NCBI GenBank assembly: GCA_944392985.1
Contig: CALXYL010000002.1
Span: 62,001-126,000, forward strand
Origin: an uncultured Spirochaetaceae bacterium
GTDB taxonomy: Bacteria > Spirochaetota > Spirochaetia > Sphaerochaetales > Sphaerochaetaceae
Length of the DNA stretch: 64,000 nt
Direction of reading: 5' to 3'
This document shows, one piece after another, positions 1-64,000 of this stretch (position 1 is its first letter; each line of letters begins with the position of its first letter). A program made the translations under genes and the position numbers. Below the pieces are notes generated by a model, which saw only the letters and a list, made by a program, of their open reading frames with translations, was not told the origin of the DNA and searched no databases.

Positions 1-2468
1 GCGATTGAAGCGGCAGTGCCTTCCAGTGCCGCACTCAGCTCCTCATCCGAAGGCGGAGGCGTCCCCGGATCAAAGCCTCCATCAAGAAGCGATATGAAAT
101 AGGAAGCAGAGACAGTGCCACGCCCGGAAGCCTCTATCATCTTCCTGTAGATATGGAACTGATAACTCTTCTCTGCCTTGCTGTCCTTGGAGAACTTACG
201 GCCCTTCTTGTAGTCATAGAGTATCAGCGAGGAGCCATCCAGCGCAGATGCGATGCGGTCCGCACGCCCTATAAGGGAGAATCCGGATTCAGGGAAATCG
301 ACAGCAAGGGATTCCTCGATCCCACCTCCATCAGGAAGGGGCCGGGAAATGGCCTCCATCGATTTCACAGCCTCGATAAGGCGATGCAGGTAGCGGGAAC
401 GCAGATACCTTATGAGGAATGCCGTCGGCCGCGATGCCGAGGCCGGCATATTGCCCAATGAGCCATCCATCTGGAAGAAGTGTCCATCGCTCCATGCTGC
501 CATCTCCTCATCAAAGAGCAGCGGCACATCCTCATCGGGAGAGGAGAATCCCTTCCTGTAATACCGCTCGAGGATGCTATGAAGGCGCGATCCTATTTCC
601 AGATGATCCATATCTGCAGTCTCATAGGCAGGAAGATCACGCAGGGAGAATACATACTGGAGAGCATATAGGTAGGGGCACTTCCTATATGCGTTGAAGG
701 ATGTGTAGGAAAGCGTGACAGGGAGCGGGACAGCCAATCCCGGATGACGTCTTGTCATATCCTCATCGGATGAGGGTTTTCTGAGCGATGAGAGAAGAGC
801 ATGATCCAGTCCCTCCTTCTGGGAAGGAAGGATCGTGCCGAGCCTCTTACGGCCATCCTCTGCACGTACCGGATCGAGGAGCGGCACACTGCCTTTCAGG
901 GAATGAGGGAGCATCGACGGGAGCGGGAGCGCGAAACCAGCATACGTCTCACTGGATGCAGACAGCACAAGTTTCTCCGTCATGGCTGAATAGAGCGACA
1001 GGATCGATTGGGTGATATCCATCTCCTCCCGCTCGGATACAAGCTCATAATCAGAAAGGAAGGACGCCTTCCTTACCATTGCCGAGCCTTCCTTGTCATT
1101 CAGTCCTATTATGAAACGGTACTTGTACGGAATAGCCGCATCCTGGGTGAAAGGATATACCGCCACCCCCTTGATACGTTCTTTCGGAACATACCGGAGA
1201 GTCTTGAGGTAATCGATGAATACAGGGAAGAGCGGGCTGCCGGAAGCGAATCCCGCTTTCTCCGCAGTCCTTGCGGCATCGAGGAACGAGGAAAGGGCAT
1301 CCATGGAGAATGCGTACACATCGGCATCCTGTGCATGCAGGCGGAACTCATCCTCTGCAAGCAGCCCTGACATAAGCGTATGGAGCTGCATCTGTATCCT
1401 GTCCGGATTGGTTTCCGCCATCAGGCTGTCAAGCGTCATGCGGAAAAGGCGGTACCAGTTCTCCTCTCCCTTTGCCGCGATGCCCATGTACCTGTCATTC
1501 CTTCTCTCCGGTGCGCTTGATATGGAGAAGCTGACTGCACGGGCGACAAATGCACGCATCGCAGCAGGATCCCTGAACGGAATCGAGGGATTGAGGAGGA
1601 AGGATCTGAGAGCCTCCAATGAATAGCCCGACGAGTGGATATCGAGAAGGGAGGAGAGGAATGCACCAGGCGCTGTGGAGAGCGGTGACAGACCCTCCCT
1701 GAAATCCAGCGGGATGCCAAACAGATATGCCTCCTCCTCGATATAAGGCCGGAGGCGCTCCAACGGAGCCACTGACAGAGCTATATCAGAAAGAGGAACA
1801 CCGCTGTCCGCTTTTTCCCGTATCGCGGCGAAAAGAGCCCTCAGCTCGCTCTTCTCATTGGGATACACAACCAGATCAGGGCATGGAGAAGCAAGATCAT
1901 CGACAACCTCGATGCCGCTTACACCGCGAAGGGCAGCTGTCAGCCGTTCCTCCTTTGGGAATGCCGACGGCATGATGATGGCATAGTGCGCCTCGAAGCC
2001 CTCCGGAATGGAGATATCCTGGAAAGTGCTTTCATACAGCGAAGCGGAATCAAGGTAGCGCCCATATTCGCTTCTCAGCAGCCTAAGGTCCTCCTCCGCG
2101 CGCCGGCTCTTCTTCGGTATCGAAAGCGCGTCATCCAATGATGGCAGTATGGGACGGAAGAAGGCAGAAAGCCGGCTTCTTATCTCAGGGTATCCCGGCG
2201 AGGAGAAATAACACATATGCGGAGAAAGCACTGAAGCTGCATATTCGGAGAAGAGGATCCGCTCGGCACCGAGGGCGGCCTTGCGTCCGGCAGAGCCAGG
2301 CATGAAGATGCTGGCAAACCGGTCAAAGGCAATCACGGAAGAGGCAAGAAGCCCTTTTCCTCGCCTTGCAACATACTCCACTGAGAACACCCTCGCGCTC
2401 TCCTCTGTCGGGAATACGAGCACAGTGCCCTTCTCTACCATGTCCATAAGATCGCAGATAGTGCTCAT
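1..2468 (-). CDS. AddB/RexB-like exonuclease with C-terminal PD-(D/E)XK nuclease domain (partial, 3' end outside window)
   Basis: Reading the minus strand from ATG at 2468 gives an uninterrupted frame to the window edge (at least 822 codons). The N-terminus (VLVFPTEESARVF) resembles the start of AddB/RexB-type proteins, but I see no GxxxxGK[ST] Walker A motif there. The C-terminal part has the hallmark of the RecB/AddB nuclease fold: SYTSFNAYRKCPYLYALQYV around 690-660, then GSRLHSILERYY, then GRADRI followed by LILYDYKKGR near 250-200, i.e. the catalytic D...DYK residues. The cysteine in CPYLY could be one ligand of the 4Fe-4S cluster found in AddB. The likely role is double-strand-break end processing together with an AddA/RecB-like helicase, which should lie just past the left edge. 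The start has no Shine-Dalgarno; a TATAAT box lies 6 bases upstream. The family call is firm for the nuclease domain and less so for AddB itself. Confidence 0.8.
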   Translation of the reverse strand, partial: MSTICDLMDMVEKGTVLVFPTEESARVFSVEYVARRGKGLLASSVIAFDRFASIFMPGSAGRKAALGAERILFSEYAASVLSPHMCYFSSPGYPEIRSRLSAFFRPILPSLDDALSIPKKSRRAEEDLRLLRSEYGRYLDSASLYESTFQDISIPEGFEAHYAIIMPSAFPKEERLTAALRGVSGIEVVDDLASPCPDLVVYPNEKSELRALFAAIREKADSGVPLSDIALSVAPLERLRPYIEEEAYLFGIPLDFREGLSPLSTAPGAFLSSLLDIHSSGYSLEALRSFLLNPSIPFRDPAAMRAFVARAVSFSISSAPERRNDRYMGIAAKGEENWYRLFRMTLDSLMAETNPDRIQMQLHTLMSGLLAEDEFRLHAQDADVYAFSMDALSSFLDAARTAEKAGFASGSPLFPVFIDYLKTLRYVPKERIKGVAVYPFTQDAAIPYKYRFIIGLNDKEGSAMVRKASFLSDYELVSEREEMDITQSILSLYSAMTEKLVLSASSETYAGFALPLPSMLPHSLKGSVPLLDPVRAEDGRKRLGTILPSQKEGLDHALLSSLRKPSSDEDMTRRHPGLAVPLPVTLSYTSFNAYRKCPYLYALQYVFSLRDLPAYETADMDHLEIGSRLHSILERYYRKGFSSPDEDVPLLFDEEMAAWSDGHFFQMDGSLGNMPASASRPTAFLIRYLRSRYLHRLIEAVKSMEAISRPLPDGGGIEESLAVDFPESGFSLIGRADRIASALDGSSLILYDYKKGRKFSKDSKAEKSYQFHIYRKMIEASGRGTVSASYFISLLDGGFDPGTPPPSDEELSAALEGTAASI

Positions 2469-2513
2469 GCTGAGATTATAGTCGAACTCAATATGATGTG
2501 ATAACCTCGGTAC
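2469..2513. promoter_or_regulatory. Divergent promoter region with two start-proximal -10 boxes
   Basis: On the minus strand TATAAT (2480-2475) stands 6 bases before the ATG at 2468. On the plus strand TGATAA (2499-2504) stands 9 bases before the ATG at 2514. Neither gene has a Shine-Dalgarno sequence. The two promoters share a 45-base gap, so the transcripts would start at or within a few bases of the start codons. No good -35 is visible for either. Confidence 0.55.
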
Positions 2514-3392
2514 ATGGAAAAGAAGGAAAACACCGCTTTTGCTCCAGCCTCCTGCCTCATCGTGCTGTTCCTTGCTCTTTTCTCCTGGCTCTTCATAGGC
2601 CCGCTGGTTGCATACTATGCCATGGCTGCAATGGATTCCCTTCCGCACCCCATGCAGGAAGCATCATCATACATCGGACTGCATATACCCTATATAACGC
2701 TTTTCCTTGCGCTCCTCTTCGGAACCCGGTACATCATGAACAGTAGCTTATCAGAGCTGGTTTCAGACAATCCAGGCGGCATCAGATGGAAATATGCCAT
2801 CAAATGTGGTTTCCTGTACCTTGCTGTCATGGCAGCGGCACAGCTGTGCATGGCAGCTGATACCGCCTGGGCCGGACTGCCGTTGGATGAATGGGCTTCC
2901 TTCCTGCTGCCCGTGATCATCATGACACCTCTTCAGGCCCTTTCCGAGGAGATCCTCTTCAGGGCGCTTCCTGCGCGTCTTGCCTATGGCCGGTCACTCC
3001 CGAATACCCCGCTGAAAGCCATCCCGCTCACAGCAGCAGGCGCTTTCATCTTCATGCTTCCCCATCTCGGGAACAGCGAGGTGCAGGCCGCGTCCTCGGC
3101 TATCATACCAGCCCTCTACTACTTCCTCTGGGGAGCTCTGGCGATGCTTCTTTCGATAGCGACGGATGGCTTTGAGGCTCCGATAGCGATGCATATCGCC
3201 AACAATCTCTTCATTGCCCTCATCGTCAACTATTCCAGTTCATCGATGCCGACAAAGGCCCTTTTCCTGACTTCAGGAACAACGACTGCTTTCACGCTTG
3301 TGGAAGCCACTGTCGTATTCATCCTCATATATGCGCTATCATTACGTGCAGGTACAGTGAAGCCCGCATTCCGTCTGGAAAGGCGCGGATGA
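2514..3392 (+). CDS. CPBP-family intramembrane glutamic endopeptidase
   Basis: This is a 292-residue polytopic membrane protein of the CPBP (CAAX protease and bacteriocin-processing, Abi) family. The three catalytic motifs are visible in order: EEILFR (E145, E146, R150), FIFMLPH (H184) and HIANN (H227, N231). About seven or eight hydrophobic segments run from residue 13 to the C-terminus. Relatives process prenylated or short peptide substrates inside the membrane, and many bacterial members have no known substrate. Nothing nearby looks like a bacteriocin precursor, so the substrate is unknown. The start at ATG 2514 has no Shine-Dalgarno and a close -10 box. Family assignment is secure from the motifs. 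Confidence 0.88.
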   Translation: MEKKENTAFAPASCLIVLFLALFSWLFIGPLVAYYAMAAMDSLPHPMQEASSYIGLHIPYITLFLALLFGTRYIMNSSLSELVSDNPGGIRWKYAIKCGFLYLAVMAAAQLCMAADTAWAGLPLDEWASFLLPVIIMTPLQALSEEILFRALPARLAYGRSLPNTPLKAIPLTAAGAFIFMLPHLGNSEVQAASSAIIPALYYFLWGALAMLLSIATDGFEAPIAMHIANNLFIALIVNYSSSSMPTKALFLTSGTTTAFTLVEATVVFILIYALSLRAGTVKPAFRLERRG

Positions 3393-3395
3393 GGC

Positions 3396-3401
3396 TATAA
3401 T
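3396..3401 (+). promoter_or_regulatory. -10 box (TATAAT) directly upstream of the nuclease gene
   Basis: A perfect TATAAT occupies the gap after the protease stop codon, 10 bases before ATG 3412. The intervening AGGAA could act as a weak ribosome-binding site, but a transcript starting about 7 bases after the box would lose most of it. Confidence 0.6.
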
Positions 3402-3411
3402 AGGAAACACC

Positions 3412-4422
3412 ATGGCAAAAAGGAAAACAAGGAAAGGCGTGAAGCGCCTGAAGAGACTGGTCATACTGCTTCTGATCCTTATAGCGGTATTCCTCATTCT
3501 CTGCTACATCACGCCATCTGCAGATGAAGGAAGCGGCACGGGACTGAGTGCATCTGGAGAGATCGAAGGTCTTGAGCTTCCCGCCCCGATAAGCGGAGAG
3601 CAGATAATCCGGCACACAGGATATGTCCTCTCCTACAACGAGGAGTATGAGGTGCCCTCCTATGTAGCATATGAGCTGACGAAGGATGAAGTCCTTGGCG
3701 GCGGGGAGAGGGAGGACAGCTTCAAGGAGGACAAGGAGGTGCGCACAGGCTCCGCCTCCCTTGCCGATTACCGCGGATCCGGCTATGACAGAGGACATAT
3801 GGCGCCGGCTGCCGACTTCAAGTGGTCGGAAGATGCGATGAGCGACACGTTCTACATGTCGAACATGTGCCCGCAGGACCCATCATTCAACAGAGGCATC
3901 TGGGCGGATCTGGAGGCAGTCGTAAGGACAATGGCATATGACAACGGAAAGGTCTATGTCGTGACCGGCCCCGTGCTCACCGACGGACCTTATGAGACAA
4001 TCGGGGAGAATGAGGTCGCCGTTCCGAAGCAGTTCTACAAAGTGGTCCTCGATTACACCGATCCGGAGATCAAGGCGATCGGCTTCGTGCTTTCGAACGA
4101 AGGTTCTGACAGAGCGCTGCAGAGCTTCGCGATGTCAGTTGATGATGTCGAGGAAATCACCGGAATAGACTTCTATCCAAGGCTGCCGGATGAGGAGGAA
4201 AGCGCAATCGAAAGCCAGTACGATGTCTCCGACTGGAACTTCACGGAGTTCATTCCAACTGGAGAGATGCCAGATGAGTCACAGCTTGAGTATGTTGAGG
4301 AAGGGGAAAGCGCCGCAGACAGGGTACTGGAAGCGGCCACTGCCGTCTTTGTGGAGATCAAGGAAGATGTATTCCGCTCACTGGGTATCGAGAATGCCGC
4401 AAAAGCAATCGGATTGCTGTGA
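3412..4422 (+). CDS. Membrane-anchored DNA/RNA non-specific endonuclease (NucA/NUC1 family)
   Basis: The 336-residue protein has a basic N-terminus and one transmembrane segment (about residues 16-33), so it is probably a signal anchor or uncleaved signal peptide with the enzyme outside the cytoplasm. The catalytic motif DRGHMAPA is present (D126, R127, H129 as general base), and NRGIW near residue 161 supplies the magnesium-binding asparagine of the beta-beta-alpha-Me fold. The family degrades single- and double-stranded DNA and RNA, and an extracytoplasmic enzyme would fit nucleotide scavenging. The last roughly 80 residues are acidic and not part of the core domain. The gene has its own promoter and is not overlapped by its neighbours. 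Confidence 0.9.
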   Translation: MAKRKTRKGVKRLKRLVILLLILIAVFLILCYITPSADEGSGTGLSASGEIEGLELPAPISGEQIIRHTGYVLSYNEEYEVPSYVAYELTKDEVLGGGEREDSFKEDKEVRTGSASLADYRGSGYDRGHMAPAADFKWSEDAMSDTFYMSNMCPQDPSFNRGIWADLEAVVRTMAYDNGKVYVVTGPVLTDGPYETIGENEVAVPKQFYKVVLDYTDPEIKAIGFVLSNEGSDRALQSFAMSVDDVEEITGIDFYPRLPDEEESAIESQYDVSDWNFTEFIPTGEMPDESQLEYVEEGESAADRVLEAATAVFVEIKEDVFRSLGIENAAKAIGLL

Positions 4423-4430
4423 AATGAGGT

Positions 4431-4436
4431 TATAAT
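4431..4436 (+). promoter_or_regulatory. -10 box (TATAAT) for the aldo/keto reductase gene
   Basis: A perfect TATAAT lies between the nuclease stop and ATG 4443, with only CAGGCT (6 bases) between box and start codon. No Shine-Dalgarno fits, so a leaderless transcript is expected. Confidence 0.65.
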
Positions 4437-4442
4437 CAGGCT

Positions 4443-5555
4443 ATGGACGACTTATTTCAGTTATGCAGAAAAAAGCTCGGATTCGGGCTCATGAGACTTC
4501 CGAAGGATGGAAGCGGGAAGATCAGCGTGGAAGAGACTGCCGCAATGGCGGATCGCTTCATTGAGAATGGGTTCACCTATTTCGATACAGCCTATGTCTA
4601 TCCAGGCTCTGAAGAGGTTTTCCGTGAGGCAATCGGCTCAAGGCATCCTCGGGACAGCTACACGCTGGCATCGAAGATGGCTGCATGGCTCCTTACCGAC
4701 AGCTTCACTCCCCAGATGATGTTCGATGAGCAGCTCAGGAGGACCGGCGCGGAGTATTTCGATTTCTACCTCCTCCACAATCTGAAGGCGGAGCACCTCC
4801 CGTATAACGAAAGATACAGCACCTATGATTTCTGCATCAGGATGAAGGAGGAAGGAAAGATACGGCATCTCGGATTCTCATTCCACGATACACCCGAGCT
4901 GCTGGACAGGATACTCACAGAGCATCCCGAAATGGAATTCGTCCAGCTCCAGATAAACTACCTCGACTGGACATCCAGCCGCGTGCAGTCCGAAGGCATA
5001 TACCGCGTTGCCAGGAAGCACAGCAAGCCGATCATCATAATGGAACCTGTCAAGGGCGGACTTCTCTCGAATCTCTCCCCTTCGCTTACGGAGCCATTCG
5101 GGACGGTATCGCCTGCCTCCTACGCTCTCCGCTTTGCCGCTACCCTCGAAGGTGTCCTGACCGTTCTGTCGGGAATGAGCAGCATGCAGCAGATGGAGGA
5201 GAATATGGCGACCTTCTCACCGCTGAAGCCTCTCGATGAAAAAGAAGAAGCAGCCATAGCAGAAGTGAAGGCAAGGATCGAGGCACTGCAGGAGATCCAG
5301 TGCACATCATGCCGCTACTGCGTGCCTGGGTGTCCGAAGCAGATCGACATACCTGAGATATTCAAGCTGCTCAATGAGGAAGCAGTCCTCAGCGACAAGA
5401 CAAAGCCAAGAAGCGATTACCGCAAGATGATCACAGAAGGGAAAGCGGGAGCCTCAGAATGCATCCGATGCGGAAAATGCGAGAAGGCATGCCCACAGCG
5501 CCTGCCGATCAGGGATCTGCTTTCAGGCGCCGAGGAAAGGCTGGTGGCAGAATGA
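4443..5555 (+). CDS. Aldo/keto reductase with C-terminal two [4Fe-4S] ferredoxin domain
   Basis: Residues about 10-265 form an aldo/keto reductase barrel. The catalytic tetrad is recognisable: D and Y in YFDTAYVYPG, K in LASKMA, H in FYLLHN. The C-terminal 90 residues carry two cysteine clusters, CTSCRYCVPGCP and CIRCGKCEKACP, a dicluster ferredoxin. Such fused oxidoreductases are common in anaerobes and are thought to exchange electrons between NAD(P)H or ferredoxin and a carbonyl substrate, which is not known. Length (370 residues) is normal for the fused form. The gene is monocistronic, with a promoter 6 bases ahead of its start and a strong hairpin 5 bases after its stop. Confidence 0.9.
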   Translation: MDDLFQLCRKKLGFGLMRLPKDGSGKISVEETAAMADRFIENGFTYFDTAYVYPGSEEVFREAIGSRHPRDSYTLASKMAAWLLTDSFTPQMMFDEQLRRTGAEYFDFYLLHNLKAEHLPYNERYSTYDFCIRMKEEGKIRHLGFSFHDTPELLDRILTEHPEMEFVQLQINYLDWTSSRVQSEGIYRVARKHSKPIIIMEPVKGGLLSNLSPSLTEPFGTVSPASYALRFAATLEGVLTVLSGMSSMQQMEENMATFSPLKPLDEKEEAAIAEVKARIEALQEIQCTSCRYCVPGCPKQIDIPEIFKLLNEEAVLSDKTKPRSDYRKMITEGKAGASECIRCGKCEKACPQRLPIRDLLSGAEERLVAE

Positions 5556-5560
5556 AAAGG

Positions 5561-5589
5561 ATGCGGAGCCCCCAAAGGAGGCTCCGCAT
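5561..5589. terminator. Bidirectional terminator hairpin between the aldo/keto reductase and dpp genes
   Basis: ATGCGGAGCC and GGCTCCGCAT form a perfect 10-bp stem around a 9-base loop. Read on the minus strand it is followed by CCTTTTC, a usable U-tract for the dpp operon. The two genes converge here. Confidence 0.8.
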
Positions 5590-5595
5590 TCCCAG

Positions 5596-7128
5596 TCAGT
5601 TGAGTGTCACATATTCAAGATGATACTCACCTGCTGTATTGTCGATGCTGAAGTTCCCTACATCATTGCTCGCTGCGACCTTAGTCACCGTGCTCGTGAC
5701 GGGCATCGTCCAGCCCTGCTCAACCATGATCATCAGAATCTGGTGATACAGCTCCTTCCTCTCCGCATCATCCGTGGCCTTCTCCGCCTCAGCTATCAGA
5801 GCGCTGTATTCATGGAACCACTCAGTGTCCTGCTCGATTCCGAAGAAGTTGCGCTGCGTTCTGGCGACTGCCGCTCCAGAGAAATAGGCGGAAGGATCGA
5901 GGATGGGCTCTCCTGTACCGAAGCTGACCATATCGAAATCACCAGCTGTCAGGCGCGGGAAGAAGCTCGCGCTTTCAAGTGGCTCCAAGGTTGCAGTGAC
6001 TCCGATTGCCGCAAGATCAGCCTGATACACCTGAGCCTGCTCAAGGCATCCATCAATACCCATGTTGACGGTTATGGTGAACTCAAAGCCATCCGGGTAT
6101 CCGGCCTCTGCAAGCAGTGCCTTCGCCTTCTCTGGATCGAAGGAGTAATATGAAGCGGCTTCCTCATCATAGAATGGTGAGTTCTCGACGATAGGAAGAT
6201 ACCTTATGTCCCCTTCCCCGCTATTGACCATCGTCCTGATCTTCTCCCTGTCGAGGGCGTAATTCATCGCCTGCCTGACTTTCTGATCATCAAACGGCTC
6301 ACGAAGGATATTCATGGAGAAGTTCTTGTACTCAGGAGGGGTGTTCTCATACACAGTGAAACCCTCATTGCCTGAAAGGAGCTGGACATCCTGCGCTTCC
6401 ACCGAATCGATGATATCGACATTGCCGCTGAGAAGGTTTATGACCCTTGACTGCCCATCGCTGATAACCCTTATCTCGACACGATCGATTACAGGGGCTC
6501 CTTCCTTATGGTAGTATTCATTCCTCTCGAAGATAGCGGAATTGCCTGCCATCCAGCTGACAAGGCGGTAAGGTCCTGTACCGACTGGATCTGTCGCAAC
6601 CGAATCGCTCGTCTCAGGGCAGATGAGGTACAGGCGGGAGAATGCATCCTCGATCTGGTGGCTCGGGGAAGCCCATTTCACAACAACCGTGTAGTCATCG
6701 ATCCTCTCTCCTCCCAGACAGTCCTTGAAGTAGTCGCTGACATGATATCCCTGCGCGGAATCCATCGCACGCTCAAGGTTGAAAAGGACATCATCAGCAT
6801 TGAAGTCACTGCCATCGGAGAATTTCACGCCTTCCTTCAGATGGAATGTCACTTCCGTCAGATCATCATTGAACTCCCAGCTCTCAGCCAGTCCCGGAAG
6901 ATACTCTCCGTTCCCGGTGACAATAAGGCTTTCAAAGAGCATCGGGTTGTAGATCCTGTTTGAAATGCTGATCTGATAATAGGGGTCAAATGTGGACCAG
7001 TCATCCTTTGCCGCTATGACAAGGGTCTGTGCCCCTGAAGCCGAACCTTCCGCAGACCCCGCTGCGAACAGCACCGAAGCCATGGCAATCATGATGATTG
7101 CATTGATCAATCGTCTGAACTTACTCAC
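5596..7128 (-). CDS. ABC transporter substrate-binding protein, family 5 (peptide/nickel type)
   Basis: This 510-residue periplasmic binding protein of the SBP_bac_5 family begins with a signal peptide ([17 protein letters not shown], then FAAGSAEG). The region where a lipobox would sit lacks cysteine, a pattern common in spirochaete binding proteins. Motifs typical of the family include [20 protein letters not shown] and [12 protein letters not shown]. The family binds oligopeptides, nickel chelates, opines or glycosides, and the ligand cannot be read from sequence. It is the last gene of the operon, after the methyltransferase-like gene, with a 37-base gap holding AAAAGGAGG before a GTG start at 7128. 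Expression as the distal gene is unusual for a binding protein that should be made in excess. Confidence 0.9.
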
Positions 7129-7165
7129 GTTTCCTCCTTTTGTCAGTCCGTTGGACGAATCGGTC

Positions 7166-8164
7166 TCAATGTGTTTTCACATACCTTGAAATCTCTTTGA
7201 GATTCTCTTCGGGAGTTGAGGCAAGCAGCACGCAGGTAGGTGCAAGGATGAACTTCTCCTTGCCTCCTTCATCGATTGCACGCTGGACCATGGCATCGAT
7301 TTCATGAAGGGAATAGTCATTGACCCTGAATATATCGATACCTCCTGCGAGGACCTTGTCCGGAATGATCTTCCTTGCCTCTGCAATCGATGTCCCACTG
7401 TAGATATTGTCCCAGTTGATTATATCGACAGGGTAATCCTTCACCGCTTCAAGCATCACCTCATGCATGCACACATGAAGGAGTATCAGCTTGCCTGAAT
7501 TATGCATCCGCTCCGCAATAGGAACATCATAGGCAACCCCAAACTCCCTGTACTGATCAAGTGAGGCGAGCGTCTGGAAATTCGCTGCCTGGGTTGCATA
7601 GAAGAAGCCATCAACACCGCGCTCAATGCAGCCATCAACGAATCGGGATACAGTATCGGAAATCCTCCTGAGCGCCGTATGCAGCGCCGCAGGATGGTTG
7701 TTCATGTAATACTGCAGATACGCCGGTATATTCGCATTCCCAAGCATCTTGCATATGACAGTGATCGGAGTGAATACTGTCATGAACACCGGAGCCCTGC
7801 CACCAATCCGCTTCACCGTCAGCTCAACCTGATCAAGCTCCCTCCTGTATGCACCGGTCATGACATCAAGATCAGGGATGCTTTCCAAGGCACCTGCATC
7901 GGGAAGCAGATTGTCCAGCATCAATGGATGCTGCCATTCCTTTGAACCGAACTTGATGGAGGCACCATAGTCCTGGACCATGAAAAGTCCTGACGGGGTG
8001 ATCTTCACGAAGCTGATATCATACTTCTCCAGAAGGCCGTTCGTCGCCTCTGCAAGCGTGAACGGATCCCTGTCTGCAAGATGGAAATGCATCCACATCC
8101 CGAAGGGAATATGCTCCATTTTCCTGCCGCTGATGCAATCCTCAAGAAATGCTTTCCTATCCAT
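7166..8164 (-). CDS. Zinc-type methyltransferase of the uroporphyrinogen decarboxylase superfamily (MtaA/MtbA/CmuA-like)
   Basis: The 332-residue protein has the UroD-like barrel. It carries an H-x-C motif (LLHVCMHE) and a late cysteine in [13 protein letters not shown], the His-x-Cys...Cys zinc-binding pattern of corrinoid-dependent methyltransferases such as MtaA and MtbA. True HemE lacks these ligands and has different N-terminal arginine motifs, so a methyl-transfer role is more likely than heme synthesis. Start chosen at ATG 8164, preceded by GGGAGGAAAG; upstream in-frame codons have no ribosome-binding site and would read back far into the ATPase gene. It overlaps the ATPase gene by 8 bases and precedes the binding-protein gene, so it is co-transcribed with the transporter and may act on the imported compound. 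No corrinoid protein gene is in the window. Confidence 0.75.
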
Positions 8165-9143
8165 CTTTCCTCCCGATGAGTTCCTTAGCTTTGAAGCAGG
8201 CCGCATAGTGCCCGCTTGATACCTCTTCCAATGCCGGCTTCTCCTGACGGCAATGCTCCTCTGCAAAAGGACATCGCGAGAAGAACGGACATCCCTCCGG
8301 AGGATCTATGGGGCTTGGCATCTCTCCCTCAAGGACGATCTTCTTCCTGCTGCGTTCCAGGCGGGGATCAGGCTGGGGAATGACGCTGAGAAGGGCCTTT
8401 GAATATGGATGCAGCGGCTCTGAGGAGAGCTCTGATGCCGGGGCTACTTCGACAATGCTGCCAAGATACATCACGCCGATGCGATCAGCCAGGTATCCGA
8501 GAACAGCGAAATTATGCGAGATGAACAGCACTGTCAGATTGAATTCCCTCTTCAGCGATCTCAGAAGATTGATGATCTGCGCCTGTATGGAGACATCCAG
8601 GGAAGCAATCGACTCATCACATACAAGGAATTCAGGCTCTGTCAGAAGGGAACGGCAGATGCATATGCGCTGGAGCTGTCCGCCCGAGAACTCGTGGGGA
8701 TGACGGCACAGAACCTCCTTCCCAAGACCAACCTTCTCCAGCATCGAAAGGATGCGCTCCTCCTCTTCATCCCTGCTGAAAGCAAGACGATGGATACGCA
8801 GAGGCTCTGCCAGAAGCTCCCTGATCGTCTTCTGCGGATTGAGTGATCCGACGGGATCCTGGAAGATGATCTGCATACGCTTACGCAGTTCACGGCTATT
8901 CCTCTCAGGAAGAGGTTCTCCATCGAAGAATACTGTTCCACCAGTCCTCCTTTTCAGCCCGATTATCGCCTTTCCTACTGTGGTTTTTCCGGATCCTGAC
9001 TCACCGCAGAGCCCGAATACGGTATTCCTTTCAATCGAGAAGGAAACATGATCCACGGCCTTCAGCACACGCGGTTTTCCAAATGGATTCCGCCTGACAG
9101 GGAAATGCACCGAAAGATCCTCGACACGAAGCAGATCAGACAT
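8157..9143 (-). CDS. dppF: Peptide/nickel-type ABC transporter ATP-binding protein (DppF-like)
   Basis: ATPase subunit with Walker A GESGSGKTT, signature FSGGQLQRI and Walker B FLVCDESIASLD, followed by the C-terminal oligopeptide-transporter extension with the CPFFSRCPFAEEHC cysteine motif. In DppD/DppF-type proteins this motif can bind a 4Fe-4S cluster. Start taken at ATG 9143, 7 bases after AGGAGG; the longer open frame adds 48 residues unlike the family. It overlaps dppD by 8 bases and the methyltransferase gene by 8 bases. It powers import with DppD at the DppBC channel. The dpp name reflects family and position, not proven substrate. Confidence 0.88.
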   Translation of the reverse strand: MSDLLRVEDLSVHFPVRRNPFGKPRVLKAVDHVSFSIERNTVFGLCGESGSGKTTVGKAIIGLKRRTGGTVFFDGEPLPERNSRELRKRMQIIFQDPVGSLNPQKTIRELLAEPLRIHRLAFSRDEEEERILSMLEKVGLGKEVLCRHPHEFSGGQLQRICICRSLLTEPEFLVCDESIASLDVSIQAQIINLLRSLKREFNLTVLFISHNFAVLGYLADRIGVMYLGSIVEVAPASELSSEPLHPYSKALLSVIPQPDPRLERSRKKIVLEGEMPSPIDPPEGCPFFSRCPFAEEHCRQEKPALEEVSSGHYAACFKAKELIGRKDG

Positions 9144-10128
9144 CGGCTGCCTCCTTTCCGCTCCCGGCGGCAAAGCATGAGACTTTGTGTGTTTCCGTAA
9201 CTGCAATCTCCGCAGGACGGAAAAGGGAGCATTCCTTCCTCCTGGCATCGCAACGTTCATAGAAAGGACAGCCTGCTGCTCTTTCATGGGGATCTGGCGG
9301 TTGCCCTTTTATCTGGAAGAGATCGGCCTCTCTATCGGATGATGCGCTTGGAATAGAGAGAAGAAGCCCCTTGGTATAGGGATGCAGAGGGGAATAGAAT
9401 ATCTCATCGACAAGCCCCTGCTCGACGATGCAGCCGGCATACATGATGATGATCCTGTCCGCAAAGCCTGCAAGGAGGCTCAGATCATGGGTTATGAACA
9501 CAACACTCATCCCATTGCGATCCCTAAGAGAGCGGATGAGCTGCAGTATCTGTTCCTGTATAGTCACATCCAGACCTGTCGTCGGTTCATCGGCAAGAAG
9601 CACCGATGGACGCGCTATCAAAGCTGAGGCAATCATCGCCCTCTGTAGCATGCCGCCGGAGAATTCATAGGGATACTGCCTCATGCGCACATGCGGATTC
9701 GTGATACCGACTTCCTCAAAGGCCTGGACAACCGCCTCTTCCCGCTCCTTGCGTCCCATCCGCGCCTTATGGGAAATAAGAACCTCCCCGATCTGATCAC
9801 CCAGCCTCATGATCGGGTTGAAGGCCGACATCGGGTTCTGGAAGATCATGGATATACGGTTTCCACGCAATGCCGTCATTTCCGGTTCAGGTAGAGTGAG
9901 AAGCTCCTTTCCCTCGAATATCATATGCTCCGCTTTGACAACAGTAGGGGGAATCCTATGCAGGCGCATTATGGCTTTCACCGTCACGGACTTTCCGGAT
10001 CCGCTTTCCCCGATGATTCCGAGTATCTCGTTATCGAAGAGCTGGAAAGAGACATCATTGACAGCATGTATCATTCCCTTCCTTGAAGGAAATCCAACTG
10101 ATAGCTTTGATACATCAAGGATATTCAT
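9136..10128 (-). CDS. dppD: Peptide/nickel-type ABC transporter ATP-binding protein (DppD-like)
   Basis: The 330-residue ATPase has Walker A GESGSGKSV, signature FSGGMLQRA, Walker B VLLADEPTTGLD and the C-terminal CPFYERCDARRKEC cysteine motif of the oligopeptide ATPase family. It begins 2 bases after the dppC stop and overlaps dppF. Together DppD and DppF form the heterodimeric motor of this importer. Nothing about it is unusual in length or motifs. Confidence 0.88.
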   Translation of the reverse strand: MNILDVSKLSVGFPSRKGMIHAVNDVSFQLFDNEILGIIGESGSGKSVTVKAIMRLHRIPPTVVKAEHMIFEGKELLTLPEPEMTALRGNRISMIFQNPMSAFNPIMRLGDQIGEVLISHKARMGRKEREEAVVQAFEEVGITNPHVRMRQYPYEFSGGMLQRAMIASALIARPSVLLADEPTTGLDVTIQEQILQLIRSLRDRNGMSVVFITHDLSLLAGFADRIIIMYAGCIVEQGLVDEIFYSPLHPYTKGLLLSIPSASSDREADLFQIKGQPPDPHERAAGCPFYERCDARRKECSLFRPAEIAVTETHKVSCFAAGSGKEAADV

Positions 10129-10130
10129 CG

Positions 10131-10970
10131 TCAGTCCCTTTCCTTGCTATGAGGATCGAAGAAATCACGCAGGGCATCTCCCAGCAGATACAGACCGATG
10201 ATCAGCAGCGTGAGGACGAGCCCGGGGAAAACCACATATGTCGGAGAGTAGAGGATGAAATTCTTCCCTGTGCTGAGCATTGCACCCCAGGAAGGCGCTG
10301 GTGGAGGTGTTCCGAGGCCAAGGAAGCTGAGCGCGGATTCAAGAAGGATCGCATTTGCAATCGATACAGTGATCTGTACGAAGAGGGTGGAAAGGATGTT
10401 CGGAAGCATCTCGCGATAGAGTATCCTCACCGCTCCTGCACCAATCGCCTTCTCAGACTCGACATACAGCTTGTTCTTCTCAGAAAGTATCGTGGATCGG
10501 GTAAGCCTGGCGAATGCCGGGATATTAACGATGGCTATGGCAAGCATCGCGCTCATGGAACCCGTTCCTGCTATGGCTATTATGACAACAGCAAGCAACG
10601 TGGCTGGGAATGCTATGACAGCATCCATGAGCCTCATTGAGATGGCATCGAATATGCGGCTTGTATATCCGGCTATCAAACCGATGTTAACGCCTATCAC
10701 GGCAGCCATCAGGACGGAGCAGACGCCGATCATGATCGATGTCCTCGCTCCATATACGATGCGGCTGAATATATCGCGCCCATATTCATCCGTCCCCATG
10801 ATATGCTCAGCGTTTGGCTTCACAAGCCTCGCGCTCTCGTCCATTTCCAATGGATCACAAGGACTGATCACGGGAGCTGTGATAGCCATCAGTACGATAA
10901 GGCAGACTATCGCGGCACCGATCCTCGCTGCCCAGGATGAGAAGAACTCGCGTATCCTGCCCATAATCAC
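10131..10970 (-). CDS. dppC: Peptide/nickel-type ABC transporter permease (DppC-like)
   Basis: The 279-residue inner-membrane protein has five or six hydrophobic segments. The N-terminal segment is followed by the HIMGTDEYGRDIFSR signature of DppC/OppC proteins, and the EAA loop reads EKAIGAGAVRILYREMLPN. Its start codon overlaps the dppB stop by 4 bases (ATGA). It forms the translocation channel with DppB. Confidence 0.9.
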   Translation of the reverse strand: MIMGRIREFFSSWAARIGAAIVCLIVLMAITAPVISPCDPLEMDESARLVKPNAEHIMGTDEYGRDIFSRIVYGARTSIMIGVCSVLMAAVIGVNIGLIAGYTSRIFDAISMRLMDAVIAFPATLLAVVIIAIAGTGSMSAMLAIAIVNIPAFARLTRSTILSEKNKLYVESEKAIGAGAVRILYREMLPNILSTLFVQITVSIANAILLESALSFLGLGTPPPAPSWGAMLSTGKNFILYSPTYVVFPGLVLTLLIIGLYLLGDALRDFFDPHSKERD

Positions 10971-11911
10971 CTCACTCTCGCCCGCGGATCTATGATCCCG
11001 TTGATGATATCAACAGCAAGGTTGACGATCATGAACATGACCACGATGTAAAGGACATTGGTCTGAAGCAGTGTATAATCCCTCCAGTTTATTGCCTGGA
11101 TCGTAAGCTGTCCTATCCCCGGCCATCCGAATATCTGCTCGATTATCAAAGATCCTCCAAGGAGATCCCCCATCTGCAGACCGACTATTGTGATCACAGG
11201 AATCAGTGAATTCCTGAGGATATGCTGCATAACGATGCGCATCCTGCTGTCCCCGCGGGCAATCGCAGTCGTGACATGCTCCTGCTGCAGCACATCCTGC
11301 ACAGAGGAGTGAAGGAATCTGATGATCCTGGCGGCCAGGCCCAGCGCAATCGTGAATGATGGCAGGATCAGCGAAGCGATATGCCTGAAAGGATCCACGG
11401 AGAACGGCACGCAGCCAGACGCGGGAAGGACAGGCCAGAACAGGGCAAATACAATGATAAGCAGTATCCCCAGATAGAAACCGGGAATCGCGAAGAACAT
11501 AGCGGAAATCCCTGTGATGATATAATCAGCAAAGCCTTTTGCATGAAGCCCGGTATAGATTCCCAGCGGTATCCCTATGACCAATGACAGAAGAGTTGCG
11601 GAGACTGCCAGCTCTATCGTATAGGCTATGCGGCTTGTGACCATTCCGACTATAGGCTGGCCATTGACGAACGAGACTCCCAGATCGCCGCGCATAACGT
11701 TGCCAAGCCATATGAAGTATCTCTCGATAATAGAACGGTCGAGGCCGAATTTGGCACGCAATGCCTCAATCTGGGTCTCAGAAGCATTCGTACCTGCCAT
11801 TATCATGGCGGGATCGCCAGGTATCAGATTGATGATCATAAAGACAAAGAAGGACGTAATTATCAGAGCTATAAACATTTGCAGTAATCTTCTGAGTATA
11901 TAACCAATCAA
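10967..11911 (-). CDS. dppB: Peptide/nickel-type ABC transporter permease (DppB-like), probable TTG start
   Basis: First gene of the operon. The protein begins LIGYILRRLLQMF, the conserved N-terminus of DppB/OppB, and contains the family EAA loop near VTTAIARGDSRMRIVMQHILRN. I choose a TTG at 11911 because AAAGGAG stands 7 bases before it. The ATG further out at 11959 has no ribosome-binding site and adds 16 residues unlike the family. From TTG the protein has 314 residues with about six membrane segments, the normal length. It pairs with DppC. Confidence 0.85.
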   Translation of the reverse strand: MIGYILRRLLQMFIALIITSFFVFMIINLIPGDPAMIMAGTNASETQIEALRAKFGLDRSIIERYFIWLGNVMRGDLGVSFVNGQPIVGMVTSRIAYTIELAVSATLLSLVIGIPLGIYTGLHAKGFADYIITGISAMFFAIPGFYLGILLIIVFALFWPVLPASGCVPFSVDPFRHIASLILPSFTIALGLAARIIRFLHSSVQDVLQQEHVTTAIARGDSRMRIVMQHILRNSLIPVITIVGLQMGDLLGGSLIIEQIFGWPGIGQLTIQAINWRDYTLLQTNVLYIVVMFMIVNLAVDIINGIIDPRARVR

Positions 11912-11944
11912 TCGCACACTCCTTTGGCATCTGATCCTGATTAA

Positions 11945-11999
11945 AGTATCGAATCGCATTTTTAGGCTGTAAAGAGGTTCTTTGCATGTAAAAACATGC
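11945..11999 (-). promoter_or_regulatory. dpp operon promoter with upstream dyad (candidate activator site)
   Basis: Reading the minus strand, TTTACA (11973-11968) and GATACT (11950-11945) are separated by exactly 17 bases, placing the transcript start near 11938, about 27 bases before the TTG start. Just upstream of the -35 lies a perfect dyad GCATGT-AAAA-ACATGC (11984-11999). It sits where an activator would bind, between the dpp operon and the divergent AraC-type regulator gene unit. The promoter match is moderate, while the dyad is exact. Confidence 0.5.
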
Positions 12000-12053
12000 T
12001 ATTTCAACACCAATTCCACAGCATTTCACTACCATCCAAGGCAAATCATGATT

Positions 12054-12059
12054 TAGAAT
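12054..12059 (+). promoter_or_regulatory. -10 box (TAGAAT) before the ferredoxin-like small gene
   Basis: TAGAAT ends 7 bases before ATG 12067 (intervening CAGAGGC). No Shine-Dalgarno is present, so a leaderless transcript is likely for the small gene and AraC unit. Confidence 0.5.
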
Positions 12060-12066
12060 CAGAGGC

Positions 12067-12324
12067 ATGAACAGCATTACGATCATCTGCCCCGATCGGG
12101 TCATATATGCAAGAAGCGCTTCAGGGAGGACGCTGCTGTCGATCATCCAGCAGGAAGTCGGGAATATCGATCCAGACACAGCGGTGAGAATCGAATCCGG
12201 CACGGCATCACAGATCACAGAGAAGGAGAAAGAGACCCTGGATAGCTCAAGGCTTGCAGCTGGATACAGGCTCGCCTCTGAAACCTATCCATTAGGGAAT
12301 CTCACATTCTATCTTGATGAGTAG
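12067..12324 (+). CDS. Small protein resembling a corrinoid-activation (RACo-type) 2Fe-2S domain without its cysteines
   Basis: The 85-residue protein matches, by eye, the N-terminal ferredoxin domain of ASKHA-type corrinoid activators (DUF4445/RACo family). It has a beta-strand start, a TLLSIIQQ helix (family TLLEAAREAG), then VRIESGTASQITEKEKETLD (family VRVLEGEVSPLTEEERELL), and AAGYRLASETYPLGNL (family GYRLACQ...GD). The stretch that normally holds CGGxGxCGKC is absent (about 10 residues missing between NIDPD and TAVRI), and the later ACQ cysteine is serine. The single cysteine is near the N-terminus. It therefore cannot bind a 2Fe-2S cluster in the usual way. It could be a regulatory or structural relic, or a sensor partner for the AraC protein whose gene it overlaps by 8 bases. 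The assignment rests on remembered family patterns. Confidence 0.6.
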   Translation: MNSITIICPDRVIYARSASGRTLLSIIQQEVGNIDPDTAVRIESGTASQITEKEKETLDSSRLAAGYRLASETYPLGNLTFYLDE

Positions 12325-13165
12325 CGCACCCTCCCTCCCCGGCAATGGCTTCTTCGCATTCTCCCAGGCGGACCGCTTCATACTGAAGGAAGCCGGCCTG
12401 TGCATATACAACTCATCACACCCCTACTATGAGCGGGTCGTATATGACTATGAGCTCGTGTTCGTGACGGAAGGACTCCTGTCAGTGAGGGAGAATGATG
12501 AGGAAATCAACCTGGAACGGAACCAAGGCTACATATTCTTCCCAAAGAGCATAAGATCAAAGGGCTCGATGGATGTCAGTTATGGCACTGCGTACTTCTG
12601 GCTTCACTTCAGCAAGGAACAGAACGTACAGCAGGAATCATTTGACGACAAGGTCATTCCCCGTTTCTCTTCACCCTGTGATCCTGCGCGTCTCGTCACA
12701 TTGCTGAAATGGTATATCCACGACTATATAGAAGGTATCGCCGACGAGGATTACCACAACACTTTGTTCCATCTCATCCTCCAGGAATTCTCCCACGTGG
12801 ACAATGCTGGCAAGCCGGAGAGCCAGAACAACATCGTATCCATGGCATACCAGTACATCATGAGCAACTTCAGCAAGAATATCTCTGTCAGCGATATTGC
12901 GCGAAGTGTCCAGTGCACGCCGAACTACCTGACACGTATGTTCAAGGAATACTATGGCAAGACGACGATACAGTTCCTGAACAGCGTGAAGATCGAATAT
13001 GCCAAGCATCTGCTGACAACGACGACCCTTCCGATCAAGATAATCGCAATCAGGTCAGGCTTCTCCAGCGACCTGCATTTCAGGAAGATATTCAAGCAGC
13101 TTGAGGGATGCAATCCACGAAGCTATCAGTATTCATTATCAAGGATAAGAATTGACCCCAAATGA
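12317..13165 (+). CDS. AraC-family transcriptional regulator
   Basis: The roughly 282-residue protein has an N-terminal cupin-like effector domain (ELVFVTEGLLSVRENDEE...GYIFFPKSIR, residues about 45-100). The C-terminal double helix-turn-helix runs over about the last 100 residues (ISVSDIARSVQCTPNYLTRMFKEYYG, then IKIIAIRSGFSSDLHFRKIFKQLEG). Start taken at ATG 12317, inside the end of the small upstream gene. There is no Shine-Dalgarno, so translation is probably coupled to that gene. Position divergent from dpp suggests that it controls the transporter/methyltransferase operon, probably through the dyad at 11984-11999. Such cupin-AraC proteins usually sense a small molecule. Confidence 0.88.
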   Translation: MSSAPSLPGNGFFAFSQADRFILKEAGLCIYNSSHPYYERVVYDYELVFVTEGLLSVRENDEEINLERNQGYIFFPKSIRSKGSMDVSYGTAYFWLHFSKEQNVQQESFDDKVIPRFSSPCDPARLVTLLKWYIHDYIEGIADEDYHNTLFHLILQEFSHVDNAGKPESQNNIVSMAYQYIMSNFSKNISVSDIARSVQCTPNYLTRMFKEYYGKTTIQFLNSVKIEYAKHLLTTTTLPIKIIAIRSGFSSDLHFRKIFKQLEGCNPRSYQYSLSRIRIDPK

Positions 13166-13166
13166 G

Positions 13167-13643
13167 TTATAATACCTTGTAATACGGAACTATATCCTCA
13201 TAGCCTGTTCCCATCCTGAAGCCACCGGGAATGGTGCCAAGTGGTGTGAAGCCAAGGCGTTCATAGAGATGCCTCGCATGTACATTGCTGCTCACGACCG
13301 CGTTGAACTGAAGGATGCGGAATCCAAGGGAGACTGCCTTTCTGAGCGAATCGGCAACAAGGGCCTCCCCTATATGCCTGCCACGCTCAGATGAAGTGAC
13401 TGCGTAGCTTGCATTTGCAATATGAGAGCATCTTCCGACGTTATTCGGATGGAGGATATAGAGGCCGACAATCCTTCCATGCTCTTCCGCAATGGCTGTA
13501 AAGCTCTGGGACGAGAAGAATGATACAGCCTCATCTGCAGAGAGCTCGCTGTCCTGTGGGAAGGCGTTGCCTTCTCTTACAACCTCATTCCATATAGCTG
13601 CAGCAGGAACTGCATCCTCTTTTCTGAAAGCCCTTATTTCCAT
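13167..13643 (-). CDS. GNAT-family N-acetyltransferase
   Basis: The 158-residue protein has the GNAT fold. The acetyl-CoA loop is SSERGRHIGEAL (family Q/RxxGxG/A region), and NVHARHLYERLGFTPLGTIPGGFRM matches motif B. The closest look is to phosphinothricin/amino-acid acetyltransferase-like members (N-terminal AIWNEVVREGNAF). The substrate is not determinable. The start is ATG 13643 with AAAGGGG upstream. Its stop nearly abuts the convergent AraC stop, and it is separated from groEL by a terminator. I see no clear promoter of its own. Confidence 0.85.
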   Translation of the reverse strand: MEIRAFRKEDAVPAAAIWNEVVREGNAFPQDSELSADEAVSFFSSQSFTAIAEEHGRIVGLYILHPNNVGRCSHIANASYAVTSSERGRHIGEALVADSLRKAVSLGFRILQFNAVVSSNVHARHLYERLGFTPLGTIPGGFRMGTGYEDIVPYYKVL

Positions 13644-13659
13644 ACAATCCCCTTTACTG

Positions 13660-13687
13660 AAAAACGGCAGAGCCGAAGCCCTGCCGT
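13660..13687 (-). terminator. Intrinsic terminator of groEL
   Basis: On the minus strand a 10-bp stem (ACGGCAGGGC / GCTCTGCCGT, one G-T pair) closed by a UUCG tetraloop is followed directly by a T run (TTTTTC). It lies between the groEL stop and the acetyltransferase start. Confidence 0.92.
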
Positions 13688-13707
13688 CTACTGTGCCTGA
13701 TGTGCTA

Positions 13708-15339
13708 TCACATCATGCCGCCGCCCATTCCCGGATTAGCCGGTGCTGCCGGTTCCGGTGCAGGGATATCGGTTACTGCACACTCTGTGGTGAGGATGAG
13801 GGAGGCAATCGATGCTGCATTCTGCAGGGCGGACCTTGTCACCTTCACAGGATCGATGATTCCACTCTCAACCATGTTGACCCACTTCATCGCATTGGCA
13901 TCGAAGCCAACACCCTTCTTCTCCTTCTTGCAGGTATCAGCGATGATCGATCCATCGACGCCTGCATTCTCAGCAATCTGCCTGATCGGCTCCTCAAGAG
14001 CGCGGATAACGATCCTGTAGCCAACCTTCTCTTCCTCAGTAAGTGCGGAGAGATCCTTCTTCTGAAGCTCGTTCACAGCCTGGACAAGAGCAACGCCGCC
14101 ACCGGGGATGACACCCTCCTCAATAGCTGCACGTGTAGCGCTGAGAGCATCCTCAACCCTGTGCTTCTTCTCCTTGAGCTCCACTTCAGTAGCAGCGCCG
14201 ACATTGACAACCGCAACGCCGCCAGCGAGCTTGGCAAGCCTCTCCTGGAGCTTCTCCCTGTCATAGTCAGAGGTGCAGTCCTCAATCTGCATCTTGATCT
14301 GAGCGATCCTGTCGCGGATTGCATCGGATGAACCGGCACCATTAATGATTGTCGTGTTCTCCTTCTCGACCTTGATGCTCTTTGCCCTTCCGAGCATTGG
14401 GATATCAGCATTCTCCAGCTTCATGCCGAGCTCTTCCGTAATGACCTGGCCGCCTGTGAGGATTGCGATATCCTCAAGCATTGCCTTCCTCCTGTCACCA
14501 AAGCCAGGAGCCTTGACTGCGACGACTGAGAGCGTACCGCGAACAGCATTGAGAACAAGTGTTGCCAGTGCCTCTCCATCGACATCCTCAGCGATGATAA
14601 GAAGCGGCTTGCCTGACTGTGCGACCTTCTCAAGGACAGGAAGGAGATCCTTCATAGCTGAGATCTTCTTGTCGTAGATCAGGATATACGGGTTATCGAG
14701 GACAGCTGTCATAGTGTCCCTGTTATTGCAGAAATAAGCGGAAAGATAGCCGCGGTCGAACTGCATACCCTCAACGAAGTCAACTGTCGTCTCAATCGTC
14801 TTGGACTCCTCAACGGTAATGACACCATCCTTGCCGACCTTATCCATTGCATTGGCGATCTCGTCACCGATGGTCCTGTCGTTGTTTGCAGAGATGGAAG
14901 CGACCTGCGCGATCTCCTCCTTGTCCTGGATCATCTTGGCCTGTCCCTTGATGCATGCAACAGCATCCTCGACAGCCTTGTCGATTCCCTTCTTGATTCC
15001 CATCGGGCTGACACCAGCCGCAACGCTCTTCATTCCTTCCTTGGTAATGGACCATGCAAGGACAGTTGCCGTTGTCGTTCCATCGCCAGCTACATCGTTG
15101 GTCTTGGAGGCGACTTCCTTGAGAAGCTGGGCTCCCATGTTCTCGAACGGATCCTCAAGCTCGATCTCACGGGCAACTGATACTCCATCCTTCGTCACAG
15201 TAGGTGCACCATACTTCTTGTCGAGAAGAACAAGCCTTCCCTTCGGTCCAAGAGTTGTCATAACAGCCTTGGAGATCTTCTCTACGCCATTTACAAGAGA
15301 CTTTCTGGCCTCTTCATTGAACTGAAGCTGCTTTGCCAT
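13708..15339 (-). CDS. groL: Chaperonin GroEL (Hsp60)
   Basis: Full-length 543-residue GroEL. It carries the ATP-binding motif [13 protein letters not shown], the conserved start [20 protein letters not shown] and the glycine/methionine-rich tail GMGGGMM. It folds cytoplasmic proteins with GroES. No groES lies upstream: the next gene upstream is a DUF92 membrane protein, so groES must be elsewhere. AAGGAG stands 11 bases before ATG 15339. A promoter with a flanking dyad is visible, but no CIRCE (HrcA) operator. Confidence 0.98.
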
Positions 15340-15373
15340 ATCCTAAATATCTCCTTATTCATTCTTAGAGCGG

Positions 15374-15419
15374 ATTGCCGCCACCAGTTAAGATATACAT
15401 AAAGCTGAAAAGCGGCAAT
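15374..15419 (-). promoter_or_regulatory. groEL promoter flanked by an inverted repeat
   Basis: On the minus strand TTGCCG (15418-15413) and TATCTT (15395-15390) are spaced 17 bases. The -35 lies inside one arm of an exact 8-base inverted repeat, ATTGCCGC ... GCGGCAAT. The other arm (15381-15374) falls just downstream of the start site, so the repeat brackets the promoter with 30 bases between arms. The known HrcA operator (TTAGCACTC-N9-GAGTGCTAA) is absent. Confidence 0.5.
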
Positions 15420-15424
15420 ATCGG

Positions 15425-16249
15425 TCAGGCTGGGAGAAGCAGCAATGCGCAGACGGCAGCCGCAAAGGCCCCAGATATCAGATTGACGGCATCATTATCC
15501 ATCCATGGAATCCCCCTTGCCCGCTCATTCCTCTCTCCATTCTCCTCGCTCCTCTCCGTGAGCGTTCCATCCTTCCTCCTGTACTGCACCTGCACAGCCG
15601 CGCCAAGGAAGGAATCCAGGACAGATCCGAGGAAACCAGAGGCCGCAATAGCGAGGAAAGACTTCCCGCTGCATCCATATGTCCCCATGAAAAGCAGCGC
15701 TATAAGCAGCGAACCTCCCATGCCGGCAAGGAATCCAAGCACGCTCACGCCGCCGGAGATACCTTTAGGGACCTTCGTGAACGTGATGATGGAAACAGGG
15801 TCAGAATGGCTGAGACGCCCGATCTCCCCAGAGAATGTATCAGCCTCGGCTTCCGCTATCGCAGCGGCGAATGCAGCAAGGAATATATCAGGATTGGATG
15901 AGAAACGCGCTGCAAGGAGTGCCATGGCTGCAGGAAGCCCATTGGCCACGACCTGCATCATGTCCCTTCTGCGGCTTCCTTTGGCAGAGATCCCATCATC
16001 CTTCTGAAGCCTTCCGAGAATCGAGCATGACAGGAAGAAGAATATGAGCATCACGATTGCGGAAACAGCTCCGAGATACATGACGATGAAGCCCAGAATG
16101 ACAGCCGCAGCTGTGCCACCTGCGGAAAGGAAGCGCTTTCTCATTGCAACAAGAGCCATCAGAAGCATAAGGGCCGCGATCACAAGAAGGCGCCACGGCA
16201 GAGGAAGGGAGAGGAAAAGGGAATCAAGAACAGTGCTCCATGATCTCAT
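15425..16249 (-). CDS. DUF92 / TMEM19-family membrane protein (phytyl-phosphate kinase-like)
   Basis: The 274-residue polytopic membrane protein has the DUF92 features FLAAFAAAIAEAEADTFSGEIG and FTKVPKGISGGVSVLGFLAG. In plants and cyanobacteria members (VTE6, Slr0875) phosphorylate phytyl phosphate to the diphosphate. Here it overlaps the upstream polyprenol/phytol-kinase-like gene by 4 bases, the same functional pairing as VTE5/VTE6. This suggests two-step phosphorylation of an isoprenoid alcohol for quinone or lipid-carrier salvage. The function is inferred from family and pairing only. Confidence 0.75.
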   Translation of the reverse strand: MRSWSTVLDSLFLSLPLPWRLLVIAALMLLMALVAMRKRFLSAGGTAAAVILGFIVMYLGAVSAIVMLIFFFLSCSILGRLQKDDGISAKGSRRRDMMQVVANGLPAAMALLAARFSSNPDIFLAAFAAAIAEAEADTFSGEIGRLSHSDPVSIITFTKVPKGISGGVSVLGFLAGMGGSLLIALLFMGTYGCSGKSFLAIAASGFLGSVLDSFLGAAVQVQYRRKDGTLTERSEENGERNERARGIPWMDNDAVNLISGAFAAAVCALLLLPA

Positions 16250-16845
16250 ATGACCTCCATCAGCAATGCAGAGACAAGCGGAACGGTGATGTTGTCCAGG
16301 CCACGTGGAGTGAATGCCTCCACACCGGCTGCAAGAAGAGCGGATACAACCGCCGCTGGGATCGATGCATCTCCGAACATGATGAATATGATGAAGGAAA
16401 GGATCATCATTGCAAAGGATCCCTCAAGTGTCTTTCCTCCGATCCGATGCCGTCCAAACCGGGTTCCGACAAGCGCAGCAGCTCCATCGCCGAGTCCCAT
16501 GGCAAGCGTCCCTGACACAACCGCTGGCGGAGAAAGCAAGCCGTGTTCCATCAGCACCACGAGCGTCAGGATCGAAAGAGGATAGCAGACCAGTCCGGCA
16601 AGACGCTCACCGCTGAATCTTCCTAGAACTGCGTTGACCGGTATGAATGCAAGTGGCCCGGCGATGCGCAGCCATGGATCATCCATGCAGTAGACGATGA
16701 TGAACACAGTAAGGGAGACAAGGATATGCACGGCCTTCCTCGCGCCCTCCTTCGCGATGATGCCCTTGCTCTGCAGTGCAAAGGATGCAAGGAGGACACC
16801 GATGATGTATACCGTAGCTGAAAGGAACCAAAGTACGTCGCTCAC
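16246..16845 (-). CDS. Dolichol/phytol kinase-like membrane protein (CTP-dependent polyprenol kinase family)
   Basis: The 199-residue integral membrane protein has about six segments. Motifs of the SEC59/VTE5/CdsA-like kinase family are present: EGARKAVHILVS near residue 33, MGLGDGAAALVGTRFGRHRIGGKTLEGS near 115-142 (the acidic-plus-lysine nucleotide site), and a late LDNITVPLVSALLM. Relatives phosphorylate dolichol or phytol using CTP. It overlaps both neighbours by 4 bases. Short length is normal for bacterial members. The substrate is unknown. Confidence 0.8.
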   Translation of the reverse strand: MSDVLWFLSATVYIIGVLLASFALQSKGIIAKEGARKAVHILVSLTVFIIVYCMDDPWLRIAGPLAFIPVNAVLGRFSGERLAGLVCYPLSILTLVVLMEHGLLSPPAVVSGTLAMGLGDGAAALVGTRFGRHRIGGKTLEGSFAMMILSFIIFIMFGDASIPAAVVSALLAAGVEAFTPRGLDNITVPLVSALLMEVI

Positions 16846-18665
16846 CAGCTGCGTCCTCCTCCGCCCGAGAAGCCACCTCCAGAGAAACCGGAAGAGCCCC
16901 TTTCCGTGTGCATCCCCGACCTATGCTGTGGACGCGTCGCAGAAAATGCCGCATGAGTACAGCGTCGAGCGAATGACGAGATGATGAAGATATCAGGAAC
17001 AGTGCTGCAGCGGTACCACGGGACTGGCTGGACGAAAAGCCCGCTGAAAGCCTTCACCCACCGATCCTCCAGTCCGAAGGCTACAGCATATGAGAGCACA
17101 TGGTAGAAGAAGGCAGGATCCTCGGCGGAGAGGCGTTCGATCCTGTCCTTCTCAACAGTACAGATGAAATCCCTGTATCCGATGATCTGGCCCAGCATGC
17201 GTATGGCATAGCCGCTCGGTCTCTCCAGAGAGGCTGCTAGGAACACGGAAAGCGCTAGCAGGATAAGGAATACACCGCACTCGATGCCTGCCATCCGTCC
17301 ATCGAGTCCGAATGATGAAAGAGCGGTGACAGTGAAGAACCACATGAAGGCAAGAAACGGAAGCACGGGGAGCATCTGGCGGAGATTCAGGCCATCCAGC
17401 CTCATCTTCCTTTCGGCCCTCTTCGCTATCCCTGCCAGCAGGAGATAAGCCATCATCATCGGCATGATCACGAATACTGTCGGGAATCCCGGGAATTGAA
17501 GCGTTGCCAGGGCAGAGAACAGAACCACGGACAGAAGGATCAGCAGGTGGGCACGCTTTTTCAGGCGGATAGATTCCGGTGAGGATAGGATCCTATCACC
17601 GGAGAAATGCTCAGCCATGCTCCTCTCTGCCGCCTGGATCCGTGCTCGGAACCCGGCGCTTCCCATCTCCGAGCTGGAGAAGCTGCTGGAAGAGGAGAAG
17701 AAAGCGGCGAAGAGCAGGCGCTCAGGCTCCCCACAATCATCGGGAAGATCCCCTGTCCTTGTTATCAGGAAGCCATCGTCCTTCTCATCAATCGTCAGGA
17801 ATCCTCTGTCAGCCCAGTAAAGCAGCATCGATGTGATAGCACGGGGAGCCAATGTGCCCTCTGAGATATATGCGCATTCCATTGGATCCAGCCCATCGGG
17901 AGGAGAGAATCTGGCAGGAGCGATGATCTGCTCATCCCTTCCCTTCGCAAACCACAGCAGCAAGAGGGAAAGGAACATGACCAGGGAAATGGCAACCGTG
18001 GCAATGAATGATACAGAAGCGGTGCCAGAAGCACGGGGCGCCGAGGAGAAATAGCCCTCATCCATCTCTACGCGGAGCGTTATCCCGAAGCCGTGAGGGA
18101 GATCGGCATATCGTCCACTGATCACGGTTCCATCGTCAGAAAGCATGAATGGGATTTTCATCTCAGAGCCATACTGACCAGCTGTGACCCAGATGCGGTC
18201 CGCATCCACAGGGTGAGGAAGATTCACCTCGAAAGCAGCCCTGCCGATCGCGCTATCCCAGGTCTCAGGTGTCACGATATTATAGTAGAGCTCATCATAA
18301 TCATCATAAGGATCCGCTCCGAGAGAATATGAATACTCAATGACATAGGCATAAGGACCGCCGGAGAGCAGCTTGTCCGGGTCCCCGAAGCGGATGGAGA
18401 TGAATGATCCATCATCTGAAAGGGAAACGGGGGAAGATGTCCAGAGCACATCCACTGCAGCATCCAGGTTTCCGAATCTGTGCTGGATATCACGATAGAA
18501 TCCATGCGATGGTTCTGTATATTCCAGAGATAGGTTCTCCCGGATCACCATATCCCTTGCATCATCGACATCGATCCGTACCATGTAGTAATCAACAAAG
18601 AAGCCAGATGCCGCGAGAGGCAGGGAAAGCAGAAGAAGGAAGAGGATGACAGCTGGAATCCTCAT
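16842..18665 (-). CDS. DUF2207-family membrane protein with glycine-rich C-terminus
   Basis: The 607-residue protein begins with a signal peptide (MRIPAVILFLLLLSLPLAASG), followed by an extracytoplasmic beta domain (residues about 25-210). Next come a membrane segment (VSFIATVAISLVMFLSLLLL), a cytoplasmic stretch, further membrane segments (about 370-470), and the tail SSGFSGGGFSGGGGRSW typical of DUF2207/YciQ-like proteins. Its start shares one base with the lemA stop (TGATG). LemA and DUF2207 genes are neighbours in many bacteria, but their molecular role is not established. Confidence 0.85.
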   Translation of the reverse strand: MRIPAVILFLLLLSLPLAASGFFVDYYMVRIDVDDARDMVIRENLSLEYTEPSHGFYRDIQHRFGNLDAAVDVLWTSSPVSLSDDGSFISIRFGDPDKLLSGGPYAYVIEYSYSLGADPYDDYDELYYNIVTPETWDSAIGRAAFEVNLPHPVDADRIWVTAGQYGSEMKIPFMLSDDGTVISGRYADLPHGFGITLRVEMDEGYFSSAPRASGTASVSFIATVAISLVMFLSLLLLWFAKGRDEQIIAPARFSPPDGLDPMECAYISEGTLAPRAITSMLLYWADRGFLTIDEKDDGFLITRTGDLPDDCGEPERLLFAAFFSSSSSFSSSEMGSAGFRARIQAAERSMAEHFSGDRILSSPESIRLKKRAHLLILLSVVLFSALATLQFPGFPTVFVIMPMMMAYLLLAGIAKRAERKMRLDGLNLRQMLPVLPFLAFMWFFTVTALSSFGLDGRMAGIECGVFLILLALSVFLAASLERPSGYAIRMLGQIIGYRDFICTVEKDRIERLSAEDPAFFYHVLSYAVAFGLEDRWVKAFSGLFVQPVPWYRCSTVPDIFIISSFARRCTHAAFSATRPQHRSGMHTERGSSGFSGGGFSGGGGRSW

Positions 18666-19213
18666 CAGAATCCCACCTTCACCCTTTCCTTGTCCGAGTC
18701 AGCTATATCAACATAATCACGGCTTGTGAAATGGAAGGCAGATGCAATGATAGAGGAAGGAAACACCATCGTCCTGTCATTGTATTCCCTGACAACGGCA
18801 TTATAGTATCTGCGTGCGTTGAGGATCGACTCCTCAATCCTGGCAAGCTGTTTCTGGAGATCGAGGAACACGGCATCTGATTTCAGATCAGGATAACCTT
18901 CTGCTACTGCAAGCAGCCGTCCAAGCGCACCCTCAAGTTCGCTTTCCGCCGCGACCCGGGCGCTTCCTGTCAGTCCAGCCTCATGATTCCTCGCCTCTAT
19001 GACGCTTTCAAGGGTGTCAGCTTCGTGGGAAGCATAGCCCTTCACAGTCTCCACGATATTGGGAATGAGATCGCTCCTTTCCTTGAGATGGGCATCAAGA
19101 CCAGCTTCAGCCTCAAGGCAGCGGTTCCTCATCCTCACAAGCGAATTGTATGATGAAACTGCCCAGACAAGGGCAATGACGATTATCAGGGCAACCACCG
19201 CTAGCGCGATCAT
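18665..19213 (-). CDS. lemA: LemA-family protein
   Basis: The 182-residue protein has one N-terminal membrane segment (MIALAVVALIIVIALVWAV), then the LemA core with SYNSLVRMRNRCLEAEAGLDAHLKERSDLIPNIVETVKGY and ESILNARRYYNAVVREYN. Start set at ATG 19213 after a strong AAGGAGG; the longer frame adds an unrelated 52-residue extension. It heads a four-gene operon (lemA, DUF2207, polyprenol-kinase-like, DUF92) and is divergent from argR. The cellular role of LemA proteins is unclear. Confidence 0.92.
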   Translation of the reverse strand: MIALAVVALIIVIALVWAVSSYNSLVRMRNRCLEAEAGLDAHLKERSDLIPNIVETVKGYASHEADTLESVIEARNHEAGLTGSARVAAESELEGALGRLLAVAEGYPDLKSDAVFLDLQKQLARIEESILNARRYYNAVVREYNDRTMVFPSSIIASAFHFTSRDYVDIADSDKERVKVGF

Positions 19214-19300
19214 GGACACCTCCTTCCCTTTCCTGATGATAGTGAAATCGGGTGATGCTGACCAGAGCCGCAAGTCTATCCGGAGGAGAAGCATTTTCGA

Positions 19301-19356
19301 TTGCAACTGAAGTGCCAAAGCTGTAGAATTGCATAGATTATGCATACTTATGCAAT
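19301..19356 (+). promoter_or_regulatory. argR promoter with overlapping tandem operator (autoregulation)
   Basis: TTGCAA (19301-19306) and TAGAAT (19324-19329) are separated by exactly 17 bases. Starting inside the -10, two joined palindromes follow: TGCATA-GAT-TATGCA and TGCATA-CT-TATGCA, together spanning ATTGCATA...TATGCAAT (19328-19356). The placement over the transcription start fits a repressor. Two adjacent dyads fit the hexameric arginine repressor, which binds paired ARG boxes, although the half-site differs from the E. coli TGAAT form. Confidence 0.75.
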
Positions 19357-19368
19357 CGCGGAGGCTCA

Positions 19369-19839
19369 ATGAAGGAAAGGCATAACCGTCTTACGGTAGT
19401 AAAGGAACTGATTCGCAACAATAGAATAGACAACCAGGACACCCTTCTCGAACTGCTGAAGAAGGAAGGCTACAACGTAACGCAGGCAACGCTCTCCAGG
19501 GATCTGAAGATGCTGAAGGTCGGAAAGATCTCCGATGGCTGGTCCGGCTATTACTATACCCTGCCGGAAAGCGATCTCGTCAGCGAGTCGGAAAAAAGCT
19601 ACATACAGGATGTCAGAAGAGGTATAATCTCAATTGAGTTCTCGGGGAATTTCGGCGTCATCAAGACCAGACCTGGCCACGCGAACAGCGTCGGCTTCGC
19701 GCTTGATGTGCTGGCGCTCCCGGAAATACTCGGTACTGTCGCGGGAGATGACACGATCTTCGTCATACTCCGTGAAGGAATGACAAAGGAGGATCTCCTG
19801 GAGAGCTTCAACGCGCGCATCCCGGAGATAAAGGAGTGA
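19369..19839 (+). CDS. argR: Arginine repressor ArgR
   Basis: The 156-residue protein has an N-terminal winged helix (residues about 5-70, with TQATLSRDLKMLKVGK as recognition region) and a C-terminal oligomerisation/arginine-binding domain (GVIKTRPGHANSVGFALD, then GTVAGDDTIFVI). GTVAGDDT contains the aspartates that contact arginine. It represses arginine biosynthesis or activates catabolism when arginine is high. No arginine genes are in the window. GGAGG precedes ATG 19369. The following pgi start is only 3 bases after the stop, so both share a transcript that may be under arginine control. Confidence 0.95.
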   Translation: MKERHNRLTVVKELIRNNRIDNQDTLLELLKKEGYNVTQATLSRDLKMLKVGKISDGWSGYYYTLPESDLVSESEKSYIQDVRRGIISIEFSGNFGVIKTRPGHANSVGFALDVLALPEILGTVAGDDTIFVILREGMTKEDLLESFNARIPEIKE

Positions 19840-19841
19840 TC

Positions 19842-21419
19842 ATGGAATACGTCGATCTGGATAAGACAAATGGCTACAAGGCACTGCTGTCAGCCAAGAA
19901 GGACACGGTGAAGGATCTGCTGACTCCTGAAAGGGTCAGGAGCCACAGCATCAGGCTCGGAGGAGGCCTCTCGTACAACTGGGCCGCTATGCCGGTTTCC
20001 GACTCCACAGCAAAGCTGCTGCAGTCGCTCTCCGACGAAATGAATCTCATCGGGAAGTACAAGGAAATACTCTCTGGAGTGATGATGAATACCGGTGAGA
20101 AGCGCCTTGTCCTGCATCACCTCACAAGAGGAAATGTCCTTGGAAAGACGATCACAGCCGATGGGGAGGACAAGGATGCCTTCTACAAAGGGGAACTTGA
20201 GAAGATCCGCACATTCTCCGAGGATGTAAGGGCTGGACGCATCAAGGGATCCACAGGCAAGCCATTCACCACAGTCTGCCAGATCGGAATCGGTGGATCA
20301 GACCTGGGCCCGAGAGCGCTTTACCTCGCCCTGAAAGGCTGGGCAGATGGAAACGGCATCAAGCAGCTGAAAGGCGAATTCATATCCAACGTCGATCCCG
20401 ATGATGCTGCGGCTGTCATCCGCCGCCTTGACTTCGAGACGACGCTCTTCGTGCTCGTATCAAAGAGCGGAACGACACAGGAAACGCTCACGAACAGGGA
20501 TCTCGTCCTTGAGACACTCAAGAGCTCTCCGGTAGAGGGACTTGTTCCTTCCAAGCACATGGTGGCAGTCACCAGCAAGACATCTCCTCTTGCAGCAGAC
20601 AGCTCCATGCTCCAGGCATTCTTCATGGACGACTATATCGGAGGACGCTACTCATCCACATCAGCAGTCGGTGGCGTTGTGCTCTCGCTCGCCTACGGCT
20701 TCGATACATTCCGCGCCCTGCTCGATGGCGCCCACGAGGAGGACGTGCTTTCGACGGAGAAGGATATCACGAAGAACGGAGCCCTTATGGATGCATTGGC
20801 AGGATTCTACATGAGAAATATCCTCGGCTATCCAGCGACAGCCATCCTTCCATATTCCCAGGCGCTCTCACGCTTCCCTGCCCATCTCCAGCAGCTTGAT
20901 ATGGAATCCAACGGAAAGCATGTCAACAGGGATGGGAAGAAGATCTCCTATCCTACAGGCCCTGTGATCTTCGGTGAGCCGGGAACGAATGGACAGCATT
21001 CATTCTACCAGCTGCTGCATCAGGGTTCAGATATCATACCGCTGCAGTTCATTGGTTTCAGGAAGTGCCAGTATGGTGAGGATATCGTGACAGCAGGCTC
21101 ATACAGCCAGACGAAGCTCAATGCAAATCTCTCTGCGCAGATTGCGGCATTCGCACGCGGCAAGGAGGACGGGAACCCGAACAAGGAATTCGATGGGAAC
21201 AGACCATCATCCCTCATCTACGGCGATGAGCTGACACCCGCCTCACTGGGAGCGCTGCTTGCCCATTATGAGAACAAGGTCATGTTCCAGGGATTCCTGT
21301 GGAACCTCAACTCCTTCGATCAGGAAGGCGTGCAGCTCGGAAAGGTGCTGGCAAAGAAGGTTCTCGCGGGATGCGAAGGAGATGAACTTCTGAAGGCATA
21401 TGCAGATCTGCTGATCTGA
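19842..21419 (+). CDS. pgi: Glucose-6-phosphate isomerase
   Basis: The 525-residue cytoplasmic enzyme interconverts glucose 6-phosphate and fructose 6-phosphate. Family motifs are GIGGSDLGPRALYLAL, SKSGTTQETL and FGEPGTNGQHSFYQLLHQG (the signature containing the catalytic histidine). Start taken at ATG 19842, 5 bases after AAGGAG, rather than the in-frame GTG at 19836. Coupling of a central glycolytic gene to argR is odd. It may be read-through or an additional promoter that I cannot locate. A terminator follows. Confidence 0.97.
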   Translation: MEYVDLDKTNGYKALLSAKKDTVKDLLTPERVRSHSIRLGGGLSYNWAAMPVSDSTAKLLQSLSDEMNLIGKYKEILSGVMMNTGEKRLVLHHLTRGNVLGKTITADGEDKDAFYKGELEKIRTFSEDVRAGRIKGSTGKPFTTVCQIGIGGSDLGPRALYLALKGWADGNGIKQLKGEFISNVDPDDAAAVIRRLDFETTLFVLVSKSGTTQETLTNRDLVLETLKSSPVEGLVPSKHMVAVTSKTSPLAADSSMLQAFFMDDYIGGRYSSTSAVGGVVLSLAYGFDTFRALLDGAHEEDVLSTEKDITKNGALMDALAGFYMRNILGYPATAILPYSQALSRFPAHLQQLDMESNGKHVNRDGKKISYPTGPVIFGEPGTNGQHSFYQLLHQGSDIIPLQFIGFRKCQYGEDIVTAGSYSQTKLNANLSAQIAAFARGKEDGNPNKEFDGNRPSSLIYGDELTPASLGALLAHYENKVMFQGFLWNLNSFDQEGVQLGKVLAKKVLAGCEGDELLKAYADLLI

Positions 21420-21439
21420 GACCAGCAGCACTGTAAAAC

Positions 21440-21467
21440 ACAGAGCAGGACCGGGATCCTGCTCTGT
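21440..21467. terminator. Terminator hairpin after pgi
   Basis: ACAGAGCAGGA and TCCTGCTCTGT form an 11-bp stem with a 6-base loop (CCGGGA), followed by TCCTTTC. It lies between the convergent pgi and lyase genes. On the minus strand the hairpin is followed by a TTTTAC stretch, so it can also serve the lyase operon. Confidence 0.88.
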
Positions 21468-21485
21468 TCCTTTCATGCTTGGAGA

Positions 21486-23474
21486 TCATCCCTCCAGCGG
21501 TATATCCTCCATCCTGCCATCCGACATCACTGCTTCAGCATGCCAGATGCCATCCTTCAGAACAAAGGATGCAGAGGATACTGATGAGGATCCATGCCCA
21601 GAGGCTATCAAGGCCATGAATACAGCATCTCCCTTCTTCCGTGAGAGAACGTATCCCATCTTCCTTGATGAAGGGTTATCAGGACCATATGCGAGGCATA
21701 TCTCCCCTTCTGGAACGGCTGACCAGACATCTGTTTTCACCCCATCGTTGAGATAAGCGGAATGGAATACCCCGCTCTTCTCTGCCTTCAGGACAGTATC
21801 GAGATGCTTGAGCGGCTTACGATCGCTGAAAGCACCAGGAACGGGGATGGCCGCGTCATGCTCCGTCCTCATGCCATGGAAGTGCATCGAGGAGAGAACC
21901 ACCGCATCTGGAGAGGCTCCGCTTACCCTGATGAAATCGGTGAAGAAGCCATCATGCACAGAGATGCGCCTTTCCATCCTGACTCCCTTGTACGATTCAT
22001 CATCCCATTCCTTGATCGTGAAGGAGTCCGGCATCGGGTACGCGTCCTTCCATTCCGTATAGGCAGCTGCATCCGTGGAGGCGCTGCTCTCCGAGAATGA
22101 GATCAGATGGCCTCTGGAAGGCGCCTGGTTGCCCTCATTGATCGACACGGTATTATGGGTCGCCGTATTCTTGTAGTAATCGTAATGAAGGATGGCACCA
22201 TAGCCTGTCGTCCCCATATCGATGGAGACAGGGACGCCATCATAGTAGTATGAAAGCCCCAGCCTGTCGTAATGATCATGCTCACCACCATACGGGCCAT
22301 GCCGGAAAAGAAGGTATACAGGGCCTCGCCTGATGACTGAAGCGCCAAGCCCATCCTCGCCGACAAGCGATCCCATCTGCCCCTCTTCCCCCTCTCCTGC
22401 CGGAAGTTCAGGAACACCATAGAAGAAGGATTCAGCTGAAAGCCTCCTTCCACCGCGGTACTTCATCTGCAGCTCCCGAAGAAGCTCTGGAGAGTGCCAG
22501 GTGCTGTATGCGAACTCATACAGCCCGTATCCATCGCGATCCCCCTGCTCAGGGTGGCAGTCATTCAGAAGAGGGAATGAGCCATCCTCCCTTTCGATGC
22601 GGAGAATGGACAGCAGCATCTTCTCATAGACGGGGTTTGAAAGGTGCGAGTATGGCGTATGGCGAGCGAACTTCTCATAGAGCATGAAGTTCTGGAAGGC
22701 ATAGAAGTGGTATGCGGTGGAACACTCGAACCAGAAGCCATCCTCCAGCGTGCCATGCTCCAGCTGGTAGACAAGGCCATACTTACCATCCAGCGCGAAT
22801 GAAAGCGCCTCGCTGTCTCCCAGGATCAGGGCAAGCACGCCGATTGCGCCATTGCATATGACCTCGTGGTTGTGGATCTGACTGTGCCTGTTGGCGCGGA
22901 GGAATGCAATGCCCTCCTTCCACATGCGCACCGAGATGTACTCCCTCTCCTCCGGAGTGAGAGTCTCCTCTATCACATCATAGGCATAGGCAAGATTACG
23001 CAGGAAGTTCGCTTCATCCAGCGTCTGTGCATTCAGCTTGCCGGGCCCATTGTATGGGATATCGCCATGGGGGACGTAACCAGGGTAGAACCGCGCGTAG
23101 CCCATGAGGATATCGCGGACATGGCCAGCAGCTTCCAGATCACCCGACAGCAGATAGATCCGCGCCAGGGTATTGGCTCCATTCTCATTGAATGAATTCA
23201 TCAGCCTCCACCATGCGCCGTTCTTCTTATCATCGGAGAAATGCCTGCCGCAGGACGGGCAGACATGATCGAGCGGTGAAAGCGGATCGAAATCGAGCAT
23301 CACGGAGCAGTCGGGACAGTAGTAGTAATGGCTCCAGTCCGCACACCCTGTCTCCGGTATCGTCAGCGGATACGAAAGATACGCCTCTGCCTGCGAACGC
23401 AGGAGGGAGAGGATCTCATCCCTCTCCTTCCTGTTTCTCAATGCCTTGATCTCCTCAGCAGTGAACTGGATCAT
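21486..23474 (-). CDS. Heparinase II/III-family polysaccharide lyase, cytoplasmic
   Basis: The 662-residue protein lacks a signal peptide. Near the N-terminus is a zinc-ribbon-like CPDC...CPSC motif (C53, C56, C72, C75). An alpha/alpha barrel follows. The heparinase II/III C-terminal beta region has GGEHDHYDRLGLSYYYDG, DMGTTGYGA and ATHNTVSINEGNQ (about residues 390-460). These enzymes cleave uronate-containing oligosaccharides by beta-elimination. As the last gene of a sugar ABC operon it probably breaks down the imported oligosaccharide inside the cell. Whether the substrate is a glycosaminoglycan, alginate or another uronate glycan cannot be read from sequence. Confidence 0.85.
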   Translation of the reverse strand: MIQFTAEEIKALRNRKERDEILSLLRSQAEAYLSYPLTIPETGCADWSHYYYCPDCSVMLDFDPLSPLDHVCPSCGRHFSDDKKNGAWWRLMNSFNENGANTLARIYLLSGDLEAAGHVRDILMGYARFYPGYVPHGDIPYNGPGKLNAQTLDEANFLRNLAYAYDVIEETLTPEEREYISVRMWKEGIAFLRANRHSQIHNHEVICNGAIGVLALILGDSEALSFALDGKYGLVYQLEHGTLEDGFWFECSTAYHFYAFQNFMLYEKFARHTPYSHLSNPVYEKMLLSILRIEREDGSFPLLNDCHPEQGDRDGYGLYEFAYSTWHSPELLRELQMKYRGGRRLSAESFFYGVPELPAGEGEEGQMGSLVGEDGLGASVIRRGPVYLLFRHGPYGGEHDHYDRLGLSYYYDGVPVSIDMGTTGYGAILHYDYYKNTATHNTVSINEGNQAPSRGHLISFSESSASTDAAAYTEWKDAYPMPDSFTIKEWDDESYKGVRMERRISVHDGFFTDFIRVSGASPDAVVLSSMHFHGMRTEHDAAIPVPGAFSDRKPLKHLDTVLKAEKSGVFHSAYLNDGVKTDVWSAVPEGEICLAYGPDNPSSRKMGYVLSRKKGDAVFMALIASGHGSSSVSSASFVLKDGIWHAEAVMSDGRMEDIPLEG

Positions 23475-23475
23475 A

Positions 23476-24330
23476 TCACCCCTTTACCGCACCCGCGGTC
23501 AGTCCGTTGATGAACTGCTTATGAGCGAATATATACAGTATGAGGATCGGTATGATCGAAATCGAGGCTCCGGCGAGCATGACATGCCACTCAGCAGCCG
23601 CGTTGATCGAATACTTCATCTGTACAACAGCGACAGTAAGCGTTTTGATGCTCGGCGTGAAGATCGAGATGATGAATGATGTCAGATAGTCATTCCACGC
23701 TGTCCTGAATGAGAAGAGCGCGACGACTGCCAGTATCGGGCGAAGCAGCGGGAAGATGATCTGGAAGAATGTCCTGTACTGCGAGCAGCCATCGATTATA
23801 GCAGCCTCATCAAGCTCGGTCGGAATCGTCGTTACGAATCCCGAAACAAGGAGCACGTTCGTGATCTGCCCGCCGACAAGGGCAAGGATCAGGCCCAGGA
23901 GGCTCTTGTTGATATGCAGCGTCGAAAGGACCGTATATGTCGGATAGAGCGTAACAGATCCCATCGCGATGAACACGAGCGCACCATAGAGGGAGAAGAT
24001 CAGCTTCTTGCCGATGAAGCTCTTCCTGGAGAACACATACCCCGCCGTCGATGTCGTGAAAACAGCAAGCACAAGCACTCCCACACCGACGATGATGCTG
24101 TTCATGCCGTAGCGGAGGAAGTCATTCTCCATGAATGCCTTTGAGTAGTTCTCGAAGTGCCATGCGGAGGGAAGGAACGAACCTCCCTGGGTAAGCTCAG
24201 CATTCGTCTTGAAGGATCCCAGTATCGTATAGACAATCGGGTAGACTGTGAAAAGGCACATCACGATTGCGAAGATGTACGCGATCGTAAGGAAGATATA
24301 TCTTCTTGTCTTTATCGATTCGATTTTCAT
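23476..24330 (-). CDS. Carbohydrate ABC transporter permease (MalG/LacG-type)
   Basis: The 284-residue inner-membrane protein has six predicted segments and the EAA loop ELDEAAIIDGCSQYRTFFQIIFPLLRPIL of CUT1-family permeases. AAGGAGG precedes the start. It sits between the MalF-type permease (10-base gap) and the lyase gene (1-base gap), and forms the channel for the oligosaccharide importer. No ATPase gene is present in this operon, so a shared MsmX/UgpC-type ATPase encoded elsewhere must power it. Confidence 0.92.
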   Translation of the reverse strand: MKIESIKTRRYIFLTIAYIFAIVMCLFTVYPIVYTILGSFKTNAELTQGGSFLPSAWHFENYSKAFMENDFLRYGMNSIIVGVGVLVLAVFTTSTAGYVFSRKSFIGKKLIFSLYGALVFIAMGSVTLYPTYTVLSTLHINKSLLGLILALVGGQITNVLLVSGFVTTIPTELDEAAIIDGCSQYRTFFQIIFPLLRPILAVVALFSFRTAWNDYLTSFIISIFTPSIKTLTVAVVQMKYSINAAAEWHVMLAGASISIIPILILYIFAHKQFINGLTAGAVKG

Positions 24331-24340
24331 GCTCCCCTCC

Positions 24341-25249
24341 TTACATGTCGCTCATCTTCCGCGAGAAGCGGAGGAAGAGGATCGTGATGACACCTGCGAT
24401 GATCGCCGAGACAAAGCTCAGTGCCGCTCCGTAGCCGAACTGCGGGACAACGGTATTTGCCGCGCTCACAGGGAAGAAGAACTTATACGCATAGAGCGTC
24501 ATGACCATGGATGCGTTGTACGGACCACCTTCGGTAAGGACAAGGATCATGTTCATATCATTGAAGGCTGTCGCAATCGCGAGCATCAGGATGATCTTGA
24601 GGATCGGCCCCATCATCGGTATGGTGATGTACCAGAGCTTCCTGAACCCAGTCGCGCCATCCACCTCAGCGCTCTCGATGACCTCCTGCGGGATCTGCTG
24701 CAGACCTGCAAGGAAGTACACCATGTAGTTGCCGAGAGCACCCCAGATCGCAACGATGATCAGGGTGTGCATCGCATGGTCAGCTCCAAGCCAGTTGATA
24801 GGGCTTGAAATAAGCCCGATGCCCATGAGCATCCTGTTGATCTCTCCATTGTAGACGTTGAAGAGCAGGTAGAACACGAGGCCCATGACCGCGGAGCTCA
24901 TTATCGTCGGAAGGAAGATAAGGCTCTGGAAGAACCCGCTTCCCTTTATCTTCTTGTTCAGTATGTATGCCAGAGCAAATGATGCCGGAATCGTTATGAT
25001 GATCTTGCCAAGGGCATACTCGAATGTATTGAGGACCGATTTCCAGTAGATCTCATCCCTGAATACCCTCATGAAGTTCTCAAGGCCGGTGAAGGTCTCT
25101 GTCGTCCCGATACCCCCGTATCTGAAGAACATGTACTTGAGCATCCAGATGACAGGGAAAAGCGAAAAGCATATGAAAAGCAGCAGATTCGGCCACAAGA
25201 GGCTGTATGCGACTGCCGATTCCCTCAATCTCTTCTTCGTGATTTTCAT
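24341..25249 (-). CDS. Carbohydrate ABC transporter permease (MalF/UgpA-type)
   Basis: Polytopic permease with an EAA loop (VIESAEVDGATGFRKLWYITIPMMGPIL). Start taken at ATG 25249, 5 bases after GGAGG, rather than the GTG two codons earlier. It pairs with the downstream MalG-type permease. Between it and the binding-protein gene lies a 12-bp perfect hairpin (25268-25293). Confidence 0.92.
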   Translation of the reverse strand: MKITKKRLRESAVAYSLLWPNLLLFICFSLFPVIWMLKYMFFRYGGIGTTETFTGLENFMRVFRDEIYWKSVLNTFEYALGKIIITIPASFALAYILNKKIKGSGFFQSLIFLPTIMSSAVMGLVFYLLFNVYNGEINRMLMGIGLISSPINWLGADHAMHTLIIVAIWGALGNYMVYFLAGLQQIPQEVIESAEVDGATGFRKLWYITIPMMGPILKIILMLAIATAFNDMNMILVLTEGGPYNASMVMTLYAYKFFFPVSAANTVVPQFGYGAALSFVSAIIAGVITILFLRFSRKMSDM

Positions 25250-25267
25250 TTGCACCTCCAGAAGTGC

Positions 25268-25293
25268 GCAATGCCGCCCGTGGGCGGCATTGC
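25268..25293 (-). other. Intercistronic hairpin between binding-protein and permease genes
   Basis: GCAATGCCGCCC and GGGCGGCATTGC are perfect 12-bp complements around a 2-base centre. No U-tract follows on the minus strand. A stable element like this at the 3' end of a binding-protein cistron normally protects that segment from 3' exonucleases or partly terminates, giving more binding protein than permease. Confidence 0.75.
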
Positions 25294-25316
25294 TACCCTA
25301 ATCGATGGTCAGCGGA

Positions 25317-26672
25317 TCAGTTCCTGGCGAACTCAGGGTAGATGATCCTCTCGTAGACGCCCTGGGAGATCAGGCGCTCGTTGACCTCGTTGTACCTCTT
25401 TGTGAGATCGGCGATTCCATCCTCAAGATCAAGCTGTCCTGCGATGATCGCGCCGAATGTATTGTACATATCGAGACCCTCGACGATGAAGTCCTGTGCA
25501 TACTCCTCTTCCGGTGTCTTCGGATACATCACATCGTCATCAGCCTTGAGGAGAGCCGGGTTGTTCACATAATCGGAGCCCATGTCAGCTGTCTCGAGGA
25601 CTGCCGGGATGCTGGAGATTCCGAAGCCCTGCTCGAAGTGCTCGCGGAGGTTGTCGACGTTGAGGAAGATCGCAGTGTATGCCTTCCATGCAGCATCGAA
25701 GTTCTCGCCATCCTTGTTGAACAGGAATCCAGGAGTACCTGTGAAATACTGTCCATAGAGCTGGTCGCCATCAATCGGAAGATATGTGCATCCCCACTCC
25801 TGGCCTTCTGCCATCGGGAACTGGTTGACGTAGACGCCAGGCTCAGCATGCGTATAGGACATGTACATACCGATCTTGCCAGCTGCGAACTGCGAGCGGA
25901 GCGGATCGATATCAAGTGACTCAGATCCCGGGAATCCCTGCTGGATCATCGTGCTCCATCCCTCAAGGTACGGGATGTACGGAGTGAAGTCATATGTGCC
26001 TGTTCCGAAGTCATAGCCAAGCCTCAGTCCAGTGCCTCTCTCAACCTGCGGCTCAAGTGATCTCTTGAGACCATTGGAAGCGCTCTTGAGGTTGCATGCG
26101 AATCCGTAGATTCCCTCGCCCTTGAGCTCGTTGGTGATCGTCACTGCGGCATTCACCATCTCATCAAGTGTCTCAGGAACCTCAAGTCCGAGGCGGTCGA
26201 AGATCGTCTTGTTGTAGAAGAGGCGGAGACAGGTGTTTCCTGTCGGGATGAAGTAGAGCTTGCCATCGATATAGTTCTGGCCCTCATACCATACAGCCTC
26301 TGTCAGCTCCTTCTGCTCATCTGTCATATATGGCAGGAGGTCAACGAAGCGGCCATCAAGGATGTACTTATCAAAGTACATATCATACTTGACGATATCG
26401 GGAGCCTCTCCCGTCTGGAATGCCATATCGACTGCCTGCCAAATATTATCCGTATAAATCTCGTAGCTCAGCTCGATATTATCAGTATTGGTTGCGTTGT
26501 ATTCCTCAACCTTCTCAGTCCAGAAGGTCGCATCATGGCGGTCATTGGTCCAGAGCCTGATGACGGTCTTTCCAGAGGATTCAGCCGAGGAATCCTCTCC
26601 TGCACCACCTGCGAATGCGAGCGATGGAATCAATGCGAGAACGATAAGCAGAACTGCTGTGATCTTCTTCAT
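25317..26672 (-). CDS. Extracellular sugar-binding protein of ABC transporter (family 1)
   Basis: The 451-residue CUT1 binding protein has a signal peptide (MKKITAVLLIVLALIPSLAFA) ending in GGAGEDSS, without a lipobox cysteine. The mature part begins VIRLWTNDRHDATFWTEKVEEYN, and later GKLYFIPTGNTCLRLFYNKTIFDRLG is typical of oligosaccharide binders. It is the first gene of the uptake/lyase operon and divergent from a YesM-type kinase, so the system likely responds to the same sugar. The ligand is probably a uronate-containing oligosaccharide, judging by the co-transcribed lyase. Confidence 0.92.
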   Translation of the reverse strand: MKKITAVLLIVLALIPSLAFAGGAGEDSSAESSGKTVIRLWTNDRHDATFWTEKVEEYNATNTDNIELSYEIYTDNIWQAVDMAFQTGEAPDIVKYDMYFDKYILDGRFVDLLPYMTDEQKELTEAVWYEGQNYIDGKLYFIPTGNTCLRLFYNKTIFDRLGLEVPETLDEMVNAAVTITNELKGEGIYGFACNLKSASNGLKRSLEPQVERGTGLRLGYDFGTGTYDFTPYIPYLEGWSTMIQQGFPGSESLDIDPLRSQFAAGKIGMYMSYTHAEPGVYVNQFPMAEGQEWGCTYLPIDGDQLYGQYFTGTPGFLFNKDGENFDAAWKAYTAIFLNVDNLREHFEQGFGISSIPAVLETADMGSDYVNNPALLKADDDVMYPKTPEEEYAQDFIVEGLDMYNTFGAIIAGQLDLEDGIADLTKRYNEVNERLISQGVYERIIYPEFARN

Positions 26673-26779
26673 GTTCTATCTCCTTTCGCTCTGGATTCTA
26701 ATGTCGGAAAGACGCCTCCATAATCCAATTTTCCGCACAGTGATGTTCAAGTTTCAGCGATGCAGGAAAGGAGTTGTGG

Positions 26780-26785
26780 TATCAT
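26780..26785 (+). promoter_or_regulatory. Possible -10 box (TATCAT) before the YesM-type kinase gene
   Basis: TATCAT lies 9 bases before ATG 26795. The AAAGGAG at 26767-26773 is 21 bases from that ATG and abuts only a TTG, so it probably does not act as a ribosome-binding site. Confidence 0.35.
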
Positions 26786-26794
26786 CAGGAAGTG

Positions 26795-28558
26795 ATGAAG
26801 AGGCATAACGGATCATTTCTCAAGGAACTGTTCATATCCATACTCCTTATCCTCGTGCTGAGCCTTATATGCCTTCTGTTCATCAGCAACCACTACTACA
26901 GGGAAAGCATGCGGGAGAATCATAAGGAGAAGATCGAGAACGACTCCCGCCTCATCTCCGAAATGATCGGGAACCAGATCATGACGCTCCAGCTCCACGC
27001 CAACACGCTCGGGACTGATGCGAATATCAAGAACTATCTCACCCGCTATATCAGCGATTCCGACAACGTGCTCTACTACACCGAATTCGGGGCATATGCC
27101 ATAGACAGGCTGAATGAGATACAGCTGATCTTCGACAGCTTCCTCGAGTCCTCTGCATTCATCGCCGCTGGAGAGGTATTCAGCAACTTCCAGTTCTATA
27201 CACAGCATGACAGGACAGCCGCAACAGCATTCATCCGCACCCTATATGAAGAGGATACCGACCGCTTCATGATGATACTCCCGGAGATGACCAACCCGAT
27301 CTTCCAACCGGAAAGCAGCGTCATTCCGATAGTATTCCGCTATGCGGCCTTCGATAGCAGCAGCCCCGCCTTCCTTGTCTGCTTCGTAAGCTCTGCCAAG
27401 CTGGCATTATTCATCTCTGATGCCTACCTCTCATACTTCGACGGCATTGCCATAAGGGATCAGAAAGGAAGGATGATCCTTTCAGATGGGGTCAGCGAGG
27501 AAAAGGCAGGCAGAAGCAGCCGCTACTCCATATTCCAGACGAAGGATGAGCTATCAGGATGGAGCATCAATGTCATAAGGGACAACATGCCATTCCTCCG
27601 CAGCATCAGGGAACTCTATCTGATAGAAACAATCCTCCTATGCCTGATTCTTGCCCTTGCCGGAGGCATCATCACGATGCTGTACCGCCGCTTCACCGAA
27701 CCCCTGAAGGCTCTGATGGAGAAGATGCTGGACAATTCACGCAACAGGCAGTACCAGCACTTCAGATACGATGGTGAGAACGAAATCGGAACGCTTGCGC
27801 ACTGCTATAACGAGGTCATAGATGAAGTCGGCGATCTCGTCATGACCCTCAATGAGAAGATCGAGGAGCTCGAGGAGGAGAAGAAGCAGCGCGAATGGGA
27901 GGAGGAGCAGAAGCGAAGGGCGGAGATCAAGGCGCTCCAGGCCCAGATCAATCCGCACTTCCTCTATAACGCGCTCAACTCCATCGTATGGATAACCACC
28001 GAGAACGGGGATGAGAAGGCGACAGAGTTCACGCTGCGTCTGGCAAGGTACTACCACACGAGCCTGTCACGCGGAGAGGAGTTCATAACGCTCAGGGATG
28101 AAATGGGACATGGCAAGGATTACCTCTGGCTGCAGAGCCATAGATACAGCATCGAGGATTATGACTTCTCGCTGGATCCTGCCATCAAGGAGGTCCTCGT
28201 GCCGAAGCTCATCATCCAGCCGCTGATAGAGAATGCGATCTACCATGGGCTCAAGCCATCTGAGAGGAAATGGAGGATCATAGTCCGGGCGGCGAAGGCC
28301 GGAGACAGGATCATCATCTCAGTCTACGACAACGGCGTCGGGATTCCTCCGAAGAGACTGCAGAAGCTGAACAGCAACCTGCATGATGGCATCATCGACA
28401 ATAAGTCCGGGTATGGAATATACAATGTCAACAGCAGGATCAGGCTCTCCTATGGACAGAGCTACGGATTGAGGATATACAGCGCAGAAGGCTACTACAC
28501 GCTCTCAGTGCTTGAGCTTCCGGCTTCGGGGGAAACAGATGAACATACTGATCATTGA
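26795..28558 (+). CDS. YesM/LytS-type sensor histidine kinase
   Basis: The membrane kinase has a first transmembrane segment at about residues 10-32, an extracytoplasmic sensor region to about 275, a second segment (LILALAGGIITMLY), a HAMP-like linker and a charged coiled coil (EELEEEKKQREWEEEQKRR). The His_kinase domain carries INPHFLYNALNS (H388), and HATPase_c has NAIYHGLKP and DNGVGI. Such kinases govern carbohydrate uptake genes with a YesN partner. The start is uncertain: ATG 26795 was chosen over an upstream TTG. The response-regulator gene overlaps its end by 20 bases, and the pair is divergent from the sugar ABC/lyase operon that it probably controls. Confidence 0.9.
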   Translation: MKRHNGSFLKELFISILLILVLSLICLLFISNHYYRESMRENHKEKIENDSRLISEMIGNQIMTLQLHANTLGTDANIKNYLTRYISDSDNVLYYTEFGAYAIDRLNEIQLIFDSFLESSAFIAAGEVFSNFQFYTQHDRTAATAFIRTLYEEDTDRFMMILPEMTNPIFQPESSVIPIVFRYAAFDSSSPAFLVCFVSSAKLALFISDAYLSYFDGIAIRDQKGRMILSDGVSEEKAGRSSRYSIFQTKDELSGWSINVIRDNMPFLRSIRELYLIETILLCLILALAGGIITMLYRRFTEPLKALMEKMLDNSRNRQYQHFRYDGENEIGTLAHCYNEVIDEVGDLVMTLNEKIEELEEEKKQREWEEEQKRRAEIKALQAQINPHFLYNALNSIVWITTENGDEKATEFTLRLARYYHTSLSRGEEFITLRDEMGHGKDYLWLQSHRYSIEDYDFSLDPAIKEVLVPKLIIQPLIENAIYHGLKPSERKWRIIVRAAKAGDRIIISVYDNGVGIPPKRLQKLNSNLHDGIIDNKSGYGIYNVNSRIRLSYGQSYGLRIYSAEGYYTLSVLELPASGETDEHTDH

Positions 28559-30047
28559 TGATGAAGGCGAGACCAGAGCAAGGATAGCAAGGCTCCTCTC
28601 CCGTACCGACACCGTATTCCAGGCCGGCAATGGCGCGGAAGCCCTCGCGCTGCTCGAGAAGGAGAAGGTCGATCTGATACTCACTGATATCTGCATGCCG
28701 AAGATGGACGGGCTTGAGATGATCCGCATCCTCCGCAGCCAGGGCAGCAGTGCCGAGATAATCGTCATGTCCGGCTACAGTGATTTCGACTATGCACACA
28801 AGGCAATCAAATACAATGTGAGGGATTACCTATTGAAGCCGATCAGCCCGACAGAGCTCATGTCGCTTGTCGAGGAAGCGAGGAAGGCAGCGGAGCGCCG
28901 CAGCTATCAGGAGAGATATGGATCCCAGCCATTCCTTAACGCCCTGTTCAATGGATCATATGACCATCAGGGTGCGCTCGCGAGGATGGAGATGCTCTCC
29001 CTTCCCGTTGATTTCGACTACTGCCTCACTGGCTATGTACGGCTAAGCACCTCAAGCGATGCAGCCTCCATAAGAAGCATCTCGGAAGCACTTTCTGCCT
29101 CTGGAGGAAAAGGGATTGAGGCACACGCATTCCTCCGTGGCCGGAGCATCGCGGTCCTTATCTTCGTCAAGGGAATCACAGAGACGTATATCTGGGAGAA
29201 GCTCTCCGCTTTCCGATCAGAAGCCGCCGCCTCCCTCGGCACGATGCTCTGGATCGGCTGCTCCTCTCCATTCAGGTCAATGGAGATGATCGCGGAAAGG
29301 GACAAGGAAGCGGATGCCCTCAGACGGACCACCCTATTCTCATCGCTCCTGGAATTCGGCGGGATGTCAGGAACCATTACGCAGGAAAGGCTGGAAAAGG
29401 ATGCGGGAATCCTATCCGAACGGGTCACGACGCTGGTGCTTTCGGAAAGCAGCCCGGATTCCGCCATCGATGAATTCTTCCGCACCCTCTCGCTCATCGC
29501 CAGAGGAAGCAGCTATGCAGAGGCGGAGGACAGGATAGCGAGGCTGCTGAATGCGCTGAAGGCAATCGCAGCAAGCCATCTGGAGAGCGGTAAGCAGAAG
29601 GAAATCACGCTGGAGATCGATGAGGCGAGAAGGATCGACAACCTATTCGATTCCCGACGCATGATCAAGCGCATCGCGAACAGGATCCAGAAGGAATACA
29701 TGGAGGAGAACATCCCCGCGGGAGAGGCGATCGCTGAGATGATCAAGCGCCGCATCAAGGAGAACATCGCGAATGAGGCATTCTCTGTCGCCGATGCCAT
29801 CGACGGCCTCAATTACAGCGAAAGCTATATCAGGCATCTCTTCACCAACAGGGAAGGAATGAGCATAAAGGAATACATCACCGCAGAGAGGATGGAAAAG
29901 GCATTCACGCTTCTCAGGAACGGCACGTCAGTGAAGGAGACCGCAGAAGCAACAGGTTTTGCGAATCAGCGCTACTTCGCGAAATGCTTCAAGGATTACA
30001 CTGGCATGACTCCGACAGAATGGAAGGCTGACGAACCTCAGCCATGA
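28539..30047 (+). CDS. YesN-type response regulator with AraC DNA-binding domain
   Basis: The 502-residue regulator has an N-terminal receiver (MNILIIDDEG; phosphoacceptor D50 in DLILTDICMPKMDG; lysine in YLLKPIS). A long middle region follows, then a C-terminal AraC double helix-turn-helix (FSVADAIDGLNYSESYIRHLF and VKETAEATGFANQRYFAKCFKDYTG). Start taken at ATG 28539, where similarity to receivers begins. It is the partner of the overlapping YesM-type kinase, with probable control of the divergent sugar/lyase operon. Confidence 0.92.
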   Translation: MNILIIDDEGETRARIARLLSRTDTVFQAGNGAEALALLEKEKVDLILTDICMPKMDGLEMIRILRSQGSSAEIIVMSGYSDFDYAHKAIKYNVRDYLLKPISPTELMSLVEEARKAAERRSYQERYGSQPFLNALFNGSYDHQGALARMEMLSLPVDFDYCLTGYVRLSTSSDAASIRSISEALSASGGKGIEAHAFLRGRSIAVLIFVKGITETYIWEKLSAFRSEAAASLGTMLWIGCSSPFRSMEMIAERDKEADALRRTTLFSSLLEFGGMSGTITQERLEKDAGILSERVTTLVLSESSPDSAIDEFFRTLSLIARGSSYAEAEDRIARLLNALKAIAASHLESGKQKEITLEIDEARRIDNLFDSRRMIKRIANRIQKEYMEENIPAGEAIAEMIKRRIKENIANEAFSVADAIDGLNYSESYIRHLFTNREGMSIKEYITAERMEKAFTLLRNGTSVKETAEATGFANQRYFAKCFKDYTGMTPTEWKADEPQP

Positions 30048-30063
30048 AACAGGCCGGTTTTCC

Positions 30064-30091
30064 TTGAACTGCTCTGCTTTTTCTGGATAAT
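30064..30091 (+). promoter_or_regulatory. Promoter for the two-gene unknown unit
   Basis: TTGAAC (30064-30069) and GATAAT (30086-30091) with a 16-base spacer. The box ends 11 bases before ATG 30103, so the leader would be only a few bases long. No Shine-Dalgarno is present. Confidence 0.55.
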
Positions 30092-30102
30092 ATAGCTACG
30101 AT

Positions 30103-30606
30103 ATGTCTGTGGGGTTATTTCGGGAACATGGATCAGAGAGACTATTCCGTTGCTTTGTCAGCAAATTCATACGGAAGTTCTTCCTGTATGGGTATCTTCT
30201 TTCCATCCCTGCAATCCTGAGCACCTGTGAATTCATCATCTTCGCCATCCATGGCTATCCCATCCTCGCTGTGGCTGCGGCTGCTGCAACTGCTGTTTCA
30301 CTATACTTCCTGATCTCCTTCTGCTCGACTTCGCGTATGAAATGGCGCTACTACCGCATCGGCTACTACAGGCTCTCCACACGCCCGTTTGATGAGGAAT
30401 ACTTCAAGTACGACATGTCAGCACCCTGCATGAGGCTCATCATCAAGGATCTCTGCCATAGTTTCGGATACGATAGCGAATACGCAGAGATGAAGAGGAA
30501 ATACTCCTCAAGGAAAGTCTCGATGGAAATGCAGAAGGAACGTCTTGTAGCGCGGGTACTTGCCCGCAAAGCGAAGGAAATCCAGGAAAAAGGAGGTATG
30601 GCATGA
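30103..30606 (+). CDS. Hypothetical membrane protein with two transmembrane segments
   Basis: I do not recognise this 167-residue protein. Two adjacent hydrophobic segments (about residues 27-49 and 52-73) are followed by a charged cytoplasmic part with many tyrosines and arginines (KWRYYRIGYYRL) and a helical, basic C-terminus (EMQKERLVARVLARKAKEIQEK). Its stop overlaps the start of a 62-residue gene by 4 bases, so the two are translationally linked. There is no clue to function in the neighbours, a response regulator upstream and polyphosphate kinase convergent downstream. Confidence 0.65.
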   Translation: MSVGLFREHGSERLFRCFVSKFIRKFFLYGYLLSIPAILSTCEFIIFAIHGYPILAVAAAAATAVSLYFLISFCSTSRMKWRYYRIGYYRLSTRPFDEEYFKYDMSAPCMRLIIKDLCHSFGYDSEYAEMKRKYSSRKVSMEMQKERLVARVLARKAKEIQEKGGMA

Positions 30607-30791
30607 ATTACAAGGTAGAAGAAGTCAATTCGGGAATCTTCACATGCACGCTCAGGGCATCCGCTGTTGAGAGCAAGATCACAGCAATGCAGAATGCTGG
30701 CTGGAAGTTCGAATCGATGGAACCAGTCGTCGGCAGATGCTGCCTGTGCTTCTCAAGGTACAAGATGATCGTTGTTTTCTCAAAGGACTGA
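30603..30791 (+). CDS. Small hypothetical protein (62 residues)
   Basis: A compact 62-residue protein with a strong AAGGAGG ribosome-binding site, starting within the end of the previous gene. The pattern of beta strands and MQNAGWKFESMEPV recalls small DUF4177-like proteins (AGWE motif), but the match is weak. It has a CC pair (GRCCLC) that might bind metal. A good terminator follows 8 bases later, which supports its being a real last gene. Confidence 0.65.
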   Translation: MNYKVEEVNSGIFTCTLRASAVESKITAMQNAGWKFESMEPVVGRCCLCFSRYKMIVVFSKD

Positions 30792-30799
30792 GAGCATCC

Positions 30800-30836
30800 G
30801 GAAAGAGCGGCAGCTTCCTGTCGCTCTTTCCTTTTC
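30800..30836 (+). terminator. Intrinsic terminator after the small gene pair
   Basis: GGAAAGAGCG and CGCTCTTTCC form a perfect 10-bp stem, followed by TTTTCTC. It lies immediately before the convergent ppk stop at 30837. Confidence 0.9.
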
Positions 30837-32897
30837 TCAAAGATACGCCTTCCCGCTCCTGAAGAGCTCAAGGAAGCGTTCCTGGGAATCTATGGGATCA
30901 CAATCGCTGCGGATCGCAGCATAGCGTCCATCCTCCTGGAGCATCCTTCCCTTGACCGTATCGCTGAACATGATATCCAGCATCTTATGGATGGTCTCCC
31001 TGATACGTGGATCATATACAGGTGTCGCGATCTCAACCCTCCTGTCGACATTCCGTGTCATGAGATCCGCTGAAGAGATATACATCTCACCTGACCCGAA
31101 GCTGTAGATCCTTGAATGCTCAAGGAAGCGGCCGACGATACTCATGATCATGATGTTCTCCGTAAGGCCCGGCACACCGGGAAGGAGACAGGATATACCA
31201 CGGACGATTAGCTTCACGCGTACCCCGGCCTTAGATGCCTCCACGAGCTTGTCGATCATGTCCTTGTCAGAAAGGGAGTTCATCTTGCAGATTATCGAGC
31301 CCTCCCTGCCCTTCTCGATCTCCTTGTCCATCGCGGCAAGGATTCCTGCCTTGAGGGAGGAAGGAGCGACAAGAAGCCTTCTGTATGACGTATCCATATT
31401 CAGGGTTGCCAGATTGCGGAAGAACGCCACACCGTCAAGCCCGATCTCCTTATCGGATGTGATGATGTTCAGATCGGTGTACTGCTTTGCAGTGCTTTCA
31501 TTGTAGTTGCCTGTACCGAGATGGGTGATGTACCTCACCTCATCCTTGTCCTCAAGGACTATCGATATGATCTTGGAATGGACCTTGTAGTTCTCCATGC
31601 CATAGAACACAGTGCATCCAGCCTCCTGCAGCTGCTCTGCATAGCTCAGGTTCGATTCCTCATCGAAGCGCGCGCAGAGCTCCATGACAACAGAGACATC
31701 CTTGCCATTCTCCGCGGCCCTTACGAGCGCGGCGACGATACGGGAGTTCTTCGCAAGGCGGTATATCGTTATCTTGATGTTCGACACGCGTGGATCATCC
31801 GCGCATTCCTCCAGAAGCCACAGCAGAGGATCCATCGTCTGGAACGGGTACGCCAGGAACACATCCTTTTTAAGCACGGTATCGATCATGCTGCCCCGCT
31901 GCAGGCCATTCGGAACCCTTCCCTTGAAGGACGGGTAACGCAGCTTCGGCCTCTCCTCGACGGGGAAGAACTCATCAAGCTGATACATGTACTTGTATGA
32001 GAAGCAGCCAGAAATGTGGAACACCTGGTTCTTCCTGATCCCAAGATGCTTTATCAAAAACTGCCTGAGATCATCGGAAGGCGCATTCATCTCAAGCCGG
32101 ACAGCAGCGAGGCTTCCCCTGCTCTCCACCTTGTTCCTGATGAGCTTTGAGAAATCGAAATCGTATTCGATGTCGGCATCCTCAACGGATGCCTCGAAAT
32201 CCGCATTGCGTGTAACGCGCAGCAGGGATTTCTCCTTTACGGAAGCTCCGGGGAAAAGCGAATCACCGAAGAGATAGAGAAGCTCCTCCGAAGGAATCAG
32301 ATGCACCTTCTTGCCCCCGCCGATACGTACGAGGCTGTCGATACGCCGTCCCATCGTGACAACACCGAACATCTCCCTCCCATCGCGCTCAAGGCGCAGC
32401 ACGAGGTAGAGCCTCTGGTTCTCAAAGCGGATCATCGGATGCTTTGCATCGAGCACAAGAGGGGAAAGGAACGGAACCATGCTCTCCTGGAAATAGCGGA
32501 AGGCACGCGTTTTCTGCGCCTGTGAGATCGTCTCCGGCATCAGGATATCGACACCGGCAGCCTTAAGCTCCTTCCGGAGCTTTGCAAACGTCTCGTCCGA
32601 CTTCCTGTAAAGCGATGGAAGCATCGCGAGGATCATATCTATCTGGTCCCGGGCATTCATTCCCGTCTTGTTGTCGATGTATGAAGGGGAATGCAGCTCG
32701 AGATTCAGAAGCGATCCAAGCCGCACTCGTACGAACTCATCGAGATTCGAGATGAAGATCGAGAGGAAACGGCAGCGTTCAAGCAGCGGGTTGGAACTGT
32801 CCCTCGCCTGGTCGAGCACTCTCTTGTCGAACTGCAGCCATGAATATTCCCTGTTGATATATGGTGGCCTGATCGCGGCCTGTGTTTCCTTAGACAT
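30837..32897 (-). CDS. ppk: Polyphosphate kinase 1
   Basis: The 686-residue cytoplasmic enzyme polymerises ATP gamma-phosphate into polyphosphate reversibly. Domain order is normal: N-terminal INREYSWLQFDKRVLDQA, middle domain, then the two phospholipase-D-like catalytic halves. YKVHSKIISIV holds the phosphohistidine, and GISCLLPGVPGLTENI plus FLEHSRIYSFG follow. GGAGG stands 7 bases before ATG 32897, inside the end of ppx (8-base overlap). It is co-transcribed with ppx and pfk, which puts polyphosphate synthesis, breakdown and glycolysis in one unit. Confidence 0.97.
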   Translation of the reverse strand: MSKETQAAIRPPYINREYSWLQFDKRVLDQARDSSNPLLERCRFLSIFISNLDEFVRVRLGSLLNLELHSPSYIDNKTGMNARDQIDMILAMLPSLYRKSDETFAKLRKELKAAGVDILMPETISQAQKTRAFRYFQESMVPFLSPLVLDAKHPMIRFENQRLYLVLRLERDGREMFGVVTMGRRIDSLVRIGGGKKVHLIPSEELLYLFGDSLFPGASVKEKSLLRVTRNADFEASVEDADIEYDFDFSKLIRNKVESRGSLAAVRLEMNAPSDDLRQFLIKHLGIRKNQVFHISGCFSYKYMYQLDEFFPVEERPKLRYPSFKGRVPNGLQRGSMIDTVLKKDVFLAYPFQTMDPLLWLLEECADDPRVSNIKITIYRLAKNSRIVAALVRAAENGKDVSVVMELCARFDEESNLSYAEQLQEAGCTVFYGMENYKVHSKIISIVLEDKDEVRYITHLGTGNYNESTAKQYTDLNIITSDKEIGLDGVAFFRNLATLNMDTSYRRLLVAPSSLKAGILAAMDKEIEKGREGSIICKMNSLSDKDMIDKLVEASKAGVRVKLIVRGISCLLPGVPGLTENIMIMSIVGRFLEHSRIYSFGSGEMYISSADLMTRNVDRRVEIATPVYDPRIRETIHKMLDIMFSDTVKGRMLQEDGRYAAIRSDCDPIDSQERFLELFRSGKAYL

Positions 32898-33795
32898 TGC
32901 CTTCCTCCAGAATAAACCTCAGATATCCTTCCTTCACGCCCCGGTCGGAGACGATGAGCTCATCCGCGCCATATATAGCCGCGCTCTCCTCTGCAAGGAT
33001 CGCGGCAGGAAGAAGCGTATGGACCTTCTCCGGCGCATTGCGTATGAGTATTACCGTCCTTCCCTCCGAGGCTATGAGATGCTTTACCATCTTCCTCAGC
33101 TTCTTTCTCTCCATTGTCCTGAACGATGTATCAGCGATTGAATAGAAGTCGGCATAGACGCTGTAAAGCGCCGCTGCATTGCTCCCTGTCAGGACCATAT
33201 GGCTGTACATCCTATCTGGATAGACACCGTTCCGGACGTAAGCCTTGCGTATGACCTTCCGCAGCTTCTTCGCATCCTCCTTGGAAGGATACGTCCCATC
33301 ATAGATCGGGAAAAGCGCGGCGGGCCCGATATTCAGCGCTGCCATGCCCTCTCTTCTGCCATCATCCAGATCCGCTATTGCCGCTGAGTATCCCCCTATA
33401 TCCAATAGCAGCGTACTGCCCAGCGCCGCATACTCCCTGTTGGCAAGGTAATCCGCATATGCCTCATCCTGCCCAGAGAGGTTCTTTATCGGGAGGCCGG
33501 TGGCGGCCCTGACCGCCTCCATGACCTCTCCATAGTTCCTCATGCGCCGCATCGATGCGGTGGAGATCAGATGCACTGACTGGGCTCCTACCTTTGATGC
33601 GGCATCGATGAGGTAGCGTATCGATTCCACAGCCTTCTCAACACCCCGCTCAGAAAGGCGCCCCTTCTTCGACATATAGCCAAGGATGGAAACGGAACGC
33701 CTCAACCCGACGACGGGCGTCATCATCTCGCCGCTGACTTCCTCGACAAGCAAAGAGATGGATGTGCTGGAGAAATCGATGACAGCGATCTTCAC
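32890..33795 (-). CDS. Exopolyphosphatase-like protein (Ppx/GppA family)
   Basis: The 301-residue protein has the ASKHA fold of Ppx/GppA phosphatases: MKIAVIDFSSTSISLLV at the N-terminus, ISTASMRRMRN, SGQDEAYADYL and VSDRGVKEGYL. Full-length E. coli Ppx is about 510 residues, so this is the short form with no C-terminal HD-like domains. The phosphate loop reads LLDIGGYSAA where the family has DIGGGST/E, so a glycine and the acidic residue are altered. It may be a phosphatase with changed activity or a regulator. It overlaps pfk by 4 bases and ppk by 8. Confidence 0.8.
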   Translation of the reverse strand: MKIAVIDFSSTSISLLVEEVSGEMMTPVVGLRRSVSILGYMSKKGRLSERGVEKAVESIRYLIDAASKVGAQSVHLISTASMRRMRNYGEVMEAVRAATGLPIKNLSGQDEAYADYLANREYAALGSTLLLDIGGYSAAIADLDDGRREGMAALNIGPAALFPIYDGTYPSKEDAKKLRKVIRKAYVRNGVYPDRMYSHMVLTGSNAAALYSVYADFYSIADTSFRTMERKKLRKMVKHLIASEGRTVILIRNAPEKVHTLLPAAILAEESAAIYGADELIVSDRGVKEGYLRFILEEGNV

Positions 33796-34862
33796 GCTTC
33801 ATCTCCGAAGTAGATGCCGATGGCTCTTGCCATGGCAATGCGCTGATCGCTGATCGGAACAGACTTCGCCTTGCCCGCGATATCCTGCAGCTTGTTGTAT
33901 GTCACGTGGTTGTCGCGCATCGCTACAGTCACGCCGAAATTGCCCTGCTTCACGAGTTCTCCCGCGAATGATCCCATCTCTGTCGAGAGGAACCTGTCGT
34001 ATGGCGACGGAGCACCGCCTCTCTGGAGATGTCCAGGAACGACGACCCTCGTCTCAACCTCTGCCTGCTCCTCGATGTATGCAGCGAGCTTCTCCGTTCC
34101 TGTAGCGCGCCCTCCCCTGTACTCCAGGCGCTCGGTTTTCTTCATCTTCGCTTCAACCGTGCTCATAGCACCTTCTGCGATAGCGATGATGTTGAATGCC
34201 TTTCCTGAATCAAGGCGCTTCCTGACCATCTTGACGACAGTATCAGGATCATATGGGATCTCCGGGATCAGGATGATATCCGCACCTCCAGCGATACCGG
34301 AATACAGAGTGAGCCAGCCGACCTTGTTCCCCATGATCTCGATCAGCATCGTGCGACCATGGCTCGCAGCCGTCGTGTGGATGCGGTCGATGCATTCTGT
34401 CGCGATATCCACAGCTGTATGGAAGCCGAATGTCACATCTGTACCCCAGATATCATTGTCGATGGTCTTAGGGATACCGACGACGTTCAGGCCCTCCGAT
34501 GAGAGAAGAGCAGCTGTCTTATGCGTCCCCGCGCCACCGAGAGTGACAAGAACATCAAGTCCAAGCGCTTTGTAGTTCTTCTTCATCATATCCAGACGGC
34601 TCTTGCCGTTCCTGTCCTCCTCCGTCATCTTCTTGAATGGCTGGCGCGATGTGCCGAGAATCGTACCTCCGACATTGAGGATACCGGAGAAATCCGATGG
34701 CTCCATCTTCCGGGCCTCCTTCTCGATCAGCCCCAGATAGCCTTCGGAGATGCCGATAAGCTCTGCATCCTTGATATTGTTGAAAACATATTTCGCGAAC
34801 CCCCTGATAACCGCATTCAGCCCAGGGCAGTCGCCACCGCTGGTAAGTATTCCGATCTTCAT
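33792..34862 (-). CDS. pfkA: 6-phosphofructokinase (group with GGxGTHKT motif)
   Basis: The 356-residue cytoplasmic enzyme phosphorylates fructose 6-phosphate. Motifs are GILTSGGDCPGLNAVIRG (residues 4-21), GGTILGTSRQPF, PKTIDNDIWGTD (substrate binding and catalytic Asp), IEIMGNKVGWL and EIPYDPDTV. The nucleotide motif reads GGAGTHKTA (109-117) where E. coli PfkA has GGDGS and, from memory, close relatives have GGNGT. The aspartate that discriminates phosphate donors is thus replaced by alanine at 111. The donor (ATP, PPi or even polyphosphate) is not decided by sequence alone. GGAGG precedes the start, and it heads the operon with ppx and ppk. Confidence 0.92.
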   Translation of the reverse strand: MKIGILTSGGDCPGLNAVIRGFAKYVFNNIKDAELIGISEGYLGLIEKEARKMEPSDFSGILNVGGTILGTSRQPFKKMTEEDRNGKSRLDMMKKNYKALGLDVLVTLGGAGTHKTAALLSSEGLNVVGIPKTIDNDIWGTDVTFGFHTAVDIATECIDRIHTTAASHGRTMLIEIMGNKVGWLTLYSGIAGGADIILIPEIPYDPDTVVKMVRKRLDSGKAFNIIAIAEGAMSTVEAKMKKTERLEYRGGRATGTEKLAAYIEEQAEVETRVVVPGHLQRGGAPSPYDRFLSTEMGSFAGELVKQGNFGVTVAMRDNHVTYNKLQDIAGKAKSVPISDQRIAMARAIGIYFGDEA

Positions 34863-35009
34863 AGACTAACCTCCGATTAGAAGTCTATCATATCATGCGC
34901 CATTGCAAGAACGGATAATCATCCAATAATAGGAAACAGATGTTATGGATGCGCGAAGAATAAGTTAATTCAGTCAATGACCTTCAGGACAAGCCTGGCA
35001 GGTTTTCTG

Positions 35010-35033
35010 GCGGAATATCTTATAAATTTCCGC
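35010..35033 (+). promoter_or_regulatory. Dyad overlapping a -10-like box upstream of gdhA
   Basis: GCGGAA (35010-35015) and TTCCGC (35028-35033) form an inverted repeat that encloses TATAAA (35021-35026). This is 70-90 bases before the gdhA start and could be a repressor site over the promoter. No clear -35 was found. The rest of the gap from 34863 to 35102 shows no gene. Confidence 0.4.
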
Positions 35034-35102
35034 ATGTGGCGCCTATTCCACTTTTCCTTCACCTGCAATGTCTTTATCATCATGCGCAAGGAGAAAAAAG
35101 CC

Positions 35103-36461
35103 ATGCATGACGAAACACAGCGTGTATATGAGCACGTTCTCAGGACCGATCCTGACCAGAAGGAATTCCAGCAGGCGGTCTATACCTTCCTTGTCTCGAT
35201 CGACAAGATCATAGAGGATCTTCCGGAAGTGACCTACAACAGGATCCTGGAAAGGATGACAGAACCGGAAAGGGTCATAATGTTCCGCGTTCCCTGGCTT
35301 GATGATGAGGGAAAGATCCAGATCAACAGAGGATTCAGGATCGAGATGTCATCAGCAATCGGCCCATATAAGGGAGGACTGAGATTCCATCCTTCAGTCA
35401 ATCTCTCCATCATGAAGTTCCTCGCATTCGAGCAGGTGTTCAAGAACAGCCTCACCGGCCTTCCCATGGGCGGTGGAAAAGGCGGTTCGGACTTCAATCC
35501 GAAGGGAAAGTCAGACGCGGAGGTCATGCGCTTCTGCCAGTCATTCATGACGGAGCTGTACAGGCACATCGGTGCTGATACCGATGTTCCCGCCGGTGAT
35601 ATCGGTGTCGGCGGACGCGAGATCGGCTACCTCTTCGGGCAGTACAAGAGGATCACGAACCAGTTCACCGGTGTCCTCACCGGAAAGGGAATGGATTTCG
35701 GCGGCTCCAACATCAGGCCGGAAGCGACTGGCTACGGACTCGTCTATCTTTCAGATGCCATCCTTGGCGGCAACGGCATGAAGCTCGACGGAAAGACCTG
35801 CCTCGTATCGGGATCCGGCAATGTTGCGCAGTATACAGTGGAGAAGCTCACAGAGCTCGGCGCGAAGGTCGTGACCCTCTCCGACTCCTCCGGAATGATC
35901 TACGACGAGAGCGGAATCACACCGGAGAAGCTCAGATGGATCATGACGCTCAAGAATGTCAGGCGCGGCCGCATCAGGGAGTATGCAGAGGCTTTCAAAG
36001 GAGTGGAGTACATCGAGCGCGATGCCACCAAGCCGAACCCGATCTGGGACATCAAGGCAGACTACGCATTCCCCTGCGCCACGCAGAATGAGATCCTCAA
36101 GGAAGATGCGGAGAATCTCGTGAAGAACGGGATCAGGCTGGTCGGCGAAGGTGCCAACATGCCTTGCTCCGTTGAAGCGGAGAGGATCCTCATGGGAAGC
36201 GGCGTTCTCCTCGCTCCTGCGAAGGCAGCCAATGCCGGCGGTGTCGCAGTATCCGGCCTTGAGATGGCACAGAACTCTTCACGCATGCAGTGGACGAGGG
36301 AAAGGGTCGATTCAGAGCTGAGGACGATCATGAACAACATCTACAGGAACATCAGCGAGGCGGCAGAGAAATACTCAGAGAAGAACAACTATGTCGATGG
36401 CGCTAATATCGCGGGCTTCATGAAGGTCAGCCGCGCGATGATCGCTGAGGGCTGCGTCTGA
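35103..36461 (+). CDS. gdhA: Glutamate dehydrogenase (hexameric, class I)
   Basis: The 452-residue enzyme reductively aminates 2-oxoglutarate with ammonium. Conserved motifs include KGGLRFHPSVN, LPMGGGKGGSDFNPKGKS (catalytic lysine) and DVPAGDIGVGGREIGYL; the nucleotide-binding domain has CLVSGSGNVAQYT. Length and motifs fit the NADP-linked biosynthetic type. Start set at ATG 35103 after AAGGAG; the open frame extends 42 codons further upstream but without family similarity. Its stop shares a base with the next gene start (TGATG). Confidence 0.97.
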   Translation: MHDETQRVYEHVLRTDPDQKEFQQAVYTFLVSIDKIIEDLPEVTYNRILERMTEPERVIMFRVPWLDDEGKIQINRGFRIEMSSAIGPYKGGLRFHPSVNLSIMKFLAFEQVFKNSLTGLPMGGGKGGSDFNPKGKSDAEVMRFCQSFMTELYRHIGADTDVPAGDIGVGGREIGYLFGQYKRITNQFTGVLTGKGMDFGGSNIRPEATGYGLVYLSDAILGGNGMKLDGKTCLVSGSGNVAQYTVEKLTELGAKVVTLSDSSGMIYDESGITPEKLRWIMTLKNVRRGRIREYAEAFKGVEYIERDATKPNPIWDIKADYAFPCATQNEILKEDAENLVKNGIRLVGEGANMPCSVEAERILMGSGVLLAPAKAANAGGVAVSGLEMAQNSSRMQWTRERVDSELRTIMNNIYRNISEAAEKYSEKNNYVDGANIAGFMKVSRAMIAEGCV

Positions 36462-37978
36462 TGCTCGGTACAGGTTTCGATAGCGGAAAATACATCAAGG
36501 AGCAGACGCAATGCATCCTCGACAGGGTCCGGGAGTCATCTTCCGGACACCTTTATATCGAATGTGGAGGCAAGCTGCTTCATGACAAGCATGCCTCCCG
36601 CGTCCTGCCAGGCTTCGACGAGAACAGCAAGATGAAGGTATTCCAGGCCCTTGGAGACCAGATTGATATCATCATCTGCATCTACGCCGGAGATATCGAG
36701 AGAAGGAAGATCCGCTCTGATTTCGGAATCAGCTACGATGCCGACGTGCTGAAGATGATCGATGATTTCGCCTCCTACGGAATCAAATGCGACAAGGTCG
36801 TCATCACACGCTTCGAGAACCAGGTAGCCGCAACGGTATTCAAGAACAAGCTGGAGAGGATGGGGATACACGTCTACACCCACCCCGCAACCCCCGGGTA
36901 TCCTTCGGACATCGACGTTGTCGTGTCAGATCAGGGATACGGGCGGAATGAGTACATACCCGTCTCGGCTCCTGTCGTCATAGTGACAGCTCCAGGACCG
37001 GGCTCTGGCAAGCTCGCAACATGCCTCTCGCAGATGTACCACGAGGCGAAGATGGGAATGAAGCCGGGATACTCAAAGCTGGAGACCTTCCCTGTGTGGA
37101 ATCTCCCCCTTGACCACCCTGTCAATATCGCATATGAGGCAGCAACTGCGGATATCGGGGATGTGAACCTGATCGATCACTTCCACCTCGCAGCATATAA
37201 CAGCATAGCCGTGAACTACTCCCGCGATCTGGAAGCATTCCCGCTTCTGGCAAGGATCCTCACAAGGATCACAGGGGAATGTGTCTACAAGTCTCCGACT
37301 GATATGGGCGTCAACCGTGTTGGCTTCGGCATCGATGATGATGAGGTCTGCCGCGAAGCAGGCAGGCAGGAGATCATCCGCCGCTATTTCCAGATCCGCA
37401 CCGACTATGTCTCAGGAAGAGCGGACAAGGAGACGGTGAACAGGATCTCCGCCATCATGGACAAGGCGGGCCTCAAAGCTGAGGACAGGGCTGTGGTGGC
37501 TCCTGCAAGGGAGGCGCTTGAGAAAGCGATCATCGGAGGAAAGGGAAAGAACGGAACCGTGTGTGCAGCTGCGATCGAGCTCCCTGATGGACGGATTGTC
37601 ACTGCGCATAACTCGATCACCCTCCACGCATGCTCTGCGCTCCTTCTGAATGCGCTCAAGGCAATGACAGGAATCCCGAAGGATAAGGATCTCATATCAT
37701 CCTCCGTCATAAAGAGCATCACCGCGATGAAGAGGGATATCCTCAGCGGGAAGGGCGTGAGCATGAACCTTGACGAGATCCTGATCGCCCTCGCGATGAG
37801 TGCCTCAGAGGATGCTGATGCGAGGAAGGCACTTGAGGCGCTGCCGATGCTGAAGAACGCAGAGGTGCATCTGACGCACGTTCCCTCCAATGGGGATATC
37901 TCAGGTCTGAGGAAGCTCGGACTGATCTATACAAGCGAGCCGAAGTATCCTGAAAGGAATACAGGCAAGAAGGAATGA
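36461..37978 (+). CDS. DUF1846-family protein
   Basis: The 505-residue cytoplasmic protein of the DUF1846 family contains IECGGKLLHDKHASRVLPGFDENSKMK near the start and APGPGSGKLATCLSQMYHEA around residues 177-196, a P-loop-like stretch. The family is widespread in anaerobic Gram-positive and spirochaete genomes, and I know of no established biochemical role. Being translationally coupled to gdhA and followed by an amino-acid transporter suggests a link to nitrogen or glutamate metabolism, which is inference only. Confidence 0.85.
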   Translation: MLGTGFDSGKYIKEQTQCILDRVRESSSGHLYIECGGKLLHDKHASRVLPGFDENSKMKVFQALGDQIDIIICIYAGDIERRKIRSDFGISYDADVLKMIDDFASYGIKCDKVVITRFENQVAATVFKNKLERMGIHVYTHPATPGYPSDIDVVVSDQGYGRNEYIPVSAPVVIVTAPGPGSGKLATCLSQMYHEAKMGMKPGYSKLETFPVWNLPLDHPVNIAYEAATADIGDVNLIDHFHLAAYNSIAVNYSRDLEAFPLLARILTRITGECVYKSPTDMGVNRVGFGIDDDEVCREAGRQEIIRRYFQIRTDYVSGRADKETVNRISAIMDKAGLKAEDRAVVAPAREALEKAIIGGKGKNGTVCAAAIELPDGRIVTAHNSITLHACSALLLNALKAMTGIPKDKDLISSSVIKSITAMKRDILSGKGVSMNLDEILIALAMSASEDADARKALEALPMLKNAEVHLTHVPSNGDISGLRKLGLIYTSEPKYPERNTGKKE

Positions 37979-37979
37979 T

Positions 37980-39350
37980 ATGAGAGAGAAACTGTCATCC
38001 CGTCTGGGATTCATACTCCTATCAGCGGGTTGCGCGATAGGACTTGGGAATGTCTGGCGCTTCCCGTATATCACAGGGCGCTATGGCGGAGCGGCATTCG
38101 TGCTTATCTATCTGCTGTTCCTCGTATTCATGGGCGTCCCCGTGATGATCATGGAGTTCGCCATCGGAAGGGCTGGACGGATGAACATCGTCGGAGCCAT
38201 AAGGAACCTTGAACCTGAGAAGTCGAAGTGGCACGCGGTAGGCTATGCCTCGATAGCGGGCAACTACCTGCTTCTGATGTACTACTCAGTCATCACAGGC
38301 TGGCTGCTCTACTACTTCTTCTCATTCCTCTCAGGGCAGCTGAATGCCTCCTATACGACAGCGGATGTGGAGTCATACTTCAGCACGCTGACAGCCAATC
38401 CTGGTCTGCAGACAGCGCTGACTGGCCTGGCGCTCCTCCTGACAGCAGGCGTTGTCATCATCGGCCTGAAGAACGGTGTTGAGAAGATCACGAAGGTCAT
38501 GATGGTGATACTCTTCCTGCTGATGGCTGCATTGGCGGTCCATTCATGTCTCCTTCCCGGGGCCGGAGAGGGCATCAGCTTCTACATGAAGCCTGACTTC
38601 GGCAATCTCATCCATGAGTATGGACTGTCTGAATCGGTATTCGCAGCCATGGGACAGGCTTTCTTCACCCTCTCCCTCGGCATCGGCGCAATGGCGATCT
38701 TCGGCTCATACTTCGACCGGAACCGCTCGCTTGGCGGCGAATCCATAAGGATCATATGCCTGGATACGACGATAGCGCTGCTTTCGGGATTCATCATCTT
38801 CCCTGCATGCTCATCCTTCGGTGTCGAGGCAGGCTCTGGCCCATCGCTACTCTTCATATCGCTGCCGAATGTATTCACACAGATGTCGATCGGCGGAGTA
38901 TGGGGATCTGTATTCTTCCTCGCGATGATCTTCGCGGCCCTCTCCACGCTCATTGCCGTATTCGAGAACATCTCAGCGTATTGGATGGACATGCACGGAT
39001 GGTCAAGAAGGAAGGCTGCTGCCATCAACTTCATCCTGATCTTCATCCTCGCCCTACCCTGCGTGCTTGGCTACAACGTGCTTTCCGGCATACAGCCACT
39101 GGGAGAAGGCTCGACCATCCTCGACACAGAGGACTTCATCGTCTCCAACATCATCCTTCCGCTCGGAAGCCTTGCATATGTGCTCTTCTGCACGCATCGC
39201 TATGGATGGGGCTGGGACAGGTTCATCGATGAAGCCAATGCGGGAAAAGGTCTGAAAGTCCCCTCATGGCTCAGGTTCTACTGCGCCTGGATACTCCCGA
39301 TCATCATCGCCATCATCTCTGTCAAAGGCATCTACGACGTCTTTGCTTGA
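37980..39350 (+). CDS. Sodium-dependent neurotransmitter/amino-acid symporter (NSS/SNF family)
   Basis: The 456-residue membrane protein has about eleven or twelve segments. The first segment carries GCAIGLGNVWRFPYITG, the sodium- and substrate-binding signature of LeuT/MhsT-type transporters; GGAAFVLIYLLFLVFMGVPVMIMEFAIGR follows. It imports an amino acid with sodium. The start comes immediately after the DUF1846 stop. It is the third gene of the gdhA unit, and a strong terminator follows. Confidence 0.93.
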   Translation: MREKLSSRLGFILLSAGCAIGLGNVWRFPYITGRYGGAAFVLIYLLFLVFMGVPVMIMEFAIGRAGRMNIVGAIRNLEPEKSKWHAVGYASIAGNYLLLMYYSVITGWLLYYFFSFLSGQLNASYTTADVESYFSTLTANPGLQTALTGLALLLTAGVVIIGLKNGVEKITKVMMVILFLLMAALAVHSCLLPGAGEGISFYMKPDFGNLIHEYGLSESVFAAMGQAFFTLSLGIGAMAIFGSYFDRNRSLGGESIRIICLDTTIALLSGFIIFPACSSFGVEAGSGPSLLFISLPNVFTQMSIGGVWGSVFFLAMIFAALSTLIAVFENISAYWMDMHGWSRRKAAAINFILIFILALPCVLGYNVLSGIQPLGEGSTILDTEDFIVSNIILPLGSLAYVLFCTHRYGWGWDRFIDEANAGKGLKVPSWLRFYCAWILPIIIAIISVKGIYDVFA

Positions 39351-39356
39351 AGCACG

Positions 39357-39390
39357 GGGTTGCTGGAAGCGCTTCCAGCAGCCCTTTCTT
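39357..39390 (+). terminator. Terminator after the gdhA-DUF1846-transporter unit
   Basis: The stem GGG..GCTGGAAGC/GCTTCCAGC..CCC (39357-39384) is nearly perfect and is followed by TTTCTTTTC. It separates the unit from the convergent MATE gene. Confidence 0.9.
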
Positions 39391-39391
39391 T

Positions 39392-40759
39392 TCAGGAGAT
39401 ATCCTTCCTCACATCCTCATTCATCTTCCTGATGACACCCAGCGTCATCGGTACAGCCATGATGAAAGTGATAAGATCCGCAAGCGGCTGTGCAATCTGT
39501 ATTCCCCAGATCCCGATGAAGGGCGGAAGCAGCCAGACTATCGGGATGAGGATAAGGCCCTGTCGGGCAAAGCCCAGTATCGAAGCCCTCCACATCTTCC
39601 CCGTTGTCTGCAGCAGCATATTGCTCATCGTGATCCACGAGGAGAAGATAAGCGTGAAGCATCTCAGACGCAGCGCTATATCCCCTATCTCTATGACCTC
39701 TGGATCGCCTTTCCTGAAGAATCCGACAATGGGAGTTGCCCAGATGAACTCAACCACTGCAAGCACGGCCAGAAGCGCTGTCATCGATTTCAGGCAGAAC
39801 CAGAAAGCCTCCCTCACCCTCTTATAGCGGCCAGCTCCATAATTATAGCCGCACACGGGCTGGAAACCCTGACCGATTCCTATGAGGATGGAGTTAGTGA
39901 AGTTTCCGATCTTGTTGACGATTGCCATTGCCGCAATCGCAGCATCCCCATATGGAAGTGCAGCGTTGTTCAGCGAGATCATCGCAACGCTCGTGACACT
40001 CTGACGGCAGAGCGATGGAAGCCCGCCATTGGCGATCATGCCGAGCATCTTCCGTGTCGGCCGGAAGGAACGGAAGCGTATCCTCACGGTACCGATGCGC
40101 TCAGAGAGGATGAAGAGGATCGTGAAGCTAACCATCTGGCTGATGGCCGTCGCGATGGCCGCTCCCGCGATCCCCATCCCGAATCCGAAGATCAGAAGCG
40201 GATCAAGCACCAGATTGAGAATGCCGCCGGTCGTAAGTCCTATCATCGAATAGAAGGAATTGCCCTCGAATCTGAGCTGGTTGTTGAGCACGAATGAGGA
40301 GGCCATGAACGGCGATGCGATGAGTATCCAGAACATATAGTCCATCGCATACGGCAGAATCGTCTCCGATGATCCAAGAAAGATGGAAAGAGGCTCAAGG
40401 AAGATGATTCCAACAACCATGATCAGGATGGAGAGGAAAAATGATGAGAAGAATCCCGTTGATGCAAGCTGTTCAGCCGTCTTTTCATGATGAGCGCCAA
40501 GCTGCCGCGAGATATTGTTTCCGCTTCCCTGTCCGAAGAAGAAGCCTATGGCCTGGATCACCGCCTGCAATGAAAGGGCAACACCGACAGCAGCTGATGC
40601 CGATGTTGAGATCTGCCCAACGAAGAATGTGTCTGCAGCGTTGTAGAGCGTTGAGATGAGATTGCTTATGACTGTCGGAACGGCAAGCGTGATGACGAGG
40701 CGTCTTATCGGGGTCTCTGTCATCTGCCGGAACTTATCTTCTGCGGAGAGCTTCTTCAC
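39392..40759 (-). CDS. MATE-family multidrug/sodium antiporter, probable GTG start
   Basis: The membrane protein has twelve segments: ITLAVPTVISNLISTLYNAADTFFVGQ at the start, GFFFGQGSGNNISRQLG, and the second half beginning PIRLRF/NGGLPSLCRQSV. MATE exporters expel drugs or metabolites using sodium or proton gradients, and the substrate is unknown. The frame is open to 40828, but GTG 40759 is preferred. It gives the usual short N-terminus before KFRQMTETPIRRL, and TATCAT (40772-40767) lies 7 bases before it. The outer ATG would fall inside the previous gene's terminator. Confidence 0.88.
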   Translation of the reverse strand: MKKLSAEDKFRQMTETPIRRLVITLAVPTVISNLISTLYNAADTFFVGQISTSASAAVGVALSLQAVIQAIGFFFGQGSGNNISRQLGAHHEKTAEQLASTGFFSSFFLSILIMVVGIIFLEPLSIFLGSSETILPYAMDYMFWILIASPFMASSFVLNNQLRFEGNSFYSMIGLTTGGILNLVLDPLLIFGFGMGIAGAAIATAISQMVSFTILFILSERIGTVRIRFRSFRPTRKMLGMIANGGLPSLCRQSVTSVAMISLNNAALPYGDAAIAAMAIVNKIGNFTNSILIGIGQGFQPVCGYNYGAGRYKRVREAFWFCLKSMTALLAVLAVVEFIWATPIVGFFRKGDPEVIEIGDIALRLRCFTLIFSSWITMSNMLLQTTGKMWRASILGFARQGLILIPIVWLLPPFIGIWGIQIAQPLADLITFIMAVPMTLGVIRKMNEDVRKDIS

Positions 40760-40793
40760 AAGGACTATGATACTACCGAAAGAAGCTGAAAAG

Positions 40794-40824
40794 GAAAAAA
40801 AGAAGGCCGGCTGCAAAGCCGACC
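40794..40824 (-). terminator. Intrinsic terminator of the small envelope-protein gene
   Basis: On the minus strand GGTCGGCT-TTGC-AGCCGGCC (8-bp stem, one G-T pair) is followed by TTCTTTTTTT. It lies between the envelope-protein stop and the MATE start. Confidence 0.9.
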
Positions 40825-40846
40825 TCATGCATCAGATCCCTCGGGA

Positions 40847-41353
40847 CTACTCGAACATCCAGAGCACGCCGACGTTTCCAGCGAAGAGTCCGGAAACCTT
40901 CCAGCCATTCATGATGGCAAGATCGACACCACCGCCAACCCTGAGATAGAAGAGAAGCGGGATGTCCGGGATCTGGTACTCAGCGCCGACCATGGCTGTG
41001 AGTCCAAGGTTCATTGCGAACTGGTCACCGAAGAAGAATCCCATCGGAACCATGAAGCCGAGCGTTATCGGCATGTGGTGCGGTCCCTTGAAATCAATGT
41101 CAGCGATCTCATAGAAAGCGCCGACTTCACCGCCGAGCCCAAGACCATCTGAACCGATATGGAACATATCAAGACCGACGTTCGCGATAAGATCGAACTT
41201 GCCCATACCGAACTTCATGCCTACACCAGTTGCATTACCGACGTTAAGGCCGATACCGAAATCACCATCACCTGAGGATCCCCTGGATGCTGCCATTGCA
41301 GGAACAGCTGCAATAATCGCAACGAGGAGAAGTACAATAGCTTTCTTCTTCAT
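40847..41353 (-). CDS. Predicted outer-membrane beta-barrel-like protein
   Basis: The 168-residue protein has a clear signal peptide (MKKKAIVLLLVAIIAAVPAMA). The mature part is rich in glycine and in alternating hydrophobic strands (FGIGLNVGNATGVGMKFGMGKFDLIANVGL ... LRVGGGVDLAIMNGWKVSGLFAGNVGVLW), typical of a small outer-membrane barrel. It ends WMFE rather than with a terminal aromatic residue. Start chosen at ATG 41353 behind GGAGG; the frame open upstream adds 11 residues that would block the signal peptide. It is monocistronic with its own terminator. The exact family is not recognised. Confidence 0.7.
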   Translation of the reverse strand: MKKKAIVLLLVAIIAAVPAMAASRGSSGDGDFGIGLNVGNATGVGMKFGMGKFDLIANVGLDMFHIGSDGLGLGGEVGAFYEIADIDFKGPHHMPITLGFMVPMGFFFGDQFAMNLGLTAMVGAEYQIPDIPLLFYLRVGGGVDLAIMNGWKVSGLFAGNVGVLWMFE

Positions 41354-41463
41354 TAAAAGCACCTCCGAATCAATACTTCGATTCACATCCTACATTCTGG
41401 AACTGAAAAAGTACATAAGCAAAAGAAAATTCCCACACAGTGGATGCAACAGGCAAACTTGTA

Positions 41464-41469
41464 TAGAAT
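41464..41469 (+). promoter_or_regulatory. -10 box (TAGAAT) before the OPT transporter gene
   Basis: TAGAAT ends 7 bases before ATG 41477. No Shine-Dalgarno is present between them (CCCACGC). Confidence 0.5.
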
Positions 41470-41476
41470 CCCACGC

Positions 41477-43060
41477 ATGGAAACAAAGAAGAGCCCATTG
41501 ACAGCAAGGGGCCTTGCTGTTGGAATCATCGGCCTTATAATCATCACGGCATCAAGCATGTATGTGGCACTGCGGATGGGAGCGCTTCCCTGGCCAACGG
41601 TGTTCGTCACCGTCCTTTCAATGGCTGTCCTCGGCAAAGCCAAGGGATCGACACTTGAGGAGATCAACTGCACCCATACGCTGATGAGCGCCGGAGCAAT
41701 GGTCGCAGGAGGACTTGCGTTCACCCTCCCCGGACTATGGATGACAGACTCCTCTGCTGAACTGTCCCTGATCTCAGTTCTGGCGATCTCTGTCACAGGT
41801 GCAGTGCTCGGTACACTCTTCACAATCATTTTCCGCCGCTCGTTCATCGAGAAGGAGAAGCTGCCCTACCCTATGGGAGAAGCTGCGTACAATACGCTCA
41901 TCGCGGGAAAGGAAGGAAAAGGCGCGCCGGTGCTCTTCTCCTCCCTTGGGGCCTCTGCGCTGTTCACATTCATCAGGGATGGACTGGGGAAGATCCCCGC
42001 TGTTCTCAGCATCTATGGCGGAAGCTCGCTTTTCCCGTCTCTATCAATATGGGTATCCCCGATGGCTCTGGGAATCGGAGCGATCATAGGCCCGGTTCTT
42101 GCCCTGATGTGGTTCGGAGGTGCGGTGCTCGGCTATTTCATACTGACCCCGATCGGGCTCTCCACGGGTCTTTTCAGCTCAATGTCAGATGCTGATAGCT
42201 TCAGGAGCAACCTCGGTATCGGATTGATGATCGGTACAGGGCTTGGCGTTGCTGTCAAAGCCATCATCTCCCTGATCAGACGCAAGAGAACAGAAAGCTC
42301 CTCCCCCATTCCCCGGAAGCTGCTGATCGTCATTGCCGTCGCATGCATCCTCGCCATACTGCTTCTGTCTGTCACGACGGAGATCACGCTGCTTGAAGGC
42401 GTGCTGCTCATTGCCGGCGTTTACCTCACCGCATATCTTTCAGGAATGCTCACAGGCCAGACAGGAATCAATCCGATGGAGATATTCGCCATCCTCGTCC
42501 TGCTTGGAATCAGCGCTGTTCTCAGCCCATCCCTTGCCGCAGCATTCTCAATCGCCGGAGTAGTCGCCGTCGCCTGCGGCCTCACAGGAGATGTGATGAA
42601 TGATCTGAAGAGCGGCTCCCTTGTAGGGACGCGACCACGCTTCCAGATCATCGCAGAGGGCATTGGAGGCATCATCGGAGCCATAATCGCTGCATTCGCG
42701 CTCTTCATCCTCAAGGATTCGATGGGCGGCTTTGGAAGCGCGGAACTCCCGGCTCCACAGGCAGCTGCCGTAGCCGCTATGGCAGGAGGACTCACTGACA
42801 GCCTCGCCTTCTTCATAGGCCTCGCAGCCGGTCTGCTGCTTTACATGCTCCGCGTGCCCTCTGCCACCCTCGGCCTTGGCGTGTATCTTCCGACATACAT
42901 CTCCTCCACGATGGCATTGGGAGCAGTCATAATGGCTATCGTGAAGGCATGCATGAAGGATAAGGGGAAAGCCTCGAATGGTGCCGCCCTGATATCCTCG
43001 GGGCTTCTTGGTGGTGAAGGCATCACAGGCGTAATAATTGCAATCGCATCAATGTTCTGA
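41477..43060 (+). CDS. OPT/YSL-family oligopeptide transporter
   Basis: The roughly 527-residue protein has twelve or more membrane segments and the bacterial OPT signature EEINCTHTLMSAGAMVAGGLAFTLPGLWM; KEKLPYPMGEAAY also matches the family. OPT proteins import small peptides or metal chelates, proton-coupled. The start is ATG 41477 (METKKS), where the protein begins in family members. The open frame starts 11 codons earlier but lacks any initiation signal. rlmN follows after 12 bases. Confidence 0.9.
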   Translation: METKKSPLTARGLAVGIIGLIIITASSMYVALRMGALPWPTVFVTVLSMAVLGKAKGSTLEEINCTHTLMSAGAMVAGGLAFTLPGLWMTDSSAELSLISVLAISVTGAVLGTLFTIIFRRSFIEKEKLPYPMGEAAYNTLIAGKEGKGAPVLFSSLGASALFTFIRDGLGKIPAVLSIYGGSSLFPSLSIWVSPMALGIGAIIGPVLALMWFGGAVLGYFILTPIGLSTGLFSSMSDADSFRSNLGIGLMIGTGLGVAVKAIISLIRRKRTESSSPIPRKLLIVIAVACILAILLLSVTTEITLLEGVLLIAGVYLTAYLSGMLTGQTGINPMEIFAILVLLGISAVLSPSLAAAFSIAGVVAVACGLTGDVMNDLKSGSLVGTRPRFQIIAEGIGGIIGAIIAAFALFILKDSMGGFGSAELPAPQAAAVAAMAGGLTDSLAFFIGLAAGLLLYMLRVPSATLGLGVYLPTYISSTMALGAVIMAIVKACMKDKGKASNGAALISSGLLGGEGITGVIIAIASMF

Positions 43061-43072
43061 GGAGCATGACAT

Positions 43073-44110
43073 ATGAAAGATAGCCTCTTCTGCCTCAGTG
43101 AGAAGGAAATGATGGATGAACTGAAGCTGGACAAGCCATTCCAGGCAAGGATCATCCATCAGGCAATGACTAAGGGAGTCGTCGACTTCAGCGCGATGAC
43201 ATCTCTTCCGAAGGACATCAGGGAACGCCTCACGAAGGAAAGAGGCAGTGCCCTGTCCGGGAGGATCATCAGGAAGGAAGAGGCTGATTCCACAGTGAAG
43301 CTCGCCATCTCATTCCCCGATGGCGCCATCATCGAGTGCGTCAGGCTCTCCGATGGGAGCGGGCGCTATACAGCCTGCCTCTCCAGCCAGGTCGGCTGCG
43401 CAATGGGCTGCGCTTTCTGCAAGACCGGCACGATGGGGCTTGTACGGAATCTGAGTGCCGGGGAGATCGTCGAGCAATTCGCATTCCTCTCTTCCCTCGG
43501 AGAACGCATCAGCCATATCGTGTTCATGGGGATGGGAGAAGCCCTTCATAACTTCACTGCCGCAATGGATGCGATAAAGGAGCTGCACAGGGAGGATGGC
43601 TGGGGTATCTCATACAGGAAGATGACTGTATCCACATGCGGCCTTGTCCCCGGAATAAGAAAGCTCACGGAGATCGATATGCCGGTCCGCCTTGCCGTCT
43701 CCCTTGTCAGCGCAGATGATGCAACACGTTCAAGGATCATGAGGATAAACAGGGCGTATCCCCTCTCAGAGCTCAAAAGCGCGCTTATCTCCTTCCAGAG
43801 ACGGCAGGACAGAAGGCTGACACTGGAATACTGCATGCTTGGCCACGTGAACACAGACAAGCATAGCGCCGAGGAGCTTATGCGTTTCTGCCGCGGTCTG
43901 GATGCCCTTGTGAACCTGATTCCATGGAACCCTGTTCCCGAGCTTGGATTCGAAGCGCCGTCAGAACAGGAGATCCGTCTTTTTGAGAATGAACTCAAAA
44001 AGCTCCACGTCAACTACACGATCCGACGCTCTAAGGGGCAGAGCATCAGCGGAGCCTGCGGCCAGCTTGCAACGGAAAGCAGGAAGGAAAAGGAGTCGTC
44101 ACACATCTAG
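43073..44110 (+). CDS. rlmN: 23S rRNA/tRNA adenine-2 methyltransferase RlmN
   Basis: The 345-residue radical SAM enzyme has the cluster motif CAMGCAFCKTG. The family end motif SISGACGQL contains the second catalytic cysteine, and EYCMLGHVNT lies between. It methylates A2503 of 23S rRNA and A37 of some tRNAs through a methyl-cysteine intermediate. GAGGAG precedes the start. It follows the OPT gene closely and probably shares its transcript. Confidence 0.96.
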   Translation: MKDSLFCLSEKEMMDELKLDKPFQARIIHQAMTKGVVDFSAMTSLPKDIRERLTKERGSALSGRIIRKEEADSTVKLAISFPDGAIIECVRLSDGSGRYTACLSSQVGCAMGCAFCKTGTMGLVRNLSAGEIVEQFAFLSSLGERISHIVFMGMGEALHNFTAAMDAIKELHREDGWGISYRKMTVSTCGLVPGIRKLTEIDMPVRLAVSLVSADDATRSRIMRINRAYPLSELKSALISFQRRQDRRLTLEYCMLGHVNTDKHSAEELMRFCRGLDALVNLIPWNPVPELGFEAPSEQEIRLFENELKKLHVNYTIRRSKGQSISGACGQLATESRKEKESSHI

Positions 44111-44144
44111 GGTGACCCTTCTCCTGTCAATAACGCACATGTGA

Positions 44145-44161
44145 TGTCTGATTATCAGACA
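44145..44161. promoter_or_regulatory. Perfect dyad upstream of the Xre regulator (candidate operator)
   Basis: TGTCTGA-TTA-TCAGACA is a perfect 7-3-7 inverted repeat, 61 bases before the Xre start. A possible promoter TTGTGC (44183-44188), 16-base spacer, TTAAAC (44205-44210) lies between them. The dyad is of the size bound by Xre/Cro dimers, so self-regulation is plausible. Confidence 0.45.
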
Positions 44162-44222
44162 ATTATGTAACATTTGGCTTAATTGTGCATCGTGCCATCT
44201 GCCCTTAAACTTCCTGATATAT

Positions 44223-44573
44223 ATGAAGGAAGATACCTTAAGCCTTGCCGCTACGACATTTGGAAAGAATCTCAGGAAACTGCGCAAGGCACACAGCCTG
44301 ACGCAGGAGAAGCTGGCTGAAGAGCTTGGCATCTCGACAAAGCATGTCGGGGATCTCGAGAAAGGCAAGTCTTTCACTTCCGGAGAAGTGATGGACAGCA
44401 TTGCACGCTATTTCGATGTGGGCTTTGAGGAGCTGTTCGTTTCCGAAGGGAAAGCCCATGATACGGAAATGGAAGCCATGCACATTGCCCTTGATATGCT
44501 GAAGAAGAATACGGAAGCATTTGAACGCCGCGTCATTGAGCTGCACGTGAAGGAAAAAGAGGATCTGCAGTGA
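44223..44573 (+). CDS. Xre-family helix-turn-helix regulator
   Basis: The 116-residue protein has an HTH_3 domain over residues about 10-68 (FGKNLRKLRKAHSLTQEKLAEELGISTKHVGDLEKGKSF). A short helical, partly acidic tail (ALDMLKKNTEAFERRVIELHVKEKEDL) probably dimerises. Start ATG 44223 lacks a good Shine-Dalgarno. A dyad 61 bases upstream may be its own operator. Target genes are unknown. Confidence 0.88.
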   Translation: MKEDTLSLAATTFGKNLRKLRKAHSLTQEKLAEELGISTKHVGDLEKGKSFTSGEVMDSIARYFDVGFEELFVSEGKAHDTEMEAMHIALDMLKKNTEAFERRVIELHVKEKEDLQ

Positions 44574-44590
44574 TATAGATAGACAGAAAG

Positions 44591-44617
44591 AGAGCCGTCG
44601 CGCGAAACGACGGCTCT
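44591..44617. terminator. Hairpin terminator between the Xre and alaS genes
   Basis: AGAGCCGTCG and CGACGGCTCT form a perfect 10-bp stem with loop CGCGAAA, followed by TGCTGTTAT on the plus strand. On the minus strand CTTTCTGTCT follows, so it can serve both convergent units. Confidence 0.85.
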
Positions 44618-44636
44618 TGCTGTTATGTCAGGTTTC

Positions 44637-46430
44637 TCACTTCTCGAGTACAGCCTTGATGCGCCTGATACCCGCGGAGGATGACTGCTCCTTGAGGATA
44701 TGGAAGTGGCCCATGTCCCCGGTGTGTGTCACATGAGGGCCTCCGCAGACCTCCTTGGAGAAATCGCCGATTGTATAGACAGTGACCTTCTCGCCATACT
44801 TTGAGTCGAAGAAAGCGATTGCCCCTGCCTTGCGGGCCTCATCAAGAGTCATCGTCTCCACGGTTACCGGAAGGTCGCGCCTGATCTGCTCATTCACAAG
44901 ATCCTCAACCGTCTGGATCTCCTCCTTGGTCATTGGGGCTGGATGCGTGAAATCGAATCTCAGACGTTCTGCCGTGATGTTGGAACCCTTCTGCCCGACA
45001 TGATCGCCAAGAGTGCGGCGAAGTGCGGCATGAAGCAGGTGCGTCGCCGTATGAAGCGCTGTCGTAAGCTCGCTATGATCCGCAAGACCGCCCTTGAACT
45101 CCTTCTCTGCCCCCGCGCGGGAAAGCGCCTGATGCTTCTCGAATGCCTCATGGAATCCCTTCTCATCAACTGTGAAGCCATGCTCCGCAGCAAGCTCCAT
45201 TGTCAGCTCGATCGGGAAGCCGTATGTATCATAGAGACGGAAAGCGAGGCGTCCTGAGATGACCCTGTCCTTGCCCTTCATAAGGTTGGGAAGCATCTTC
45301 TCGAACTCCCTCTCTCCCTTAGTCAGCGTGATGGAGAACTTCTCCTCCTCCTTCGCAAGCTCATCATGGATGAAATCAACATGCTCCCTGAGCTCCGGAT
45401 ACGGCTCTCCATAGAGGGAGATGACGACATCGGAAAGGCCAGAGAGGAACTGATGGTCAATTCCGATCTTCTTGCCATGGCGTACAGCCCTCCTGATAAG
45501 GCGGCGGAGGATATATCCCTGCCCGACGTTGGAAGGAGCCACAGCCTTCTGGTCACCGAGGATGAATACAGATGTCCTTATATGATCGGAGATGATGCGG
45601 ATGGAGATATCATCCTCCTCATTCTCGCCATACTTCTTTCCCGAGAGCTCTTCGATGGAGCGGATGATCGGCTGGAACACTTCAGTCTCATAGACGCTCT
45701 TCTTCCCCTGAAGAACAGCGACTGTCCTCTCGATTCCCATTCCTGTATCGATGCACTTTCTTTCCATCTCATGGAATGAGCCATCCTTCTCCTTGCGGTA
45801 CTGCATGAATACATCATTCCAGATCTCGAAGTATTTCCCGCACTTGCATCCAGGCTTGCAGTCAGGGCCACAGGCGGGACGCCCTGTATCGAAGAACATC
45901 TCAGAGTCAGGTCCGCATGGCCCTGTCTCGCCTGCCGGCCCCCACCAGTTGTCCTCGCGAGGCATGAAGTAGATATGAGAAGGATCGATGCCAAGCTCCT
46001 CCCACCTCGCGGCAGCCTCAGTGTCGCGTGGGACTTCATCATCTCCCTCGAAAACCGTCACGGAAAGCCTTTCAACAGGGATTCCGAGAACCTTTGTAAG
46101 GAACTCGAAGCTGTACTCGATCATCTCATGCTTGAAATAATCTCCGAGCGACCAGTTTCCAAGCATCTCGAAGAATGTGAGGTGATGCGGATCCCCGACA
46201 CTGTCTATATCACCGGTACGGATGCACTTCTGGTAATCACAGAGCCTTCTCCCTGCCGGATGCTCGGCGCCGAGGATATACGGCACAAGCGGATGCATAC
46301 CCGCTGTCGTAAAGAGGACCGTAGGATCGTTCTCCGGTATAAGAGATGCTCCTGAAATCTGCTTATGTCCCTTTGAGACAAAGAAATCAATATATAGCTT
46401 CCTAAGCTGATCAGCTGTTATATCCTTCAT
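44637..46430 (-). CDS. alaS: Alanyl-tRNA synthetase, short form
   Basis: The 597-residue enzyme charges tRNA-Ala. The N-terminal catalytic domain (LRKLYIDFFVSKGHKQISGASLIPENDPTVLFTTAGM) and editing domain (zinc ligands HTATHLLHAAL and CGGPHVTHTG) are complete. The protein ends shortly after the editing motif and lacks the DHHA1/C-Ala domain that makes E. coli AlaS 876 residues. From memory, Borrelia AlaS is similarly short, so this is a lineage trait rather than a truncation. Start taken at ATG 46430 (MKDIT) behind AAAAGGAA. It comes 47 bases after the DprA-like gene. Confidence 0.96.
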   Translation of the reverse strand: MKDITADQLRKLYIDFFVSKGHKQISGASLIPENDPTVLFTTAGMHPLVPYILGAEHPAGRRLCDYQKCIRTGDIDSVGDPHHLTFFEMLGNWSLGDYFKHEMIEYSFEFLTKVLGIPVERLSVTVFEGDDEVPRDTEAAARWEELGIDPSHIYFMPREDNWWGPAGETGPCGPDSEMFFDTGRPACGPDCKPGCKCGKYFEIWNDVFMQYRKEKDGSFHEMERKCIDTGMGIERTVAVLQGKKSVYETEVFQPIIRSIEELSGKKYGENEEDDISIRIISDHIRTSVFILGDQKAVAPSNVGQGYILRRLIRRAVRHGKKIGIDHQFLSGLSDVVISLYGEPYPELREHVDFIHDELAKEEEKFSITLTKGEREFEKMLPNLMKGKDRVISGRLAFRLYDTYGFPIELTMELAAEHGFTVDEKGFHEAFEKHQALSRAGAEKEFKGGLADHSELTTALHTATHLLHAALRRTLGDHVGQKGSNITAERLRFDFTHPAPMTKEEIQTVEDLVNEQIRRDLPVTVETMTLDEARKAGAIAFFDSKYGEKVTVYTIGDFSKEVCGGPHVTHTGDMGHFHILKEQSSSAGIRRIKAVLEK

Positions 46431-46477
46431 ATGCAATTTCCTTTTCCGCTATATCCTATTCAGCACACTTTCCATGG

Positions 46478-47368
46478 TCAAGAGAAAAGATCCGGTACAT
46501 TGCCTGCACGCTTGACATGGGGCACAAGGCGCCGCAGATCCCTGTCTGATGAATATGTCAGCGCCCCGCTCTCCACGCGCATCCTGGACCAGGTGTAAGA
46601 AGGAACGGAAAGCATCGAGGAAGAGAGCATCGCGCGCCCTCCTGCCGTGAGAACCTTATCAAAGACAGCCCATGCAGGTCCCCCGTCCTTCTCCTCTGTC
46701 AGCAGTACCGCGCTGGATATGGATGCGGTGAAGCTATTGCGTATCATGACAAGCCAGCGCTCCATATGCATGGAAGGAGGAAAGACTGAAAGAAGCAGGC
46801 CTGTGGAGAATATGCGGCTCTGAAGCGGCGCGTCGGATGCGGAACAACGCGAGAGAGGCCCTGAAAGGGATGCGATCACCCTGCCTCCATCTGCGAGGAC
46901 CTTCTCTGCGGCATATGCCGGTATACCATCATCAAGAGTCGTAAGGACTGTTACGCCATGCTTCACGAAATAGGAAAGGGCCTCCGATGTATCATGTCGT
47001 CCCTGCATGGACGGCTTTGGCATTCCGACAAGTGTCACGCGCTCTCCGCTAAGAAGGGAAAGATCACCGGCTGCATAGATCACGGGAAAGCGTTCTCCCT
47101 TCTGCTCAGGGAAATCCGGGGATTCCGGGAAGAGTATCCTCGAAGGTATGCGCTCAGCCATGAATGCGTCAGCAACAGCCATGCGCACCTCGATCAGCTT
47201 ATCCCGGCTGCATCCGACGACCTCCCCTAGCGCTTCTGCCGCATCATCAAGAGGGCGTTCAGGATCAGGAAGGGCCATTGTCAGCCTGTATGCCCGCTCC
47301 CTCTCCCCCGTCAGTATCGCAAGAGCCTCATAATTTGCAGCTCTTTCCTTATCTCCGGTCATAGACAT
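46478..47368 (-). CDS. Divergent DprA/Smf-like protein
   Basis: The 296-residue protein has the general layout of DprA: a helical N-terminal domain (about residues 15-75) and a Rossmann-like domain beginning VTLVGMPKPS. It contains ALSYFVKHGVTVLTTLDDGIP, a late IRNSFTASISSAVLLTE corresponding to the DprA RNRIIAGLS...VVVEA region, and GGRAMLSSSM. The usual SGxAxGID and SxxxxEYP motifs are not conserved, and the winged-helix end is short. DprA loads RecA on incoming single-stranded DNA. This version may have lost DNA binding or be specialised. It overlaps panE by 10 bases and is followed by alaS. Start 47368, with GGAGG 10 bases upstream. Confidence 0.6.
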   Translation of the reverse strand: MSMTGDKERAANYEALAILTGERERAYRLTMALPDPERPLDDAAEALGEVVGCSRDKLIEVRMAVADAFMAERIPSRILFPESPDFPEQKGERFPVIYAAGDLSLLSGERVTLVGMPKPSMQGRHDTSEALSYFVKHGVTVLTTLDDGIPAYAAEKVLADGGRVIASLSGPLSRCSASDAPLQSRIFSTGLLLSVFPPSMHMERWLVMIRNSFTASISSAVLLTEEKDGGPAWAVFDKVLTAGGRAMLSSSMLSVPSYTWSRMRVESGALTYSSDRDLRRLVPHVKRAGNVPDLFS

Positions 47369-48252
47369 CTGCGCTTCGCCTCCAGGAGAATCGAGGAGAA
47401 ATCGCAGAACGGCGTTGGAATGGAATGCTTCCTTCCCAGCCGGGAGACTGCTCCTGCAAAGAACCTGTTCTCTGTTTCCCTGAGTGCAAGGACATCCTGC
47501 AGCATCGATGTCTTTCCATGATCGCGGAGCGCTGTCACCCTCCTGATCATCTCCTCCACATCTTCCTGATCAAGGACAATGCCCTCAGCTTCCCCTACCC
47601 GCTGCACTTCCCTAGCAATGAGCCTTACAGCCCTGATGAAGTCAGTATTGCCAGAGATAGCGGCGTAATCAGCGACAAGTATCGCAGAAAGGGTGTTGAA
47701 GCAGGTGTTGAGCATGAACTTCCACCACTTCTCATGGAGTATATCCTCCGGCACGGTGCATTTCTGGCCTGCTTCTGCAAACAGGGAGCGTATTTCCTCC
47801 ACCCTTTGGCTCACGCGGTTGTCCTTCTCCCCGAACACGATCATGCCGCCGTCGGAGAAACACGTCGTTTCTATCCCATCATGCACTGATGAGAGATCGG
47901 TTATGAATGCATAGAGCACCGCTTCGCTTCCGAATGCCGCCTCAAGCTGCCCCTCCGCCTCGATTCCATTGAGAAGCGACATGACAGAGGTTTCACTGCC
48001 GATGAAAGGACGCGCCTCCTCGATGGCATCCGGGAGATCCATGTTCTTCACCGCGAATATGACCAGATCCGCAGTATCCGCATCCGCAGCGCTTCTCAGG
48101 CTGAATGGAATGCGCTCCCCATTGACGATAAGGCCATCCGCATAGCGGGCCTTCCTCTCTTCATCCACTATGAATGCAGTATCCGCTTTCCTGTATAACT
48201 TCCAGGCAACGACAGCTCCGACTGCCCCTGCCCCTACGATCCGTACCCTCAT
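47359..48252 (-). CDS. panE: 2-dehydropantoate 2-reductase (ketopantoate reductase family)
   Basis: The 297-residue NADPH-dependent reductase has N-terminal Rossmann motif MRVRIVGAGAVGAVVAWKL, VIFAVKNMDLPDAIEEARP, LLNGIEAEGQLEAAFG, and the catalytic lysine region DILHEKWWKFMLNTCFNTLSAIL. It reduces ketopantoate to pantoate for CoA synthesis; some paralogs act on other 2-oxoacids. Start taken at ATG 48252, where the Rossmann motif begins. TATCCT (48265-48260) is 7 bases upstream, with no Shine-Dalgarno. Confidence 0.88.
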   Translation of the reverse strand: MRVRIVGAGAVGAVVAWKLYRKADTAFIVDEERKARYADGLIVNGERIPFSLRSAADADTADLVIFAVKNMDLPDAIEEARPFIGSETSVMSLLNGIEAEGQLEAAFGSEAVLYAFITDLSSVHDGIETTCFSDGGMIVFGEKDNRVSQRVEEIRSLFAEAGQKCTVPEDILHEKWWKFMLNTCFNTLSAILVADYAAISGNTDFIRAVRLIAREVQRVGEAEGIVLDQEDVEEMIRRVTALRDHGKTSMLQDVLALRETENRFFAGAVSRLGRKHSIPTPFCDFSSILLEAKRRCL

Positions 48253-48259
48253 AGGATTG

Positions 48260-48335
48260 AGGATAGCCAAAGCCCGTAAGGCGTTCAAGGCATCCTCCAT
48301 CGATGCTATTTGAGCGAGGGAAAATATGGTATTCT
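48260..48335. promoter_or_regulatory. Divergent start-proximal -10 boxes of panE and the GHKL kinase
   Basis: On the minus strand TATCCT (48265-48260) is 7 bases from the panE ATG. On the plus strand TATTCT (48330-48335) is 6 bases from the kinase ATG at 48342. Neither gene has a ribosome-binding site. Confidence 0.5.
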
Positions 48336-48341
48336 GTCCAT

Positions 48342-49598
48342 ATGCTTCTGGCATTGCACTGCATCCTTTCCCTGATACTTGCCTGGAACGTGAGCGCCGC
48401 GATTCCCGCTTTCCTGCGTCCGCGTTTCAGCTCCAGACTCTCAGCGGTGCTAAGGACTGTGCTGCTGTACCTTCTCTGCCTCTTCCCGATCATACCGGAT
48501 TTCGCATCGACATACCTTGTCTCATTCGCGGCATTCGCAATATACCTCCTGGCTTTCTACAGCGAGCGAAAGGAGAAAACCGCAGCATTCTCCGTCATCT
48601 TCTTCTCGATCATCGGATCCTGGTCATACCTGTCATCATGGTGGATACAGCGCATCACAAGCGGTGGAATACCATTCGTGATGTCATTGCTGGTCGCTTC
48701 ACTGCTCATCATCCTCTCTCTGCTCTACTTCAGCATCTTCCGCGTTCATTTCAAGCAGGTTTCAGAGAGCATGCTCCTGGATTCATTCACATCAAGGATG
48801 TGGAATTACGCGACGATTGTGGCAGTTACGCCATCGGCGCTCGTTCTGACCCTCGTCGCCTCCCCTCCCACGAACATCCTGTTGCAGCAGGCGATGGCAT
48901 TCCTTGCAATCGGCGTCTCCACAGTCATATTCCCTCTTCTCTACCAGATGGGCCGCAGCGCGAAGCTATCGGAAGAGAACTCAAGGCTCAAGGTACGAGC
49001 GCAGTTCTATCAAGGCATCGAGCAGCAGCAGAATGAGATAAGGAAGATGAAGCATGACCTCATGAACCATCTCACTGTCATAGCCACATATATTGATCTG
49101 GGAGAGAGCGAGAAGGCCATGGATTACCTCAAGGAAATCGGTGCGAAGTTCTCCGAGATGACTGAGCAGTATACGCCTAGCACACTTCTCAACGCGATCC
49201 TCAACTCAAAGCGGCAGAGGGCGCTGATGGAAGGGATCACGCTTGAGATAAAAGCGGACATGGACAGGCGTCCTGCAATAGATGAGATGGATCTCTGCAC
49301 GCTCGTCGCCAACTCTCTCGACAATGCGATTGAAGCATCTCCTCCTGACAAGATGATCCGCCTTGAGCTCATACTTGATGGATCCAGGCTCCTCTATACG
49401 ATCTCCAACAGTTACGTGCGGAAGATCCAGAAGCAGGCGGACGGCTCCTATATCTCATCAAAGGATGACAAAGCCAACCATGGCATCGGCATAAGGAGCA
49501 TGGAGGAAGCCGTGTCAAGGATGGGAGGCAGGATGGACATAAGCGCACATGATTCGGTTTTCCGCCTCGAAGCAGTCATTCCTGTGGGGAATCCATGA
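48342..49598 (+). CDS. AgrC/DpiB-like sensor histidine kinase with GHKL ATPase
   Basis: The 418-residue protein has about six N-terminal membrane segments (residues 1-200). A dimerisation helix (RKMKHDLMNHLTVIATYIDLGE) bears the phosphorylatable histidine of the SpoOB-like/AgrC type. The ATPase lobe carries ANSLDNAIEASPP, NSYVRK and HGIGIRSMEEAVSRMGG. Such kinases normally sense peptides or small molecules and pair with LytTR or similar regulators. Here the next gene, overlapping by 4 bases, is a second kinase of YesM type followed by a YesN regulator, so the partner is uncertain. The start ATG 48342 follows a -10 box by 6 bases. The longer open frame starting at 48303 has no support. Confidence 0.85.
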   Translation: MLLALHCILSLILAWNVSAAIPAFLRPRFSSRLSAVLRTVLLYLLCLFPIIPDFASTYLVSFAAFAIYLLAFYSERKEKTAAFSVIFFSIIGSWSYLSSWWIQRITSGGIPFVMSLLVASLLIILSLLYFSIFRVHFKQVSESMLLDSFTSRMWNYATIVAVTPSALVLTLVASPPTNILLQQAMAFLAIGVSTVIFPLLYQMGRSAKLSEENSRLKVRAQFYQGIEQQQNEIRKMKHDLMNHLTVIATYIDLGESEKAMDYLKEIGAKFSEMTEQYTPSTLLNAILNSKRQRALMEGITLEIKADMDRRPAIDEMDLCTLVANSLDNAIEASPPDKMIRLELILDGSRLLYTISNSYVRKIQKQADGSYISSKDDKANHGIGIRSMEEAVSRMGGRMDISAHDSVFRLEAVIPVGNP

Positions 49599-51283
49599 AA
49601 CGCAAAGGTACGCTGAGAAGCCGGCTGATACTCTACTTCCTCTCTGTCGTGATGATTCCCTTCATCCTCTTCATCTCATTCTATCTCATCTCCGGCGACA
49701 GCGCCCTTGAATCAATGCTTTCACGCCAGGCAGAGATGCTCATCGCCTCCGATGCCCAGAGCATAGGCTCAGTCATAGAAGGCTATAGGCACAAGCTCTA
49801 TCTCGCAGCCTCCAACCAGAGCATACAGCAGGCAATCGCAGCAGGGCGTCAGCCAACTGGCGATGAGGCCAGGGACATCAATTCCACTCTTTACACAATC
49901 ATGTCTGGTGACACTTATCTTGCGGCGCTGTCGATCATCTCATCGGACGGAAGCGTGAGACTGTCCACGCACAGCTTCCCGCAGAAGTATGATCTGAGAA
50001 GCCACAGCAATGCGTGGGATGAGACGAATATACTCTATCTTGCCCAGAAAGAGGAAAGGAACGGCAGATCATGGTTTCTTTCGATCTCTGATCACAGGAC
50101 GGAGAATGGCTATCAGGTCGCATTCTCCATACTGCGCTGCATCACGCAGGGTGGCAGGGACATAGGCTACGCGATAATCGATGTCTATTCTGAAGCGATC
50201 ACACCGCGCCTTGAAAGCGGCGGCTTCTTCTCAGACCTCATCCTCACCGACAGCTCAGCCGATGTCGCCTCATCGCTTCTGCATCCACAGCGCTTTGGCC
50301 CTCTCTCCTCTTTCCCAACGCTGAAAGGCAATGACATCGCACTCCGTCCGATCAATGGCACCAGCCTGATGCTGGTAGGAAGGATCCGCAGCGATATGCT
50401 CTCGGAAAGCCTCGATTCCGCTGTCCTGTACCTATCGATAAGCCTCGCGGTGGGAATCATGATCTCAATCATGCTTGCCTTTCTGTTCTCCAGATCAATA
50501 TCGAAGCGCTTCTCGATGATCAGCTCAGGGATGAGGCGCTTTGAACGCGGCGACTTCAACACGAAGCTGGAGAGTACAGGGATCCGGGAATTCGATTCCC
50601 TGGCTCTGGCATTCAATACGATGGTACAGCGCATCGAGATGCTCATAGATACCGCCAGGGAGGAGGAAGCCAAAGCCGCAGAGGCGGAGAGGAAGGCGCT
50701 TGAAAGCCAGATGAATCCGCACTTCCTCTTCAACACGCTGTCAACCATCAAGGCACTGGCAAGGCTGCACGGAGAGGAGGAGATCTACACCATCGCTGTC
50801 AGGCTCGGCCGCCTTCTTCGCTACAGCATCGACAACCATGTACCATATGCGACGATAAAGGAATCGCTTGACCTGGCGGAAAGCTATCTCATGATCCAGC
50901 ACATCCGCTTCGGAAGCCGCCTTTCATACACCATCAGCTGCCCGCAAGAGCTGCTCGAGGCGATAACGCCGCGCCTGATAATACAGCCATTGGTGGAGAA
51001 TGCCGTCATGCACGGACTCGAAGGCAAGACAGGAAACTGGGAGCTGCTGATATCAGTGCGGGATGAAAAAGAACAGCTCGTAATCGAAGTGGAGGATAAT
51101 GGCATAGGCTTTGATCCACCTCCCGACCTGCATCAGCTGGAAAAGGATGGCCATACCGGCCTTTACAACACGAAAAGACGCCTTGAGCTGCGTTATGGCA
51201 GGAGCTTCTCATTCTCAATCCATTCTGAGAAAGGAAGGGGGACGAAAGTCTCGCTATCCCTGCCGCTGGAGGAAAAGGAATGA
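49595..51283 (+). CDS. YesM-type sensor histidine kinase
   Basis: The 562-residue kinase has transmembrane segment 1 at about residues 9-31, an extracytoplasmic sensor to about 275, and segment 2 (LSISLAVGIMISIMLAFLF). HAMP (RSISKRFSMISSGMRRFERGDF) is followed by a coiled coil rich in glutamate and alanine, the histidine motif MNPHFLFNTLSTIKAL, and an ATPase with ENAVMHGLEGK, DNGIGFDPP and GLYNTKRRLELRYG. The pattern is that of sugar-responsive YesM proteins. Both ends overlap neighbours by 4 bases (ATGA), so all three signalling proteins are made from one mRNA. Confidence 0.93.
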   Translation: MKRKGTLRSRLILYFLSVVMIPFILFISFYLISGDSALESMLSRQAEMLIASDAQSIGSVIEGYRHKLYLAASNQSIQQAIAAGRQPTGDEARDINSTLYTIMSGDTYLAALSIISSDGSVRLSTHSFPQKYDLRSHSNAWDETNILYLAQKEERNGRSWFLSISDHRTENGYQVAFSILRCITQGGRDIGYAIIDVYSEAITPRLESGGFFSDLILTDSSADVASSLLHPQRFGPLSSFPTLKGNDIALRPINGTSLMLVGRIRSDMLSESLDSAVLYLSISLAVGIMISIMLAFLFSRSISKRFSMISSGMRRFERGDFNTKLESTGIREFDSLALAFNTMVQRIEMLIDTAREEEAKAAEAERKALESQMNPHFLFNTLSTIKALARLHGEEEIYTIAVRLGRLLRYSIDNHVPYATIKESLDLAESYLMIQHIRFGSRLSYTISCPQELLEAITPRLIIQPLVENAVMHGLEGKTGNWELLISVRDEKEQLVIEVEDNGIGFDPPPDLHQLEKDGHTGLYNTKRRLELRYGRSFSFSIHSEKGRGTKVSLSLPLEEKE

Positions 51284-52032
51284 GGAAGCTGGGAGCTGTC
51301 ATCGTCGAGGATGAGGACCTCATAATGAAGGAGCTGCTCATCTCGATTCCATGGGATGATCTCGGGATAGGGATACTCGGCACTGCAGACAACGGGCTGG
51401 ATGGAGAGAGGATCATCCGCTCGCTCGATCCTGACATCGTGATAACAGACATCAGGCTGCCGGGGAAATCAGGGCTCGACATGCTCGAGGACACCGCCTC
51501 GGAACACGGCATCATCCTTTCAGGATACACGGACTTCTCCTATATGCAGAAGGCCATCAGGCTCGGAGTATTCGACTACCTGCAGAAACCGGTTGATACA
51601 GATGAGATGATCGCTTCGCTCGAGAAGCTCTGCACGATGATAGCCCAGGATGAGACAAGCCGCACAGGGCTCTCGCTGAGCGGGGATGAGATCAGGCTTC
51701 CAGACAACATCACAGATCATGCCGTCAAGCGTGCAATAGCCTGCATACAGGAGAAATACGCCTCCTCAATAGGGCTTCAGGACATAGCGGTTGCCGCTAA
51801 CGTCTCCGAGAACTACATCTCCACGCTCTTCAGGGAGAAAACAGGGATGAATTTCCTGCAGTATCTCAATATCGTGAGGATCAACAAGTCGCTTTCACTG
51901 CTTCGGAACACAGGCATGAACATCTCCGAGATTGCTTCGGCAACAGGCTTCCCTACCCCCGGGTATTTTACAAGGATATTCCGCCGCTTCATCGGTGTAA
52001 CGCCTTCAGAATACCGCAATTCCCGCCCATGA
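51280..52032 (+). CDS. YesN-type response regulator with AraC domain (short)
   Basis: The 250-residue protein has a receiver (LGAVIVEDEDL, phosphoacceptor D57 in DIVITDIRLPGKSG, lysine in YLQKPVD) joined by a short linker to an AraC double helix-turn-helix (IGLQDIAVAANVSENYISTLFREKTG and ISEIASATGFPTPGYFTRIFRRFIG). It lacks the long middle region of the other YesN-type protein at 28539-30047. It probably activates the convergent sugar ABC operon ending at 52089. Confidence 0.93.
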   Translation: MRKLGAVIVEDEDLIMKELLISIPWDDLGIGILGTADNGLDGERIIRSLDPDIVITDIRLPGKSGLDMLEDTASEHGIILSGYTDFSYMQKAIRLGVFDYLQKPVDTDEMIASLEKLCTMIAQDETSRTGLSLSGDEIRLPDNITDHAVKRAIACIQEKYASSIGLQDIAVAANVSENYISTLFREKTGMNFLQYLNIVRINKSLSLLRNTGMNISEIASATGFPTPGYFTRIFRRFIGVTPSEYRNSRP

Positions 52033-52036
52033 AGGA

Positions 52037-52062
52037 TCCTTCCCCTCATGCAAGGGGAAGGA
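52037..52062. terminator. Hairpin between convergent response-regulator and permease genes
   Basis: TCCTTCCCCT and AGGGGAAGGA form a perfect 10-bp stem with loop CATGCA. There is no T run on either side, so termination would be weak or factor-assisted. Confidence 0.5.
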
Positions 52063-52088
52063 AAGGGAATATCATGCAAGGAGATATC

Positions 52089-52964
52089 TCAGCCTTTGCG
52101 TGAATCGTAGACAGCGGCTCCTCCAAGGAAGTACCTGGACAGTGTGAAGAAGAGGATGAACATCGGAATCGAGGCAAGGAAGGCGCATGCCATCATGGCA
52201 CCCTCATCGGTCATCTTCTCCTCGCTGAACTTCGTGATGTACTGCGGTATCGTCTTCATCGCCTCGCTCTGGGCAACAAGAAGAGGCCAGAGGAGGTTAT
52301 CCCACTGGTTGCGGAATGAAAGGATACCGAGAGTCGCGATGACAGGCTTGGAATTCGGAAGAACGATGCGGGCATAGATCCCCGGTTCTGAAAGCCCATC
52401 TACCCTTGATGCATCAAGATACTCCGATGGGAACGTCAGCAGGTACTGCCTCATCTGGAATACACCGAAAGCAGATACCAGGAACGGGATGATGAGACCA
52501 CGGTATGTGTTTATCATGTTCATCCCGGAGACAACCATGTAGAGCGGGATCATGATTGCTTCAAACGGGATCATCATCGTTGACATGATCGCCAGGAAGA
52601 TGAAATTGCGCCCCTTGAAGCGGAACTTCGCAAGTCCATAGCCGCACAGCGATGCAAGAAGCACTGTCGTGACGCTATCCGTGACTGCTATGATCAGCGA
52701 ATTGAGCAGGTTGCGGAAGAACGTCGGATTGTTGTTGTTCCCCATGATCGCGCGGTAGAAGTTGGTGAAGAATGTCCTATCCGCTGATGTGAAATACTCG
52801 CTTGATGGTATCCACGTGAACGGCATCGCCAGTATCTGCTTGGAATCCATGAAGGAGGCGACCATCATGAAGATGATCGGGAATATCGTGAACAGAAGGA
52901 CTGCGATGAGGATTATCCATATGATGACTTCCCATACAGTGACTTTTCCTACGAATTTGTTCAT
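52089..52964 (-). CDS. Carbohydrate ABC transporter permease (MalG-type)
   Basis: The 291-residue protein has six membrane segments and the EAA loop EYLDASRVDGLSEPGIYARIVLPNSKPVI. Start taken at ATG 52964, 6 bases after GGAGG, rather than an in-frame ATG 8 codons earlier inside the MalF gene. It is the last gene of a three-gene importer without its own ATPase, which must be supplied by a shared sugar ATPase elsewhere. Confidence 0.92.
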   Translation of the reverse strand: MNKFVGKVTVWEVIIWIILIAVLLFTIFPIIFMMVASFMDSKQILAMPFTWIPSSEYFTSADRTFFTNFYRAIMGNNNNPTFFRNLLNSLIIAVTDSVTTVLLASLCGYGLAKFRFKGRNFIFLAIMSTMMIPFEAIMIPLYMVVSGMNMINTYRGLIIPFLVSAFGVFQMRQYLLTFPSEYLDASRVDGLSEPGIYARIVLPNSKPVIATLGILSFRNQWDNLLWPLLVAQSEAMKTIPQYITKFSEEKMTDEGAMMACAFLASIPMFILFFTLSRYFLGGAAVYDSRKG

Positions 52965-52974
52965 ACAGCCCTCC

Positions 52975-53898
52975 TCAATACTCGACATCCTCGCTCGACC
53001 GTGTCAGTCGGAGCTGGATATAGGTGAACAGGAGCATTATCAGGAAGAGGACAATCGACATGGCACTCGCCCTTCCGAGGCGGCCGTTCCTGATACCCGT
53101 GAAGTAGATGTTCATCGTTATAACGTCAATCGGGAATCGCGATGAGCCTCCCTGATAAAGCATGTACTGCGTACTGAATGTCTTGAGGCACTGGAGCATA
53201 GCCATGATGGAAACCATAGCTGTCGTTGGCTTCAGCAGAGGAAGCGTGATACGCCAGAAAGTGTGCCACCTTGACGATCCATCAACAGTCGCCGCTTCGT
53301 ATATCGTGTTCGGTATGGATGCAAGCCCTGTTATGAAGAGGATCACGAAGTATCCTATGTATTTCCAGAAATAGATCATCATCGTCGATATCTGGAGCAT
53401 CGTCGAATCGACAAGCCAGTTGTAATCGACACCCGATGTATGCATCACGAAATTCGATATCTGATTCATCAGACCACGAGGATCGAAGATGATCATCCAG
53501 ATCGATGCAGCGACAACGGACGAAAGAACAGCCGGTGTATAGTACATCAGCTGGAAGAAGCCCCTGTACTTATCCTTCCTGAGCTGCATCAGGAATACTG
53601 CAACAATAAGGGATGCGATGATCATCGGTATGAATGTACCGATGGTGAAAATCAGGGTTGCCCTGATTGAGTTGGACAGAGGGAATCCCCCATTGTCCTT
53701 TGTGAAGATATAGACATAGTTCTCCAAACCGACGAATTCGCTCGTCCTTGCAATGGCGCGGCGATTCGTCAGGGAGGTTATGAACGCATTGATGATTGGA
53801 TAGAAGCTGAAGATAGCGAAGAACACAAGGCACGGTATCGTGAAGATAAGGCCCCACTTCGCCTGCTTTCGCTCGATGCTATAGGTTTTTCTTCCCAT
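52975..53898 (-). CDS. Carbohydrate ABC transporter permease (MalF-type)
   Basis: The 307-residue inner-membrane protein begins with YSIERKQAKWGLIFTIPCLVFFAIFSFYPI, and the EAA loop is NTIYEAATVDGSSRWHTFWRITLPLLKPT. AGGAGG stands upstream. It forms the channel with the MalG-type protein. Between it and the binding-protein gene lies a strong hairpin. Confidence 0.92.
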   Translation of the reverse strand: MGRKTYSIERKQAKWGLIFTIPCLVFFAIFSFYPIINAFITSLTNRRAIARTSEFVGLENYVYIFTKDNGGFPLSNSIRATLIFTIGTFIPMIIASLIVAVFLMQLRKDKYRGFFQLMYYTPAVLSSVVAASIWMIIFDPRGLMNQISNFVMHTSGVDYNWLVDSTMLQISTMMIYFWKYIGYFVILFITGLASIPNTIYEAATVDGSSRWHTFWRITLPLLKPTTAMVSIMAMLQCLKTFSTQYMLYQGGSSRFPIDVITMNIYFTGIRNGRLGRASAMSIVLFLIMLLFTYIQLRLTRSSEDVEY

Positions 53899-53919
53899 CC
53901 GCTCGGACCTCCTAAATGA

Positions 53920-53945
53920 GGGATGCCCGTGTTGCCGGGCATCCC
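53920..53945 (-). other. Intercistronic hairpin between binding-protein and permease genes
   Basis: GGGATGCCCG and CGGGCATCCC form a perfect 10-bp stem with a 6-base loop, 8 bases after the binding-protein stop and without a U-tract on the minus strand. It occupies the same position as the hairpin at 25268-25293 in the other sugar operon. Confidence 0.75.
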
Positions 53946-53952
53946 GTTGTCA

Positions 53953-55248
53953 TCAGGCCTCTTCCAGGATTTCCTGGCAGTTTGCCTTCAGGTCGCGATA
54001 GGCCTGCTCCGGTGTCACGCCCTGGAGCATGACTGCCTCGACAGCATTCCTCAGCTGGGCCTGGAACTCTGCACTCGCTGCACCGTAGTAAACAACATGG
54101 CCTCTCTCGAAGTCACCAAGGAACACTTCTGAGTACGGCATGTTCTTGTAGGCCTCAGACTCCATGAGCTCCTTTGTAGGCTGGATGAGCTGGACTTCCG
54201 TCAGATACTCCTCACCATGTGAGAGCATGTATCCGATAAGTTCCCAAGCTGCCTTCTGCGTAGCCTCATCGGCATCTGCATTGACCATGTAGTAGTGGCC
54301 ATAATAGCAGGCTGCTACATCATTGACTGCATCCTCGAATACCGGGAACGGCACGACCATCCACTCTCCGGAATCATAGAACTCAGGGTTATCTGCCTTG
54401 ATCCTTGCTTCCTGATAGAGACCTGTGGTCGCCATCGCGATATCATTGTTGTCCTTGTTGAAGAGCGAACGTGCGTTCGTATAGGTCGGAGAACCAAGGT
54501 TGAGTCCGTTCGGGCCCCACTGCTGCATGAATGTAAGGACCTTGATCCATGCCTCTTCGCCGATGATAGCCTCTGTTCCATCATCGCTTACAAGCTGACC
54601 GCCAAGCTGCTCCACCATAGGAACGAGGGTCTCAAGATAGTACGGATAGCGGAAATCATAGCCGCGGCGTACGAGGATGTCGCCATCCCTGATCACGAGC
54701 TTCTGGGAAAGCTCTACCATATCCTCCCATGTCCTTGGATAGTCTGTCTCAGGATCGAGGCCGGCATCGCGGAATACCTTCTTGTTGATGAAGATACACC
54801 AGTTGGTGAGCTCAAGAGGAAGGCCATAGACTTCTCCGTCATATGTGACTGGATCGATCATGCCATCGAGATATGCATCCTTGACGGACTGGGCATCGGT
54901 GAATCCCGCAGCCTCATAATCCATAGGAGCAACACGGCCAGCAACGATATACGGATACTCATCGCTGATCGAGAGGTTGAACATCGTCGGGCCCTCGCCT
55001 GCTGCAAACGCTGTCTGCACAAGCTCGATGAGCTTTGTCGATGCCTGTCTTGTGACATTGACAGTCACATTCGGATGCTCTGCCATGAACTCCTGGATAT
55101 AACGATCCTCAAGAGCCTGCCTGTTGACATCCTCATGTGTCCAGAACTCTATGACTATCTGATCATTCGAGCTGCCCTCTCCAGCTCCACCTGCGAAAAG
55201 TGACAGCGCTGTCATAAGCGCAAGAAGAAGCGCCAATGCTTTCTTCAT
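53953..55248 (-). CDS. Extracellular sugar-binding protein of ABC transporter (family 1)
   Basis: The 431-residue protein has a signal peptide (MKKALALLLALMTALSLFA) followed by GGAGEGSS with no lipobox cysteine. The mature region starts IVIEFWTHEDVNRQALEDRYIQEFMAEHPNV, typical of family 1 sugar binders, and GEVYGLPLELTNWCIFINKKVFRDAG lines the ligand cleft. Start chosen at ATG 55248 behind AAGGAGG; the open frame extends 23 codons upstream without support. It leads the second sugar importer, regulated most likely by the kinase/regulator set at 48342-52032. Ligand unknown. Confidence 0.92.
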   Translation of the reverse strand: MKKALALLLALMTALSLFAGGAGEGSSNDQIVIEFWTHEDVNRQALEDRYIQEFMAEHPNVTVNVTRQASTKLIELVQTAFAAGEGPTMFNLSISDEYPYIVAGRVAPMDYEAAGFTDAQSVKDAYLDGMIDPVTYDGEVYGLPLELTNWCIFINKKVFRDAGLDPETDYPRTWEDMVELSQKLVIRDGDILVRRGYDFRYPYYLETLVPMVEQLGGQLVSDDGTEAIIGEEAWIKVLTFMQQWGPNGLNLGSPTYTNARSLFNKDNNDIAMATTGLYQEARIKADNPEFYDSGEWMVVPFPVFEDAVNDVAACYYGHYYMVNADADEATQKAAWELIGYMLSHGEEYLTEVQLIQPTKELMESEAYKNMPYSEVFLGDFERGHVVYYGAASAEFQAQLRNAVEAVMLQGVTPEQAYRDLKANCQEILEEA

Positions 55249-55336
55249 AAAGACCTCCTTGTCTTGTTTTTTTCCTTCTGCATCTATGATTCTCAGCCGG
55301 AGGAAGCAAGCAGGCAATGGACGATTCTTCCGCTTT

Positions 55337-55355
55337 GTTGAACAAATTTCTCAAC
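55337..55355. promoter_or_regulatory. Imperfect dyad upstream of the sugar-binding protein gene
   Basis: GTTGA-N9-TCAAC (with AAATTT at the centre) lies about 90 bases upstream of the binding-protein start, in the 190-base gap that also holds the lipoprotein terminator. It could be a regulator site, but spacing and symmetry are weak. I find no clear promoter in this gap. Confidence 0.25.
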
Positions 55356-55368
55356 AGGGTTCTGAACA

Positions 55369-55402
55369 GAAAAAGAAAGAGCGCCCCATTTCCGGAGCGC
55401 TC
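55369..55402 (-). terminator. Intrinsic terminator of the lipoprotein gene
   Basis: On the minus strand GAGCGCTCC-GGAAAT-GGGGCGCTC (9-bp stem, one G-T pair) is followed by TTTCTTTTTC. It is almost identical to the terminator at 56116-56144. Confidence 0.88.
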
Positions 55403-55437
55403 ATGTATATGACACCATCCGTTATTCTGCTGACTGC

Positions 55438-56007
55438 TTATTCCTCAACATCCAGTACGCCATTGAAGAAATCCCTGGTTGCCTGGACATCCTCCTCGGA
55501 GAACTCGATAAGCTGATCAACATCATTGACGGAGTAGAACTGAACAGCAATGGACTGTGCGTTCTTGAGGGCTTCAACAGCCTCATCGCTCAATGTGACT
55601 TCAACTTCCTTGAACCTGATATCTCCAGCGAACTGGTACTCAGGCAGGCTCTCAAGCGGGAAATCATAGACAACGCCGTCAACTCTGATCAGCGGGAACA
55701 TCGTCATGTAGTAGTAACCGTCGTTGGTCAGGTTGTCCTGCTCCCTGAACTGGATTCCATAGCTTACGACCTCACCATTGAGCTCCTCCCTAAGGAATCT
55801 TGTCGCGAAATCAGAAGCAACCAGACCTTCGGTTTTCTTGTTTACAAGGATTGCAACCGTCCTGTGCTCTCCGTAGATATCGGAGGATTCATCCATCACA
55901 TACGCCACGCGCTGGGTTTCCATTGCACCAAGGAGGGCACCGAGAGTCGAACACGATGCAAGAGTAACAATCATCAAGACAACAAACAAAAGCGAGATCT
56001 TCTTCAT
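55438..56007 (-). CDS. Predicted lipoprotein of unknown function
   Basis: The 189-residue protein has a lipoprotein signal peptide ending LASC (MKKISLLFVVLMIVTLASCS), so it is probably anchored to the inner or outer membrane. The mature part is acidic, with mixed strands and helices; I do not recognise a domain. Start set at ATG 56007 after GGGGAG, because the longer frame would bury the signal peptide behind 36 residues. It has its own terminator, nearly the same sequence as the pckG terminator. Confidence 0.75.
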   Translation of the reverse strand: MKKISLLFVVLMIVTLASCSTLGALLGAMETQRVAYVMDESSDIYGEHRTVAILVNKKTEGLVASDFATRFLREELNGEVVSYGIQFREQDNLTNDGYYYMTMFPLIRVDGVVYDFPLESLPEYQFAGDIRFKEVEVTLSDEAVEALKNAQSIAVQFYSVNDVDQLIEFSEEDVQATRDFFNGVLDVEE

Positions 56008-56115
56008 TTTTCTCTCCCCACGAAAAGATTGATCTGCAATTCGATGACAAGTGCACCGACTGCAGTTCCAACGATACTCCACCCCCGTGTCAATATGTAC
56101 GCAATATGCAGTCAC

Positions 56116-56144
56116 AAAAAGAGCGCCCCATTTCTGGAGCGCTC
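56116..56144 (-). terminator. Intrinsic terminator of pckG
   Basis: On the minus strand GAGCGCTCC-AGAAAT-GGGGCGCTC is followed by TTTTTGTG. It differs from the 55369-55402 hairpin by one base in the loop. Confidence 0.88.
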
Positions 56145-56166
56145 CCTGTTAAGCGTGATGCTCAGA

Positions 56167-57996
56167 TCACTTTGCGGCCTTGAGGTTCTTCTCAAGCGTA
56201 TCGAGCATGTCCGAAAGCTCCTTCGGAAGATGCTTGCCGAACTTCGGGTAGTGGTTGGTCCTGATATCCTCGACCTCCCTGAGCCATCCCTCTGTATCGA
56301 CCTTGAGAAGCTCTGCCATATCCGCGTCGGAAACACCTTCCGGCCTGTCGATTGCGTCGACTGTCGGCATGATTCCGATCGGTGTATCGACTGTCTTTGC
56401 AGTACCATCGCAGCACTCGAAGATCCACTTCAGGACGCGGCTGTTGTCGCCATAGCCCGGCCAGATGAAGTGGCCATCGGCATCCTTGCGGAACCAGTTG
56501 ACGTAGAAGATCTTCGGGAGGACATCCTGTGAAGGAGCAGCCTTGCCCACATCGATCCAGTGCTGGAAGTAGTCGCCCATGTTGTATCCGCAGAACGGAA
56601 GCATAGCGAACGGATCCCTTCTGATCGTTCCTGCCTTGACGTCAAGCGTTGCTGCTGTGACCTCGGAACCGACGATCGAGCCAAGGAATACACCATGGTT
56701 CCAGTTGCGTGACATATGAACGAGAGGAATCGTCGAAGGCCTTCTGCCGCCGAAGAGGATAGCAGAGATAGGCACACCGGCGGGATCCTCCCACTCAGGA
56801 GCAATGCAGGGGCACTGCGCTGCAGGAGCGGTGAATCTTGAATTCGGGTGAGCAGCAGGAGCCTGTGTCTTGTCCTCCTTGTTCTGCACCCACTCGTTTC
56901 CATGCCAGTCGACGAGCTTGCCAGGAGCATCGTATCCGATTCCCTCCCACCATACGTCCTTGTCCTCTGTAAGGGCGACGTTGGTGAAGATCGTGTTCTT
57001 CGATGCAGCCATGAGAGCGTTGTAGTTCGACTTCGCGGATGTACCAGGAGCAACGCCGAAGAAGCCAGCCTCCGGGTTGATCGCATAGAGCCTTCCATCC
57101 TTGCCGGGCTTCATCCATGCGATATCGTCGCCGATTGTCTCGACCTTCCAGCCAGGGATTGTCGGGATGAGCATCGCAAGGTTCGTCTTGCCGCATGCTG
57201 ACGGGAAAGCACCAGTAACGTAGCGGACCTTTCCTTCCGGGTTGGTTATCTTGAGGATGAGCATATGCTCTGCAAGCCAGCCTTCGTCACGTGCGAGGAC
57301 GGAAGCGATGCGGAGCGCAAAGCACTTCTTTCCGAGAAGAGCGTTTCCACCGTAGCCAGAGCCATAGGACCAGATCTCCCTTGTCTCCGGGAACTGCGAG
57401 ATGTACTTGTGCTCCATCGGTGCGCATGGCCACTGGCCATTATCGGACTCACCAGCCTGGAGCGGCTTGCCTACCGAGTGGAGGCATGGGACGAAGTATC
57501 CGTCAGTGCCAAGCTCCTCAAGGACCTTAACGCCGACCCTGGTCATGATCATCATGTTGCAGACAACGTAAGCGCTGTCCGTGATCTCAATACCCAGCTT
57601 CGACATCGGGGATCCAAGCGGTCCCATCGAGAACGGAATGACATACATCGTCCTTCCCTTCATACAGCCGCGATAGAGATCCGTCATTGTCTTCTTGAGT
57701 TCCTTCGGATCGATCCAGTTGTTCGTAGGACCAGCATCCTCCTCCTTCTCGGAAGCGATGAATGTCCTCTTCTCAACACGGGCGACATCGGAAGGATCAG
57801 AATGGAAGAGCACGCAGCCCGGCTTCTTCTCCTGGTTGAGGGGAACACAGAGCTTCTGCTCGATCTGGAGGTCGATGAGCTGATCATACTGCTCCTTGGA
57901 TCCATCGCAGACAACGATGTTATCCGGAGTGGTAAGGGCAGCAACCTCATTGACCCACTGAACCAGCTTGGAATGCTTGAGATCATTAACTGTCAT
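56167..57996 (-). CDS. pckG: Phosphoenolpyruvate carboxykinase (GTP)
   Basis: The 609-residue cytoplasmic enzyme interconverts oxaloacetate and phosphoenolpyruvate with GDP/GTP. The GTP-type signature is [15 protein letters not shown] (P-loop with the reactive cysteine); [28 protein letters not shown] and [12 protein letters not shown] are also present. In fermenting anaerobes it usually runs in the carboxylating direction, towards succinate. TAAGGAG precedes ATG 57996. Monocistronic. Confidence 0.97.
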
Positions 57997-58141
57997 AGGT
58001 TTCTCCTTATCTCATATCTTCTGCCAGCGGCAGCTATATGCTATGTACTAGAGAAAAGGATAATTACTATCATGCTGTTTTGCAAGCTAGAGGAACGATG
58101 CACTTCTCCCCAGGCTCTGGAAAACAGACCCTTTTCCCCGC

Positions 58142-58147
58142 TAAACT
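58142..58147 (+). promoter_or_regulatory. Possible -10 box (TAAACT) before the U32 gene
   Basis: TAAACT ends 6 bases before ATG 58154, with no Shine-Dalgarno in between. The match to TATAAT is weaker than for the other genes. Confidence 0.35.
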
Positions 58148-58153
58148 CATAGC

Positions 58154-60226
58154 ATGATTGAGCTGGCTCTCCCGGCAGGGACGATAAAGGAAGCGATTGC
58201 AGCATTCGCCGCGGGTGCGGATGCCGTCTATTTCGGCATGCAGGAATTCTCCGCAAGGCGTGGGGCGGGGAACTTCACGGAAGAGGATCTTTCGCGGATA
58301 CGGCGCTATGCGCTTGATAACGGCAAGAGGATCTACATCACGGTGAATACCCTCGTCGATGACAGCGATCTCGGCCGTTTATATGACCTTCTGAAGACAA
58401 TCGATCGCTACGGGTGCGATGGCCTGATCGTCCAGGACCTCGGTGTCGCAGCAATCGTCAGAAGGGATTTCCCATCACTTCCGCTGCATGGATCGACACA
58501 GCTTGCCGTGCATACGGAATCCGGCGTCAGGGTACTCAAGGCACTGGGATTCGAACGCGTCGTGCTCTCACGGGAGCTGAACATCGAAGAGATACGCAGG
58601 ATAAGGATGAACTGCCCTGATATAGAGCTCAAGGTATTCATCCATGGCGCTCTCTGCTACGGCTTCTCCGGGCTGTGCATGGCATCGCACCTCATCACAG
58701 GACGCTCCGCAAACGAAGGAGGCTGTGCTCAGATCTGCCGTTCATGGTTCTACGACGAGACAACAGGAAGGAAGGTCTATCCATTCTCACTGGAGGACCT
58801 TGATGCAGGAAACCTTGTCAGGGAACTCATGGATGCAGGAATAGACAGTCTCAAGGTCGAAGGACGCCTCAAGGGCGTGGAATACGTCGAAGCCGTGACG
58901 CGGTATTACCGGGCGATCATCGACAGAGGGGATGGGGAAGCAGAGCATCATGCCGTCAAGGTCTCATTCCAGAGGAAGAGCGGACCGGGGTACCTGCTTC
59001 CTATGAAGCCAGGGCGAAGAGCGATCACGACAGGTCCTTTCCCCGGCCACATGGGAGAGAGGATCGGATCGGTGCTGGATCAGCGTGGACGGAAGATCCT
59101 CGTGGAAAGCGAGAGGAAGATACGTCCCCATGACGGACTTATGGTCCTCCTTAAGGAGAAAGGACTGCCATCCCCATACCGCTTCCCGGCAAGGGTGACG
59201 GAAGCGATCGGAAACCGCGCGATCCTCATGCTGCCTGACAATGCTGTGATTCCATCGGGCAGTGCCCTCTACATGATTTCTGACAGCACCCTCAATCCAA
59301 AGGCCCCTGACACATCCCTGCCGCTGATGAAGAAGGATATCCCTGCGGAAATCACGATACACAGCGATTCCATTGAAGTGGAAGCCGGAGGTAGCTCATT
59401 CCCATACAGCTGTGCTGTCAGTCCATCCGAGCGCACGGCCGAGAATGAGATCCGGAGGATATTCTCCCAATCCGGAGAAAATGCAGTACGTCTGGATCCG
59501 ATCGGGATAGCGAACAGAAGCGGCATGGCTGGATACTACATCAACCCCTCGGATCTGAAGAGGATCAGAAGGGACGTCCTGTCACGCCTTGCCGTGAAGG
59601 AAGAGGATACGAGAACCTACCGCGCTGAAGCCTATGGCAAAGGAGAAGGATCCATCCTGCCTGACAGGAGGAAGCTCGATGGCACGAGGACTCCCTGGAA
59701 TATGGAAGGGGTCTTTATCGGAGGAAAGACATATCTGTCCTTCCCCGCTGTGCGATACAACGAGGAGGAAACATTCAGGGAAATGGAGGAAAGGGCTGGA
59801 TCCGTTCCCTCCCCGATGATCGGACTGAACAACATAGGGGATCTCGCATTCGCCCATAAGCATCCGGAATACAGCTACTTTGCTGATATCTACCTATATC
59901 TGCCCAACAGGGAGGCCACGGCACTGCTCAAGGAATGCGTGCCATCGCTGGTGGGAGGATACCTATGGGTTGAGCGCAGCTCCTACGAGGAACCCTGGCC
60001 ATTCCAGCCAACCATCGCGGAAGGCTACCGCCCTCCCCTCTTCATTTCAAGATCATGCTACAGGCACGACGGCCTTGGAATGCCCTGCACAGGATGCAGC
60101 AGGCATCATACGTTCCCGCTGGAACAGAATGGCAGGAAATACACAGCCTTCGTTGATGACTGCACGACAATCGTATGGGAACGCGATTCTCAGAAGAGAG
60201 TGAAAAGGGTCATCTCCTCGATATAA
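58154..60226 (+). CDS. Peptidase family U32 protein (RlhA/YhbU-type)
   Basis: The 690-residue protein begins ELALPAGTIKEAIAAFAAGADAVYFGMQEFSARR, the U32 signature start. The core cysteine region HGALCYGFSGLCMASHLITGRSANEGGCAQICR follows (residues about 160-200, ligands of a 4Fe-4S cluster in the family). C-terminal cysteines lie in MPCTGCSRHH and VDDCTT. Relatives act in rRNA/tRNA hydroxylation (RlhA, TrhP) or ubiquinone hydroxylation rather than proteolysis, so an RNA-modification role is the best guess. Its end overlaps the convergent mgtC gene by 37 bases. No Shine-Dalgarno. Confidence 0.88.
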   Translation: MIELALPAGTIKEAIAAFAAGADAVYFGMQEFSARRGAGNFTEEDLSRIRRYALDNGKRIYITVNTLVDDSDLGRLYDLLKTIDRYGCDGLIVQDLGVAAIVRRDFPSLPLHGSTQLAVHTESGVRVLKALGFERVVLSRELNIEEIRRIRMNCPDIELKVFIHGALCYGFSGLCMASHLITGRSANEGGCAQICRSWFYDETTGRKVYPFSLEDLDAGNLVRELMDAGIDSLKVEGRLKGVEYVEAVTRYYRAIIDRGDGEAEHHAVKVSFQRKSGPGYLLPMKPGRRAITTGPFPGHMGERIGSVLDQRGRKILVESERKIRPHDGLMVLLKEKGLPSPYRFPARVTEAIGNRAILMLPDNAVIPSGSALYMISDSTLNPKAPDTSLPLMKKDIPAEITIHSDSIEVEAGGSSFPYSCAVSPSERTAENEIRRIFSQSGENAVRLDPIGIANRSGMAGYYINPSDLKRIRRDVLSRLAVKEEDTRTYRAEAYGKGEGSILPDRRKLDGTRTPWNMEGVFIGGKTYLSFPAVRYNEEETFREMEERAGSVPSPMIGLNNIGDLAFAHKHPEYSYFADIYLYLPNREATALLKECVPSLVGGYLWVERSSYEEPWPFQPTIAEGYRPPLFISRSCYRHDGLGMPCTGCSRHHTFPLEQNGRKYTAFVDDCTTIVWERDSQKRVKRVISSI

Positions 60227-60864
60227 GGATCCTCCTTCAGCGCCTCAAGCGCTGCCTCCGAGCGGCGCATGCTGAATACGACCTGCGCTGTCAGGCGGAG
60301 CTTTCCATCGCTGCCCCTCTTGATCACAGCGCCATGTGCTGTGATTCCCTTGGACGAAAGCCGTTCCTTCGCCTGGGATATGGACAGCCCGCTATCGGTG
60401 AGGTTGATGATCACCTTTCCCGCAGCCTCGCTCATGATCCTGAGGCGGCGTATATGAAGCACTGACTGGATGAGGAGGATCAGAACAGTCGAAAGGATCC
60501 CAAGAAAATACATGCCAGCACCAATCGCCATTCCGATGCCGACGGTAGCCCATAAGCCAGCGGCTGTCGTCAGTCCGAGTGCGGCCGCATCGCCGCGAAG
60601 TATGATCACGCCGGCCCCGAGGAAGCCGATAGCAGAGACCACTCCCGCCGCGATCCTGGATGGATCAAGGGATATGCTGTCATAGGGAATGACATCAAAG
60701 AACCCGTATTTTGATATCAGCATCATCACCGCCGATGCCAGAGCGACCATGATATGTGTCCTGATGCCTGCATTCTTGAACCGCTTCTCCCTTTCAAGCC
60801 CTATCAGGGCAGAGCATATGACCGCTGCAAGAAGACGCACTGCGATTTCGGCATACATATACAT
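60190..60864 (-). CDS. MgtC/SapB-family membrane protein
   Basis: The 224-residue protein has four or five membrane segments in the first 140 residues (RLLAAVICSALIGLEREKRFKNAGIRTHIMVALASA; GVVSAIGFLGAGVIIL) and a C-terminal ACT-like cytosolic domain. The family is linked to magnesium limitation and ATP-synthase control in some pathogens. The start lies 3 bases after the znuB stop with GGAG 8 bases upstream, so it is the fifth gene of the zur-znu operon. Zinc- or metal-responsive expression is therefore predicted. Overlaps the convergent U32 gene by 37 bases. Confidence 0.9.
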   Translation of the reverse strand: MYMYAEIAVRLLAAVICSALIGLEREKRFKNAGIRTHIMVALASAVMMLISKYGFFDVIPYDSISLDPSRIAAGVVSAIGFLGAGVIILRGDAAALGLTTAAGLWATVGIGMAIGAGMYFLGILSTVLILLIQSVLHIRRLRIMSEAAGKVIINLTDSGLSISQAKERLSSKGITAHGAVIKRGSDGKLRLTAQVVFSMRRSEAALEALKEDPYIEEMTLFTLF

Positions 60865-60867
60865 ATC

Positions 60868-61692
60868 TCAGTCTCCTCTATGACCTCTGAAGCGTGTCTG
60901 GCAGGACTTCCAGAGGGATGACAGTAGATAGAATACCATATGGATGATGACAATGCTTGCACCGGTTGGCAATGATAGTCCATACGACACGAAGAAGCCC
61001 AGAAGGAACGCAGATACAGCTTCGAGGGCAGCGGTGACAGAGACGGAGAGGTATGTCTTTCTCAGCTTCATGGCAACCGCCGCCGGGAAGATGATGAGGC
61101 TGGAGATCAGCAGGGAGCCAAGGATCCTCATGCCTACAACGATTGTCAGGGCTGTCAGAAGTGAAAGAAGAGCTGTGTAGAGGGATGTGTTTATACCTGT
61201 GGCCTTCGCAAAGGATGGATCGAATGTCACCGCATATATCCGATGATAGAAAGCGAGGTATGAGAAAAGCGTCAGAATGGAGATCACTGCGGCGATGATA
61301 CCATCCGTCCTGGACACAGAGAGGATGGATCCGAAGAGGAACGCATTGAGATCCGTATTCACACCAGCGACAGAGACAGCAACCACGCCAAGCGCAAGCG
61401 CCGATGATGAAATAAGGGCAATCGAGCTGTCACCTCCCTTGCTGCGCTCAGAAAGCCGGAGGAGAACAAACGCCGAAAGGACAACCACCGGTATCGTGAC
61501 AGCCATCGGCTGGAGGGACAGGAGCGCGGAGATGCCAAGGGCACCGAAACCAACATGCGAAAGCCCATCCCCGATCATCGAGAAACGCCGCAGGACGAGG
61601 CTGACCCCCAGAAGCGATGCTGAGAGGGATACAAAGAGCCCGACAAGAAGCGCACGCACAAGGAATGGATAGGACAGTATCTCAATGATCAT
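60868..61692 (-). CDS. znuB: Zinc/manganese ABC transporter permease
   Basis: The 274-residue protein has about eight membrane segments and the ABC-3 family motifs RRFSMIGDGLSHVGFGALGISALL and FLFGSILSV. It forms the channel for divalent metal import with ZnuC and ZnuA. The start overlaps the znuC end by 11 bases. The zinc assignment comes from the adjacent zur-type regulator and the histidine-rich binding protein. Confidence 0.9.
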   Translation of the reverse strand: MIIEILSYPFLVRALLVGLFVSLSASLLGVSLVLRRFSMIGDGLSHVGFGALGISALLSLQPMAVTIPVVVLSAFVLLRLSERSKGGDSSIALISSSALALGVVAVSVAGVNTDLNAFLFGSILSVSRTDGIIAAVISILTLFSYLAFYHRIYAVTFDPSFAKATGINTSLYTALLSLLTALTIVVGMRILGSLLISSLIIFPAAVAMKLRKTYLSVSVTAALEAVSAFLLGFFVSYGLSLPTGASIVIIHMVFYLLSSLWKSCQTRFRGHRGD

Positions 61693-62392
61693 GGCCAGCC
61701 TCCTTCAGGAATGCCCGCCCCAGATCGGATTCAAAATAACGTTCCTTCGTACCGAAGAAATAGCGGCCGTGGGACAGGTGGAGTATCGTGCGGGCATCAT
61801 TGAGGGCAGGATGTATATCATGGGTGACCATCATGATCGTTATGCCGGAGGAATTAAGCAGACGGAGAAGGGCATAGAGCTCTGAGGATGTCGCTGGGTC
61901 GAGGCTTGAAGCTGGTTCATCGAGGAATATGAGCTTCTCGGTTGCCATGAGAGCGCGGGAGAGAAGCACCCGCTGCTGCTGGCCTCCGGAAAGCTCCTGG
62001 AATGATGCATGCGCGTAACGGTCCATACCCAGCCTCTCCAGATTCTCCCCTGCCCTCTCCTTCTCCTCACGCGTATAGCCGAAGAGCTTTCTGTGGCGAT
62101 TAAGGCAGCCTGACAGCACGACCTCCATCACAGACGATGGGAAATCACGCTGGATACCTGAGGACTGAGGCAGGTATCCGATCTCATTCTTCCTCAGCCC
62201 GCCCTTGTATTCGATCGTACCTCCAAGGGGCTCAACAAGCGAGAGAACAGTCTTTACGAATGTGCTCTTGCCTGACCCGTTCTCCCCGACGATGCAGAGG
62301 TAATCCCCTTCAGCAACGGTGAACGACAGCGATGTTATGATGGCCTGTCCCTCGTAGCCAAGGGTCAGGTCCTTCCCTTCTATAAGCGTCAA
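61682..62392 (-). CDS. znuC: Zinc ABC transporter ATP-binding protein
   Basis: The 236-residue ATPase has Walker A GENGSGKST (residues about 37-45), a Q-loop in YLPQSSGI, signature LSGGQQQRV, Walker B LIFLDEPASSLD and the switch histidine in MVTHDI. It overlaps znuA by 4 bases. Confidence 0.92.
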   Translation of the reverse strand: MTLIEGKDLTLGYEGQAIITSLSFTVAEGDYLCIVGENGSGKSTFVKTVLSLVEPLGGTIEYKGGLRKNEIGYLPQSSGIQRDFPSSVMEVVLSGCLNRHRKLFGYTREEKERAGENLERLGMDRYAHASFQELSGGQQQRVLLSRALMATEKLIFLDEPASSLDPATSSELYALLRLLNSSGITIMMVTHDIHPALNDARTILHLSHGRYFFGTKERYFESDLGRAFLKEAGHDH

Positions 62393-63306
62393 TTGAGCAC
62401 CTCCCTCAGTATTTCCGCATTCCCTTCCATGAAATCCACATAGTCCTTCCCGCTCAGGAAATCAGCGGCAGTCACAGCATGCATCGTGCTGAATTCCCGC
62501 ACCGAACACCCCGCCTCATCAGCAATGACGGATGCAATCATCGGGGAGGAGAACTCGACTGTAAGCACTGCGGGGACACCAAGTTCCCTGGCCTTGTCGA
62601 TGAGGAACGCGACAGTCCTCGCACTGGGTTCGCTCTCCTCTGCGCAGCCCGGGAACGCTGCAAAGTAGTCAAGGCCATACTCCCTGACAAAGTAAAGCAG
62701 AGGGAAACGCGAGGCGAAGATAAGCGTATTCCTCTCCGCGTTCCTGACAATCTCCCTTATTTCACTTTCGCATCGGGCAATGCGGGATATATATGATCCA
62801 GCGTTCTCCATGAAGCGTTCCTTCCCTTCCGGCTCGATGGAGGAAAGCGCAGCGGCCAGGTTGTTGATTATCACGATCTCATTGGCAGGACTGGTCCATA
62901 CATGCTCATCCAGCTCGCTTTCATGATGGTGATGATCCTCCTCCATCCCTTCCTTCTCCTCCGCATAGAGAAGAGGGACCTGCTCTGTAAGCACGAATGC
63001 ACGGGGAGGATCATCAGTTGCCTCAAGCATCGATGAAAGCCATTCATCTGAAGGGCCTCCCGTGTAGATGACCAGATCGCATCGGGCTATCCTGACGGCA
63101 TCCCGCGGTGTGGGATCATAGCTGTGGCTCTCCACTCCTGGAGGAATGAGCATCTCCAGGCCATCGGTTCCGCCAAGAACTGCCCTCGCGGCATCATAGG
63201 AAGGGAAATCGGCCGCGATGATCGAAAGCACCTCTTCCTCCGCTTCTTCCTGATGGCATGATGGAAGGAGAAAGAGAGGGAGCAGAAGAAGCATCATAAG
63301 CCTCAT
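62389..63306 (-). CDS. znuA: Zinc ABC transporter substrate-binding lipoprotein
   Basis: The 305-residue cluster-9 binding protein has a signal peptide (MRLMMLLLLPLFLLPSC) ending in a lipobox with cysteine. The mature protein holds metal ligands in the family positions (GVESHSYDPTPRD; DEHVWTSP) and an acidic, histidine-rich loop EEDHHHHESELDEH typical of zinc (ZnuA) rather than manganese binders. Start chosen at ATG 63306, overlapping the zur stop by 4 bases, because the signal peptide starts there. Confidence 0.92.
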   Translation of the reverse strand: MRLMMLLLLPLFLLPSCHQEEAEEEVLSIIAADFPSYDAARAVLGGTDGLEMLIPPGVESHSYDPTPRDAVRIARCDLVIYTGGPSDEWLSSMLEATDDPPRAFVLTEQVPLLYAEEKEGMEEDHHHHESELDEHVWTSPANEIVIINNLAAALSSIEPEGKERFMENAGSYISRIARCESEIREIVRNAERNTLIFASRFPLLYFVREYGLDYFAAFPGCAEESEPSARTVAFLIDKARELGVPAVLTVEFSSPMIASVIADEAGCSVREFSTMHAVTAADFLSGKDYVDFMEGNAEILREVLN

Positions 63307-63686
63307 ACCCCGCTCCTCCTGCACTCATCGCAGATCCCTTCGATTATCGTTGAATCCAGCGCCTGGAACCCGGAGGAGGAAACAATCTCCTCGATGCGCC
63401 TTGTCTCTTCCGGCCCAAGATGGGCAGTCCTGCCACAGCAGCGGCATCGGATATGCATATGATCGGTACACTCCGCATTCCTGTACTGGTAGATGGCTTT
63501 TCTGCCTTCATTTCCCGTCCTGCAGAGCAATCCCTCATCTGAAAGCTGGCCGATCAGGCGATAGAGCGTTGAGCGGGGGATCGCCGGCAGCGCCGCCTCC
63601 GCCTCCTCCGGGGTGAAGCCCCTTTCGCTCGATGAGCGGAAGAAGCCGATTACGGCCATCCGCTGCTTTGTATTGTACTGTCCCAT
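63303..63686 (-). CDS. zur: Fur-family regulator, Zur-type
   Basis: The 127-residue protein has a winged helix (residues about 5-75; IPRSTLYRLIGQLSDEGLL recognition region), the Fur-family metal site HMHIRCRCCGRTAHLG, and a C-terminal CDECRR motif completing the structural zinc site with CRCC. Lying at the head of a znu operon, it is most likely the zinc-uptake repressor. Its promoter carries a 7-1-7 Fur-type box. Start ATG 63686 lies 9 bases after the -10 box with no ribosome-binding site, so translation is probably leaderless. Confidence 0.88.
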   Translation of the reverse strand: MGQYNTKQRMAVIGFFRSSSERGFTPEEAEAALPAIPRSTLYRLIGQLSDEGLLCRTGNEGRKAIYQYRNAECTDHMHIRCRCCGRTAHLGPEETRRIEEIVSSSGFQALDSTIIEGICDECRRSGV

Positions 63687-63693
63687 GGGAAAC

Positions 63694-63724
63694 TGAGAAT
63701 AATTCCCATATTCAAAACAGTCAA
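63694..63724 (-). promoter_or_regulatory. zur-znu operon promoter with overlapping Zur-type box
   Basis: On the minus strand TTGACT (63724-63719) and TATTCT (63701-63696) are separated by exactly 17 bases, the best sigma-70 promoter in the window. Overlapping the -10 is TGAGAAT-A-ATTCCCA (63694-63708), a 7-1-7 inverted repeat with one mismatch, the architecture of Fur-family operators. The box lies 8 bases from the zur start codon, so the regulator would block its own transcription when zinc is plentiful. Confidence 0.8.
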
Positions 63725-63727
63725 TGC

Positions 63728-64000
63728 CTACGCGGAAAAGAGCTTCCCTGCCTCCTCCGGCTCATTGGTGATGATGGAATCCAGATGCCAGCGATGGCAC
63801 TGCAGCATATCGGAGCGGCTATTGACTGTCCATGCATTGATCCTGATGCCTTCTCCCTGCAGCTCTGCAACCGCCTCGTCGGAAAGGAGGCTGAATGATG
63901 GATGATAGCATTCAATGCCCATGCCATTCATCGCAGCGCCCATGTTCCTTATCGCTGCTCCTTCATAGAGAAGCCCCGCCGGTATCTCCGGAGCGAGCTT
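63728..64000 (-). CDS. Glycerophosphodiester phosphodiesterase (partial, C-terminal part)
   Basis: The frame is open from the window edge to a stop at 63728 (about 90 residues visible). The end INAWTVNSRSDMLQCHRWHLDSIITNEPEEA matches the C-terminal strand-helix of glycerophosphodiester phosphodiesterases (family WTVN...DGIITDxP). These enzymes release glycerol 3-phosphate from phospholipid head groups. The zur promoter begins immediately after its stop. Confidence 0.8.
   Translation of the reverse strand, partial: KLAPEIPAGLLYEGAAIRNMGAAMNGMGIECYHPSFSLLSDEAVAELQGEGIRINAWTVNSRSDMLQCHRWHLDSIITNEPEEAGKLFSA

Follow-up and report, generated by a model that had tools for sequence, protein, structure and literature searches.

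Two-component systems of the YesM/YesN type occur in Bacillus, and the AgrC-type GHKL kinases we take to be of the class HPK10. BlpH/ComD-type systems carry that label in a passage of PMC9638458, which also describes operons of Streptococcus equinus with 2 to 4 sensor kinases and one regulator. Carbohydrate roles are listed for the pneumococcal systems TCS07 and TCS09, although in the study that lists them the results did not bear this out for TCS09 (PMC11034029, in excerpt); and in Ruminiclostridium cellulolyticum the two-component system CuaDSR, whose genes adjoin one for a second solute-binding protein, drives a sugar ABC importer (PMC10384115, in excerpt). Among open-licence PMC papers, none was found on a GHKL-YesM-YesN arrangement.

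Such an arrangement lies in the window analyzed here (the whole stretch of 64,000 nucleotides) from a Candidatus Ornithospirochaeta, a gut spirochaete, and was compared across 48 genomes of the genus. Specifically, i) its first gene encodes a kinase like those of AgrC/AgrA and BlpH/ComD-type (HPK10) systems, with a putative multi-pass membrane N-terminal half, a SPOB_a-like helix and HATPase_c_5, AgrC being the best structural match, but, unlike in AgrC/AgrA, none of the contigs that carry its 26 orthologs has a LytTR match, and unlike Agr quorum sensing there is no agrB or agrD among the Pfam matches of nine window genes; ii) the next two genes resemble YesM/YesN of Bacillus and pneumococcal TCS07 and TCS09 in encoding a HAMP and His_kinase protein and a receiver and AraC-HTH regulator, but differ from these in that, in one clade, yesM is overlapped at its 5′ end by the gene of an unrelated kinase; iii) as in CuaDSR, a second solute-binding gene (SBP2) lies by YesN, between it and the importer, in 19 of 22 YesM genomes, but SBP2 is absent in the window genome, G040, and G075; and iv) as in the S. 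equinus operons, more than one kinase accompanies a single regulator, but the extra kinases there are alike, as the excerpt reads, whereas here the two kinases belong to different families and one is separable. Gene neighborhood is the usual basis for pairing kinases with regulators. A three-gene operon with overlaps would, on that basis, point to a branched pathway, but in relatives the parts prove separable.

Layout of the locus

47359 to 48254, minus strand: PanE/ApbA-type reductase gene, divergent neighbor of the GHKL gene
48342 to 49598, plus strand: AgrC-type GHKL sensor kinase gene (P0001, 418 aa), with membrane N-terminal half, SPOB_a helix, and HATPase_c_5
49595 to 49598, plus strand: ATGA in which the GHKL gene ends and the YesM gene starts
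49595 to 51283, plus strand: YesM-type kinase gene (P0002, 562 aa), with HAMP, His_kinase, and HATPase_c
51280 to 51283, plus strand: ATGA in which the YesM gene ends and the YesN gene starts
51280 to 52032, plus strand: YesN-type response regulator gene (P0003, 250 aa), with receiver and AraC-type HTH
52089 to 52988, minus strand: ABC importer permease (MalG/UgpE type), convergent with the regulator operon
52975 to 53898, minus strand: ABC importer permease (MalF/UgpA type)
53953 to 55248, minus strand: importer solute-binding protein (SBP_bac_1; sugar type by family)

The three genes and their 4-base overlaps, as given in a preliminary description of this stretch, are borne out, with ATGA at both junctions, and the genes are presumably transcribed as one mRNA. 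Pfam matches above curated cut-offs are HATPase_c_5 and SPOB_a (and, barely, HATPase_c) in P0001; HAMP, His_kinase, and HATPase_c in P0002, whose sensor part also has a sub-threshold dCache_1 match; and Response_reg and HTH_18 in P0003. The panE start codon is our choice, the listed reading frame starting at ATG 48354. That description had proposed looking for the same gene order elsewhere: 11 genomes share the GHKL/YesM junction, with an overlap of 4 bases in 10 of them (-4) and of 11 in one (-11), and given this recurrence the overlap is not a matter of chance.

The GHKL kinase

49032 to 49160, plus strand: SPOB_a (DHp) helices, residues 231-273 (Pfam)
49053 to 49055, plus strand: codon of the presumed phospho-acceptor His238
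49281 to 49583, plus strand: HATPase_c_5, residues 314-414 (Pfam)

The H-x4-H motif attributed to this protein is present (H238-DLMN-H243), and His238 we take, from knowledge of the family, to be the phospho-acceptor. SPOB_a and HATPase_c_5 were both matched in 26 of 26 orthologs (E≤0.001), across which His238, Asn324, Asp327, and Asn328 are invariant. The claim of six membrane segments holds as to a membrane part but probably not as to their number: an AlphaFold2 model (mean pLDDT 81, pTM 0.54) has N-terminal helices at residues 2-24, 32-50, 54-72, 77-106, 112-142, 151-173, and 179 to about 203, making seven the likelier count, and these helices (2-203) are predicted to span the membrane, leaving several putative membrane helices and no large extracellular domain. 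As for the label AgrC/DpiB-like, AgrC is the closest named structural relative; NCBIfam matches to DcuS, DpiB, and AgrC are all far below their cut-offs.

YesM, YesN, and the facing importer

55312 to 55346, minus strand: conserved 35-bp element preceding the importer genes, a candidate operator for YesN
55289 to 55317, minus strand: promoter-like TTGCCT - 17 bp - GAGAAT (-35 at 55312-55317, -10 at 55289-55294)

The pairing of YesM with YesN is supported, a PF06580 kinase adjoining a receiver-AraC regulator, and the 22 Ornithospirochaeta genomes with a YesM ortholog have the convergent YesM-YesN/importer module. In 21 of 21 YesM-YesN genomes tested, the 35-bp element stands before the importer. 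The -35 hexamer of a promoter-like sequence makes up its last six bases; a generic consensus scan did not pick up this promoter-like sequence, but its -35/-10 spacing is kept in most relatives. Scored with a matrix from 20 importer sites (themselves 34.7-50.4), the window element reaches 43.1 bits when its own site is left out of the matrix, against 8.7 for the next match in the window and 12.2 for the best of 10 shuffles, and the G043 importer site, which was never in the matrix, scores 45.4. The element was not found upstream of the GHKL genes (best score 5.2, 26 genomes) or of unlinked YesM genes (best score 8.4, 11 genomes). The suspected control of the facing importer by YesM/YesN is very probable, and 55312-55346, to which YesN is predicted to bind, supplies a defined candidate operator for a YesN-type regulator of sugar import.

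Distribution of the GHKL gene

Orthologs of the GHKL kinase are found in 26 of the 48 genomes, and panE adjoins the gene in 24 of 25 relatives. Its 3′ side is occupied by YesM-YesN in 11 of the 26, by another gene in 8 (a membrane protein of about 400 aa, with no Pfam match, that overlaps the GHKL stop), and by neither in 7. A linked YesM is therefore lacking in 15 of 26; the YesM ortholog lies elsewhere in 6 of these genomes, and none is present at our threshold of E≤1e-60 in 9. Conversely, 11 of the 22 YesM genomes have YesM-YesN and its importer at a site that does not adjoin the GHKL gene, and 5 of these 11 have no GHKL ortholog. Since the GHKL gene and the YesM-YesN-importer module are each found apart in relatives, the parts are separable.

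GHKL and YesM-YesN are joined in one clade only. In the tree, the joined genomes and G037 fall on one side of a branch whose support (93/89) is below the program's 95/80 star, with two label changes. GHKL kinases of the joined clade are 57-66% identical to that of the window, and the junction is kept in 11 of its 12 genomes, a persistence that exceeds what is expected of indifferent neighbors and speaks against the two-unit reading given below. Among phage records, 53 match, none across more than 80% of the query, and the 20 of these 53 matches that were listed are 22.7-31.9% identical.

Two signaling units or a branched pathway

We consider it fairly probable that the operon houses two independent signaling units, with the GHKL kinase acting through a partner other than YesN. 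In the first unit, YesM would phosphorylate YesN, and YesN would activate the importer promoter from the element at 55312-55346; the second would consist of an AgrC-type GHKL kinase beside panE whose LytTR response regulator was lost. The YesM-YesN-importer module may have landed directly behind the GHKL gene in the common ancestor of a single Ornithospirochaeta clade, a joining that would have made the genes overlap and, probably, coupled their translation. Most likely, the GHKL kinase works through another partner, so that the coupling of GHKL and YesM would be one of expression. We infer phosphotransfer from YesM to YesN, and no action of the GHKL kinase on YesN. The YesM-YesN switch is older than its junction with the GHKL gene, and because relatives keep GHKL or YesM-YesN singly, the GHKL kinase is probably a neighbor rather than a second hand on the switch. 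Given this separability, invariant helix positions in the GHKL kinase, and the importer element, YesM, YesN, and the importer seem to form a circuit complete in itself, and the GHKL kinase seems to be an orphan.

The preliminary description had instead suggested branched or antagonistic input, in which the GHKL kinase of the joined clade would serve as a second kinase or phosphatase for YesN, two sensors feeding one regulator. This is a minority reading, possible but rather unlikely. The tight overlap retained in 11 genomes is in its favor, as are the lack of an evident free response regulator in the window genome and the S. equinus operons, where, as far as the excerpt of PMC9638458 goes, several kinases share one regulator. 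Against it, 9 genomes have GHKL but no YesM ortholog, 6 have the two unlinked, and 11 have YesM-YesN with no GHKL kinase linked to it (5 of them with no GHKL ortholog); the element is not found upstream of the GHKL gene; and LytTR regulators, another class than YesN, are the usual partners of the kinase family. Moreover, of the GHKL helix positions presumed to make contact with the partner, six (H+4, +7, +8, +11, +12, and +15) do not vary among the 26 orthologs whatever the neighbor, and so are identical in joined and orphan genomes; H+16 and H+19, also listed as contact positions, vary, and other helix positions vary conservatively. At most, the invariant positions show that the class of partner is unchanged, not which partner it is.

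With G037 set aside, the GHKL DHp region of the joined genomes differs from that of the 14 others at one fixed position, residue 231, and from the deeper clade alone at 6 of 44. A few fixed differences are also found in the YesM DHp region (H+7 and H+34) and the YesN receiver (5, 14, 15, 76, and 107); those in YesM are no denser in the DHp region (2/91) than in the sensor part (25/296), so drift could account for them. By eye, the YesN sequences of the joined clade bear no resemblance to a LytTR-like surface.

We also entertain, as something we doubt, that an AgrC-type kinase lacking its LytTR regulator took up new operon partners in one clade after another, becoming a true second input to YesN in the window clade. 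If so, the partners would be an uncharacterized membrane protein in one clade and YesM-YesN in another, and the window clade would represent rewiring across regulator classes. Orphan, joined, and unlinked genomes form a natural before-and-after series in which to ask whether operon capture precedes rewiring.

It seems improbable that the GHKL kinase acts through a LytTR response regulator encoded elsewhere in the genome, the class to which its ancestral partner belonged. Outside the genus, a LytTR regulator lies within 400 bp of 27 of 34 GHKL ORFs, and some LytTR match is present in 22 of the 26 GHKL genomes; but none is found in G037, G046, G056, and G075, which all have the GHKL kinase, the window genome has only a receiver-less LytTR protein of 143 aa (the assemblies are incomplete), and in 10 of 30 loci the LytTR proteins of the genus adjoin other GHKL paralogs. 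Of other GHKL paralogs of the family, 7 of 15 have no LytTR gene in their stretch. Relatives with the GHKL kinase elsewhere, beside its own LytTR-type partner, had been named as evidence against a shared pathway: the kinase does occur without YesM-YesN, but no LytTR match shares a contig with any of the 26 orthologs. In favor of the unlinked LytTR partner, G034, G047, and G051 have a LytTR regulator with no close kinase; G037 and G046 have no LytTR regulator, and in G039 and G054 it adjoins a GHKL paralog. G037 and G039 each contain two or three further matches without a partner, of which some are at contig ends, and a complete pair in G046 and in G054 has a second regulator next to it. No kinase-less regulator recurs among the orphan genomes (response regulator and HATPase_c tables of seven genomes, compared by eye). 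In the window genome, all 17 of 17 response regulators sought with Pfam models only lie within about 3 kb of their own kinase, the one regulator that looks free being a member of a tandem pair on contig C12. Further HATPase_c matches of this genome lie at C3:44933, C6:26408, C3:4054, C21:6648, and C4:3501, four of the five being sized like GyrB/MutL/HSP90-type proteins.

Finally, the 3′ neighbors of the GHKL gene differ between clades, as noted above, but decay, or neutral carriage as a functionless passenger, is most improbable for a gene whose 26 ortholog matches contain no internal stop (that of G043 being split across two contigs) and retain both domains and all four invariant residues.

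An overlapping three-gene arrangement limited to one clade

The three-gene arrangement is real, limited to one clade, and made of separable parts. In the window it consists of:

48342-49598, + strand, AgrC-type GHKL kinase gene (P0001; classed by Pfam domains)
49595-51283, + strand, YesM-type kinase gene
51280-52032, + strand, YesN-type regulator gene

The overlap claimed for these genes in the preliminary description is borne out, with ATGA shared at both the GHKL/YesM and the YesM/YesN junction. The GHKL kinase matches HATPase_c_5 (63.7 bits, cut-off 22) and SPOB_a (36.4 bits, cut-off 28.1); an AlphaFold2 model (26-row alignment, mean pLDDT 81, pTM 0.54) predicts about seven long helices in its N-terminal half with the phosphorylation (DHp) helices after them, and among PDB entries the model matches 6e52, the AgrC kinase module, best (E 2e-8).

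Close orthologs of this kinase occur in 26/139 family genomes, all 26 inside the window's genus (48 genomes of that sample), with 44-66% identity along the full protein and one ortholog split across two contigs; the remaining family matches reach at most 31%. Across 84,980 species genomes the scan found 25 orthologs, again of the same kind, and beyond them 19-30% homologs only. Named records bearing orthologs are Candidatus Ornithospirochaeta stercoripullorum, Ca. O. stercoravium, and uncultured Spirochaetaceae/Spirochaetales, from which we infer the genus name Candidatus Ornithospirochaeta. The window's own assembly has 39 contigs, 1.96 Mb, and 95.9% completeness.

The three-gene order is found in 11 genomes and is absent at the other 15 of the 26 kinase loci. 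Specifically, the kinase is followed by i) YesM-YesN in G000, G040, G041, G052, G053, G056, G061, G063, G064, G070, and G075 (the "joined" genomes; overlap 4 bases in ten, 11 in G075); ii) a membrane protein of about 400 residues in eight (G035, G038, G042, G043, G044, G045, G047, G071; for example, L034:9242-10438), one member of which had no Pfam match; or iii) other genes in seven (G034, G037, G039, G046, G051, G054, G073). The membrane protein gene also overlaps the kinase stop, by 4-14 bases, so that overlap with the following gene is not special to YesM; elsewhere in the 48 genomes the protein has weak matches only (G055, E 1e-8; a second place in G042, 9e-4).

Around the kinase, panE was detected in 24/25 relatives' stretches, adjoining the kinase in 23 and about 5 kb off in G052 (the exception being G042), and dprA and alaS in 21/25 each. 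Among dprA-centred stretches from 17 of the 22 kinase-less genomes, dprA adjoins alaS in 16/17 and panE is also present in 9/17; thus the site probably predates the kinase gene, which was added to it later. In G052 the roughly 5 kb lie between the GHKL gene and panE, and the GHKL-YesM junction is unbroken (L055 12240-17442).

A separable module, probably a YesM-YesN-importer circuit

YesM orthologs (E<=1e-60) are found in 22/48 genus genomes: 11 joined, 6 with the kinase but YesM elsewhere, and 5 without the kinase; conversely, 9 of the 26 genomes with the kinase yield no YesM ortholog at this cut-off. All 11 unlinked YesM-YesN pairs face SBP2-permease-permease-SBP, two of these cases being truncated at a contig end. 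The kinase tree groups the 11 joined genomes with G037 (support 93/89, short of the program's 95/80 star); its two label changes can be explained by a single origin and no more than one loss.

SBP2, a second solute-binding gene, shares 43-50% identity with the importer's SBP. It is located between importer and YesN in 19/22 YesM genomes and is absent from the window (52033-52088), G040, and G075; by analogy with CuaD and CuaS, it may assist YesM as an accessory sensor. Importer proteins of joined genomes share 75-96% identity with the window's, their kinases 57-66%; in G073 and G043 (the latter partial) SBP is 94-96% identical and YesM about 50%. This excess of importer and SBP identity suggests that the importer part has been exchanged.

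A 35-bp element upstream of the importer (52089-55248, - strand), consensus TTTGTTCcAgAAAgCGaAAaAATcaTCCATTGCCG, is present in all 21 of the YesM-YesN genomes tested, of which 11 are joined and 10 unlinked (the 22nd, G030, has its importer start cut off), and absent from four importer genomes without a YesM match at E<=1e-60 (G031, G032, G058, and G059, the last having a YesN-like gene, 39%). With a matrix leaving it out, the window site scores 43.1 bits, against 8.7 for the next match and at most 12.2 in 10 shuffles; the G043 site, never part of the matrix, scores 45.4, and 169,625 bases taken from elsewhere in the window's genome hold no match above 14 bits. Among the first 20 sites the element's 3′ end reads TTGNNN (TTGCCN in 13), followed 17 bp past the end by GANAAT (10) or GACGAT (5), a promoter-like spacing with a one-base shift in G053 and deviations in G060, G065, G068, and G072. 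The layout is that of an activator site adjoining the -35, and the element is a candidate operator that YesN would bind. A terminator-like hairpin of the upstream gene lies just before it (55379-55402); such hairpins are not above chance regionally.

Which kinase addresses YesN?

Eight offsets from the presumed phospho-acceptor histidine on the first DHp helix, chosen by analogy with other kinases, were taken as presumed contacts. Six of these in the GHKL kinase (H+4, +7, +8, +11, +12, +15) are identical in 26/26 genomes. The other two, H+16 and H+19, are variable, like H+2, +3, +5, +6, +9, +13, +17, and +18, the changes being mostly conservative. Over the whole GHKL protein, joined genomes show five fixed differences from 14 others (G037 set aside), one of them, residue 231, in the DHp region, where they show 1 against the sister clade alone and 6/44 against the deeper clade alone. 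Between joined and unlinked modules, fixed differences number 2/91 in the YesM DHp (H+7, H+34) and 25/296 in its sensor part, and fall at 5, 14, 15, 76, and 107 of the YesN receiver. Receiver positions 14 and 15, aligned on the acidic pair, are presumably V13 and L14 of RR468. The title of PDB entry 4jav names V13 and L14 among rewired positions. In the co-evolution comparison, to which the preliminary description had looked for the pairing, the six presumed GHKL contacts are invariant; the few YesM and YesN changes fit YesM as YesN's partner, in numbers small enough for drift.

In the window's genome, 17 response regulators exceed the cut-off and HATPase_c has 22 matches. By coordinates, a kinase lies within about 3 kb of each regulator; these kinases number 16, since on contig C12 two short regulators neighbour the same YesM. 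P0001 then has no regulator to itself, and five further HATPase_c matches lie beyond it. LytTR regulators are the usual partner class of GHKL kinases: in 34 more distant loci, 27/34 GHKL ORFs have one on their own strand no more than 400 bp away (one of the 34 has a weak YesN-type match), and the nearest of these kinases, from Emergencia timonensis, is directly behind a LytTR gene. The sole LytTR match of the window's genome is a 143-residue protein with no receiver, and P0001 has most likely lost its LytTR partner. More distant GHKL paralogs in the family have a LytTR regulator beside them in 8/15 stretches and none in 7/15; orphaned kinases of this kind are therefore not unique to P0001.

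The branched input into YesN proposed earlier, with the GHKL kinase as a second input, is the less probable reading; in its favour, the junction has been kept throughout the clade and the window's genome shows no other evidently free regulator. Operons with several kinases and one regulator are on record (PMC9638458), and orphan kinases have been suggested to act via non-cognate regulators (PMC8895600). The best reading is nonetheless a separable one, in which a self-sufficient YesM-YesN-importer circuit would have ended up downstream of an AgrC-type kinase that is itself an orphan.

A mirror case stands on C12 (L219 5850-8990), with tandem short receiver-AraC regulators, a single YesM-type kinase, and an ABC importer near.
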